NCBI GenBank assembly: GCA_022072055.1
Contig: JAJVIK010000025.1
Location: forward strand, 71,766-116,816
DNA length: 45,051 nt
From: a bacterium
GTDB lineage: Bacteria; Hinthialibacterota; Hinthialibacteria; OLB16
Direction: 5' to 3'
Position numbers and translations under genes: made by a program. Positions within the stretch are counted from its first letter, which is position 1. The number at the start of each line of letters is the position of its first letter. Positions 1-45,051 of the stretch are shown one piece after another. The notes under the pieces were generated by a model. The model ran no database searches and was not told the origin of the DNA. It saw only the letters and a list, made by a program, of their open reading frames with translations.

Positions 1-2
1 CT

Positions 3-884
3 TGGGGGGAGCGACTCCGAGTGATCAGGGATCTCAAGGGGCGGCTGAGGGAGGTGCGCTGGGACCTTGCCATCGACTTTCAGGGCCTTTGGAAGAGTTG
101 GCTGGTGGCGCGCTGGTCGGGGGCCAAACGGATCGCGGGGTGTTCGCCCAGTCCCGAGCGAACCCATTGGCTCTACACGGACCCCATACGGTTGCCGAGC
201 ATGGACCGTCACGCCGTGGATCGGAACCTCGATCTCCTGGCCGCGCTGGGGTGCGCCACCCGCGCGGCGGAATCCCGTTCGGACTTTCCGCGCGACTTTC
301 GCCTTCCGATCACTCCTCACGACCGAGCAGCGGCGCTGGACCTGCTCGCCGAGCTCGGCCTCTTGGATGTTTCCCCCAAAGTTCTGCTCAATTTCTCGGC
401 GCGCAAAGCCGCCAACCGATGGGGCGCCGACCGTTTCGCGGCGCTTGCGGAGGGATTCCGGGAAAAGGGGGTGACCCCAGTCCTCACCGGCGGACCGGAT
501 GACAGGTTGGAGGAGCAAGAGATTCAGTCGCACCTCGGTGATCCGGTCCCAAGCCTGGTGGGGAGGTGCTCCCTCCTTGAACTCGCCGCAATCATGGATG
601 GCTTCGATGCGATCGTGACCGGCGACACGGGTCCGATGCACGTGGCGGTCTCCGTTGGGCTTCCGGTCGTGGCGGTGTTCGGACCGGCGAATCCGGTTCG
701 GACCGGACCCTATTCGCCCCAAGCGCGCGTGATTCAGAAGCCCCGCGACTGCCAGCCGTGTTACAGGCGTGAGTGCAAGTTTAACTCAACCCCCGCCTTG
801 TGCCTCCAGGAAATCGAGGTGGAGACGGTCCTCGCCGAGGTCATGGAGCTTCTTGGGGCGAACTGCGCTAAAAACCTCCGTTGA
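3..884 (+). CDS. Glycosyltransferase family 9 (heptosyltransferase-like), 5' end cut off
   Basis: The reading frame is open to the left edge, so the N-terminus is missing; about 293 residues are visible. The C-terminal half carries the GT9 signature of ADP-heptose:LPS heptosyltransferases: a nucleotide-sugar-binding stretch VTGDTGPMHVAVSVGLPV followed by VFGPANPVRTGPY. A Cys-containing tail (CQPCYRREC, then a fourth Cys) is common in this family. Family knowledge says these enzymes add heptose or a related sugar to lipopolysaccharide core at the inner face of the cytoplasmic membrane, which would fit a Gram-negative envelope. The acceptor cannot be deduced. The last 17 bases overlap the 3' end of the convergent protease gene. 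Confidence 0.88.
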   Translation, partial: WGERLRVIRDLKGRLREVRWDLAIDFQGLWKSWLVARWSGAKRIAGCSPSPERTHWLYTDPIRLPSMDRHAVDRNLDLLAALGCATRAAESRSDFPRDFRLPITPHDRAAALDLLAELGLLDVSPKVLLNFSARKAANRWGADRFAALAEGFREKGVTPVLTGGPDDRLEEQEIQSHLGDPVPSLVGRCSLLELAAIMDGFDAIVTGDTGPMHVAVSVGLPVVAVFGPANPVRTGPYSPQARVIQKPRDCQPCYRRECKFNSTPALCLQEIEVETVLAEVMELLGANCAKNLR

Positions 885-3800
885 GGAACCCAATCAAGTC
901 GTCCACATCAATCGCGCTGTCGGAGTCAAAATCGATCACATCGGGAACAATCCCCGAACGCTTCCAGAGACGGGACATCTCAACCAGGTCAAGGCCCTCA
1001 ATGGCCCCGTTCAGGTCGGCGTCGCCGAGAGTGTAGTGAAAGACCGGCAGCCCCAATTGAATCGAGCGTCCCGCTCCGGCGGGCCCCATCCCCAGAATGA
1101 TATCGTACCTGCCCAGTCCCCCCGCGAGTGTGGTTGAAAGCTGGTAAACGCGCGGAACCCCGGGTTCCAGATTGGCCTTGCTTGGAGAAAACACCTGCAC
1201 GTTCTTCCCGGATACGACGTGCTTTTCAAAATCAGCGGGCGCTTGCGCGCCGCCCACGTCGTACCCCCAAATCCCGATGAAATAGAACCCATCCGGTGGA
1301 AACTCCAAACGGATGCGCTCATCCGATGTGAGCGATGTGGATTGGCGGACCAATTCGGCGAAGGTGAAAGAGCCATTGGGAACGGACCCGTCCGCGCCGT
1401 CACGCAGCAGGTACAGGTCGATATCCGGGGCTTGGCTCGCGGTGAGGAAATCCAGCAGCGCTCCGTCGGTCAAGGTGAAGGTTTCGGAGTAGTAGCCCTG
1501 GTTGGGGACTGTTACTCCATACAGCTTCTCGACCTTCGAGGGGCCCCAAGCGTCGAACTGAAAGTCCGTGAACGGGAGCGTTGAAGTGAGGGTGACCGGC
1601 TGAACGAGGGTGGCGGTCAACGTGTGAATCTCGAGCGGGCTTGGGGCGAGCTTGATCTCTCCAAGCTCAATGGAGAAGGGGACCTCGAAACGGGTCCCAC
1701 CAAACAAGGTGTTGTGAACAAGCAGGGCATGCAGTCCATCCGCGAGGGGCCCGACGGAATAATCCAGCGAGGTTCCGGTTGAGGTGTGATAGAGGTTGTT
1801 GGGTCTTGATGGGCTGTGATCTCCGCCAATCGGGACAAGCGTGTTGGGACCGAAGCTTGAGTGGTATTCCTCTTCCCCAGGAGTGGTGAAAACATCCTCG
1901 CTGGGCCCGAAGAGGACCGTGTCGATGTCGGTCGGCGCCGGATCCTCCCATTCGGTTCTCGCGACCAGGAAACTTCCCGGATCGGGAGACTGGGAGTCAA
2001 GGAAGAAGATCCGGGTGTCCCCGCATTCCGATCGCCCGCCCCAGGAGAACCCCCCGCGCAGGTGATTGTTGACATAAGGCTCCGCGCCTTCGGTCGCCGA
2101 ATCTATTGTCGCCACCCCTGTCGAGATATCCACCGCCACGTTCAGCGAAACCGGGATGACAGTTCTTGGATTGAGGGACTTTCCTCCAGTCGGTTCAAGG
2201 AGGATCTTGGCGCTGTGGGAGCCGAACGGCATGTCCGTGGGGACATCCACCGTGGCGTGAAGCTCGGCCGAGCCTTGCGCGGGGACCGTGATCATCGAAC
2301 CTTGAGTCGAGAGCCAGGGGCAGTCCGCCTCACGGTAATAGCGGGCGCGGATCGGAATCGTGGTGGAAATCGCGATTGGAGGATCATACGACTTGTGCTG
2401 AACGCCGATATAGATTCCGTCGTGCATCTTGGCCAGCGGGTCGGCGACATACGCCAAGAGGGATGTTCCGTCCACATACCCGTAGTTGAAGCGCATGTAT
2501 TCGCCGGAATCGATCTCATCGTGCTCCACGAGGCCGGGGACATCCCCCACGCTGTCATCGAAGAGGTTTCCGTCGAGGTTCTTGTCGGTCCAGTCGTACG
2601 GGATGATTCGGTAGCCGTTTTCGCGCGGGAGGGTGATCGTGGAGGGGTCCCCGGGTGTGTAGTCCACGTCAAACACATCGAATGGAAAATAGGCCTGGAA
2701 GGTTGCCAATGCCGTGTCCGGGGGGATATGGGTGACCGTTCCTGGGACATGAAACGGCATCAGGTAATCGGGCTTCCTCGTGTTTCTTTCCTCGGAGGTC
2801 GTGGCGATGGTGTGGATCGCGATATCGGTCGAATCGAATTGCTCCAGGTTGACATCCCGGACCTGGAGGGAGACCGGCATGGGGCCGGGATTGGTCAGCG
2901 TGAAGGTGATCGCATGGGTCTGCCCGCGATGGGCGATGGGGGCATAGGCCTCGTAATCGACTCCTCGAAAATTGCCCACCTCCCAAGAAGCGGGGCTAGC
3001 GGCGATCCCTTCGGTCTCGGAGGCGAGCGTGGCGGCTCGGCCCGCGTGAACCCGTCCGGCCCCCTGCTGGAATACATCGTATTTCAAGTCGGTCGCGGAA
3101 TTCATCAGCAACTGTCTGGCGGTGTCTGAGTCGGGAAAGGCTCCGTGCTTCTGCTTGTGCGCCTGATAGATCAAGGCCAGGACCCCCGCCGCCTCCGGAC
3201 AGGAGCGGCTGGTTCCGCCCCAGAGCTCCCAAGCGGAAAACCCATCCTGCGTCGTGTTGACTGGGATGTCGCCGCTTCCCCAGGCCCCGTGGGCGACCAC
3301 CGAAACCACCTGCCGCCCGTTGGTTCCCGGCCCGGCGCCGCTGAAGCTGATGATGTCGCCCGACAGAATCTGGTCGGTCGATTGGATGGAGTCGAACTCG
3401 TCACAGGTGTCGAAGCTGGTGCAGGCCCCCACCGTGACCGCGCCCGGGGGAGAAGGAACCGTGATGGTGGAAAACCCGTGACCTCCATTCCCCGAGGAGT
3501 GCACCCAAGTGGTCATGGGCGCGACCCGGCGGTTCAGGCTCTCGATCAGGCGTGAAAAGGCATCCCAGGTTTCGTTGTCGGTGTAGCCATACCCGAAGCT
3601 CATGCTGACAATGTTCGGTTCGTCTCCCGTGTTCGCGACCCCGTCATATCCCAAGGCCACAAACATCTGATAATCGATGTCGAATCCACCCGCGTAATAG
3701 TTCCCGATATCCACGATCTTGGCCCCCGGCGCGGGACCCTGGACCATTCCATCCCCTGGGCCGCCGTAGGGCGGTTTGTAGGGTGGAGCGTCTCCATTAA

Positions 3801-5052
3801 TGATCCCTTGCGCCACGGCCGCCGAGGCGCAGGTGGTGCCGTGATTGCCGCCCTCTCCATGAGTGTCGTTCATGGAGAAGGCCACGAGATCGCCATTGTC
3901 CGGGGGAGGGATGCCATACAGCCAATCCGAGGCGGGAATGGGGCGCGCTCCGTTCGCGATGAAGTACACCATCCCCCCCGAAACATCCGCGTAACCGTCG
4001 CCGTTGATGTCGCGATAGGAGATTTCATTCCCCTTGTAGCAGGGCTTCTCATCGGTGAAATCTCCGTCGTTGTCCAGGTCCACATAGACCGTGTTGTATC
4101 CGGGGCCTCGGTTGGCGACATCAGGGTGATCCACGACCAGGACCGTGGGACGATACCCATTCAGCACGTCGCGCCTCAGGGACTCGTCGGGGTGGTGGCC
4201 GAAATGGTATTTCCCGGACACGCTCTCCGTGAGATAGGTGAATTCGTGCGCCTCCTGACCGCCGCCTCCGTTGATGAAGTGATAGAATGACCGCGACATG
4301 GTGGCGCTGATGATGGTGGAGCCGGGAATCACGAACGTGTCGCAATAGCCGGTAATTCCCCCCTCCTCCGATTCGCCGCGTCCATACAGAGAGTACCGGT
4401 ACATGGAGTTCCCGTCGAAAACGATCGGCCAGCCGTGATGCACGGAGCCGGGGTTGTCCACTCTCGCCTGGGTTCCCATGAGGTCGGGATTCGCGAAGTC
4501 CACCCCGGTGTCCATAATGCCGATCTTCACCCCCGCGCCGGTGACCCCCATGTTCCAAGCTTCTTGGACTCCGAGCAGGTCCTTCCCCCACCAGCTCTTG
4601 GCCGCTCCGGGCTGTCGTTTCACGGGAGGGGGGGCCTTCGAGTAAGGGGGCGCCGCCTTGAGGGCCTTTTGAAGCTCTTCCGGATCGAGTTTCTTTCGAG
4701 GTCTTGGTTTGAGGTCGGGATCAGGGGGTTTGGGGGCCTCGCGAGGTCCAGCGTCCCAGATGAACTCCACTCCGGGGACTGAGGCCAGCTTTTGAAGGTT
4801 CCTCCCCTCGACATACCCGCGCGCAAGGGTCATCCCGGCGGGGGAGGTCACCCGTTGGTCATGTAGAATGGACCCGAGCGAGACCTTGTTGGAGGAAAGC
4901 GAGACTGTGACAAAGACTTTCTCAGCCTCCCCCTTCCGGGAAAGGTCCCGAAGCGCGGGGCTGAGCTTCGCGAGGGCCGGCGAAGCGACCGTTTCGCAGT
5001 TGGCATGGGTGAGGAAGGCAAACAACAGTGGGAAGGCGAAAGAAAGACGCAT
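868..5052 (-). CDS. Secreted subtilisin-like (S8) serine protease with dockerin-like C-terminus
   Basis: 1394 residues starting at an ATG with GGAAAGGA about 7 bases upstream. It has a Sec-type signal peptide at about residues 1-19 and a propeptide-like region to about 150. The S8 catalytic domain shows Asp181 (IGIMDTGVDF), His404 (GGNHGTTCAS), oxyanion Asn522 (HSSGNGG) and Ser615 (GGTSRSCP). The Asp-His distance of about 220 residues is far longer than in simple subtilisins; the insert contains Asp-rich calcium-type loops (DLDNDGDF, DINGDGYAD). The long C-terminal half looks like beta-sandwich modules. The last ~50 residues hold two EF-hand/dockerin-like loops (DADLNGAIEGLD and DFDSDSAIDVDD). 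Likely role is extracellular or surface proteolysis. No partner protease gene is adjacent. It overlaps the convergent GT9 gene by 17 bases. Confidence 0.92.
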   Translation of the reverse strand: MRLSFAFPLLFAFLTHANCETVASPALAKLSPALRDLSRKGEAEKVFVTVSLSSNKVSLGSILHDQRVTSPAGMTLARGYVEGRNLQKLASVPGVEFIWDAGPREAPKPPDPDLKPRPRKKLDPEELQKALKAAPPYSKAPPPVKRQPGAAKSWWGKDLLGVQEAWNMGVTGAGVKIGIMDTGVDFANPDLMGTQARVDNPGSVHHGWPIVFDGNSMYRYSLYGRGESEEGGITGYCDTFVIPGSTIISATMSRSFYHFINGGGGQEAHEFTYLTESVSGKYHFGHHPDESLRRDVLNGYRPTVLVVDHPDVANRGPGYNTVYVDLDNDGDFTDEKPCYKGNEISYRDINGDGYADVSGGMVYFIANGARPIPASDWLYGIPPPDNGDLVAFSMNDTHGEGGNHGTTCASAAVAQGIINGDAPPYKPPYGGPGDGMVQGPAPGAKIVDIGNYYAGGFDIDYQMFVALGYDGVANTGDEPNIVSMSFGYGYTDNETWDAFSRLIESLNRRVAPMTTWVHSSGNGGHGFSTITVPSPPGAVTVGACTSFDTCDEFDSIQSTDQILSGDIISFSGAGPGTNGRQVVSVVAHGAWGSGDIPVNTTQDGFSAWELWGGTSRSCPEAAGVLALIYQAHKQKHGAFPDSDTARQLLMNSATDLKYDVFQQGAGRVHAGRAATLASETEGIAASPASWEVGNFRGVDYEAYAPIAHRGQTHAITFTLTNPGPMPVSLQVRDVNLEQFDSTDIAIHTIATTSEERNTRKPDYLMPFHVPGTVTHIPPDTALATFQAYFPFDVFDVDYTPGDPSTITLPRENGYRIIPYDWTDKNLDGNLFDDSVGDVPGLVEHDEIDSGEYMRFNYGYVDGTSLLAYVADPLAKMHDGIYIGVQHKSYDPPIAISTTIPIRARYYREADCPWLSTQGSMITVPAQGSAELHATVDVPTDMPFGSHSAKILLEPTGGKSLNPRTVIPVSLNVAVDISTGVATIDSATEGAEPYVNNHLRGGFSWGGRSECGDTRIFFLDSQSPDPGSFLVARTEWEDPAPTDIDTVLFGPSEDVFTTPGEEEYHSSFGPNTLVPIGGDHSPSRPNNLYHTSTGTSLDYSVGPLADGLHALLVHNTLFGGTRFEVPFSIELGEIKLAPSPLEIHTLTATLVQPVTLTSTLPFTDFQFDAWGPSKVEKLYGVTVPNQGYYSETFTLTDGALLDFLTASQAPDIDLYLLRDGADGSVPNGSFTFAELVRQSTSLTSDERIRLEFPPDGFYFIGIWGYDVGGAQAPADFEKHVVSGKNVQVFSPSKANLEPGVPRVYQLSTTLAGGLGRYDIILGMGPAGAGRSIQLGLPVFHYTLGDADLNGAIEGLDLVEMSRLWKRSGIVPDVIDFDSDSAIDVDDLIGFLNGGF

Positions 5053-5153
5053 GGCAACCGTCCTTTCCGTGGCGCGCGGGGCGGCCAGAAGCGCCAGGAA
5101 CGCGCCGACTCACGACCATCCGAGGATGAGTGACAGCGATGAAAGCGGAGTCG

Positions 5154-5159
5154 AGTATA
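5154..5159 (-). promoter_or_regulatory. Candidate -10 element of the subtilase gene
   Basis: TATACT on the minus strand, about 95 bases before the protease start codon. No good -35 hexamer is seen 16-18 bases upstream (the best is TACACG), so this is a weak call. Confidence 0.3.
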
Positions 5160-5196
5160 TTTCGAGACCTGTGTTCCGTGTAGAGGAAGCGACTCC

Positions 5197-6414
5197 TCAA
5201 GCCACCAGGGCCGCGTAAGTGACCGCGGAACCGGTGGGAGAGTCGTCCCAGATATCATACGCCAGACACCTGGCGCCCGGGGTCTCCATCGATTCCAGGA
5301 TCGTGGACAGAGTTGAAAAACCGCAGACATTAAAGTGTGATCCGGAGCGCAGTTCGGTCTCCCAGAACGCCTCGGCGTCCCAGGCGGAGAGGGCCTCCAC
5401 CAAGGTTCGATCATGTCGCCGGGTTTCTTCCAGCATCTCTAGCGCCGGAATCTCATGCGAGAAGCGGAGGCCGATGTGAGAGAAATCCACTCCGGCCACG
5501 ACCAGAGTTCGCTTTCCCTCCTCTTCAATGATCTCGCGGAGGGCCGCGAGGAAGGGTCGGACCCAGGGAGCCTTGCCCAAGCGCGTAACCCGATGGACCA
5601 GCTCCTGCATGGAGCCGCAAAGGATCGGAATCAATTCAAAGGCGTCCGCTCCGAGGAGATGCTGCAGGAAGAGCAGCTGAAACTCCAGGGCGTGTTCGCC
5701 GCGATGGGGGAAATCATCCGGCGCGGCGATTCCATTGGCCGCGTCGAGCAGGCGCCGGGTGGCGGTCGTGTCGGTGCGCGTCGCCCCAAGCGGGGAGGAA
5801 TAGGCCTTGAGCGTGGGGCAATAGAGTCCCTCCGAGATCGAGTGACCGGTGCCGAGGAGAATCACCCGATCATAGGCGTGCCCTCGGAGGGTCCGGTAGG
5901 CGCTGGCGTAGACCGAGGTGTTGACTCGGAAATCAATGTGGGGGGCGACCAGGATGCGTGGGGCGTCCCCAGTCCATTCCCCCGTTGCCTCCGGGCTATT
6001 CAGGATGGCCTCCAGCCAATCGCGCAACCCCTCGGGGTCCGCCGGATAGGTCGAGCCGTCGGCGTGGGATGGGGGGCGGACCATGGCGCGGCGGTATTCC
6101 TCGAGAATCTCGCGCTTGCGCCTCCAGTAGACCTCATCCTCGAGCAGTCCACAACGCTTCATTTCCTCAATCCGCGCGCGGATAAACCCGGGAGGTAACG
6201 AGGCGGATCCGACGGGGCGGAAAATGGCCTCAACCTCCTCCACCGTGCGGACTCCATCAAGGACCGAAAACAATGTCCCCGCGAATTCGGTGAGGCAGAG
6301 GGTCTCGCCCAGGATTCCGAGCGGATCCTGGACAAGGGTCAGAGTCTGCCCATCGTGCTCGACCTGCTGGATGTGCAAGTCGCGACGCCCTCTGGGGGCG
6401 GTGCTTGGCGCCAT
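5197..6414 (-). CDS. MEMO1 family protein (AmmeMemoRadiSam system protein B-like) with N-terminal extension
   Basis: 405 residues from the ATG at 6414, chosen because GAGGAAGG lies 8 bases upstream; a GTG at 6480 would only add a non-conserved extension. Residues from about 110 to the end match the MEMO1/AmmeMemoRadiSam B family: ILVAPHIDFRVN, LLGTGHS, the His of RGEHALEFQ, VVAGVDFSHIG and the Cys of HFNVCGFS. The fold is related to non-heme-iron extradiol dioxygenases, but the bacterial function is unresolved. The first ~90 residues form a separate domain resembling PqqD-like winged helices (QDPLGILGETLCLTEFAGTLF). The usual AMMECR1 and radical SAM partners are not in the window. It diverges from purE. 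Confidence 0.85.
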   Translation of the reverse strand: MAPSTAPRGRRDLHIQQVEHDGQTLTLVQDPLGILGETLCLTEFAGTLFSVLDGVRTVEEVEAIFRPVGSASLPPGFIRARIEEMKRCGLLEDEVYWRRKREILEEYRRAMVRPPSHADGSTYPADPEGLRDWLEAILNSPEATGEWTGDAPRILVAPHIDFRVNTSVYASAYRTLRGHAYDRVILLGTGHSISEGLYCPTLKAYSSPLGATRTDTTATRRLLDAANGIAAPDDFPHRGEHALEFQLLFLQHLLGADAFELIPILCGSMQELVHRVTRLGKAPWVRPFLAALREIIEEEGKRTLVVAGVDFSHIGLRFSHEIPALEMLEETRRHDRTLVEALSAWDAEAFWETELRSGSHFNVCGFSTLSTILESMETPGARCLAYDIWDDSPTGSAVTYAALVA

Positions 6415-6466
6415 CTCCGCAACCTTCCTCAAGGAGCCTTCCTTCGATCCTCTTCCCGGATTATCG

Positions 6467-6496
6467 TTGCCGAACAACACAGGGCGCGTCTAGTCT
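6467..6496 (+). promoter_or_regulatory. Candidate promoter for purE-tatD
   Basis: TTGCCG (6467-6472), an 18-base spacer and TAGTCT (6491-6496) lie about 45 bases before the purE ATG in the divergent gap. Both hexamers are imperfect sigma70-type matches. Confidence 0.3.
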
Positions 6497-6538
6497 CTCG
6501 CCCGGAGAACGCTTGGCTCGGAAGGAGTGATCGCCGGC

Positions 6539-7012
6539 ATGTGGGGCGCGGGTAGTCCAAGAATTGGGATTCTGATGGGGAGCGCGGGAGACCGCGAACA
6601 GTTGGAGGACGCGATCCGAATTCTCCAGGATTTCGGGGTCGATCATGAGGTGAATGTCCTCTCGGCCCATCGCAATCCGGACAAGGTTCGGGAGTATGTC
6701 CAGGCCGCTGAGGGGCGCGGGATCCGGGTGTTGATCTGCGCCGCGGGGCTGGCCGCGCATCTGGCCGGAGCAACCGCCGCCCAAACCACCTTGCCCGTGA
6801 TCGGCATCCCGATTCAAGGTGGCGCGCTGAACGGTCTGGACGCTCTGCTCGCCACCGTGCAGATGCCGCGCGGAACCCCCGTCGCCACCATGGCCATCGG
6901 CAAACATGGCGCGGTCAACGCCGCCCTGTTCGCGCTCCAGATTCTTGCCCTAGAGGATTCGGGGATCCGCGAGAAGCTCAAACAGCGCAAGGCCGAGGCC
7001 GCCTCCCAATAG
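6539..7012 (+). CDS. purE: N5-carboxyaminoimidazole ribonucleotide mutase PurE
   Basis: 157 residues from the ATG at 6539 (GGAAGGAG about 11 bases upstream; a GTG at 6527 would leave no spacing to it). Family motifs are present in order: GILMGSAGD nucleotide-binding loop, the catalytic-His motif [29 protein letters not shown], the GxPxQ-type loop [15 protein letters not shown], and [24 protein letters not shown] split by the active site. It catalyses rearrangement of N5-CAIR to 4-carboxy-AIR in cytosolic de novo purine synthesis. The length is normal. No purK lies nearby; tatD follows after 8 bases in the same direction. The only other purine gene in the window is purL, more than 21 kb away. 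Confidence 0.95.
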
Positions 7013-7020
7013 CCCTCTGA

Positions 7021-7842
7021 ATGATCGATTCGCATTGCCATCTTAACGATGAACGGTTCGACGAGGACCGGGACTTGGTCCTTTCGCGCGCCGCCGAGGC
7101 GGGAGTCACTCACGCCGTGGTCGTGGGCTATGATCTCGCCTCCAGTCGTCGCGCGGTCGAACTGGCCAACCGAACGCCCCAAGGTCCAAGCCCGAACCTG
7201 GCCGCCGTGGTCGGTGTTTCCACTCACCTTGCGGCCGAGTGGAGCGACACGGTGGAAGAGGAAATCCGACAACTTCTCGGCATGCCGGGGGTCGTGGGAT
7301 TGGGGGAGACCGGATTGGATTTTTTCTACCCGGAGCCTGCCAGGGAAATCCAAGAGCGAAGCCTGGCGGCCCAACTGGAGATCGCGAACGAACTGGGGAT
7401 CCCCGTGGTGTTTCACCTCCGTGAGGCGGCCACGGAGTTCTTCGCGATCCTGGATCGAGCGAGGTTCACCGGTCCGGGTGTCTTGCACTGCTTCACCGGG
7501 GATGAGCGGGCCATGCGCGAGGGGGTGGCGCGCGGGTTGTTGGTTTCCTTCTCCGGGATTGTGACCTTCAAGAAGGCCGCCGACCTCCTCGGTGTGGCCA
7601 AGGTCACTCCCTTGCGGAATCTCCTGGTCGAGACCGACGCCCCTTACCTTGCCCCCGCGCCTCACCGGGGCAAGCGCTGCGAGCCAAGCCATGTGATCCA
7701 CACCGCCGAGCTCTTGATTCGAGCGCGCGGGGAGGATCCGCTCGAATTCGCGCAGGCGATGGAGTCCAACCTGCTCCGCTTGTTTCCGAAGCTCGCGAGC
7801 GCGCGCAATCAGGCCCGCGCTTCCGGCGCCCGCCTTGTCTGA
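7021..7842 (+). CDS. tatD: TatD family metal-dependent DNase
   Basis: 273 residues, the normal length for this family of TIM-barrel hydrolases. Metal-binding motifs are visible: MIDSHCHL at the N-terminus, GLGETGLDFF near residue 98, VVFHLREA, VLHCFTGDE and LLVETDAPYLAPAPHRGK. The fold and metal site fit cytosolic 3'-5' exonuclease or deoxyribonuclease activity in DNA quality control. It begins 8 bases after purE, so the two probably share a transcript. The last 34 bases overlap the convergent ABC permease gene. The gene symbol covers the family (TatD/YcfH/YjjV), not a specific paralogue. Confidence 0.92.
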   Translation: MIDSHCHLNDERFDEDRDLVLSRAAEAGVTHAVVVGYDLASSRRAVELANRTPQGPSPNLAAVVGVSTHLAAEWSDTVEEEIRQLLGMPGVVGLGETGLDFFYPEPAREIQERSLAAQLEIANELGIPVVFHLREAATEFFAILDRARFTGPGVLHCFTGDERAMREGVARGLLVSFSGIVTFKKAADLLGVAKVTPLRNLLVETDAPYLAPAPHRGKRCEPSHVIHTAELLIRARGEDPLEFAQAMESNLLRLFPKLASARNQARASGARLV

Positions 7843-9242
7843 AGCCACAAGACACCGAGCAAGAGCGGAACAACTTCTAGCAAGCCCAGGACCAAAAGCC
7901 CCGCCGCGACCATCCCATCATGCCCCCAGTGCATGAAGTTGATGGTTCTGGCCGCCAAGGTCTGGACCCCCGGAGGTTGTAGAATTCGGGTCATCACCCC
8001 CTCTCCGACCGTGAACACCCAGGCGAGCCCCGCGCCAGCCAACCAGGCGTTTCGGTGGAGCGGGAAATGGACCCAGACAAGCCGTCGAACTCCTCTCAGC
8101 CCCTCAATCGCCGCCAGGCTATCCAGCTCGCGATCCATCTGCTCCTCGGAGATCCTCAAGATCATCCAGGATGGCCACAGGAACCGGAGCGCGCAGGCCG
8201 CGGAAAGTATCCAGAAGGTGTCCGCCCATCCGACCAGGAAATGTGGGAGGGGGTTCATCGCGGCGATGAGCGCGAGCGAGAGAATCGGGGATGGGAGCGC
8301 AAACAGGCAGAACAGAGTCGATTCGAGAAATGTTCGGGCGCGGGCCGAGGGGGGAAGGAGACTGAGCAAGGCGCACAAGGCGACCACCAACGCCATGGAC
8401 CCTCCGGCGGCGAGCAGCGTGGCCTCCACACACTCCCCAATCAGTTCCAAGTGCACCGCGGAGAGATCACTCAGGAATCCTCCGACCTCGACATGGAGCG
8501 CCACTCCCGGACCAAGGGAGAGCAGCAACCCCGCAAGCAACACGCACCACCCCCCGGCGACCCTTCGGTCCGAGCGCGTGACCTCCAGCGCGGGTTCACG
8601 CTCCACGCTGGAGAGTCTTCGCAGAAACGGCCAGCTCGCGCCGACCAACAAGAGAAATCCGACCAGCGGCCAGCTCATTCCCGCAAGCGCGGCCAGGTCA
8701 CGGCTCAGATTCAACTCGGTGAACAACACCATCGGAAAGGTGGTCACCTGAAGCATCTCGGCCGCGCCAAGGTCGTTCAGGGAGATCACAGCGACCAAGA
8801 GCGCTCCCTGAAGAATCGAGGGGGCCGCGAAGCGCGCGTGCAAGGCCCATAGGCGCGCTCGGGATCCGCCCTCCAGTCGCAGTTGGTCCGCCAAGCGCGG
8901 GTCAAGGCTTCGAAGACCCCACCACGCCAGAATCGCCGGGATCGGCCAGTACGACAGGATGTGCGCGGCGGCCACCCCCCAAGGAGAAAAGAGCAGTGAA
9001 AGCCCGACCGTGTCAAAACCGCTTCGCTGAAAGAGGGTGAGTCCGCTTTCACCCAGGGCCACCATCCAGCCGATCGCGGTAAAGAAGGGCGGCCACAGAA
9101 TTGGGAAAAAGACCGTGAGAATCCACCATGCGCGGGGCCTGATGCGCGCGAGATGCGCGAGGACCCCACCCCCGCCCCCGATGAGCGCTGTTCCCAGGGC
9201 GGCGAGGAGCGCGATGAAAACGCTCTGCGGGAGGGCGGCCAC
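7809..9242 (-). CDS. ABC transporter permease, iron(III)/thiamine type (fused two-domain MetI permease)
   Basis: 477 residues, strongly hydrophobic throughout with about 12 predicted membrane helices in two halves. Each half has a degenerate EAA loop that would contact an ATPase: one around residues 128-150 (LRLEGGSRARLWALHARF) and one around 370-390 (AAIEGLRGVRRLVWVHFP). This two-in-one layout is typical of FbpB/AfuB and ThiP permeases. No binding protein or ATPase gene is in the window, so the substrate is unknown. It starts with GTG directly after the TAG of the methyltransferase gene, implying translational coupling. Its 3' end overlaps tatD by 34 bases. Confidence 0.82.
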   Translation of the reverse strand: MAALPQSVFIALLAALGTALIGGGGGVLAHLARIRPRAWWILTVFFPILWPPFFTAIGWMVALGESGLTLFQRSGFDTVGLSLLFSPWGVAAAHILSYWPIPAILAWWGLRSLDPRLADQLRLEGGSRARLWALHARFAAPSILQGALLVAVISLNDLGAAEMLQVTTFPMVLFTELNLSRDLAALAGMSWPLVGFLLLVGASWPFLRRLSSVEREPALEVTRSDRRVAGGWCVLLAGLLLSLGPGVALHVEVGGFLSDLSAVHLELIGECVEATLLAAGGSMALVVALCALLSLLPPSARARTFLESTLFCLFALPSPILSLALIAAMNPLPHFLVGWADTFWILSAACALRFLWPSWMILRISEEQMDRELDSLAAIEGLRGVRRLVWVHFPLHRNAWLAGAGLAWVFTVGEGVMTRILQPPGVQTLAARTINFMHWGHDGMVAAGLLVLGLLEVVPLLLGVLWLQTRRAPEARA

Positions 9243-9962
9243 CTACTCCCCCTTGCGAGCGACCACCGCGATGTTGAGGGCGAACCGTCGGGCCTTCCCG
9301 TCATTCTTTTCAAGAGCGGCGATGCAGCGAGTCCATACCCGATTTACCTGGAACACGATGGGAAACAGGAGCGGGACTCCCCAGGCGAGGTTCACCGCGA
9401 GGGTGCTGGGCATATGTCCGAGGAAAGAGAGCACTCCGCCTGACCAGCGAACCTCGTGCACCTCCAGTCCGGACTTCGAGCAGAGTTCCCTGAGACCATA
9501 CTCCGTGTACCGAAAGTAATCGTGCGGTTCGTTGTGGAGATAGGCGAGTTGCGGAACCGAGAGCACGGCCGCGCCGCCCGGTCGAAGGACCCTTGCGAAT
9601 TCGAAGAGCACCGCTTGCGGGTCGGGAACATGCTCCAGGACCTGCGAGCAGAAGATCGAATCAAACGAGCAGGAAGGGAAGGGCAGGCGGACCAAGTCGC
9701 CGATGAGGTCCAGCCCCTCGCGGACCCGATAGCGGTCGTAGGAGACCACGCGATCCGCTACCCGAGCGAGTCGCTCACGGTGGGTTAGACGTCCGGCGCC
9801 GGCATCCAGGGTTCTTCCACGGACATGCGTTCGGATCAGGGGGTCGAGAGTGCGGATCAAAGTCAGTCCGGCAGGGGTGAGGTCAAAATAGGCCTCGGTC
9901 CGGGCGTATTTGTCCGAGACCGCGATCCCTCCCTCTTTGACACGTCGTCCGATCCAACCCAA
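9243..9962 (-). CDS. Class I SAM-dependent methyltransferase
   Basis: 239 residues. Motif I is TLDAGAGRL, an acidic motif follows (VVSYDRY), and the methyltransferase type 11 hallmark FCSQVLEHVPDP precedes VLRPGGAAVLSVPQ. PHDYFRYTEYGLRELC is common in methyltransferases encoded near polysaccharide genes. The start is TTG at 9962: GGAAGGGAG lies about 7 bases upstream and no in-frame ATG or GTG fits better. A hydrophobic segment near residues 195-212 suggests membrane association. The substrate is unknown. It is followed without a gap by the permease gene and preceded by a small frameshifted gene. Confidence 0.85.
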   Translation of the reverse strand: MGWIGRRVKEGGIAVSDKYARTEAYFDLTPAGLTLIRTLDPLIRTHVRGRTLDAGAGRLTHRERLARVADRVVSYDRYRVREGLDLIGDLVRLPFPSCSFDSIFCSQVLEHVPDPQAVLFEFARVLRPGGAAVLSVPQLAYLHNEPHDYFRYTEYGLRELCSKSGLEVHEVRWSGGVLSFLGHMPSTLAVNLAWGVPLLFPIVFQVNRVWTRCIAALEKNDGKARRFALNIAVVARKGE

Positions 9963-10022
9963 GGCGGTTCTCCCTTCCGGGATGGTGACACGGGGGCATC
10001 GTGGGGAGGAGGGGGAGGCGAA

Positions 10023-10288
10023 TCAATCGTCCAGGGCGTGATCCACAATCCGTTGCCGCTCTTCGTCGGTGACCCGGCGATACCCGAGCCATTCAGGCAG
10101 CTGGTCTCACACCACCTGCGGTAATCCTCCATGGTGTCGAACACTCGGATGCCTGGTCCGTCGTCCAGGACCGGCTTGTAAGTATACAGGACCCCTTTGG
10201 CGATCCGCTCCAGAACCGGGCGTTTCATCGCCGCCTCGAAGCGCGCCAATTCCTCCTTTTCAGACTCATCCTCTCCCTGCTTGGCCAT
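10023..10288 (-). pseudogene. Small conserved-looking gene with an apparent -1 frameshift
   Basis: An ATG at 10288 (AAGGA upstream) opens a charged, soluble protein of unrecognised family. It reads sensibly through DTMEDYRRWCET to about 10103, then becomes Ser/Pro-rich junk that runs to 9863 inside the methyltransferase gene. Shifting frame by -1 near 10101-10105 gives a plausible, highly charged continuation (LPEWLGYRRVTDEERQR, ending HALDD) with a TGA at 10023, leaving a 60-base gap before the methyltransferase start. The restored protein would be about 88 residues. The cause could be a sequencing error, a real mutation or programmed frameshifting; no obvious slippery heptamer is present. 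Confidence 0.55.
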
Positions 10289-10328
10289 CACAGTTTTCCT
10301 TGAACTTCTCTGCGTGGTACATGGCGGT

Positions 10329-11168
10329 CTACAACACCATCCGCTCCCTGGCGGGTTCGAGTTCCCGCGCGGGTGCGTGCTCTCGGACCAGCTTGAGGAC
10401 CCGCGAAATCTCGGTCTGCATCTTCAGGTAGTATCGGGCGTCGGTCTGACGGGTCTGTGTGACCCGGTAAGGAATCCCGGTTTCCAGGGAAAACTTGAAC
10501 GCCGGCTCGTCCATCGCGTCATCTCCGACATACAGCAGCACAATCTTCCTGTCCGGGTACAGCGCGCGATAGGTCTGGTGCAACATGCGCACGGCCTTGC
10601 CGCGATCCCAGTCAATTGCGGGCAGTATCTCCAGCGTTCGACGACCCTCCTCGATCCGAATCTTCCGCTCCCGCACCAGGCTGGCGAGGAGGTTGCGCGC
10701 CTTGGGGAGAAGGGAGCTGATCTGGTTCTCCATCACCGCGCGGTAGTTCAGCGCCGCGGACAAGCCTCGGTCCTCAACCACGATCCGGTCCACACGGAGC
10801 TGAATGCGAAGCGTGTTCGCGGCTTCGTGCACCGCCGGGCGGAGCTGTTCCGCCCCGCTGTGGTGGAAGTTCAGGTCCGGTCCCTGAATCTCCAGTCCAT
10901 GATTGCAGAAGTAGTGAATTCCCGGCATGGGCAGCTGGGTCTGCATGTCCAGCAGCGAGCGCCCGGAAATGACCCCCAAACGGACCGATGGGATCTGGGA
11001 GATCTTTTCCAGGTGCTCATGGACTGTCTCCGCCATGTGAATCTCATCTCCGGGTTGGACATGGGGGACTAGGATCCCGTCATAGCCGCAGATCAGTATA
11101 ACCAAATCCGCCTGTTTGATCTGATTGCGGGTCTCGCTGGTGTAGTTGTTCGTGAGTTTGGGTGGCAT
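10329..11168 (-). CDS. otsB: Trehalose-6-phosphate phosphatase-like HAD protein, nucleophile Asp missing
   Basis: 279 residues from the ATG at 11168, which has AAGAAGGA about 8 bases upstream; upstream TTG and ATG codons have poorer spacing. Overall sequence and length match OtsB/TPP of the HAD superfamily: SGRSL (motif II), NHGLEIQG, a motif III Lys in DRGKAVRML, and YVGDDAMDEPAF (motif IV). The motif I DxDGT is CGYDGIL: the nucleophile Asp is Gly28 (GGC, codon 11085-11087), and the usual Thr of GDDxTDE is Met. Established HAD chemistry needs that Asp, so phosphatase activity is doubtful and a binding or regulatory role is possible. No trehalose-phosphate synthase is in the window. Confidence 0.8.
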   Translation of the reverse strand: MPPKLTNNYTSETRNQIKQADLVILICGYDGILVPHVQPGDEIHMAETVHEHLEKISQIPSVRLGVISGRSLLDMQTQLPMPGIHYFCNHGLEIQGPDLNFHHSGAEQLRPAVHEAANTLRIQLRVDRIVVEDRGLSAALNYRAVMENQISSLLPKARNLLASLVRERKIRIEEGRRTLEILPAIDWDRGKAVRMLHQTYRALYPDRKIVLLYVGDDAMDEPAFKFSLETGIPYRVTQTRQTDARYYLKMQTEISRVLKLVREHAPARELEPARERMVL

Positions 11169-11191
11169 CGCAACCATCCTTCTTTCAGAGT

Positions 11192-11254
11192 TCAATCCCG
11201 TATAAACAAAAAACCCAAGAGCCGGGACTCTTGGGCGTCGGAGGGCCAGCCCAT
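11192..11254 (-). CDS. Possible 20-codon leader ORF spanning a terminator hairpin
   Basis: On the minus strand an ATG at 11254 is preceded by GAGGA 4 bases upstream and opens 20 codons to a TGA at 11192, ending 23 bases before the otsB-like start. The peptide would begin MGWPSDAQES and end FIRD. Its middle codons encode the hairpin described separately. No run of one regulatory amino acid is present, so this could be chance. Confidence 0.25.
   Translation of the reverse strand: MGWPSDAQESRLLGFLFIRD
11205..11235 (-). terminator. Intrinsic terminator-like hairpin in the leader of the otsB-like gene
   Basis: On the minus strand CCCAAGAG and CTCTTGGG form a perfect 8-bp stem (11214-11235) around a 6-base loop, followed directly by TTTTTTG. 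It lies about 37 bases before the otsB-like ATG, and no gene ends upstream on this strand, so it would act as a leader attenuator or end a small RNA. There is no T-run on the plus-strand side. Confidence 0.65.
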
Positions 11255-11329
11255 GGTTCCTCGACCCCTATGATTGCGAAAAAGCAACGAAATAGCCAGA
11301 GGGTGGCCGAATTCCGAGAGATGGCGCGG

Positions 11330-11363
11330 TTCCTACCATCCCAACGGGATGTCTGATATAAAT
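11330..11363 (+). promoter_or_regulatory. Candidate ilvC promoter with overlapping inverted repeat
   Basis: TATAAAT at 11357-11363 resembles a -10 box; the -35 region (TTCCTA near 11330) is poor. The perfect inverted repeat CATCCC-AAC-GGGATG at 11337-11351 occupies the spacer, where a regulator could bind. The transcript would have a leader of about 130 bases before ilvC. Confidence 0.3.
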
Positions 11364-11500
11364 GTGAGCTTCCCGGTTGAGATCGATTTGCGCCGCCGCG
11401 CGTGACGGGTTGCCGTCATCCGCATTCCTGGGAGTTCCCCCATGGGCTTCCATCGATCCCTCTACGGGTTCCAGAACCAGAAATCTTCGAGGAGGAAGGA

Positions 11501-12553
11501 ATGAAAACCATCAGCATTGGCAACATTGAGGAACAGGTTGTGGACCGCGCCGACTGGCCGATCGAGAAGGTCCGCGAAACACTCAAAGACGAGACCATCG
11601 CGATCATCGGCTACGGGGTTCAAGGCCCGGCGCAAGCCCTCAATCTGAGGGACAACGGCATCAAGGTCATCGTGGGGCAGTCGGAGGACTTTCCGAGGGA
11701 CTGGAATCGCGCGGTTGAGGATGGGTGGGAGCCCGGAAAAACACTGTTCTCCATCTCCGAGGCGGCCAAGCGTGGAACGATTGTCCAGTACCTTCTCTCG
11801 GACGCCGGTCAGAAGGCCTGCTGGGACCAGATCAAGCCGCACATGACAGCCGGCAAGGCGCTCTACTTCTCCCACGGTTTCAGCATTGTCTTCAAGGATC
11901 AGACCGGGGTGATCCCACCGCCCGATATCGATGTCATCATGGTGGCCCCGAAAGGCTCCGGCACCACTGTTCGGAGGCACTTCCTCGAAGGACGAGGAAT
12001 CAACAGCAGCTACGCGGTTCATCAGGATGCCAGCGGGAAGGCGCTTGACCGGACTCTCGCGCTCGGTTTCGGGATCGGGTCGGGGTACCTTTTTGAAACC
12101 ACCTTCGAGAAAGAGGTGTGGAGCGACCTCACCGGCGAGCGGGGTGTCTTGATGGGCGCCATCTACGGACTCTGGCTCGCGCAGTATGATGTTCTGCGCG
12201 CGCATGGCCACTCCCCCTCGGAAGCTTTCAACGAGACGGTTGAGGAGGCCACCCAGAGCCTCTATCCCCTGATTGGCGAGAATGGCATGGACTGGATGTA
12301 CGCCAACTGCTCCGCCACCGCCCAGCGCGGCGCGCTGGATTGGTTCAGGCGTTTTTATGATAGCTCGAAGCCGGTGTTCGAGGAGCTCTATGACGCGGTG
12401 AAATCAGGCCGGGAGGCCAAACGGGTCATCGAAGCCAACAGCCGTCCGGATTATCAGGACCAGCTCAAGAAGGAGCTGACCGAAATCCACGATTCGGAGA
12501 TGTGGCGCGCCGGAGCGGTGGTGCGCTCACTCCGGCCCGAGCGCGTGCACTAA
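11501..12553 (+). CDS. ilvC: Ketol-acid reductoisomerase IlvC
   Basis: 350 residues from the ATG at 11501 with GGAGGAAGGA immediately upstream. It converts 2-acetolactate or 2-aceto-2-hydroxybutyrate to the dihydroxy acid in isoleucine/valine synthesis, using NAD(P)H and magnesium in the cytosol. Visible are the Rossmann motif GYGVQGPAQALNLRDNG, VAPKGSGTTVRRHF, metal-site region SDLTGERGVLMGAIYGL and the C-terminal knotted-domain motif EATQSLYPLIGENGMDWMYA split by conserved Glu residues. The sequence resembles the ~350-residue form of Bacteroidota and the eukaryotic branch more than the classical 330-residue class I enzyme. No ilvB, ilvN or ilvD adjoins it. The DUF4838 gene follows after 20 bases. 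Confidence 0.96.
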   Translation: MKTISIGNIEEQVVDRADWPIEKVRETLKDETIAIIGYGVQGPAQALNLRDNGIKVIVGQSEDFPRDWNRAVEDGWEPGKTLFSISEAAKRGTIVQYLLSDAGQKACWDQIKPHMTAGKALYFSHGFSIVFKDQTGVIPPPDIDVIMVAPKGSGTTVRRHFLEGRGINSSYAVHQDASGKALDRTLALGFGIGSGYLFETTFEKEVWSDLTGERGVLMGAIYGLWLAQYDVLRAHGHSPSEAFNETVEEATQSLYPLIGENGMDWMYANCSATAQRGALDWFRRFYDSSKPVFEELYDAVKSGREAKRVIEANSRPDYQDQLKKELTEIHDSEMWRAGAVVRSLRPERVH

Positions 12554-12573
12554 AGTTCTCAAGGGTTCATTTC

Positions 12574-15123
12574 ATGATTTGGAGAGAGAGGGTCGCCCTG
12601 GTGGTCCTTACGACGGTGGCGGCCCTCTTCCTTTATCTTCACGCCAACCCCGCGGTCGCCTCATCCGCCAGGGGCGGCGAACCCTCCTTGATCCTTGCCT
12701 CCTCGGGAGAGGCGCGGATTCGCCTATGCGCGCCCACCCAGGCGGGGCGCACTTTGGTCTTTGCGGTGGAGGAGCTGCGAAAGTATGTTCACCAAATCAG
12801 CGGGGCCAGCCTTGAGTTGGAGTATGGCGCCACCGCTTGCCGCCCCGGCGCCCTCTTCATTTCCACGGCCCCCCTTGATGACTTGTCCGGTTCCTCCGAC
12901 CACGATGTCTACCGGATCCATGTCCTTCCCGACCGAATGGAGATTCTTGGACGGAGCGAGCGGGCGGTTCTCTACGGCGTTTACGACCTGCTCGAACGAT
13001 TGGGGTGCCGCTGGCTTGGGCCTCGCGAAGAATCCATCCCCTCCCTAGATGAAGTTGGCCTGCCCATGGTGGATGCAACGGAGGTTCCATCGCTTCGCCG
13101 GCGCGCCCTGGAACTCATTGCCGGGATTACTCCGGCCATGGTGGATTGGATGGCCAAAGTTCGTCTGAATGGGGTCTGGCCCGAGGGCTACACCCCGAAC
13201 GAGGACATGAGCCCCAACCTTCGCGGCATGGCGGATTCCGCGATTGAGGAGATTCGGCTGCGCGGACTGGATGTCCTTTGGGGGGGACATGTCCTCCCTT
13301 TGCTGTTTCCCGAATCCAGGTATGGGAAGAACCATCCGGAGTACTTTGCTCTGATAGACGGGAAACGTCTCGGCTCGGAAACAGACTCCTCGGCGCGATG
13401 GCAGCTCTGCACAAGCCATCCGGAGGTCCTTTCGATCCTTTCCGAGAATGTGGTTCATTTCCTTCAGAATCACCCCTGGATCGATGTCCTGTTTCTCTGG
13501 GGTAATGACACCATCCGATGGTGCGAATGCGAGAACTGCCGCGCCCTGGAGCCTGATCCCGAGCGAGTCAGTCCGTTTGGCGGGCTTGACCGTGCGGCCA
13601 CCTACTGCCGCATGATCCGGCATGTGAGCGAGGCGGTGAAGAAGGCCCTGCCGGATCGGAAGATCGCCTTCAATCACTACTACAATCTGGAGAATACTCC
13701 AACCGACAAGGAGGGCGCGCTCCTCTCCTCCGTCCTTCCCGATCGGTGGGTGATTTCGGCTTTCGACGACTACCACCAATGCAACCGCCACCCCTTCTCG
13801 GACAATTCCTGTCCATGTGGGAAACGGATCGAACCCATCGCGCGCCTGTGGGGTCCCCATTACCAGGATTCAATCGCGTGGTCCTACTACTTCGCCTGGA
13901 ACTTCATGATGGGCCTGCCGATCTCAATGGCCCGCAAGATTCCCGACGATTTCCGTTTCATCAGGAGCGTGGGCGCGACCGGAATCGTGGACAATGTCTC
14001 CCTTCACCCCAGCAGCCTGTATTCTTACAACAACCGGCTCAACTACTACGTTTACGCGAAGGCGGCCTGGAACCCCGACCAGGATGCGGATGCTCTCCGG
14101 CGGGATTTCATCCGGCACTACCACGGCCCCGCGGCGGAGCCTATGGAGCGTTTCTGGAATCTGGCCGAGGATTCCTGGACCCGCTTTGGGCAGGATCCGG
14201 ATTTCCTTCCGGAGGACCCACGTCTCGCCGACCCGAACCTCATCCACGGTCGGACCCTGGATGCGATGAACGTCGTGACTCCGCAGGCTCCGAGCCACTC
14301 CATCGATCCGCGCTTCCTGATCCCCAATCGCCGTGTGTATGACCAAATGACCGGTCATCTGGAACAGGCTGAGCGCCTTGCGGCCAATGACAAGATGGCC
14401 TCCTTTCGAGTCGGTCTGATCCGAGCCGTGATCTCCGGCTGGCTCCCTGAAAACAAGGGTTCTCGGCGCATCGTTGGATTCCTCAATGGAGGTGGGAACC
14501 TTCAGGATTACCTCTACCGTGGAACCGAGGAGATCCGATGCACGGTCGCCGGTGGAGGAGGGAAGGGAGATTGCTTTCCGCTCGTTCCGCCGGGGACCGA
14601 GGTCCTTGCGGGCCCGGGGGATGCCATTGAGGCGCGAGTGACAATCAATTCGGGGATCGCTGAGATTGGGGAGCCCACCTATCGCTCGGGGCCCGGACTC
14701 TACCAGGCTCAGGATGAGAGCACTCCCTGTGGTCAGCCAGGAGCTTCAAGCGTGATGTTCTTCATCGGGAACCTGGAAACCGAGGATTCCGGAGGTCGGC
14801 GTGTTATTGTCTTGATAAGCGACGGAAGCTACCAGACAGAGATTCTGAGCTCCCCGGACGGAGTCTGGGAGTATGGCCAAATTGTCCCCCTCCGGATCAC
14901 GGAACTTGCGAGTCCCGCTTCCGGGCACTCCTACGCCTACGAGTATCAGGATCACGACCGATGGACCGAGGTCGCTCGCCACTCCTTTGCGAACAAGTTG
15001 GCCTTTGCCGCCCCGATGCACTATTGGGCCGGATATGAGCGTGGCGCAAAGGCCAGATTCCCCTTGATCGACTGGGCTTCGATTCTACCCGGAAACACTC
15101 CATCCGGCCTCAAAACCCCTTGA
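12574..15123 (+). CDS. Secreted DUF4838-domain protein (glycoside hydrolase-like)
   Basis: 849 residues from the ATG at 12574; an upstream in-frame ATG at 12502 lies inside ilvC and is rejected. A signal peptide or anchor spans residues 4-30 (VALVVLTTVAALFLYL). Residues ~45-150 resemble the N-terminal alpha/beta domain of GH20 and GH67 enzymes, including AVEELRKYV and LYGVYDLLERLGCRWLGP. The DUF4838 core follows at about 195-480, with LFLWGNDTIRWCECENC and HYYNLENTPTD. The final ~200 residues look beta-rich. DUF4838 proteins are common in PVC polysaccharide degraders, but their chemistry is not established. A 75-base spacer with two inverted repeats precedes the cupin gene. Confidence 0.82.
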   Translation: MIWRERVALVVLTTVAALFLYLHANPAVASSARGGEPSLILASSGEARIRLCAPTQAGRTLVFAVEELRKYVHQISGASLELEYGATACRPGALFISTAPLDDLSGSSDHDVYRIHVLPDRMEILGRSERAVLYGVYDLLERLGCRWLGPREESIPSLDEVGLPMVDATEVPSLRRRALELIAGITPAMVDWMAKVRLNGVWPEGYTPNEDMSPNLRGMADSAIEEIRLRGLDVLWGGHVLPLLFPESRYGKNHPEYFALIDGKRLGSETDSSARWQLCTSHPEVLSILSENVVHFLQNHPWIDVLFLWGNDTIRWCECENCRALEPDPERVSPFGGLDRAATYCRMIRHVSEAVKKALPDRKIAFNHYYNLENTPTDKEGALLSSVLPDRWVISAFDDYHQCNRHPFSDNSCPCGKRIEPIARLWGPHYQDSIAWSYYFAWNFMMGLPISMARKIPDDFRFIRSVGATGIVDNVSLHPSSLYSYNNRLNYYVYAKAAWNPDQDADALRRDFIRHYHGPAAEPMERFWNLAEDSWTRFGQDPDFLPEDPRLADPNLIHGRTLDAMNVVTPQAPSHSIDPRFLIPNRRVYDQMTGHLEQAERLAANDKMASFRVGLIRAVISGWLPENKGSRRIVGFLNGGGNLQDYLYRGTEEIRCTVAGGGGKGDCFPLVPPGTEVLAGPGDAIEARVTINSGIAEIGEPTYRSGPGLYQAQDESTPCGQPGASSVMFFIGNLETEDSGGRRVIVLISDGSYQTEILSSPDGVWEYGQIVPLRITELASPASGHSYAYEYQDHDRWTEVARHSFANKLAFAAPMHYWAGYERGAKARFPLIDWASILPGNTPSGLKTP

Positions 15124-15125
15124 TC

Positions 15126-15144
15126 TCCATCGCCAGGCGATGGA
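15126..15144 (+). repeat. Perfect inverted repeat downstream of the DUF4838 gene
   Basis: TCCATCGCC-A-GGCGATGGA, 9-base arms around one base (in RNA a 6-7 bp stem with a small loop). It starts 3 bases after the DUF4838 stop. No T-run follows, so it is more likely an mRNA-stability element or operator than a strong terminator. Confidence 0.5.
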
Positions 15145-15150
15145 TAATCC

Positions 15151-15168
15151 TGAATTAGCGTTAATTCA
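15151..15168 (+). repeat. AT-rich perfect inverted repeat before the cupin gene
   Basis: TGAATTA-GCGT-TAATTCA, 7-base arms around a 4-base centre, in otherwise GC-rich DNA, 30 bases upstream of the cupin ATG. The form suits a dimeric repressor site; no regulator gene is adjacent. Confidence 0.45.
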
Positions 15169-15198
15169 TCCGATTTCAATCCTCCAAAGGAGTCCCCG

Positions 15199-15558
15199 AT
15201 GCCGGTCTACAAGAAACCTCAGCCGGGCAGGTTTACCCCAGTACACCCGGTGGAAAAGCATTTTCACGATCACGATGAAACCTGGATCATCATGGGCGGG
15301 AAATGCAAGGCCTTCATGGTTGCCCGCGATGGCGGGAAGGAGGAGTTCATCCTCGAAGAGGGAGACATCTGGATGGTGGAGGCGGGAGTGGAGCACGGCT
15401 GCGAAATCCTCACCGAGGAGTGCCTGATCTTCCCCTTCCCCGGAACCATCCCGGAGGGTTCACATCAACCGGGGCACTACTACATGGAGAAAGAGGGCTA
15501 CATGCCGACCCTTCAGGTCGCTAAGGCCCCCCTGGATCGATACAAAGGCGGAAACTGA
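15199..15558 (+). CDS. Small cupin-domain protein
   Basis: 119 residues, AAAGGAG about 9 bases upstream of the ATG. A single cupin beta-barrel with metal-ligand pattern HFHDHDETW (residues ~20-28), a conserved Gly turn in IIMGGKCKAF, and motif 2 GDIWMVEAGVEHGCEI providing a further His. Small cupins of this kind act as sugar or sugar-acid isomerases, epimerases or small-molecule binders; the substrate is not readable here. It ends one base before the MDR dehydrogenase start (TGA-A-ATG), so the two are translationally coupled and may act in one pathway with the secreted DUF4838 protein upstream. Confidence 0.8.
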   Translation: MPVYKKPQPGRFTPVHPVEKHFHDHDETWIIMGGKCKAFMVARDGGKEEFILEEGDIWMVEAGVEHGCEILTEECLIFPFPGTIPEGSHQPGHYYMEKEGYMPTLQVAKAPLDRYKGGN

Positions 15559-15559
15559 A

Positions 15560-16540
15560 ATGCGGACATCCGGAATTGAGTACGCCGCCAAGGGGGAAAT
15601 GACCTTTTGCGATATTGGGAAGCCCCAAGACCCCAAGGACACCGAAGTCCTCATTCGCACCCTCTTCTCCGGAATCACCAACGGAACCGAACGCCACGCC
15701 CTGATGGCCGAGCACCTCTGGGGGCAATTCCCCTCTCGGCATGGCTATCAGCATGTGGGTGTGATTGAGAAGGCCGGAAAAGAGGTAAAGAACTTCTCCG
15801 AGGGGGATTGGGTCTTCTTCGGACACTATGTCGGTCACCGGGCGTGGAACGTTGTGGATGTGGCCGGCCCGCTCGCCCTTGCGACCGAGAATCATCTCAC
15901 GGTCCCCCTCCCCGGCCATTCCACCCCCGAAGGCTATCAGCCATACGCCCTTCTTGGGGTGGCCGGAGTCTCCATGCGAGGGGCCAAGCGCTTCCGAGTT
16001 TCCCCCGGTCAGGAGGTCTGGGTGGTGGGGCTAGGGTTGATCGGCCAGTTCGCGGCCCAGGCGGCGCGGGCGCTCGGCGGGCATGTCACGGTTGCCGACA
16101 TCAACCTGGAACGCCTGGAGCTCGCCAAGCAGGTCGGGGCCCATCGAGGGTTATTCGCGAGCGACCCGGATTACGATGCCCAGGTCAAGTCGGGCGGGCC
16201 CTACGATGTCATCATCGATTGCGCCGGACATCCCCCCTTTGTCCGGGATCTGTTTGAGAAACACTTGGTCAATCATGGGGTTGTCGTGGGCTTACTCGCG
16301 GTCCGAACCGACACCGTCTTCAAATGGTCGATGCTCCACATGTCCGAAGGCTCCATCGAGGTCTCCTGCCATTTCTCGGTCGCGGACCTGCGGGGGCTGT
16401 TACGGTATATCCGGGATGGTGTGATCCGGATCGATCCGCTGATTAGCCACCGAGTCTCAATCGATCAAGCGCCGGAGATTTACGCCACCCTTCGGGACCG
16501 GCCCGCGGACCTTCTCGGTGTGGTCTTCGACTGGCGTTAG
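15560..16540 (+). CDS. Medium-chain dehydrogenase/reductase (zinc-type alcohol dehydrogenase-like)
   Basis: 326 residues. The N-terminal GroES-like domain contains SGITNGTERHAL, HGYQHVGVIEKAG and GDWVFFG. The Rossmann domain has VWVVGLGLIGQFAAQAARALG, shown here only in part as its dinucleotide motif GLGLIG, then an acidic strand end VADIN. The structural four-Cys zinc loop of classical alcohol dehydrogenases is absent. The protein probably oxidises or reduces a sugar or polyol with NAD(P). The start codon lies one base after the cupin stop codon. Confidence 0.82.
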   Translation: MRTSGIEYAAKGEMTFCDIGKPQDPKDTEVLIRTLFSGITNGTERHALMAEHLWGQFPSRHGYQHVGVIEKAGKEVKNFSEGDWVFFGHYVGHRAWNVVDVAGPLALATENHLTVPLPGHSTPEGYQPYALLGVAGVSMRGAKRFRVSPGQEVWVVGLGLIGQFAAQAARALGGHVTVADINLERLELAKQVGAHRGLFASDPDYDAQVKSGGPYDVIIDCAGHPPFVRDLFEKHLVNHGVVVGLLAVRTDTVFKWSMLHMSEGSIEVSCHFSVADLRGLLRYIRDGVIRIDPLISHRVSIDQAPEIYATLRDRPADLLGVVFDWR

Positions 16541-16559
16541 GTGTCCTTGACCCGGGGCG

Positions 16560-17807
16560 GTGGCTCTGCTTCCATCGCGTGGGCCAGTGCGCATCTTCAT
16601 GTTTCTTCCCCAGCTTCCCCACCCGCCGCGTAGCGGCGGGAGAATGGTCACCGCCCCGCTGGTGGAGGGGTTGGCCAAGAACCATGAGGTCCACCTCTTC
16701 TCTCTACTCCATGGCGAACAGGGGGAAGATGAAGGCAAGGAATTTCTCTCCCGGAAACTCGCCGGGGTCCATGTGGCGCCCGGGGCGAAGCGCTTCGATC
16801 TTCCCGTGCTGGGCCAGAGCCTGTTCTCGCGTTACCCCTACAAGGTACACCGTTTCACTCAGCCCGAACTTGCCAAGCTCGCCGCCAAGGCCGCCAAGAA
16901 AACCCCACCGGACGCCATCCATTGCCAGAACTTTTACACCGCCTGCTACGCCCGCGACCTCGAAGCCTTTCGCAAGGTCCTTTACCAGGAGAACTTCGAG
17001 ACCCGGATGCTGGAGCGCTGGGCGGAGACCGCGGGTCAGAAGGTCCTGGGCCGCTTGGTGCGTCTGGAGCTCAAGCGCACGCTCCACTTCGAAATGGAGT
17101 GCCCGTTCTGGTTTGACCGGATTGCGACCATCTCCCGCCAGGATGAGGATGCTTGGCGCGCGTCGGCGGCCAGGTTCCCCGAGACCCTCCGTCGGTTCGA
17201 GGGACGTCTGCGGACCATCCGTCCGAGCGTGGACCTGGATTACTACCGCGCGGCGCGCGTCGAGGAGGTCCCCTCCCCGTTTCCGGATGATGGGCGCAAG
17301 CGTATCGTGTTCACCGGCTTCTTTGGGTATGAGGCCAATGTGGATGGAGCGGTCTGGCTTGCCACGGAGGCGCTCCCCAAGCTCAACCGGGACAAGTATT
17401 CTCTCTGGCTTGTGGGCCAAAAGCCTTCAGTGGCAGTCCAGAAGCTCCATGCTCCCCCCGATGTGATCGTGACCGGCGCGGTTCCGGATGTCCGGCCCTT
17501 CCTCCTTCACGCCGACCTGTCCGTGGTTCCGCTCCGAATTGGTGGCGGCATCCGCCTGAAGATCCTCGAGGCGCTGGCTTTGGGGTGTCCCGTGGTGAGC
17601 ACTTCGGTGGGCTGTGAAGGACTCTGGAGCTCGGTGGACCCTCCAATCTGGACCATCGCGGACACGCTCGAGGAGTTCGCGGCGGCCCTTGAATCTTCAA
17701 GCGCGCTCTCGAGGAACCGTGAGGAGATGTTCTCCTGGGTTGCCGAGCGCTTTTCGCCCGCGCGGTTTGTGGAAGAGATGGAGGCGCTTTATTGCGGCAA
17801 GAGCTGA
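16560..17807 (+). CDS. Glycosyltransferase, GT4/GT1 type
   Basis: 415 residues from a GTG at 16560; GTG 16587 or ATG 16599 are alternative starts because conservation begins at RIFMFLPQLPHPPRSGGR. The GT-B fold is indicated by the N-terminal glycine-rich acceptor loop, a central IVFTGFFGYEANVDG and the C-terminal donor-site segment LRIGGGIRLKILEALALGCP followed by VVSTSVGCEGL. It resembles sugar transferases of exopolysaccharide/EpsH-type systems (GT4, TIGR03087-like), but no exosortase or PEP-CTERM protein is visible nearby. It is the last gene of the ilvC-to-glycosyltransferase run and ends 7 bases from the convergent EEP-family gene, with no terminator between. Confidence 0.85.
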   Translation: MALLPSRGPVRIFMFLPQLPHPPRSGGRMVTAPLVEGLAKNHEVHLFSLLHGEQGEDEGKEFLSRKLAGVHVAPGAKRFDLPVLGQSLFSRYPYKVHRFTQPELAKLAAKAAKKTPPDAIHCQNFYTACYARDLEAFRKVLYQENFETRMLERWAETAGQKVLGRLVRLELKRTLHFEMECPFWFDRIATISRQDEDAWRASAARFPETLRRFEGRLRTIRPSVDLDYYRAARVEEVPSPFPDDGRKRIVFTGFFGYEANVDGAVWLATEALPKLNRDKYSLWLVGQKPSVAVQKLHAPPDVIVTGAVPDVRPFLLHADLSVVPLRIGGGIRLKILEALALGCPVVSTSVGCEGLWSSVDPPIWTIADTLEEFAAALESSSALSRNREEMFSWVAERFSPARFVEEMEALYCGKS

Positions 17808-17814
17808 ATCGCTC

Positions 17815-18774
17815 CTACCGTAGGGAGAACTCCAGCACTTGCCGACGGTGGTCGCTGCACCAGGCCGAGCGGAGCTCATACGAGTGGACCTGGACCCTGG
17901 AATTGAACCAGGCATGGTCGATGGAAATCATCGGAACGGGAACCGGCCAGGTGTAAGGCCAACCTCTCCCGACCTCCTCGTAGGCGTTCTCAAGACGCCT
18001 TCGCATTGCTCCGAAATGAACGGAATCTCGTGGCGTGTTGAAGTCCCCAATCACCAGGATGGGAGTGCTTGGGTCCTGCTTCTCGACCCATTCGGCGATC
18101 CCGTCGAGCGGGACCCCGCGATCCCGGAAGGGGTTGGCCTTGATGTCGGATCCGACCAACAACATGCGCCCTTGCGGGGTGTCGATTCGCGCGCACCAAG
18201 CTCGTCCCCCGCTGAACCACACCCCGCCGATGTCCTCAAATGGATACCGGCACAGGAGCGCCACGGAATTCACGCAATACGGTGTTGCGCCGGGTAGAAC
18301 TGCGCGGGCGATTCGGTCCAGGTCTTCCCCCTCCGGCGGTTCGCTCAAGACCACAATGTCGGCCTGGTCCTGGAGGAGCGTCGAGATCACCGGCTCGATT
18401 CCCGGGCGTGTGTGCCAGACATTCCAATGAACGATGCGGATGGGGGGCGTAGCGGTGGGCCCCGGAGTATTCCAGGAGAAATCCACCGCGAGGATTTTCG
18501 CCAGCGCGATCAACGCGCCCAAGCCGACCAAAAGGATATTCCTCCAGCTGGCTGACCTCGCTCGAACGAGGAGCCAAAGGAGCGAAACCACAACCACTCC
18601 TGGCGCCGGGATGTAGTACAGGAAACGGGAAACGAGCCAGCGATCTTTGAGCAGCGCGCCGAGAAGCCAGAGGGCTGCGAGGGCGGGGACAAGGCGATCC
18701 AGTGCGAATACACACCGCCTTGAAGGACTTACATCTCCAGTGAATTCAATCGATTGGGAATGCGGGTGGGTCAC
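17815..18774 (-). CDS. Membrane-anchored endonuclease/exonuclease/phosphatase (EEP) family protein
   Basis: 319 residues from the GTG at 18774, 20 bases after the stop of the upstream membrane-protein gene; the longer open frame would run into that gene. Three membrane helices are visible in the first ~100 residues (VPALAALWLLGALL, VVVVSLLWLLV, ILLVGLGALIALAKI). The EEP catalytic domain follows: IVHWNVWH (Asn), VLSEPPEGE (metal Glu), LVIGDFNTPRD (Asp/Asn), SIDHAWF and the final SDHRRQV (Asp-His). This matches the domain of DNase I, sphingomyelinase and related phosphodiesterases, placed outside or at the membrane. The substrate is unknown. Confidence 0.85.
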   Translation of the reverse strand: MTHPHSQSIEFTGDVSPSRRCVFALDRLVPALAALWLLGALLKDRWLVSRFLYYIPAPGVVVVSLLWLLVRARSASWRNILLVGLGALIALAKILAVDFSWNTPGPTATPPIRIVHWNVWHTRPGIEPVISTLLQDQADIVVLSEPPEGEDLDRIARAVLPGATPYCVNSVALLCRYPFEDIGGVWFSGGRAWCARIDTPQGRMLLVGSDIKANPFRDRGVPLDGIAEWVEKQDPSTPILVIGDFNTPRDSVHFGAMRRRLENAYEEVGRGWPYTWPVPVPMISIDHAWFNSRVQVHSYELRSAWCSDHRRQVLEFSLR

Positions 18775-18794
18775 GTTGATAGGAATCAGTCCGC

Positions 18795-19553
18795 TTAGCC
18801 GAGTGGTCCGAAAAGGACTTCGAAGGTCCGAACCAGGAAGTTGGGTGACTTCAGTCTCTCCGGCAGCAGGGTTGCGGCGCCGAACAGGCCCCCCACAAGA
18901 AAAGCCGCGAGGTTGGCCTTGAAGACCGTGGGGAAGAAATGGATGCTCCCGCCCTTTCCGGAAGAAAAGACTGAAATAATCCATTCCTCATAGGCGGTTG
19001 AAACAAAGATGCTCAGGCCAAAGGCGACTCCGACGTAGCTGAACTTCAAGAGCCAGTATTGCCAGATGGCCCCTTCGTCCAGCGCCACTCGGGCAAGCGA
19101 GAACAAGACACCAGTAAGAGCGAGAGAGAGTATAAACCCCCCAGAGGCGGCGGCGCCATCCAGGTATTTCACATTCAGGAATTGAGACACCCGGTGGCAA
19201 GGTTGGATACTCAATCCGAGTAGAACCAGGATCGGAAAAGCCAGTACAAAGCCTGAGGCAGGAGCAGCCAACGGGAGAGCCAAAGCAAATCCCGCGACGG
19301 AACTAACGACATTGGCAGCAAGCATGCGGCCCATCGCCTTTCTCCAAGAGAGTCGCCGCTCAGTCCACGCGAATACCAAACATTTCGCCAGAACCACGGT
19401 GACCAAACCGGCCATGGAATACGACACAAACCCTGCTCCCGCGATGATCACCCAGGCCGCGAAAGGCTCACACGCTTCGGCGCCTGAGGCTGTGGCCGCG
19501 AGGAGAACAGCCATGAGAACCGTGTTGAGCAGAGTTCGAATCTCCATATCCAT
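18795..19553 (-). CDS. Unrecognised polytopic membrane protein
   Basis: 252 residues (or 250 from the ATG at 19547). About six hydrophobic segments: ~6-24, 31-58, 78-115 (two), 138-155, 168-184 and 208-230. It contains a conserved-looking turn LGLSIQPCHRVSQF and a C-terminal KSPNFLVRTFEVLFGP. I do not recognise the family. It lies directly upstream of the EEP-family gene on the same strand, suggesting co-expression. A perfect TATAAT sits 13-18 bases before the start codon, so the transcript is nearly leaderless. Confidence 0.72.
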   Translation of the reverse strand: MDMEIRTLLNTVLMAVLLAATASGAEACEPFAAWVIIAGAGFVSYSMAGLVTVVLAKCLVFAWTERRLSWRKAMGRMLAANVVSSVAGFALALPLAAPASGFVLAFPILVLLGLSIQPCHRVSQFLNVKYLDGAAASGGFILSLALTGVLFSLARVALDEGAIWQYWLLKFSYVGVAFGLSIFVSTAYEEWIISVFSSGKGGSIHFFPTVFKANLAAFLVGGLFGAATLLPERLKSPNFLVRTFEVLFGPLG

Positions 19554-19565
19554 CCCCGTAGTGGC

Positions 19566-19594
19566 ATTATATCCACATTGAGAAGAGGTGGAAA
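19566..19594 (-). promoter_or_regulatory. Sigma70-type promoter for the membrane protein-EEP pair
   Basis: On the minus strand TTTCCA (19594-19589), a 17-base spacer and a perfect TATAAT (19571-19566). Transcription would begin near 19559, leaving only about 6-12 bases before the start codon. Confidence 0.55.
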
Positions 19595-19637
19595 CCTCGG
19601 GTTTTCTTGTGAATCTCCCGCATTCCCAATTCCACCC

Positions 19638-19666
19638 TTGACGCCATCCGAACGGAGTCCTATAGC
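19638..19666 (+). promoter_or_regulatory. Sigma70-type promoter for the DUF1501 operon
   Basis: TTGACG (19638-19643), a 17-base spacer and TATAGC (19661-19666), followed by a leader of about 28 bases with GAGGGGGAG before the DUF1501 ATG. This is one of the clearest promoters in the window and would serve the operon through purL. Confidence 0.65.
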
Positions 19667-19700
19667 TGATAGGCGTATGATCGAGGGGGAGACATTCGCC

Positions 19701-21002
19701 ATGTCAAAGAACTGGGGTTCCAAGTGTCCCGGCCCGGTGGGACGGCGTGATTTCCTGAAAGTTGGGTTCATCAGCGGGCTGGGCCTCTCGCTGGGGGAGT
19801 TCCTCCACCTGCGAGCGGCCCACGCCGAAAACCCCACCCCCGCCGCCGATTCGGTCATCCAGATCTTTCTCGGCGGCGGCATGAGCCATCTCGACACCTT
19901 CGATCCCAAGCCGTACGCCCCCATTGAATATCGCGGAGAGCTCGGCACGGTGGCCACCAAGAGCGGAGATGTATTCTCTAGCCTGCTCCCCAACCTGGCC
20001 GGAATCTCCGACAAGATCGCGGTGATCCGTTCCATGACTCACGGCGAGGCGGCCCACGAGCGCGGAACCCACAACATGCTCACCGGCTATCGTCCCAGCC
20101 CCGCGATCACCTACCCGAGCTTCGGGTCCGTGGTCTCCCACGAGTTTGGTCCCCGGAAAGACCTTCCCCCCTATGTCTGCGTTCCCTCAGCCGGAGACCC
20201 TTGGCTGGGGACAGGCTATCTCAGTTCAGCCTATGGCCCGTTTAGCGTCGGCGGGGAACCGGCGGATGCCTCGTTCCAGGTCAAGGACCTGAACCTGCCG
20301 GGTGGAGTGGATCCCACCCGAATGGAAAGCCGAAAGACTCTTCTCGCTTCGGTGGACTCCCATTTCGCGAGCCTGGAAAAGTCGGACTCGCTGGCCGCGA
20401 TGGACACCTATTACCAGCGGGCATACAGCTTGATCAGCTCCCAAGAGGCGCGGGAGGCCTTCAACATGGCCGCCGAACCGGACACGGTCAAGGAGGAGTA
20501 TGGTCGGACGAATATCGGCCAACGACTCCTGCTCGCGCGCCGTCTGGTCGAGGCCGGGGTCCGCTTCGTGACCGTGATGGATGGCGGCTATGACCTGCAC
20601 AAAACAATCAAGAGCGGCATGGAAAGCCTGATCCCCCCGCTCGACCGTGGGCTGGGCGCGCTGATCAACGATCTCGACCGGCGCGGACTCCTGGCCCGAA
20701 CCCTGATTGTCATGGTGACCGAGTTTGGGCGGACAGTCCGCATCAACCAAGACGCGGGCCGTGACCACTGGCCCAAAGCCTTCAGCGTGGTCCTCGCGGG
20801 CGGCGGGATCCATGGCGGCGCGATTTACGGCTCCACGGACGCGCGCGGGGCGGAGCCGAAGGACAAACCCGTTGGCCCCGAAGCCCTGGCCGCGACCCTT
20901 TACCATCAGATCGGGATCGATCCCACTCGCAAGCTGATGAGTCCGGGCAACCGTCCCATCGATATTGTTCGGCATGGCGAGGTCATCCGGGAGCTCGTCT
21001 GA
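19701..21002 (+). CDS. Tat-exported DUF1501 protein
   Basis: 433 residues from the ATG at 19701, chosen for GAGGGGGAG about 9 bases upstream and because the twin-arginine signal GRRDFLKVGFISGLGLSLGE then sits at residues 17-36, ending AAHA. The DUF1501 core includes QIFLGGGMSHLDTFDPKP, RSMTHGEAAHERGTHNMLTG, VMDGGYDLHK and TEFGRTVRINQDAGRDHWPK, the metal-binding pattern of the alkaline-phosphatase/sulfatase-like superfamily. DUF1501 genes in planctomycetes typically sit beside DUF1549/DUF1553 genes, as here; their substrate is not established. It is the first gene of the operon; the PPC-domain gene follows after 15 bases. Confidence 0.92.
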   Translation: MSKNWGSKCPGPVGRRDFLKVGFISGLGLSLGEFLHLRAAHAENPTPAADSVIQIFLGGGMSHLDTFDPKPYAPIEYRGELGTVATKSGDVFSSLLPNLAGISDKIAVIRSMTHGEAAHERGTHNMLTGYRPSPAITYPSFGSVVSHEFGPRKDLPPYVCVPSAGDPWLGTGYLSSAYGPFSVGGEPADASFQVKDLNLPGGVDPTRMESRKTLLASVDSHFASLEKSDSLAAMDTYYQRAYSLISSQEAREAFNMAAEPDTVKEEYGRTNIGQRLLLARRLVEAGVRFVTVMDGGYDLHKTIKSGMESLIPPLDRGLGALINDLDRRGLLARTLIVMVTEFGRTVRINQDAGRDHWPKAFSVVLAGGGIHGGAIYGSTDARGAEPKDKPVGPEALAATLYHQIGIDPTRKLMSPGNRPIDIVRHGEVIRELV

Positions 21003-21017
21003 CCTCACCCCATCTCC

Positions 21018-23381
21018 ATGCGGGTCCCATTTAGATCATCCCCCTTCCTGCTTTTTGCGATGGCCGGGCTTTGGACATCGGAGTCCTGGTCCGCCAGTCC
21101 CACGCTCTCGGTCATCCTGCCTCGCGGGGCGGCGCGTGGCGCGACCGCCGAAGTCGTTTTCCACGGCGCCAACCTCGGAGACGCGGTCGATCTGCTTTTC
21201 CACGAACCAGGACTTTCGTTGGCGAAGATGGAGGTGGTGGACTCGAATCAGGTCAAGTGCGTGCTGGGGATCGCGCCGGACACGCCTCTCGGGCCCCAGC
21301 CGGTACGAATCCGGACTCGGACCGGGATCTCCAACCTGGCGCTCTTCAGTGTCGGCAACCTTCGCGAGCTGGCTGAGCCCGAGCCGAACGATGACCCCAA
21401 GAACGCCCCTGAGGTTCCCCTGGACTCCACCGTGAATGGCAGAGTGACCTCGGAGGATGTGGACTTTTACGCCGTTCAGCTGAAACCGGGGGACCGTCTG
21501 GCCGTGGAAATCGAGGCGCTTCGGTTGGGGACTGTCTTATTTGACCCCAAACTGCGCCTCTTTGGTCCCGCCGGACATGAACTGATTGCCGAGGATGACA
21601 CCAGTCTGTGCGCCCAGGATGCCGCCTTTGTGCATGTGGCCGAGGCCACCGGACGCTACACCGTGGCGGTCAGCGAGGCAGCCTATGGCGGCGCGGAGAA
21701 TGACTACTACCGCTTGCATCTGGGGCGATTTCCTCGTCCTTTGGCCATGTCCCCTCTGGGAGGCGTGTCCGCCGCGACCACGACGGTGACTTGGCTTGGC
21801 GATCCGGGGATTTCCACGGAAACCCTCTCCGTTCCCGAGACTTCCATCCCACGGACCGTGCGGGTCTCCTCGAAGAGCCAAGCTGGGGAGTCGCCCACAC
21901 GGTTGCGCTTTCGATCCTCACCCTATCCCGGAATCCTCGAATCCGAACCGAACAACCAAGCGGACCAAGCCACTCCGGGTTCCATCCCGGGGGCATTTGA
22001 TGGAATCCTCTCCCAAGCCGGAGATGAGGACTTCTTCCAGTTTCCAGGAATTCCCGGCCAGTCCTTCGAGGTCCGGGTGTGGGCGCGGGAGCTCGGCTCC
22101 CCGCTCGACAGTGTGCTCGCCGTGTTCGGCCCGGATGGCGGCGCGCTTCTCTCGGATGATGATTCGGCCGGGATCGACAGCGTGGGGCGGATCACCACCT
22201 CCTCGACCGCCACCCACCGGATCGAGGTTCGCGACCATCTGGGACGCGGCGGTCCGTTGTTCAGCTACCGGGTTGAGGTGAACCCAATCCGTCCGACCGT
22301 GAACCTCACCCTCCTCGAAAACAAACCTGTCCAAGCGGCGGTCCCGAGGGGGAATCGGGCGCTGCTGCTTCTCTCCGCTCAGCGGAACGATTTCGGCGGC
22401 GCGCTGAACCTCGGCTTCGGGCGGCTTCCGGATGCGGTCCGTGCCGAGCATCAACCCTTTCGAGAAGATCTATCCACCCTTCCGGTCCTGATCTCCGCCG
22501 CGACCGAGGCCCAGATCGCCGGGGCGCTGGTGGACATCACCGCGGCCCACTCCGCCGATCCGAGCATCACCGGGCGCCTATCGCAGGATGTGGTCCTTGT
22601 ATATGGCGACAACGAAGTGGTGTTCCTTCCGCAAAGGGTGGACCGAGTCGCGCTCGCGGTGACTGATCCCGCGCCCTTTGAGATCGAGATGCATCAACCC
22701 AAGGTCCCCATCGTGCGCGGAGGGGCCATGGACTTGGTCGTTCGAGCTCGGCGCGCGCCCGGTTTCGCGGATGCCATCGACCTTCGCGTCCCCTGGACCC
22801 CCTCCGGCGTGGGGGCGGGGACTGGAATCATCCCCGCCGGCGCCACCGAGACCAGCGTGCATCTCGACGCGGGGTCGGGGGCCGCGCTGGGGACTTGGAA
22901 GCTCGCGGTGACCGGGTCCTCGGCGGGATGGACCGTGGCCACCCCCTTCATCGATCTGGAGGTCTCCGAGCCATGGGTTACCTTCGAGGTGGTGAAGGCC
23001 GAAACCGAACGCGGCAAGCCGGTGGAGATGACCGTCAGTCTGACCCAAGCCCACCCCTTTGCCGGGACCTTCAAGGCGGAACTGCTCGGATACCCGGGTG
23101 GGATCTCCGTCCCTCCACTTGATTTCACCCGTGAAACCACCGCTCTCCAATTCCCGATCACGGTGACCCCGGAGGCGCCCTCCGGCAAACATGAGGGACT
23201 TTTCGTGCGCGCGATCCTGGAGGCAAGCGGAGAAACCATCCTCCACCAATCCGGCGGAGGGCAATTGGTGGTGTATGATCCGCTGCCCCCCGAGCTTCAG
23301 CAGCAGCAGCCGACGCCCGCGCCAGCGGTCGAGGCGCAAGCGGAACAGCCCAAGCGAAAGACCAGGTTCCCGAACGGATGA
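21018..23381 (+). CDS. Secreted protein with PPC (pre-peptidase C-terminal) domains
   Basis: 787 residues. A signal peptide ends near residue 27 (AMAGLWTSESWSA). An IPT/TIG-like beta domain occupies ~28-115. Two PPC-type beta-sandwiches follow: ~118-235, opening AEPEPNDDPKNA and containing DVDFYAVQLKPGD, and ~310-425, opening ESEPNNQADQA and containing DEDFFQFPGIPG. The rest is beta-rich. The C-terminus is a Gln/Pro/Ala-rich tail ending in basic residues. No catalytic motif is seen; the role is probably structural or binding in the envelope. The stop overlaps the start of the next gene as ATGA, indicating translational coupling. Confidence 0.85.
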   Translation: MRVPFRSSPFLLFAMAGLWTSESWSASPTLSVILPRGAARGATAEVVFHGANLGDAVDLLFHEPGLSLAKMEVVDSNQVKCVLGIAPDTPLGPQPVRIRTRTGISNLALFSVGNLRELAEPEPNDDPKNAPEVPLDSTVNGRVTSEDVDFYAVQLKPGDRLAVEIEALRLGTVLFDPKLRLFGPAGHELIAEDDTSLCAQDAAFVHVAEATGRYTVAVSEAAYGGAENDYYRLHLGRFPRPLAMSPLGGVSAATTTVTWLGDPGISTETLSVPETSIPRTVRVSSKSQAGESPTRLRFRSSPYPGILESEPNNQADQATPGSIPGAFDGILSQAGDEDFFQFPGIPGQSFEVRVWARELGSPLDSVLAVFGPDGGALLSDDDSAGIDSVGRITTSSTATHRIEVRDHLGRGGPLFSYRVEVNPIRPTVNLTLLENKPVQAAVPRGNRALLLLSAQRNDFGGALNLGFGRLPDAVRAEHQPFREDLSTLPVLISAATEAQIAGALVDITAAHSADPSITGRLSQDVVLVYGDNEVVFLPQRVDRVALAVTDPAPFEIEMHQPKVPIVRGGAMDLVVRARRAPGFADAIDLRVPWTPSGVGAGTGIIPAGATETSVHLDAGSGAALGTWKLAVTGSSAGWTVATPFIDLEVSEPWVTFEVVKAETERGKPVEMTVSLTQAHPFAGTFKAELLGYPGGISVPPLDFTRETTALQFPITVTPEAPSGKHEGLFVRAILEASGETILHQSGGGQLVVYDPLPPELQQQQPTPAPAVEAQAEQPKRKTRFPNG

Positions 23382-25825
23382 GGACAGCGCGAATCGACCT
23401 TCTCGGATGGACCTTTTTCGGTCCCTTGGCGCTTTGGGGTGTCGTCGCCGCGCCCGCCGTCATGGCGGCGGGCGTCCTGTCGGTCCATCCCGCCTCGGTT
23501 CAACTCGACAGCGCCCGGGATGCCCAGCGCGTGGTTCTGGTTTGGACCCGGGAGGATGGCGTGACTCAGGATGTGACCGGCCAGGCCACGCGAGCTTTTC
23601 AGCCGGAAGGAATCGCCCATTGGGGAGAGGATGGACTTCTCCACCCAAACGCGGATGGAGACGCCTCCTTGGTCCTGACTTACGGCGAACAGAGCGTCAC
23701 GGTCCCGATCCATGTGGCCAACTCCGGGGTGACTCCCCCCATCAACTTCCGAAATGATGTCGAACCGGTGCTGATGCGCGCGGGCTGCAATGCCGGGTCT
23801 TGCCATGGAAGCGCGCAAGGCAAAAACGGTTTTCGTCTATCGCTGTTTGGATTTGATCCCTCCCTGGACTATGTGAATCTGACCCGCCAGGTGCGCGGCA
23901 GACGCATGAACGCCGCCAACCCGGAAGAGAGCTTGATGCTCCTCAAGCCCACGGGCGATGTGGACCATGAGGGCGGGACCCGGTTCGCGCATGACAGCCC
24001 GCTGTACAGGACCGTTGAGGATTGGATCACGGAGGGCGCGCAGGACCACCCGGAGCAGTCTCCAGCCTTGAACAGCGTGGAAATCCTGCCGAAGGAGGTT
24101 GTGTTGGAAGGAGAGGGCGCCACTCAGCAGTTCGTGGTGCGGGCCTTTTATTCGGATGGAACCGACCGGGATGTCACGGGTCTCGCGCTGCTCTCCACCA
24201 GCGATGATTCGACCCTCAAGCTGGATGATAATGGGCTGGCGACCGGGGGCGCGCGGGGTGAAGTCTATGTCCTCGCGCGCTATGGGTCCTTCGCGGTGGT
24301 TTCCCAGGCCATCGTGCTTGCCCGGGACCAGGCCCTCGCCTGGCCTGAGGTTCCGGAGGGCAACTACATCGACCGGCATGTGTTCACCAAGCTCCGGAAA
24401 CTTCGGATTCCGCCCGCCGAGCCTTGTTCCGACGAGACCTTTGTGCGGCGTGCGCATCTGGACGTCCTTGGAGTCCTGCCGACCGTGGAGGAGACACGCT
24501 CCTTCCTTTCCGACACGGCTCCGGATAAGCGCGCTCAGTTGATCAATAGGTTGCTTGAACGGCCCGAATTCCCCGAGCTTTGGGCCATGAAGTGGGCCGA
24601 CCTCTTGCGGGTTCGCGCCACAACCGCCCTCGCGCCGAAGGCCATGCACCGCTACAACGATTGGCTGCGCGGCTCGATTGCCTCCGGCAAACCGTTGGAT
24701 GTCATGGTGACCGAGCTGCTCACCGCTCAGGGGGGCACTTTCGCCAACCCGGCGGCGAACTTCTATGTGGTCGAAACCGAGCCTATCGTCATCGCGGAGA
24801 ATGTGGCTCAGGTGTTTTTCGGGATTCAGATCAAATGCGCCCAATGCCATAACCACCCCTTTGAGCGCTGGACCATGGACGACTACTACTCGTTCGCGGC
24901 GTTCTTCGCCCAGGTGGGCCGTAAAGGCTCCAGCGATCCCCGGGAGAGCGTGATCTTCGACCGTCGCTCCGGCGAGGTGACCAACATCAAGGACGGACGG
25001 CAGATGCCGCCCAAGTTCCTGGGGGGAGCAATTCCGGATGTCTCCAGCCGTGACCGTCGCGCGGTCCTCGCGGAGTGGCTGGTCTCCCCGGACAATCCCT
25101 GGTTCGCGAAGAACATCGCCAACCGTGTCTGGGCGCATTTCCTTGGGAAAGGAATTGTCGATCCCCCCGACGATGCGCGCGTCACCAATCCCCCGACCCA
25201 CCCGGGCCTTCTAGATGAGCTCGGATCGCGGTTGGTCGCCAATCGTTATGACCTGCGCGCGCTGGTGCGGGACATCTGCACCTCGTACACTTACCAGATG
25301 ACGACTCGGCCACGCGAGCCGAGCATCGTGGATGACCGCAATTTCTCCCACGCCATGGCGCGGAGGATTCCCGCGGAGCAGCTCCTGGACGCCATCTCGA
25401 GCGTGGCGATGACCAAATTCAAGTTCCCCAATCTACCGCTGGGGGCGCGCGCGGTTCAGGTCGCGGATGGCAACAGCGGGAACTATTTCCTGTCGCTCTT
25501 CGGACGCCCCATGCGCGACACGGTGTGTGTCTGCGAACGTCGCGGCGAGCCGACCTTGGCCCAGACCCTCCACTTGATCAACGGCGACACGGTTCAGGCG
25601 GCGCTGGCGGCGACCGGGGGGAGAGTGGAGGCGCTCGCTCAGCCCGAAATCCCCCCGGCCTCGGCCTGCGAGGATCTCTATCTTGCGGCGTTTTCACGTC
25701 CCCCCACGGCCGAGGAGCGCCGGCAGCTCTCCGACTATGTGGCGGGCTCCACGGATCGCAGGGCCGCGCTCGAGGATATGATGTGGAGTGTTTTCAATTC
25801 CAAGGAATTCGTTTTCAACCACTGA
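23378..25825 (+). CDS. Secreted DUF1549/DUF1553 protein with two heme-type Cys motifs
   Basis: 815 residues. Signal peptide to about residue 31. A bacterial Ig-like (Big2) domain lies at ~33-112 and another at ~232-315. Between them is a planctomycete cytochrome-like segment with Cys137-x4-Cys142-His143 (AGCNAGSCHGSAQGKNGF). DUF1549 spans ~325-495 (YIDRHVFTKLRKL; FVRRAHLDVLGVLP) and includes a standard CxxCH at Cys487-Cys490-His491 (KCAQCHNHPFERW). DUF1553 spans ~540-800 (NPWFAKNIANRVWAHFLGKG). These proteins are abundant in PVC bacteria and presumed periplasmic; the reaction is unknown. It overlaps the PPC gene by 4 bases. Confidence 0.92.
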   Translation: MRTARIDLLGWTFFGPLALWGVVAAPAVMAAGVLSVHPASVQLDSARDAQRVVLVWTREDGVTQDVTGQATRAFQPEGIAHWGEDGLLHPNADGDASLVLTYGEQSVTVPIHVANSGVTPPINFRNDVEPVLMRAGCNAGSCHGSAQGKNGFRLSLFGFDPSLDYVNLTRQVRGRRMNAANPEESLMLLKPTGDVDHEGGTRFAHDSPLYRTVEDWITEGAQDHPEQSPALNSVEILPKEVVLEGEGATQQFVVRAFYSDGTDRDVTGLALLSTSDDSTLKLDDNGLATGGARGEVYVLARYGSFAVVSQAIVLARDQALAWPEVPEGNYIDRHVFTKLRKLRIPPAEPCSDETFVRRAHLDVLGVLPTVEETRSFLSDTAPDKRAQLINRLLERPEFPELWAMKWADLLRVRATTALAPKAMHRYNDWLRGSIASGKPLDVMVTELLTAQGGTFANPAANFYVVETEPIVIAENVAQVFFGIQIKCAQCHNHPFERWTMDDYYSFAAFFAQVGRKGSSDPRESVIFDRRSGEVTNIKDGRQMPPKFLGGAIPDVSSRDRRAVLAEWLVSPDNPWFAKNIANRVWAHFLGKGIVDPPDDARVTNPPTHPGLLDELGSRLVANRYDLRALVRDICTSYTYQMTTRPREPSIVDDRNFSHAMARRIPAEQLLDAISSVAMTKFKFPNLPLGARAVQVADGNSGNYFLSLFGRPMRDTVCVCERRGEPTLAQTLHLINGDTVQAALAATGGRVEALAQPEIPPASACEDLYLAAFSRPPTAEERRQLSDYVAGSTDRRAALEDMMWSVFNSKEFVFNH

Positions 25826-25844
25826 GGTTGGAAGGAGCAAAACC

Positions 25845-26408
25845 ATGATTTATCGCACACTCTCGATGGCCGTGATGGCCTGGTTTCTGATCGCCCGCGG
25901 GGGGATCGCGCTCGGCCAGGAGGCTCCACCACCCGCTCCGGATGTCGACAGAGTCCTGGAGGACCTTTCCAAGGTCGATCCGACCGCCTTGGTCAACCGA
26001 GTTTCCGGACTCCGCCAGGAGGCGGACACAATTGCGGCGAACGCCGCGAGTCTTCGCGCCCAGGCGGATCAGCTCGATGCGCAAGCGCAGGCGCTGCGCC
26101 TGCGGATTGAGATGATTGAGAAGTTTGTCGCGGCGGTGCTTTCGGCGATGCAGCCTCCTCCACCGCCGCCCGCTGCGCCGGAGCCTGCGTCCGCCCCCGC
26201 TCCGGAAGCCCCCGCGCCTCCACCGGCGGAAAGCGCGCCTCCGGCCCCGGAGGCTCAGATGCAGACCGCCGAAACCACCACTCCGCCTCCGGCCGAGGCG
26301 CCGCCACAACCGGCGCCGGAAGCGCCCCCGTCGCCTCCCGCCCCAGAGGCCGCTGCGGCGCCCCCGGCTGAGGCCGCGCCTCCAGCCGCGCCGGCTCCGC
26401 AGGGGTGA
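25845..26408 (+). CDS. Exported coiled-coil protein with Pro/Ala-rich tail
   Basis: 187 residues from the ATG at 25845, with GGAAGGAG about 7 bases upstream. Signal peptide to residue ~24. Residues ~30-100 form a helical module (VDRVLEDLSKVDPTALVNRV, then a heptad-patterned ASLRAQADQLDAQAQALRLR). The remaining ~85 residues are almost entirely Pro, Ala and Glu, as in wall-spanning or peptidoglycan-crossing linkers. The helical module aligns without gaps to residues ~48-130 of the next gene's protein, so the two are paralogous there. I do not know the function; a structural tether is one possibility. Confidence 0.8.
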   Translation: MIYRTLSMAVMAWFLIARGGIALGQEAPPPAPDVDRVLEDLSKVDPTALVNRVSGLRQEADTIAANAASLRAQADQLDAQAQALRLRIEMIEKFVAAVLSAMQPPPPPPAAPEPASAPAPEAPAPPPAESAPPAPEAQMQTAETTTPPPAEAPPQPAPEAPPSPPAPEAAAAPPAEAAPPAAPAPQG

Positions 26409-26415
26409 GAACGCG

Positions 26416-28227
26416 ATGAGGAGACGGATGCCGATGCAATTTCGCGCCGTGGGTGCGCTGAGATCGAAGACCTCACGCATCATATGGACCCAGCATGCCC
26501 GTGCTTCATTGCTGCTCGTGTCTCTCCTCTTTGCTTCCGCGCATGCGCAAGAGGTGGCCCCAGCCCGGATTGATCAAGCCATCGACCAGCTGATCCTCCT
26601 CGATCCGAAATTGCTGGCGGCCCGTCTCAGCGAGATGAAGGCGAAGGCGGAGGGTCTGAGCGCCGAGGCGGTTCGTCTTCGAGCGGAAGCCGCGGCCTTG
26701 GATAACCGCCTCTCCTCGGTGAAGGGCGAGCTTGCGAGCCTTGCGGCTGTCTGCCAGGCTGTGATGGATCATCTCCATCCGCCCGTGGCGCCGCCCTCTC
26801 CGGAACCGGCGATGGCCGAAGCCGCCCCCGCCCCGGACACCCAACTCGCCTCCGAGCCGGAGGTGAACTTCGAGGACCACATCAAGCCGATCTTCGCCTC
26901 GCGATGCCTGCGCTGCCACAACCTGGACAAGCGCCGGAGTGGACTGCTGCTTGAAACCGTCGCCGGCATCCGTGAAGGCGGAAGTTCAGGTCCGGTGCTC
27001 GTGTCCGGTCAACCGAATGCGAGCCGGTTGTACCGTCTGATCAGTGGCCAGGAAGAGCCCAAGATGCCCCCTTCCGGGGATCCGATTGACCCGGCATCCC
27101 TTGAGCTGATCCGCAGATGGATTGAGCTTGGCGCTCCCGAAAACAAGGATTCCAAGGTGAGCGTGGCCGCTTCCGGTCCCACCGCGGAGAGCGGGCCGGT
27201 TTTTGTGGCCGCCACCTTCCGGGATGGGCCTCCCCCCATGCCGGAGTCGCCGCTGGCGCCTGCCAGTGGCGATGCCCTTCGAGGGGTGGTGGGGCGGGCG
27301 CTGGCGGCCAGTCCGCGCTCGCCGCTACTCGCCGTGGGTGGGTATAAGCAGGTCCTCCTCTTCAACCTCGAAACCCAGCAGTGGCTGGGCGCGCTGCCTT
27401 TCCAGGAGGGGGATATTCAAACCCTTTCGTTCAGCGTGAACGCCGAGCTCCTGCTCGCCGGAGGTGGAAGGGAGGGAGACCACGGAACGGTGGTGATCTG
27501 GAATATCCGCACCGGGGAGCGAGTCGCCGCTTTCCAGGAGGACTATGATGTGGTCCTCGCGGCGGATATCTCTCCCGACCATCGTTTGGTGGCGCTGGGC
27601 GGACCGAACCGGAAAGTGACCGTGTTTTCCATGGTGGATGGCAAACCCCTTTACATGCTGGATGCCCACACGGAGTGGATTTACGCGGTGAAATTCACCC
27701 CCGATGGAGAACTGCTCGCGACCGCCGACCGAGGCGGCGGCCTGATGCTCTGGCAGGCCGCGAATGGACGTCCGGTCGAAAACCTGCGTGGTCATGAGGG
27801 GGCCGTTCATTGTCTGGCTTACAGCCCGGATTCCGTGCTGCTGGCTTCGGCGGGCGAGGATGGAACGGTTCAGCTGTGGGACACCTGGCAGTACACCCAG
27901 GTTGGGCGCTTTTCCGCGCACTCCGGCGCCGTTCACAGCGTGGAGTTCACTCCGAGCGGTGAAATTGTCACCACCGGCGCGGACCGTCAAACCAAACGTT
28001 GGGATCGCAACGGGACCAATCTCTCAACCTACTCCGAGCTTCCGGATTGGGGTTATCGGGCCTGCTATGCCCCTTCCGCTTCCCTGGTGATGGCGGGGTC
28101 CTGGAATGGGGAAGTCCGTATCTGGAAGGCCGATTCCGGTGAAGCCGTGGCCAACCTGACCACCGCTCCCGCGACGACAACCACCGCCGGAGCGGTCAAT
28201 CTTGCCAGCGCGGGACCATCCCAGTAA
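26416..28227 (+). CDS. Exported coiled-coil, c-type cytochrome (PSCyt1) and WD40 protein
   Basis: 603 residues from the ATG at 26416 (ATGs at 26428 and 26434 are alternatives). Signal sequence at ~27-44 (ARASLLLVSLLFASAHAQ). A helical module at ~48-130 is homologous to the preceding gene's protein. A planctomycete-type cytochrome domain at ~150-240 has Cys164-x2-Cys167-His168 (SRCLRCHNLDKRRSG) and a later KMPPSGDPID that could supply an axial Met. About seven WD40 blades follow at ~290-590, for example HTEWIYAVKFTPDGELLATA and GAVHCLAYSPDSVLLASAGE. The likely location is the periplasm or envelope, with roles in electron transfer or protein scaffolding. It lies 7 bases after the coiled-coil gene. 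Confidence 0.88.
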   Translation: MRRRMPMQFRAVGALRSKTSRIIWTQHARASLLLVSLLFASAHAQEVAPARIDQAIDQLILLDPKLLAARLSEMKAKAEGLSAEAVRLRAEAAALDNRLSSVKGELASLAAVCQAVMDHLHPPVAPPSPEPAMAEAAPAPDTQLASEPEVNFEDHIKPIFASRCLRCHNLDKRRSGLLLETVAGIREGGSSGPVLVSGQPNASRLYRLISGQEEPKMPPSGDPIDPASLELIRRWIELGAPENKDSKVSVAASGPTAESGPVFVAATFRDGPPPMPESPLAPASGDALRGVVGRALAASPRSPLLAVGGYKQVLLFNLETQQWLGALPFQEGDIQTLSFSVNAELLLAGGGREGDHGTVVIWNIRTGERVAAFQEDYDVVLAADISPDHRLVALGGPNRKVTVFSMVDGKPLYMLDAHTEWIYAVKFTPDGELLATADRGGGLMLWQAANGRPVENLRGHEGAVHCLAYSPDSVLLASAGEDGTVQLWDTWQYTQVGRFSAHSGAVHSVEFTPSGEIVTTGADRQTKRWDRNGTNLSTYSELPDWGYRACYAPSASLVMAGSWNGEVRIWKADSGEAVANLTTAPATTTTAGAVNLASAGPSQ

Positions 28228-28244
28228 CACTACCTGATTCCACC

Positions 28245-31220
28245 ATGCCACACCGTGTTGAAGTCACCACGCGCGAGGGTCTTGTGGACCCTCGCGGCCA
28301 GAGTCTTGTCATCCGCGCCAGGGAAGACCATGGAATTCAGCTTGCCCAAGCCCGAGTCGTGGATGTTTACTCCATCGATCTGGAATTGGACGCCGAGACC
28401 CTGGAGAAAGTTCGTCTGGAGGTCCTTTCGGATCCCATCGCCGAGCGCTCAACCGGAACCGGTCCGATCCTTTCCGGGTGGGACTACTGGGTGGAGGTCG
28501 GGTTTCGCCCGGGGGTGACCGACAATGTGGGCGGGACCGCCTCCGAGGCCATCGCGGACCTCCTCGGACTCCCGAACGCCGCCGAGCGGACCGTGTTCAC
28601 CGCCTCCGCGTATGCCCTCTGGGGGGAGTCCCTCACGCGCGAGTCGGTGGAGCGTCTCGCGCACGGCATGCTCGCCAACGACCTGATCGAGGAGGTCGTG
28701 ATCCACTCCCGCAATGGCGGACCCCAGACTCCGTTCAAACCACGCATCCCCAAGGTCCGTCTCCCCGAAAACCACCGAGTTCAGACTTACAATCTGGAGC
28801 TCGAAGCCAAGGAGCTCGAAGACCTTTCGCGGGCCAATACCTGGGCGCTTTCCCTCGCGGAGATGCATTCCATCCGGGACTACTTCAGGCGTCCCGAGGT
28901 GCGCGAGGAGCGCAATCGGAGGGGCCTTCCGGTGGGCGCGACCGATGTCGAGGTCGAGGTCCTGGCGCAGACCTGGTCGGAGCACTGCAAACACAAGATT
29001 TTCGCCGCGAACATCGGCTACACCGACGAGGCCGGGAAGAGTCGGCGGATCGAGAACCTCTTCAAGGCCACCATCAAGCGCACCACCGAGGAGCTTGCCA
29101 AAACCCGGGATTGGCTGGTGTCGGTGTTCCATGACAACGCCGGGGCGATCCGCTTCACGGAGGATTATCACCTCACGGTGAAGGTCGAGACCCACAACTC
29201 CCCCAGCGCGCTCGACCCCTACGGCGGCGCGCTCACCGGGATCGTGGGGGTCAACCGCGACCCGCTCGGAACCGGCAAGGGCTGCCGCCTGCTGTTCAAC
29301 ACGGATGTCTTCTGTTTCGGTCCGCCTGATCGCAAGGAGGAGCTTCCTCCACCGCTGCTCCATCCCCGCCGGATCATGCGGGGGGTCCATCGGGGCGTGA
29401 TGGATGGAGCGAACACCTCGGGGATTCCCGACATCAATGGAGCCGTGGTGTTCGATGAACGCTTCTCCGGCAAACCGCTGGTGTTTTGCGGGACCGGGGG
29501 GCTGCTCCCCGCTGTGGTGAACGGCGAGCCTGGGGAGTCGAAGGAGGTTTGTCCCGGGGACCGGATCTTCATGGTGGGCGGACGGATTGGGAAGGACGGC
29601 ATCCACGGGGCCACGTTCAGCTCCGAGGCGCTCCATTCCGATTCCCCCGCCACCGCCGTTCAGATCGGAGACCCGATCACCCAGCGCAAGGTCCTTGATT
29701 TCCTGCTGGAGGCGCGCGACCTGGGGCTGTATCGAACCCTCACCGACAATGGAGCCGGTGGGCTTTCCTCCTCGGTGGGGGAAATGGCCACCCACTCCGG
29801 CGGCGCGCGCGTTCATCTGGATCGCGCGCCCCTGAAGTATGAGGGGCTTGCGCCGTGGGAAATCTTCCTCTCCGAAGCTCAAGAGCGCATGACCGTGATT
29901 GTCCCGCCGGAAATGTCGGAGAGGTTTTCAGCCCTTGCGGCGCGCCGCTCGGTGGAGGCATCGGATCTGGGGGAATTCACCGCGAGTGGATTCCTTGAGG
30001 TGTTCTTCAGGGAGCGCCCGGTGGCGCTGCTCGATCTGGAATTCCTTCATCACGGCTGGCCGGTGATGGAGCTCCCCGCGAAATGGACTCCCCCTCATCA
30101 TTCGGAACCGGCTGTTCCGCAAACCGAGGACCTGACCGAACGTCTTAAGTCTGTTCTCTCTCGACTCAATGTGTGCGGCAAGGAACCGCTGGTCCGGATG
30201 TATGACCATGAGGTTCAAGGGGGTTCGGTTCTGAAGCCGTTCCAGGGGGTCCACGATGAGGGTCCCGGGGATGCCGCGATTGTTCGCCCGCTGCTCGACC
30301 GCCCGGATGGCGTCGCGGTCGGCTGTGGAATTGTCCCCAGGTACAGCGACATCGATGCCGCGGCGATGGCCGAGAACGCCACCGATGAGGCGATCCGCAA
30401 CCTCCTTGCCGTCGGAGCGCCTCTCGATCAAGTGGCCGCCCTGGACAACTTTTGCTGGCCCGATCCCGTTCCCGGCCCGAACAATCCGGATGCCGAGTAC
30501 AAGATGGCCCAGCTGGTGCGCGCCTGCGAGGGGCTGCGAAGGATCTGTCTCGCCTATGGCGTTCCACTCATCTCCGGGAAGGACAGCATGAAGAACGATT
30601 GCCGGATTGGTGAGGTCAAGATCAGCATCCCGCCGACCCTGCTCGTGACCGCGGTGGCGATTCTGCCGGACATCGCGCGCGCGGTTTCAATGGAGTTCAA
30701 GCGTCCGGGGGATCTCATCTATGTCTTGGGTTGGACCCGCGAGGAGCTGGGAGCCTCGGAGTATTTCGCTGAGTTCGGGGGGATCGGAAACCGGGTCCCC
30801 ACGGTCCGCGTTGAGGAATCCTGGCCGCTCTACAAGGCCCTCGCGCGCGCGACCGAAGCCCGTCTCGTCGCTTCCTGCCACGACTGTTCGGATGGCGGGT
30901 TGGGAGTTGCACTCGCGGAATCAGCCTTCGCGTCGGACTTGGGCGCGACCATCCACCTGGATCGTGTTCCTCTCGCGGACCCCATCTCACGCCCGGACTT
31001 CATCTTGTTTTCGGAAAGCCCCTCGCGCTTTGTGGTGACCGTGGCGCGCGATAGCCGAGACGAGTTTGAGAGGCTCTTCGCGGGGTTGCCTCATGGATTT
31101 GTCGGAGAAGTGGAGGAAAGACCGGTTCTTGAGGTGCGCACAAAGGAACGCCTCCCTCTGGTGATGGGGGAGGTGGGAGACTTCAAGCGCGCTTGGCAGG
31201 CGCCGTTTGCGCACTACTAA
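28245..31220 (+). CDS. purL: Phosphoribosylformylglycinamidine synthase, PurS-PurL fusion form
   Basis: 991 residues. It performs the ATP-dependent amidation of FGAR to FGAM in cytosolic purine synthesis. The first ~200 residues resemble PurS-like repeats (VVDVYSIDLELDAETLEKV; VQTYNLELEAKELEDL). The PurL core follows with LAQTWSEHCKHKIF, VKVETHNSPSALDPYGGA, DNGAGGLSSSVGEMA, VPLISGKDSMKND and CHDCSDGGLGVALAESAFA. There is no C-terminal glutaminase domain, so a separate PurQ must supply ammonia; none is in the window. The length fits the PurSL form known from several phyla. It starts 17 bases after the WD40 gene, so the purine gene may be read from the envelope-operon promoter. Confidence 0.94.
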   Translation: MPHRVEVTTREGLVDPRGQSLVIRAREDHGIQLAQARVVDVYSIDLELDAETLEKVRLEVLSDPIAERSTGTGPILSGWDYWVEVGFRPGVTDNVGGTASEAIADLLGLPNAAERTVFTASAYALWGESLTRESVERLAHGMLANDLIEEVVIHSRNGGPQTPFKPRIPKVRLPENHRVQTYNLELEAKELEDLSRANTWALSLAEMHSIRDYFRRPEVREERNRRGLPVGATDVEVEVLAQTWSEHCKHKIFAANIGYTDEAGKSRRIENLFKATIKRTTEELAKTRDWLVSVFHDNAGAIRFTEDYHLTVKVETHNSPSALDPYGGALTGIVGVNRDPLGTGKGCRLLFNTDVFCFGPPDRKEELPPPLLHPRRIMRGVHRGVMDGANTSGIPDINGAVVFDERFSGKPLVFCGTGGLLPAVVNGEPGESKEVCPGDRIFMVGGRIGKDGIHGATFSSEALHSDSPATAVQIGDPITQRKVLDFLLEARDLGLYRTLTDNGAGGLSSSVGEMATHSGGARVHLDRAPLKYEGLAPWEIFLSEAQERMTVIVPPEMSERFSALAARRSVEASDLGEFTASGFLEVFFRERPVALLDLEFLHHGWPVMELPAKWTPPHHSEPAVPQTEDLTERLKSVLSRLNVCGKEPLVRMYDHEVQGGSVLKPFQGVHDEGPGDAAIVRPLLDRPDGVAVGCGIVPRYSDIDAAAMAENATDEAIRNLLAVGAPLDQVAALDNFCWPDPVPGPNNPDAEYKMAQLVRACEGLRRICLAYGVPLISGKDSMKNDCRIGEVKISIPPTLLVTAVAILPDIARAVSMEFKRPGDLIYVLGWTREELGASEYFAEFGGIGNRVPTVRVEESWPLYKALARATEARLVASCHDCSDGGLGVALAESAFASDLGATIHLDRVPLADPISRPDFILFSESPSRFVVTVARDSRDEFERLFAGLPHGFVGEVEERPVLEVRTKERLPLVMGEVGDFKRAWQAPFAHY

Positions 31221-31229
31221 AGGAAGACC

Positions 31230-31667
31230 TTAACGGGCGCTCTTCTCCCGATTGTCCGCACCCTCTTCGACCTCCGCGATCCCATCCGGACCGACGGAGG
31301 ATGCCCCCTCCAGGGCGGAAAACACCCGCAGGATGATCTCCGGGGCGGTGAAGGGGCGGTAGATCCAGCGATTGACCCCATGCTTGGACGCCTCTTGCTC
31401 CAGGATCGGATCCTGGTAGTCCGCGATCAGGATGAACTCCATGCTCGGGGCCAGGCGCTGAATGTTCTCCAGATCCTCGGCAAGCTCAAAGCCAACCGTA
31501 TTGGTGTCGATGAAAATCAGGTGGGTGGCCGCCGGTTCCAGGTCCACAAGCGCTTCGGGAACTCCCTGAAACGTTTGAACCTTGTACCCCACGGTCTCCA
31601 GGACGCTCTCGATCTGTCCGCCGGTCGAGCTGTCCGCTCCGATGATGAAGATATCCGCCGCCGCCAT
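31230..31667 (-). CDS. Degenerate response-regulator receiver-domain protein
   Basis: 145 residues from the ATG at 31667; a TTG at 31679 is a weaker start. Residues 1-115 follow the CheY-like fold, with phospho-acceptor candidate Asp54 at the end of a hydrophobic strand (HLIFIDTNT). Other conserved positions are altered: only one acidic residue follows strand 1 (IIGADSS), the Ser/Thr after strand 4 is missing (ILIADYQD), and the Lys of the KPF motif is Arg104 (IYRPFT). The last ~25 residues are acidic with no output domain. It may be a stand-alone or pseudo-receiver. It converges on purL with a 9-base gap and diverges from the GT39-like gene. Confidence 0.75.
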   Translation of the reverse strand: MAAADIFIIGADSSTGGQIESVLETVGYKVQTFQGVPEALVDLEPAATHLIFIDTNTVGFELAEDLENIQRLAPSMEFILIADYQDPILEQEASKHGVNRWIYRPFTAPEIILRVFSALEGASSVGPDGIAEVEEGADNREKSAR

Positions 31668-31716
31668 GTTCGAGGCCAACCCCCCTTTTTCAGACCTGGA
31701 CTCCGAAACCCTGGAA

Positions 31717-31766
31717 TGGACACAACACCCCGCTGGCAGTATAACAAAGCGTTTCCCACAATGCCA
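31717..31766. promoter_or_regulatory. Overlapping divergent promoters sharing a -10 region
   Basis: Plus strand: TGGACA (31717-31722), a 17-base spacer and TATAAC (31740-31745), leading to the GT39-like gene. Minus strand: TGGCAT (31766-31761), a 17-base spacer and TATACT (31743-31738), leading to the receiver gene. The two -10 boxes overlap on opposite strands. Confidence 0.5.
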
Positions 31767-31813
31767 CTACAAATTTCGCCTCGTTTTGCCGGTTTTTCGG
31801 CCAATTCCAACGA

Positions 31814-33403
31814 ATGACCCCTTTCCTCCGCCTCCCCTGGTTGGCCGAAGGGTTATGTACCCTTACTCTAACGATCCACTGCCTCCTGAAGTCGCGGGCC
31901 TTTCACTGGTATATTTCGGATGAGAATATCTATTACTACCTTGCCCGGGACCTGTCCATTGACCGGCTTCCGTACCGGGATTTCTTTTACGCCAACCCTC
32001 CCCTTCTGCTCTTCCTGCTGAAGATCGGCGGATCGCTTTCCGAATGGTCCGCGTATGGTCTCCGCATGGTTCCGTTCCTCGCGCATGTGGGCGGGGCGCT
32101 GTTTCTTTTCCTGTCGCTGCGCCGAGCTCTTTGGACGCTGGCGATCCTTCCTGTGTGGCTGTACCTTTGGAGCTTCGATGCCGTTCGCGCGAGCACGCAC
32201 TCGACAGGAATCGCGGAGACTCTCCTCTTCGTGATGGGCGCCCTGCTCGCCGCGACGCGCGGCGCGGGGGCGTGGTCGGGAGCGATGCTCGGCCTCGCGC
32301 TCCTCACCAAGACCTATGCGGTTTCCGCCCTCCCCGGAGTTGCGCTCGCCATCTGGCTCTTCTCGGAAAACAAGCGGGGAGCTATCGCGCGCTTTGCCTC
32401 CGTTTTAGTCGGGATGCTGGTTCTTTGCGCCCTGCTCGGAACCCTTGTGGGGGGGAAGGCCTATTGGGACATGAATCTCTTCTACCACCTCACCAAGGAT
32501 GCGGACGAAGCGGATCCGGCGGAGACTTTCCGAATGGTCGCCGTACGGAACCAGGCCACTCTCTTCATCTTGGCGCTCAGCGCGGTCGTGGGGTCGTTCG
32601 GAGTCCTGTCCGCGCGTGGCGGAAGGGAGAAGAACTCCTTTCCGGACGCTCAGCTTCCCAGGCCGACCTTCGAGTTCCTCGCGGTGGGGGGAACCCTGTT
32701 CCTCTGCGTGCTCGCGTTCCTTGGGATGCAGCAGCGGGTGTTCGATTTCTATTTCCTGCTGTTCCTTCCAGGGGTTGGATACCTGTGCGCGGGTTTTCTT
32801 ATCCCAGCCGCGAGCCTCGCGTCCTCCGGTGGAGGTCCGAGGATACATGCCGTCGCCGGCGGTATGTTGATGCTGAGCCTGCTTCTCCTTGCGCAACCGA
32901 TGATTCCGGGCAAATGGCGCCTGTTCCTCCGGGAACAGGTGACTTACTGGGAACATGAGGGTCGTCACGTGGATGTTCTCAGGGAGTGGGTTCCGGTGAT
33001 TGGAGGACCGAACGCGACCTTGTCCGGGGACTCAGGGGCCGCTCCGACCCTCGCGCTCCTTTCCGGAGCCAGGCTCGCGCTTGGCGAGGCCGACACCAAT
33101 TACATGCGCTTCCAGGGAGGTTTTCCGAGCGCCGAGGAATTCATTCGACGTCTGGAGGAGGCGCGCGTGGAGTGGCTGGTGGTTCGGGGGCGACCGGGGA
33201 AAAACAACCGCTGGAATCCTCGCGGCCTGTTTTCACTGAAGGAGTTTAACGTCTATGCTCTCGAGAGATTCGACCGTGTGGCGATGCTGAAGCTCGACCG
33301 GGTCAACGAGCTGATGCTCCTGCGGAGGAAACCCTCCCAGGGGCGGACTCCACCGGACGGCGAATCCGGAGGGAAGGCGGACAGACAGCGTGATGGATCC
33401 TGA
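31814..33403 (+). CDS. Membrane glycosyltransferase, GT39/ArnT-like (PMT superfamily)
   Basis: 529 residues with about 11 hydrophobic helices. The first periplasmic loop carries the acidic pair and motif typical of lipid-linked-sugar transferases of the GT39/GT83 group: SDENIYYYLARDLSIDRLPY followed by RDFFYANPP. The C-terminal ~130 residues form a soluble domain (LLSGARLALGEADTNYM; VEWLVVRGRP). Such enzymes move a sugar from polyprenyl phosphate to protein, lipid A or glycolipid on the outer face of the inner membrane; the acceptor here is unknown. The final 11 bases overlap the following small gene. Confidence 0.82.
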   Translation: MTPFLRLPWLAEGLCTLTLTIHCLLKSRAFHWYISDENIYYYLARDLSIDRLPYRDFFYANPPLLLFLLKIGGSLSEWSAYGLRMVPFLAHVGGALFLFLSLRRALWTLAILPVWLYLWSFDAVRASTHSTGIAETLLFVMGALLAATRGAGAWSGAMLGLALLTKTYAVSALPGVALAIWLFSENKRGAIARFASVLVGMLVLCALLGTLVGGKAYWDMNLFYHLTKDADEADPAETFRMVAVRNQATLFILALSAVVGSFGVLSARGGREKNSFPDAQLPRPTFEFLAVGGTLFLCVLAFLGMQQRVFDFYFLLFLPGVGYLCAGFLIPAASLASSGGGPRIHAVAGGMLMLSLLLLAQPMIPGKWRLFLREQVTYWEHEGRHVDVLREWVPVIGGPNATLSGDSGAAPTLALLSGARLALGEADTNYMRFQGGFPSAEEFIRRLEEARVEWLVVRGRPGKNNRWNPRGLFSLKEFNVYALERFDRVAMLKLDRVNELMLLRRKPSQGRTPPDGESGGKADRQRDGS

Positions 33404-33773
33404 GGTCGCCTATCTCTACGAGCCAGGGGATATCGACTCGGCCAGTGTCGAGATGCTCCCCGACAGTCCGGCTCTCTACGCCTTTCAGGTGGTCCTATCC
33501 GGCGAGGCGGATCCCCTTTGGCGCAGAGCCTTCGATCAGGTCTGGAGGGAATCGCGCTACCTGGGAAAGCTGGATGCCCTGGTGGTCGGCGACCGCATCC
33601 GCTTCATCTGCTCACAGCGGCAAGGGATGACCGACTACCTCTATTTGATCGAATCCCGCATTCGGGAGACCAACCGGAGAATGGAGGCCCACTGGCGGGC
33701 CAAACGGATTCCGACAAAGACTCTCCGCTACCAGCACTACCCCTCGTCCTTCATCCCCTTGGTGAAAATCTAG
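33393..33773 (+). CDS. Hypothetical 126-residue protein
   Basis: Begins at an ATG at 33393 (a GTG lies just before it) inside the end of the GT39-like gene, which implies translational coupling. The protein is soluble, with a beta-rich first half (ALYAFQVVLSGEADPLW; KLDALVVGDRIRFICSQ) and an alpha-helical, Arg-rich stretch (YLIESRIRETNRRMEAHWRA) before a C-terminal YQHYPSSFIPLVKI. I do not recognise it. It ends 18 bases from the convergent enolase-superfamily gene. Confidence 0.7.
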   Translation: MDPEVAYLYEPGDIDSASVEMLPDSPALYAFQVVLSGEADPLWRRAFDQVWRESRYLGKLDALVVGDRIRFICSQRQGMTDYLYLIESRIRETNRRMEAHWRAKRIPTKTLRYQHYPSSFIPLVKI

Positions 33774-33791
33774 CGGGGCGGTGGCGCGCCC

Positions 33792-35267
33792 TCAGTGGCC
33801 CAACCCCGGCTTGTTGAGTCCTCCAGTCTCGATGGTTCCATCCACCACCTTGAAGACCTCCGGGTGGCGGTCTTCCCATCCCTTGTTCGCCACCGGGACA
33901 TACTGGCGCGCATTCCCCTCGATGGCGGTTGTGGTCGGGAAGCGCGCGGTGAGTCCGGCTGAAATCAGGAAGGACTCTCCGGGACAGGTGAGGTCTTGGA
34001 CGCACAAGAACATGTTGAATTTCTGAGCAGCCGCCCCCATCAGGATGCTGTGACTGATTCCCTTGCAGGCTTTGAGCGCCACCCCGGAATAGCCCCACTC
34101 ACGACCAAGCAGGAGGCTTTCGTAATTGACCAGGGTCTCGTCGATCACCACCGGTTTGAGCGCCGCCGCCTTGTGAATCTTGTTCTCCGGCTGAGACTTG
34201 AGGTCGCGCGCTGTGGGTTGCTCGATGTATGCGACTCGATCATATGCCTGGGGGGATTTTTCCTTGACCCGGTTCAGGAAGTCGAGGAGGTACTCCACAT
34301 TCCCGGCGCGCTCATTGAAATCCAGGGAATAGGACCAGGTCGATAAACCTCGCTTGCTCATGACGGGCGCGGCCACCGCCTCGACTCCAAGGACTCGATT
34401 CACATCCCAGTCGAGGTCTCCGCCGTTGAGCTTGATCTTAAGGTGAGTGAGCTCATCCTTCGCAATCCACTGATCCAAGCTCTCCGGGAGACCGTCATTG
34501 AGCGGGGTTTTCACGTCTCCGGGGGAGAGGGGATCGAGCGCTCCGACCAGATGATAGAGCGGCATGCGCTTCTTTGGCTCGCGGAGGGTGTACTTGTCGG
34601 CGTATTCGCCGGCGAATTGGGAATCGAGGTAATGCGACAAGTCGGCGGAAATGAATTCGCTCGAAAGTCCGTTGTAGCAGTTGATTCCGTTAACTTTGCC
34701 GAAGGCGTCGAACAGGGCGGCGTCAAAGGGACTCGCCACCACAAGCAGCGCGAGGATCGGCATGGGTTCGGCAAGCTTCGGGAGGTTATCGCGCTCGGCG
34801 ATGTAAATCGGTTCAAGCTGAACCATGGTTTCGAGTGGGTGAGCGAAGTGGTCGCACTCGCGGGTCCGCGCGGCGAGCAAGTCCGCCAGACGAATCATGG
34901 CGTCCAGGGACTGCTCCTGTGAAACCACCTTGGGGGGCCAACCCCACACATTTCCAAGAGTCATGCTCCCCGAACCCTCGGCTTCCTTCCCGGCGCGGTT
35001 TCGAACCCGGATCTTGGCGTTCAAGATCGTGACCGCGGTGACCACATTCCCGCCGAATTTCATCGGCGAACGGTAGTCATGGGTCTCGAGCTCGGTCCGA
35101 ACCTCGAGGATTTTCACGTCGGTGGGTTTGAGCGCCAAGTTTCTTCCTCCCCCTGTGTTCGCCTCGGTCGCGGCATGGCTCCTGGAAGCTGTCCAGTCTG
35201 ATAGGCCTGATCCAAGAGCGATGGCGGCGGACCGCTTCAGCAAGTCTCTACGATTCATCGCGGGCAT
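33792..35267 (-). CDS. Tat-exported enolase-superfamily protein (mandelate racemase/muconate lactonizing type)
   Basis: 491 residues from the ATG at 35267, chosen because GAGGAGG lies 8 bases upstream; the longer TTG-initiated frame destroys that spacing. Residues 4-36 form a twin-arginine signal (MNRRDLLKRSAAIALGSGLS). The MR/MLE barrel shows the KxK motif LKIKLNGGD (about Lys277/Lys279), candidate metal ligands Asp316 (SLDFNE), Glu349 (AYIEQPTA) and Asp376/Glu377 (VVIDETLV), and Lys399 in ALKACKG. Members racemise, epimerise or dehydrate sugar acids and related carboxylates. Export of such an enzyme is unusual outside PVC-like bacteria. It is last in a five-gene minus-strand cluster. Confidence 0.84.
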   Translation of the reverse strand: MPAMNRRDLLKRSAAIALGSGLSDWTASRSHAATEANTGGGRNLALKPTDVKILEVRTELETHDYRSPMKFGGNVVTAVTILNAKIRVRNRAGKEAEGSGSMTLGNVWGWPPKVVSQEQSLDAMIRLADLLAARTRECDHFAHPLETMVQLEPIYIAERDNLPKLAEPMPILALLVVASPFDAALFDAFGKVNGINCYNGLSSEFISADLSHYLDSQFAGEYADKYTLREPKKRMPLYHLVGALDPLSPGDVKTPLNDGLPESLDQWIAKDELTHLKIKLNGGDLDWDVNRVLGVEAVAAPVMSKRGLSTWSYSLDFNERAGNVEYLLDFLNRVKEKSPQAYDRVAYIEQPTARDLKSQPENKIHKAAALKPVVIDETLVNYESLLLGREWGYSGVALKACKGISHSILMGAAAQKFNMFLCVQDLTCPGESFLISAGLTARFPTTTAIEGNARQYVPVANKGWEDRHPEVFKVVDGTIETGGLNKPGLGH

Positions 35268-35286
35268 TTTAGGTTCCTCCTCAAGA

Positions 35287-35312
35287 TTAAGGGCGAATTC
35301 TTTCTCCCTTAA
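35287..35312 (-). promoter_or_regulatory. Inverted repeat (candidate operator) over the enolase-family gene promoter
   Basis: TTAAGGG (35287-35293) and CCCTTAA (35306-35312) are perfect 7-base arms with a 12-base centre. One arm covers the predicted -10 position and the other lies about 20 bases before the start codon. Confidence 0.4.
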
Positions 35313-35334
35313 ATCCAAAAGCCTCCACTGTCAA
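35306..35334 (-). promoter_or_regulatory. Candidate promoter of the enolase-superfamily gene
   Basis: A perfect TTGACA (35334-35329) on the minus strand; 17 bases further lies TAAGGG (35311-35306), a poor -10 hexamer. It lies in the 107-base gap after the Gfo/Idh/MocA gene. Confidence 0.4.
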
Positions 35335-35374
35335 CCGGTAACACGGGCAAAGAGCCGAGCCCGGCCTTGTGGAT

Positions 35375-36718
35375 CTACACCACCTCCGGCACTCCGAAGG
35401 GCTCGCGGTAGGGACGTTTGGTCAGGGCGTTGGCCTCGTCGTCGTTGAGGAATCCGAGCGTCTGCGGGTCAATGAAGAGCTTCCGCCCCAAACGGTACGA
35501 GGCGTTGGCGTATTGGCACAGAAGCGCGGAAAGGTGCGCTTCCTCCACCGGGCAGTTGGGCCGCTTGCCGGTCCGAATGCAGTCGATGAAATCGGCGATG
35601 TGATCGCGCTCCATCCTGGAGAACCCGCTCTTGCCTTTAGCGATCGGTTTCCCGTCCACGTCGTAGACTTCCCATCCGCCGCCGTGACGTCCCAAGTACA
35701 TGAAATTCTTGGTCCCGGAGATCTCAATCCGGGTGCCGATGAATGGCCAAGTTGGGAGATTGTCCCCATCCCGAATCGGCATCGGGACCTTCTTCATGTA
35801 GGGCGACCAGAGCTCCTGTTCAAAAACCATCGTGAGCTTGTCGAAGTCCCACACCGCGACATGCGTGTCCGGGGTTTCCTGGTCATCGTTGAAGAAGTGG
35901 ACCCCTCCGGTCGAATAGACCGACTTGGGGGTGGTCACCCCCGAGACCCACCGCGCGATGTCCATCTGGTGGACCCCATCGTTGATGATATCCCCGCCGG
36001 AGTACTCCCAGAACCAATGCCAGGCGTAATGGAAGTGATTGTTGTTGAAGGGGCGATCCTTGCAGGGGCCAAGCCACATCTTGTAGTCAACCCCCTCGGG
36101 CACGGGGCCATCGGGCTCCTTGCCGATGGTCCCGCGCGCCTTGCTGTTCATGACTCGAACCAGGTGGACATCCCCGAGCCGGCCCGACCGGATGTAATCA
36201 ATGGCCTGGTAAATGTAGGGGGCGCTCCGATTCTGATGACCGATCTGGACCACGCGATTGTAGCGCTTGGCCGCCTCGATCATTTGCCTGCCGTCGTGAA
36301 GGTTGTGGTGGCAGGGTTTTTCAACATAGACATGTTTCCCGGCCTGGCAAGCGAAGATGGTTCCGGGAGCGTGCCAGTGGTCCGGGGTTCCCATCACGAT
36401 GGCGTCCACATCCTTGTCCTCGAGCATCCTCCGGAAATCCTGGACACACTCCGGCGCCTTGAAACCTTTGGCCTCGATCTCCTTCACCCGTTCGGGGAAC
36501 AGGCGGGTGTCCGGCTCGGCGAAGTATTTGAGCTCGACATCCTCCCGCGCAAGGAATCGGTGCGCGAGGTAATTCCCGCGCCCGTGAATGCCCATCACCC
36601 CGAAGACAATCTTCTCGTTCGCTCCGAGGACATTGATTGAGAAGGTCGATCCGAAACTCGCGGCCATGGCCGCCGTGGTGGTGGATTTGAGGAATTCCCT
36701 CCGGTTCAAACGGGACAT
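35375..36718 (-). CDS. Tat-exported Gfo/Idh/MocA family oxidoreductase
   Basis: 447 residues from the ATG at 36718 with GGGAGG about 7 bases upstream. Residues 5-32 form a twin-arginine signal (NRREFLKSTTTAAMAASFGS). The NAD(P)-binding motif is VFGVMGIHGRGNYL, and the family hallmark is VYVEKPCHHN (EKP), with a catalytic-region QIGHQNRS. The domain near 180-330 (WHWFWEYSGGDIINDGVHQM) is typical of the exported PVC-type enzymes. These proteins likely oxidise a sugar or inositol-like substrate with tightly bound NAD(P). The gene lies 72 bases after the tandem hydrolase gene; a TTGACA occurs in that gap (36774-36769) but without a convincing -10 box. Confidence 0.92.
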   Translation of the reverse strand: MSRLNRREFLKSTTTAAMAASFGSTFSINVLGANEKIVFGVMGIHGRGNYLAHRFLAREDVELKYFAEPDTRLFPERVKEIEAKGFKAPECVQDFRRMLEDKDVDAIVMGTPDHWHAPGTIFACQAGKHVYVEKPCHHNLHDGRQMIEAAKRYNRVVQIGHQNRSAPYIYQAIDYIRSGRLGDVHLVRVMNSKARGTIGKEPDGPVPEGVDYKMWLGPCKDRPFNNNHFHYAWHWFWEYSGGDIINDGVHQMDIARWVSGVTTPKSVYSTGGVHFFNDDQETPDTHVAVWDFDKLTMVFEQELWSPYMKKVPMPIRDGDNLPTWPFIGTRIEISGTKNFMYLGRHGGGWEVYDVDGKPIAKGKSGFSRMERDHIADFIDCIRTGKRPNCPVEEAHLSALLCQYANASYRLGRKLFIDPQTLGFLNDDEANALTKRPYREPFGVPEVV

Positions 36719-36790
36719 CACGCAACCTCCCAGTGAATTCACCTAAGCTCAGCCCATTGAAATCTTCTGTCAAGTTCCATTTTTCGGAAA

Positions 36791-39160
36791 TCAGTGCCCT
36801 TCCAGGTACTCCTTGCCCTCCCACTCAAGCCGACTGTGGAGGAAATCGAAGGTCCCGACCCCGTGGATCGAGTGCGGGCCATCGAAGAACTCGATCTCGG
36901 CTCGGTCGCCGATGCCCAGGAGGCTGTAGCGCCGGAAGGTCTTCGCGAACTCGTAGGCCACCCATTCATCCGGAGCCACCCCATCGTGGTGTCCACGCTC
37001 GACCATGAAGGGCCTTGGGCAGATCAACCAGGAAAGCTCGGCGTAATTGAAGGTGTTGCCCAGATTGAATTCCGGCATCTCATACTCGCCGGTGAAGAGA
37101 TAGCTGTAGCGACTGTCGAAGGAGACATTCTTCCAAATCCACTCGTTGTAATCGGCGGAGCAGATCGACAGGCAGTATTCCGGAAGAATCGCCGGGACAC
37201 GCATCGCGGTCTTGCCTCCATACGAAAGACCGTAAAAACCGATCCGCGACGGATCCACCGATGGGAGCGTGGAAAGCCATTCGAGGATGCGCTCATGCTG
37301 GCGGACAATGAACGAAAACAGCGAGAGTTTGAGCGGGTTGGCCTTGCGCTGAAGAACGCGGAACTTGTCCTCCCCAATGTAGGGGTTCTGGGGCGAGAAG
37401 GTGATGAACCCGCGCTCGGCGAGCTGGCAGGCGAAACGGTGGTAGTAGGGGCTGTCCATTTTCGGATCGGCGACATCCTGGGGATGGCCCTCCAGGCCAT
37501 GCTGGCAGACCACGACCGGGCGCTTCTCGCCCTCGCTCACATCCTTGGGAAGCAGAAGGATGCCGTACGCGAAAACATCCGGGTAAACATCCAAGACCAC
37601 CTCATACCCCCGATAGGTCGGCTCATCATAAACCAACCGAGAACGTGGGTTTGCCGGGACCGTGGGGTCCGGGAGTTTGCCGATCACTTCCTCCCAGAAA
37701 TAATCCCGATACCACTTGGAGGTTTCCTCCCAGGCTTCGAGGCTGCTTGGGTCCGCCTTCGACCAGAACTCCTCTCGGTATTTGGGACTGTCACGCATCA
37801 GGCGTTGGGTGAATTCGACGAGCTGGTCAAGCTGACGCTTCTCGCGATCCTCGGATGGAATTCCGTTCCGCGTGCGTCTTGTGGAGGCGCCCCCGCCGGA
37901 AGGTTGCTTCAATCCTAGCTCCTCCGCGAATGCTGTCTGGAAGCTTTTTGAGTCAGGTTGCTTGGGATCATCGGTGATCAGCTTGGCCTTCCAGGGCGGG
38001 GAAAGGCGCTCGGCAAGGGTCCTCATCCGGGCAAATTCGCTTTCAACCGATGCGGGTGATGGAACAGTCAAGACTCCGGGCGCGGCTCCTGATCTTCCCG
38101 GACTCCGTGGGGGACCGGAGACATGCGGATAGAGAGTCCCGGTTGTGTCGGGAGTTCCGGAATCGGGCGGAATGCCCTGAATGAACAAAGGGCGCGGAGC
38201 CACGAGAGTCCCAATCTCCGCATCCCCGAATTCGGTGAGCAGGCTCCAGACATTCCGGTAGATCGGCTCTTTCCAGAGCTCCTCTCGTCTTTGGAAATAC
38301 CCCGAAATCGCGGCCACATCGATCCGCGGATCGAGCGCCGCCATGTAGAGGGCGATCAGGCCACCCTCGCCAGACCCGAGAATCCCCACCTTGCCCGGCG
38401 CGTCCGCTCTCCCCTTCAGCCAGTCCACCGCCGCGAGAATCTTCTGCACCTCCAGCCCGATGAGGTGACGCCCCATCTCATAGGCCGCGCGGTACACCAA
38501 CTCGCGATGGGGCTGATTGGTCATCCGGATCTCTGGGTTTCCCGACCAGGTGTCCCTGCGGCTGAGGAGCGCCGGAATCAGGACTCTGGCGCCGGATTCG
38601 GCCAATGAGAGGACGGGAGTGGAGATCGAGGAGAGCCCGCTCAATCCGATGTCCACCGTGGCTTGTTCGGGAGTCTGATCGCAATCCGGAATCACGATCA
38701 CGGTTGCGAGGGGCCTGGATTCCGGCTCCAGGAGCAGTCCTTCGCCATCCACTCCCTCAAGGGCATCCCAGCGGACTTGGTGGACTTTGAATCTCGGGGT
38801 CTGGTTCGTTCCGAGCGCCTCCGCAATCCACGGGGTCTCTTCCGGCCCGGCGAGGATCTTCATCTTGGGAGGGAGGCGCTTGTCCACGGCGCCGATCAGG
38901 GTCTTCAGACGTTTGCGATTCGGTTCGACCGATTTCACGTAGGCCTCGTGCGAGGTGAAATCCCGTTTCCAATATGTCGCTCGATGTCCCGGTGAGGATT
39001 CTATTTCGCGCGTCAGGTAACGGTTGATGCCCTCCACCATCGCCGCCGCGAGGTCTCCCCCCAGCTCCAGCGGCTGAGTGCCAGGAAGACGGTCCTCGCA
39101 GAGGGCGACAGGACATAGCAGCGGCAGGCAGGCGAGGAGGGAGACAGATCGTGAAAGCAT
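36791..39160 (-). CDS. Exported tandem alpha/beta hydrolase (acetyl xylan esterase-like)
   Basis: 789 residues from the ATG at 39160, which has AAAGGAG about 6 bases upstream; the ATG at 39193 lacks one. Signal peptide to about residue 20. Two alpha/beta-hydrolase domains are present. The C-terminal one (~530-789) has Ser646 (FYGLSYGGKTA), Asp726 (GHHDGVAPDEW) and His763 (FFDGPHSIHG), a complete triad as in acetyl xylan esterases and dienelactone hydrolases. The N-terminal one (~130-390) keeps the fold signature GILGSGEGGLIALYMAALDP, but the nucleophile position is Gly264, so it is probably inactive. A periplasmic esterase acting on decorated glycans is plausible. Confidence 0.85.
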   Translation of the reverse strand: MLSRSVSLLACLPLLCPVALCEDRLPGTQPLELGGDLAAAMVEGINRYLTREIESSPGHRATYWKRDFTSHEAYVKSVEPNRKRLKTLIGAVDKRLPPKMKILAGPEETPWIAEALGTNQTPRFKVHQVRWDALEGVDGEGLLLEPESRPLATVIVIPDCDQTPEQATVDIGLSGLSSISTPVLSLAESGARVLIPALLSRRDTWSGNPEIRMTNQPHRELVYRAAYEMGRHLIGLEVQKILAAVDWLKGRADAPGKVGILGSGEGGLIALYMAALDPRIDVAAISGYFQRREELWKEPIYRNVWSLLTEFGDAEIGTLVAPRPLFIQGIPPDSGTPDTTGTLYPHVSGPPRSPGRSGAAPGVLTVPSPASVESEFARMRTLAERLSPPWKAKLITDDPKQPDSKSFQTAFAEELGLKQPSGGGASTRRTRNGIPSEDREKRQLDQLVEFTQRLMRDSPKYREEFWSKADPSSLEAWEETSKWYRDYFWEEVIGKLPDPTVPANPRSRLVYDEPTYRGYEVVLDVYPDVFAYGILLLPKDVSEGEKRPVVVCQHGLEGHPQDVADPKMDSPYYHRFACQLAERGFITFSPQNPYIGEDKFRVLQRKANPLKLSLFSFIVRQHERILEWLSTLPSVDPSRIGFYGLSYGGKTAMRVPAILPEYCLSICSADYNEWIWKNVSFDSRYSYLFTGEYEMPEFNLGNTFNYAELSWLICPRPFMVERGHHDGVAPDEWVAYEFAKTFRRYSLLGIGDRAEIEFFDGPHSIHGVGTFDFLHSRLEWEGKEYLEGH

Positions 39161-39189
39161 CAGCCGCTCCTTTCGCGGGGAAGCCAGGG

Positions 39190-40905
39190 TCATGGGGATG
39201 CGGTAAAGCGCAATCCTTCCAAGGGATGACCTTTCTCGTCCGTGAATCGCAAATTGAATCCCCAGGAACCGTGGGAGTTGATCGAGGTGACGGATACTCG
39301 CGTCTTTCCCTTGGGGATGACAACCGGGGCCTGCTCCTCGAAATCATAACGATCCCGAAACAGCAAGCCATGCCCGCGCTCCGGGTATTTCGCTCGGTCG
39401 AAGACAGTCTGCTCCCCGATTCTCACCACAATCCCGTCATCCCATCCCACATTCAAGACTCCCGCTTGTTCTTCATCCGCTTCCACCCAAGTGACCAGGT
39501 GGGCCGAAGCCTTGTCGGTGGCCCTCCACTCGAAGAGCGCGTTCATGCGCACGGAACCAGTGGGTTCGGTCCCTTCAAACTTGAACCAGCGAACGACGCC
39601 ATCCCGCCCGTGCAGCGGGAGGTCGGGCCGGATATCTCCAAGTGGCGCATTCGGCGCTGAGAAAGCGGGATTCAGATAGGGATTCCCCAACGGTCCCAGG
39701 ACCAGCCACTCCCCCGGGGTTCCGAAACGGTCGCAGAGCTCCCCGCGTGCGAGTTTCCCATGGTCATACTCTCTCACCGCTTCAATCAGTTTAAGACTCG
39801 CCGGATCGGCGGTGACAGTCCTATCCCTCAAGATGGAATGCCATCCCGGGGCGACTTCTTCAATCCCGGGGTACGACGGTTTGGAAAGTCCGAATTCTTT
39901 TTCGATTTCCGGACTCCACTCAAACCACAGCGGCTGCCCAGAGAAGCTCCAGATGTATCGTTTGGCGACCGAGCGAAGGATGCGCATCTGCTCACGCAGT
40001 TCCGCAAGCTCTTCCGGCCAGGGGCGCTTGGGGTAATCCTTCCCGCCGGTCTCCACCATGTGCACCGGCCAGACTCCGGGCGCCACCGTGCAGCGACGTT
40101 TCCAATACTCGAGCATCTTTCCGGAAAGGAGTCGGTCCGCGACAAAATCCCCCACGCGCGGGATGGCCACCTGAGCCACCGGATCGAGCAGGCAATAGGC
40201 GCGCTCATATCCCAGGTGGAGACCGCCGGGGGCGTCTCGCTCCGCCATCTCCTCCAGCATGGCGAAATAGAAGGCGCGCTCAATCGGTCTCCCCCACAGG
40301 TCCCCGGGTAGGAGGAAGATCACCGCTTCGGGAAACTGATCGAGGAGCGCGGCCATGGCGGTCTTCCCTTGTCTCGCCGCGGCGGCGAGCAGGTCTTCCG
40401 CGATGTATCCCTCATAGTTGTAGATCGAGTGAGTGAGGTCGTATCTCGGATAGGGATACTCCACATCAATGCTCACCCCCGCGAAGCCAAGCTCCTTCGC
40501 GGACTTGCCGATGGACGCGAAGTGTTTCTCGAATTTCAGTCGATGGTCCTCCGAGAGCAGGGTCGGGGCGGATGGCCATTCGGCGGAATCGGAGAACGAG
40601 ACCGCGAGCAGGCTTTCGGTCGCTCCTGCTTTTCTCAGGTTCGACAGATTCTCCCTAGCTTGATCGCGCCACTCCGGTTTCTGGGGAGGCTGGTCCCCCA
40701 CTCCGAGGAAAGAGGCAACGCCCTCGTCCCAGCTCCCGATGACAAAAAAGAACCCATCGTGGATCTTGGCCACATCCTCGGCGTGGGCGTTGAAATAGGG
40801 ATTTGGCTGCGCGTAATAGGCCAGGGTCTTCGGAATCTCCCCGGTCCTCCCCTGTCCGCACGCGAGAAGCAAGAGAAGAATAGCAAGATGGTTTCGGAAC
40901 GGCAT
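39190..40905 (-). CDS. Lipoprotein with TIM-barrel-like domain and C-terminal beta-sandwich
   Basis: 571 residues. Residues 1-16 are a lipoprotein signal ending in the lipobox LLAC (Cys16, Gly at +2, so likely outer-membrane sorted). Residues ~25-370 look like a glycoside-hydrolase-type barrel: GFAGVSIDVEYPYPRYD ends a strand with clustered acids, VIFLLPGDLWG and KRYIWSFSGQPLWFEW are further strand motifs. Residues ~395-571 form a jelly-roll-like carbohydrate-binding module (WLVLGPLGNPY; SVTSINSHGSWGFNLRF). I cannot assign a GH family. It starts 2 bases after the stop of the glutamine-synthetase-family gene (TGA-AC-ATG), so the two are coupled. Confidence 0.8.
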   Translation of the reverse strand: MPFRNHLAILLLLLACGQGRTGEIPKTLAYYAQPNPYFNAHAEDVAKIHDGFFFVIGSWDEGVASFLGVGDQPPQKPEWRDQARENLSNLRKAGATESLLAVSFSDSAEWPSAPTLLSEDHRLKFEKHFASIGKSAKELGFAGVSIDVEYPYPRYDLTHSIYNYEGYIAEDLLAAAARQGKTAMAALLDQFPEAVIFLLPGDLWGRPIERAFYFAMLEEMAERDAPGGLHLGYERAYCLLDPVAQVAIPRVGDFVADRLLSGKMLEYWKRRCTVAPGVWPVHMVETGGKDYPKRPWPEELAELREQMRILRSVAKRYIWSFSGQPLWFEWSPEIEKEFGLSKPSYPGIEEVAPGWHSILRDRTVTADPASLKLIEAVREYDHGKLARGELCDRFGTPGEWLVLGPLGNPYLNPAFSAPNAPLGDIRPDLPLHGRDGVVRWFKFEGTEPTGSVRMNALFEWRATDKASAHLVTWVEADEEQAGVLNVGWDDGIVVRIGEQTVFDRAKYPERGHGLLFRDRYDFEEQAPVVIPKGKTRVSVTSINSHGSWGFNLRFTDEKGHPLEGLRFTASP

Positions 40906-40907
40906 GT

Positions 40908-42275
40908 TCAGATCCTTTCAAAGTACCGAAATCTCTCCCAGTCGGTGACCGTTTCGCGGAAGGCTTGCACCTCAAGTTCAGCGTGGTGCAGCAGGAACTT
41001 GCGAACCCGTTCGCTGAAGGCCCAAGCCGCGATTTCGGAGTGCTCAAACAGGCCTGCGGCCTCCTCCAGCGACCGGGGGACCCGCGCTAGATCCCGGTTG
41101 ACATAGGCGTCCCCGCGGCACGGCTCTCCGCAGTCGATCTTGTTCTCGATTCCCCACAGTCCGGCGGCAAGGGTGGCGGCCATTGCGAGGTATGGATTGA
41201 CATCCGCGCCGGGTAGACGGTTTTCGATCCGGAAGGATTGCCCGTGCCCGATGTTGCGCAGGCAGCATGTGCGGTTGTCCACCGCCCAAGCCACTGCGGT
41301 CGGCGCGAACGACCCGGCCTGGAAGCGCTTGTACGAGTTCACGGTCGGGGCAAACAGCAGGCACATCTCCCGTTCCGCGCGAAGGAGTCCCCCCAGGAAG
41401 AAGCGAAAGAGCTCGGTCGGCCCCTCTTTCGAGGATTCCCAGAACAGATTCTCTCCGGAATCCGCCGATACAACGCTGGTGTGAAGATGGCAACTGCTCC
41501 CGGCCGCCGTGGGTGAGTGCTTGGCCATGAAAGAGATGGCTTTTCCGTGCCGCGCGGCGATCTCCTTGGCGGCGTTCTTGTAGAGCGTGTGACGGTCCGC
41601 CATCTCCACCGCCGGGGCGTAGACCAGGTTGAGCTCATGTTGTCCGTTGCCCCATTCCCCCTTGCTGAACTCGACCGGGATCCCGGAGGCGCTCAGATGG
41701 TTCCGGAGCGCGCGTATCAGCGGCTCGTCATAGGTGGTCCCCAAGACATGATAGTCGATCAGGTAGTCCGAGGAGGGCTTCAGGTCCCGATAGGCCTTAC
41801 CGCGCGCCTCTCGGTATCCATCGTCAAAGAGGTAGAACTCCAGCTCCGATCCCATCATGGGAATCAAACCCTTGGATTCCGCGCGGGAAAGCATTTCCTT
41901 GAGGAGCGCGCGAGGCGCCTCGGCTATCGGCTGTCCGCTCTCCTCGCTTTCCACATCGCACAGCACCAGGGCGGTCTTTTCGAGCCAATCAGCCTCGCGC
42001 AGCGTGGAGAAATCCGGAATCATCCGGAAGTCGCCATACCCCTTCTCCCAGCTGGTGAGCTCGAAGCCCGGCAGCGGGGTCATCTCCATGTCCACCGTGA
42101 GCAGATACGCACAGGCGTGCATGGGGCGGGTGAGGACATGGTCCAGGAAGTATTCCCCGGTGACTCGCTTTCCGACCAAGCGACCCAAGTGGTCGGGGAA
42201 AGCGGCCACCACCGTGTCGATCCGCCCCTCTCGGATGGCGGTCTCAATGTCCTCAACTGTAAGCATGCCGGGCAT
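40908..42275 (-). CDS. Glutamine synthetase family protein (gamma-glutamyl-amine ligase-like)
   Basis: 455 residues from the ATG at 42275, with GGAGG about 10 bases upstream; a TTG at 42359 would abut the neighbouring gene. Motifs of the GS catalytic domain: MGSELEFYLFD (metal Glu), NGQHELNL, SFMAKHSPTAAGSSCHLHTS, NSYKRFQAGSFAP and RIENRLPGADVNPYL. The length and divergence from classical GlnA, plus association with catabolic genes, suggest a PuuA/FluG-like ligase joining glutamate to an amine. A role in ammonia assimilation is less likely. It heads a minus-strand cluster of exported proteins. Confidence 0.88.
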   Translation of the reverse strand: MPGMLTVEDIETAIREGRIDTVVAAFPDHLGRLVGKRVTGEYFLDHVLTRPMHACAYLLTVDMEMTPLPGFELTSWEKGYGDFRMIPDFSTLREADWLEKTALVLCDVESEESGQPIAEAPRALLKEMLSRAESKGLIPMMGSELEFYLFDDGYREARGKAYRDLKPSSDYLIDYHVLGTTYDEPLIRALRNHLSASGIPVEFSKGEWGNGQHELNLVYAPAVEMADRHTLYKNAAKEIAARHGKAISFMAKHSPTAAGSSCHLHTSVVSADSGENLFWESSKEGPTELFRFFLGGLLRAEREMCLLFAPTVNSYKRFQAGSFAPTAVAWAVDNRTCCLRNIGHGQSFRIENRLPGADVNPYLAMAATLAAGLWGIENKIDCGEPCRGDAYVNRDLARVPRSLEEAAGLFEHSEIAAWAFSERVRKFLLHHAELEVQAFRETVTDWERFRYFERI

Positions 42276-42308
42276 GGCGGTGCGACCTCCGAATCGGGGT
42301 AAAAGGGG

Positions 42309-42314
42309 AATATA
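42309..42314 (-). promoter_or_regulatory. Candidate -10 element of the glutamine-synthetase-family cluster
   Basis: TATATT on the minus strand, 33 bases before the ATG at 42275, in an 83-base gap. The matching -35 region (TTCCCC) is weak. Confidence 0.35.
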
Positions 42315-42358
42315 GCGGAGCGGCCTCGCGGGGGAAGGTTCAGGGACCCGGGATTCCA

Positions 42359-44614
42359 CTAATCCTGGTTGTCGATGATCCAGGCCCGGATAAGAACGAG
42401 GAGGTCTCGCTCATCCACGATTTCATCCCCAACCGGGTTGCAGCCCGGCGTGGCCTGGTCAGGGGCGCGGCGGAAAAAGCGGCTGAATATGAGGACATCA
42501 TCCGCGTTCAGCACCGTGTCTCCGGTCGTGTCCCCCGGACGGACAGTCGCCGTGGGTGAAGGAGTCGGAGCGGCGGTCATGGTCGCAGTGGGGGTGTGTT
42601 CGGGGGGAGCGAGGATAAAGGACCCGCCATACCACCATCCCGGAACACACCGCCCTTCGAGTTTGCTGATGCGCGGTGGCGCCGGCTGCGAGCCGTCGTC
42701 CAGTTCCGTGATGGTTGGGGGACCTTGGAACAGCTCCTCGATGGGGGGATAGCCTTCCACGAGAGGGCTGAGAATCCGAACCGAGGTGGCGTTGCCAACC
42801 CAGTCCTGCCCCGCCCAGCGAAGCTCCAGGAAGAGGTCGAAATAACCCTCGCAAGGATAGAACCGCCCGGGGTCGGTCTGGGTGTACCTTCCACGGCTTG
42901 GGCGAGTGGGGCTTTCGCGGAGCTGAACAATGCCGAGAAGGGGATGGCGGGTGGTGAGCTGCCCCGAGACGATTTCCGCGTCAAAGGCCCGAATGCCGAA
43001 ACCGATGTCTTGGGGAGCCTCTCGCTGGAAGGTCATGGGACCGTTCAGAGTGAGTCTCTCGGTCGCGCCATCGATCTCCAGATCGAAGCTCAGGGTCATC
43101 TGCAAGGTGTCTCTGCCCGGCAGGGCGGGCGGACCTCCACCAAAACCCCGGTCGCGCAGGCTTCCGTAATACTCGGGGGAATAACCAATGTTCGCCAGGG
43201 GAACATCCTGGGTCGGCGCGGAGACCAACGTATACCCCGGAGGGGGCTCCACTCGGGCGGAATAGTCGCCGATCGGCAGGTGGTCAAAGCCCGCGACTCC
43301 ATCCGGTCCGGTCTGGATTGTCGCGATGGGCGACCCTGTCACGCCCAACCCCGAGTGGAGCGCGATTGGAATCCCCGGCAGCGGGAGGCCGGAAGGGGCA
43401 TGACACAAGGCCGAATAACCATACTCTGGGAGTTGCCAGGGGATTGTCGCGATGCACTCGAAGGAAAGCGAATCGATTTGAAACGCGGGCGCCCCATCGG
43501 GATCCGAAGCGAGGAACAGGTCGATGGGGCAGTTGCTTGCGGAATGCAGGACATTTCGGAGGGGGAACAAGGTGACACCCTCCGGCGTGGTTTGCAGGTG
43601 GACTGGGACCCTATTGAAAACCTGCACGCCGTCGATGGTCAGCTCGAAGAAACCGTCAAAAACACTCGACGCCGGGAGGTTACCCGTGTTCGAGACCATT
43701 TTGCCGTATGAAAAGGCGTCGGATGATTGCTTCAAGGAAACCCCATCGCCGCTCACATCGACTGCTTGAACCTGTTGCGACATCGAACCTTGATGGAAGA
43801 ACCAGCCTCCGATGATGCGTGTCGGTCCGGTCATGCTGGCGGCGCCGAGAGAGCCAGGCGGATCGAGGCGGGTGAAGCTGAGATTCCATCTGGATTGGTA
43901 AGATTGAATGGAGGGGTAAAGAGTCACCTCGCAGCCGTTCAGTGTTCCCACCGGCCGGCTTGCCTCATCCACGATGGGAACGGAGACCTCGCAGGACAAG
44001 ACCTTTGGAAACACCAGTTCTGGACTCGCCGTGGAGAGAGTGGGAGAAAAGGTCGAGAACGGGAGGGTTTGAACAAACGTGGGGATGCACATGTGAAGTG
44101 GGAGCGTGGTGCGGATCGAGGCGCTCTCGCCCTTCTGTCGGGGCGCCAGAAAATCGATCACCATGCGGACCGTGTCGAAGTAAAGGTCCCAACAGATCTC
44201 CCAACATGCCCTCGGGTCGGGAGTCGGGACAGGAATCGGAGGGAGAGGTGGGACCGGGGGTTTCGGCGGCGGCCCCCAAACGATGGTCGGCGTGGACTCC
44301 ACAATCCCATCCACGCCGAACATTCCTCCAGGACCGCTTCCATCAAGAATAAACCCATCAATCGGAATCACGGCCTTCGTAGGGGATACGACCTCTTGGG
44401 TTGCTCGCAGGAGAACCGCTTGGCCCCCCATGATCGCCGTGAGGTTCAGGGCCGGATTGCCCGCGAAGGTCAGGTCCAAGAGGATTTCGGTCTGGTAGGT
44501 GTCAAACCCCTGACCCGGCGGTTGAGAGAGCGACGGGAGCGAAAGCAGGGCGCAGGCAAGGACCGCTCGCGCGGTGAACCTCACCATTTTGGAAGCCATT
44601 TCCAAGAACCCCAT
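42359..44614 (-). CDS. Secreted protein with SdrD/prealbumin-like module and dockerin-like C-terminus
   Basis: About 751 residues from the ATG at 44614; ATGs at 44599 and 44587 are equally possible because the signal peptide (ARAVLACALLSLPSLS) lies after all three. Most of the protein is beta-rich and unrecognised. An Ig/prealbumin-like module near 445-500 contains LPLPGIPIALHSGLGVTG and GDYSARVEPPPGYTL, typical of surface-protein B-type repeats. A Pro/Thr linker (TPTATMTAAPTPSPTATV) leads to two dockerin-like loops (GDTTGDTVLNADDV and VGDEIVDERDLL). It is probably a cell-surface or extracellular structural protein. A good promoter precedes it. Confidence 0.78.
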   Translation of the reverse strand: MGFLEMASKMVRFTARAVLACALLSLPSLSQPPGQGFDTYQTEILLDLTFAGNPALNLTAIMGGQAVLLRATQEVVSPTKAVIPIDGFILDGSGPGGMFGVDGIVESTPTIVWGPPPKPPVPPLPPIPVPTPDPRACWEICWDLYFDTVRMVIDFLAPRQKGESASIRTTLPLHMCIPTFVQTLPFSTFSPTLSTASPELVFPKVLSCEVSVPIVDEASRPVGTLNGCEVTLYPSIQSYQSRWNLSFTRLDPPGSLGAASMTGPTRIIGGWFFHQGSMSQQVQAVDVSGDGVSLKQSSDAFSYGKMVSNTGNLPASSVFDGFFELTIDGVQVFNRVPVHLQTTPEGVTLFPLRNVLHSASNCPIDLFLASDPDGAPAFQIDSLSFECIATIPWQLPEYGYSALCHAPSGLPLPGIPIALHSGLGVTGSPIATIQTGPDGVAGFDHLPIGDYSARVEPPPGYTLVSAPTQDVPLANIGYSPEYYGSLRDRGFGGGPPALPGRDTLQMTLSFDLEIDGATERLTLNGPMTFQREAPQDIGFGIRAFDAEIVSGQLTTRHPLLGIVQLRESPTRPSRGRYTQTDPGRFYPCEGYFDLFLELRWAGQDWVGNATSVRILSPLVEGYPPIEELFQGPPTITELDDGSQPAPPRISKLEGRCVPGWWYGGSFILAPPEHTPTATMTAAPTPSPTATVRPGDTTGDTVLNADDVLIFSRFFRRAPDQATPGCNPVGDEIVDERDLLVLIRAWIIDNQD

Positions 44615-44635
44615 GATCGCCACTACCACCCCAAC

Positions 44636-44664
44636 ACTATGGACTCCCGCCGGGGGACGGTCAA
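44636..44664 (-). promoter_or_regulatory. Sigma70-type promoter of the dockerin-bearing protein gene
   Basis: TTGACC (44664-44659), a 17-base spacer and CATAGT (44641-44636) on the minus strand. Transcription would start near 44629, only about 15 bases before the first candidate ATG, which favours a start at 44599. Confidence 0.5.
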
Positions 44665-44697
44665 ATGGAAATTGAAGGGATACGGGCGTCACTAAGA

Positions 44698-45051
44698 CTA
44701 AAGCTTCACAAACCCCCATGGCGGCTCGTCGTGTGTCCATCTGCGTTCATGCAAATTGACCAGTCCATCCTTGAGCGCGCCACGAACCCAGTTCCGAACA
44801 TCTTCCGGATGGCGTGCCGCCGCGATCAACACCGGGGCAAGCCCCTGTCCGCCCTGGGATAGCAACCCCTGAAGCAGGGCTTCCCAACCGCTGAAGGGGC
44901 GATACCGGGCGCGGGGAATCCTCCCCAATCGGCGCTTGAGGATTTTGTCCAGATGCTTGAGGCCCTTTTCAGTCGCCATCGGCCAGGCGGCCCATGGGGT
45001 GTGCGGCTTGGGGATGAAGGGGCTGCAGGTCACCCCGATGGTTCCCGGCTT
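44698..45051 (-). CDS. C-terminal fragment of a probable radical SAM protein
   Basis: The frame is open to the right edge, so only the last 117 residues are visible. The segment VTCSPFIPKPHTPWAAWPM matches the stretch found after the barrel in B12-binding-domain radical SAM proteins (usually S-x-F-x-P-K-P-H-T-P-F-Q-W), followed by a helical region (LKHLDKILKRRLGRIPRAR). The CxxxCxxC cluster motif would lie outside the window. The reaction is unknown. The gene ends 83 bases before the dockerin-bearing protein on the same strand. Confidence 0.7.
   Translation of the reverse strand, partial: KPGTIGVTCSPFIPKPHTPWAAWPMATEKGLKHLDKILKRRLGRIPRARYRPFSGWEALLQGLLSQGGQGLAPVLIAAARHPEDVRNWVRGALKDGLVNLHERRWTHDEPPWGFVKL

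Follow-up and report, generated by a model that had tools for sequence, protein, structure and literature searches.

What does a trehalose-6-phosphate phosphatase (OtsB) without its catalytic nucleophile do, and why would a bacterium keep it? The question is raised by a gene on the reverse strand of the window analyzed here, a stretch of 45,051 nucleotides from contig JAJVIK010000025.1 (assembly GCA_022072055.1) of a bacterium of the class Hinthialibacteria. HAD phosphatases use the first Asp of motif I as nucleophile and the second as general acid-base (PMC8069645), and an initial annotation of the window had noted that the first of these is replaced by Gly, suggesting retention for a non-catalytic role such as the sensing of trehalose 6-phosphate (T6P). 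We have compared the gene with its closest relatives and with OtsBs from a wide range of genomes, and favor a reading, with a probability of roughly 0.6 and built on three members from draft assemblies, in which the protein has lost its phosphatase function and selection retains it for binding or scaffolding.

Methods

Column statistics were obtained from an alignment of 133 PF02358 rows from genomes of the same domain, comprising the window protein, its two relatives and 130 others. Of 146 PF02358 places counted, 3 belong to this family, 30 were taken as loci and 88 plus 11 more were used, with 14 partial or weak ones left out. The 130 other rows represent 129 loci (two genes were entered twice and L009 is split over two rows), and one row of 81 residues was omitted from the comparisons over conserved columns and between control pairs. 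The reference set contains 122 OtsBs; 7 of the 10 rows with replaced catalytic residues were excluded from it and three were retained. The 28 conserved columns used below were defined on the control set, and the 215 control pairs share rows, hence are not independent. Relatives were sought in 61 genomes, and close relatives accepted within the 14-genome class at E 1e-8.

Results and Discussion

The features considered are collected in Table 1. The frame is intact, with 279 codons and a stop, and its product scores 93.8 bits against TIGR00685 (cut-off 68.05) and 76.1 bits against PF02358 (cut-off 27), the sole Pfam family above cut-off, so that the trehalose-phosphatase-like identity and normal length given initially stand. 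Among solved structures the best sequence match is 5gvx, which bears the name trehalose-phosphate phosphatase, and the start codon at 11168 agrees with the start of the relative from OLB16 (MPPKL). A structure prediction from the three-member alignment was too poor (mean pLDDT 53.3) for any claim here to rest on it. The protein thus resembles OtsB/T6PP (TIGR00685, PF02358; HAD-IIB) in its near full-length match, its recognizable motifs and its standalone gene, and differs in its missing nucleophile, in the replacement of the motif III Lys by Arg and in the lack of a detected trehalose-6-phosphate synthase in its genome.

Table 1. Features of the OtsB-like locus, in window coordinates
Feature	Position	Strand	Basis or remark
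OtsB-like (trehalose-6-phosphate phosphatase family) putative pseudoenzyme, 279 aa	10329..11168	-	frame and family profiles
Residue 28, GGC: Gly replacing the nucleophilic Asp of motif I	11085..11087	-	alignment column 28
Residues 68-70, SGR of motif II, intact in the window protein (OLB16 SSS; OFTM149 TGR)	10959..10967	-	alignment
Residue 189, CGC: Arg where motif III has Lys, as also in both relatives	10602..10604	-	alignment column 189
Residues 216-219, DDAM of motif IV; both Asp present in the window protein	10512..10523	-	alignment
Residues 246-263, an 18-residue stretch without variation among the three proteins; might form an interaction surface	10380..10433	-	shuffle test
Ketol-acid reductoisomerase gene (ilvC), divergent neighbor, also beside both relatives	11501..12553	+	ORF comparison
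SAM-dependent methyltransferase gene, downstream	9243..9962	-	downstream in OLB16 too (58% identity); unmatched in the OFTM149 contig
Terminator-like hairpin (10 pairs) and T run, 45 bases upstream of the start, putative	11213..11236	-	consensus match only

The three motif regions read CGYDGIL, SGRS and GDDAMDE. Motif I, DxDGT in OtsB, is GYDGI here, and the initial placement of Gly28 at the nucleophile position is borne out by the alignment, where 126 of the 130 rows that have a letter in column 28 show Asp; the same count applies to column 30, that of the general acid. Also as first described, GDDxTDE has become GDDAMDE through T219M, with its acidic residues present, and motif II, which calls for Ser or Thr, retains its Ser (S68; Ser and Thr in the relatives). 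The motif I Thr is altered as well (T32I), and the protein keeps S68, R70, D216, D217, D220, E132 and E180. We disagree with the initial annotation on motif III, whose Lys it held to be kept: the true position is column 189, with Lys in 128 of the 132 rows that have a letter and Arg in four, three of which are this family. Presumably K191 was meant, which lies in a variable column where 27 of 133 rows have Lys. Since an Arg might be tolerated at position 189, K189R by itself is no proof of inactivity.

Close relatives occur in each of the three members of this GTDB family, the window genome included, among the 61 genomes searched, and no close relative was found in the other genomes of the class (14 genomes, E 1e-8). 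A scan of genome contigs returned only the same two assemblies, both labeled MAG, under the titles Candidatus Hinthialibacteria bacterium OLB16 and Candidatus Omnitrophota bacterium OFTM149 (according to NCBI, Hinthialibacteria belongs to the phylum Candidatus Hinthialibacterota). No relative was confirmed in viral contigs scanned with the alignment and with canonical OtsB as queries, and the 27 plasmid records retrieved by a protein search were all below 60% identity. Each family genome contains one PF02358 match. The three proteins are 63-69% identical pairwise and group together at 100 support in a tree from a quick method, which did not fix their nearest outside relative.

All three proteins carry K134R, H141N, K189R and T219M, while their remaining lesions differ. 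Those of the window protein are D28G and T32I. The OLB16 protein has D30E, G69S and R70S, with motif I reading DYEGT and D28 kept, and the OFTM149 protein has T32A, D216A and D217G, with motif I reading DYDGA and motif IV GAGGMDE, both D28 and D30 being kept. On the question, posed at the outset, of whether Gly28 is fixed among related genomes, the answer is no: both relatives have Asp (GAT) there and are altered elsewhere instead. By our own mapping of positions the window protein is without its nucleophile, the OLB16 protein has Glu as general acid and the OFTM149 protein is without the first motif IV Asp. In Brugia malayi T6PP, for which Mg is described as held by Asp213, the main chain of Asp215, Asp424 and Asp428, replacement of either motif I Asp leaves no detectable activity (PMC4081830). 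On these grounds the window protein appears to be the strongest case for lost catalysis, and the OLB16 and OFTM149 proteins could retain weak activity.

Could the protein nevertheless still be an enzyme, an altered active site slowly cleaving some other phosphate ester with other residues substituting for those lost? The seven residues named above that the window protein keeps, the presence of both motif I Asp in OFTM149 and the basic character that Arg189 shares with Lys all speak for such a reading. However, the catalytic changes differ from one relative to the next, so that no single alternative mechanism suits all three, and the B. malayi result argues against activity once either motif I Asp is lost. 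We regard continued catalysis as unlikely, if the least unlikely of the alternatives.

Trehalose Context. The trehalose-6-phosphate synthase OtsA (PF00982) was not found in any of the three family genomes (84-97% complete), nor was a trehalose PTS transporter or a GH65 enzyme; TreZ gave no match over cut-off in the three, with one far below it in G001. The searches are able to detect a normal operon, since in genome G005, of the same class, a canonical otsB was found adjoining otsA, with PF00982 over cut-off. At this level of completeness a gene might be missed in one genome, and less readily in all three. Because no source of T6P was found in the three genomes among those sought (OtsA, trehalose PTS, GH65), the T6P-sensing role suggested initially is left without support. 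A sensor of T6P or trehalose would be in keeping with E132, E180 and a basic residue at 134, which are present in all three proteins, but besides the absence of the above enzymes and transporter from the search results, H141, found in 98% of the reference OtsBs, is Asn in every family member, and we consider this role quite improbable.

Degenerate TPP domains as such are not rare in bacteria, since one or more catalytic residues are replaced in ten of the 130 other rows (four at one site only, three only at the second motif IV Asp). Five of the seven such proteins examined sit with trehalose-related domains. Four of the seven are fused to a GT20 synthase and one to a trehalase-like GH15 protein, two having no other Pfam domain; in the fusions of G108 and G246 Gly is also found at the nucleophile column. 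The TPS-TPP fusions (L156, L157, L158 and L160) have TPP domains in which catalytic residues have been lost, and their genomes (G108, G246, G253 and G332) each contain a second PF02358 match. The degenerate domain at L159:2431-5001 is in frame with the trehalase-like GH15 protein, and its frame reaches the end of the sequence stretch examined. The bacterial TPS-TPP fusions thus share with the window protein a TPP domain with replaced catalytic residues, and differ in the fused GT20 synthase domain, which the window protein does not have.

A second likeness is to eukaryotic proteins. Yeast Tps3 and Tsl1 are described as trehalose-enzyme relatives without defined catalytic activity, and regulatory or structural roles have been proposed for them (PMC9635654); such roles have likewise been proposed for plant class II and other inactive TPSPs, described as catalytically inactive with incomplete motifs (PMC3634074). 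In common with non-catalytic TPPs of the Tps3/Tsl1 kind, the window protein has a TPP-family domain with incomplete motifs that appears to be kept by selection. Unlike it, the yeast and plant proteins are large and include a synthase-related region, and Tps3 and Tsl1 are in complex with a working synthase, whereas the window protein stands alone and no PF00982 match was found in its genome. A limited keyword search returned no literature report of a trehalose-6-phosphate phosphatase pseudoenzyme or pseudophosphatase. What is unusual, from the genomes compared, is a degenerate TPP that stands alone and occurs in every one of the three family genomes, none of which yielded a T6P source.

Selection and Constraint. 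All three frames are full length, and the protein is constrained, since synonymous sites are saturated in all three pairs (pS 0.77-0.84) while pN is 0.21-0.25. Over the 28 most conserved OtsB columns the family pairs differ at 6, 7 and 9 positions. The 215 control pairs (52-80% identity, 65 rows) show 0 differences in 129 cases, 1 in 54, 2 in 23, 3 in 6 and 4 in 3, and the 17 of 60-72% identity show 0 in 12, 1 in 2 and 2 in 3. Judged by these columns the family is losing residues exactly where other OtsBs do not, although both the choice of columns and the sharing of rows favor the controls. Outside the family only one pair with as many as 6 differences was seen, L091 and L136, both degenerate domains and not among the 215. 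The gene is best described as intact, constrained and probably non-catalytic, and the idea that the protein is retained without catalysis gains support from three genomes with three sets of active-site changes in a protein constrained as a whole.

The longest invariant stretch in the three proteins, residues 246-263, is reached by 33 of 20000 shuffles of the invariant positions; the others are of 10, 9, 9 and 8 residues. Identity over 246-258 exceeds the pair average by 0.31-0.36, as compared with a mean of -0.07 (sd 0.14) for 189 control pairs, whose maximum of 0.41 lies above the family values, so that the contrast is within the control range, which counts against a special role for this stretch.

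These data also bear on whether the gene is a decaying relic of an otsBA operon that has lost otsA and is becoming a pseudogene. The drift of active-site residues would be expected of such a relic, as would the missing otsA when a member of the same class has canonical otsB beside it, yet saturated synonymous sites with low pN, intact frames in three genomes and the invariant stretches all run counter to decay, making this very unlikely. Sequencing or assembly error, for which a single-base change from GAC to GGC would suffice at residue 28 in draft assemblies such as these, is scarcely credible: departures from the OtsB consensus number 7, 8 and 10 of the 28 columns in the three assemblies, four of them being identical in all, and several odd codons are two bases from those of the relatives (for example GGC vs GAT in both relatives at 28, GCG vs GAT at 216). 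The initial view that an error at 11086 is improbable is thus upheld, as judged on the assemblies, by the three differing sets of active-site changes in a constrained protein.

Neighborhood. When 14 window ORFs were compared with the contigs of the two relatives, only the OtsB-like gene and ilvC matched both, the methyltransferase gene matching OLB16 alone. In all three genomes ilvC and the OtsB-like gene are on opposite strands and diverge in transcription. The contigs of the relatives are 21 and 13 kb long, and synteny is comparable over short contigs only, since that of OLB16 ends ∼0.6 kb past ilvC. In OFTM149 a 387-aa ORF separates the two genes, which weakens the idea of a shared promoter. 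At E 1e-10 a single ketol-acid reductoisomerase (KARI) was found in each family genome, with identities of 79% and 72% within the family but of only 35-42% when compared with the KARIs that the class's other 11 genomes encode (one match per genome); the family KARI may have been replaced by transfer.

Two further observations concern the downstream side. A 142-aa frame at 9863-10291 (-), between the OtsB-like and methyltransferase genes, has no Pfam, NCBIfam or PHROGs match, and in OLB16 these two genes are too close to fit it. Another HAD-IIB hydrolase, whose DxDGT is normal, is encoded in OFTM149 ∼1.4 kb downstream of the OtsB-like gene (L020:973-1848, -).

Upstream, hairpins like that of Table 1 are found on the same strand ∼30 bases before the OLB16 start (L019:18104-18126, -) and ∼190 bases before that of OFTM149 (L020:4247-4270, -). 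Terminator-like sites number 6, 3 and 4 in the scanned regions, against shuffle means of 2.8, 2.6 and 2.1. There is no apparent upstream gene on the hairpin strand in the window or in OLB16; the OFTM149 hairpin could serve the intervening ORF, and an attenuator or a small-RNA terminator is possible. The window had no Rfam match at the gathering threshold, and a search of the genome with the leader recovered the leader alone. We do not claim a riboswitch: the leader RNA of the window folds no better than shuffled sequences (z -0.29), and that of OLB16 modestly better (z -1.74, equaled by 10 of 200 shuffles).

Proposed Explanation. Loss of phosphatase activity with retention as a binding or scaffold protein could have come about as follows. 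An ancestor in this bacterial family would have been released from catalytic constraint, as the shared K134R, H141N, K189R and T219M suggest, after which active-site residues would have drifted separately in each lineage while the C-terminal stretch was preserved together with E132, E180 and a basic side chain at 134. The most likely mode of action would be non-catalytic, the protein binding a partner through the invariant C-terminal stretch and modulating that partner, and the old pocket might hold a small phosphosugar or other anion. The adjacent KARI, or its pathway, is the best candidate partner on the grounds of linkage only, and we infer from the neighboring genes that branched-chain amino-acid synthesis is the most promising connection. 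That a trehalose-phosphatase fold stripped of catalysis has been recruited as a regulator of KARI or of branched-chain amino-acid synthesis is a tentative suggestion, to which we would give rather less than even one chance in four.

Conclusions

Non-catalytic relatives of trehalose enzymes are already known from yeast and plants. A standalone bacterial case with no detected source of T6P would show that the fold can be retained for a role outside trehalose metabolism. Annotation based on TIGR00685 would call the protein a trehalose-phosphatase and so credit these bacteria with a step that is probably absent.
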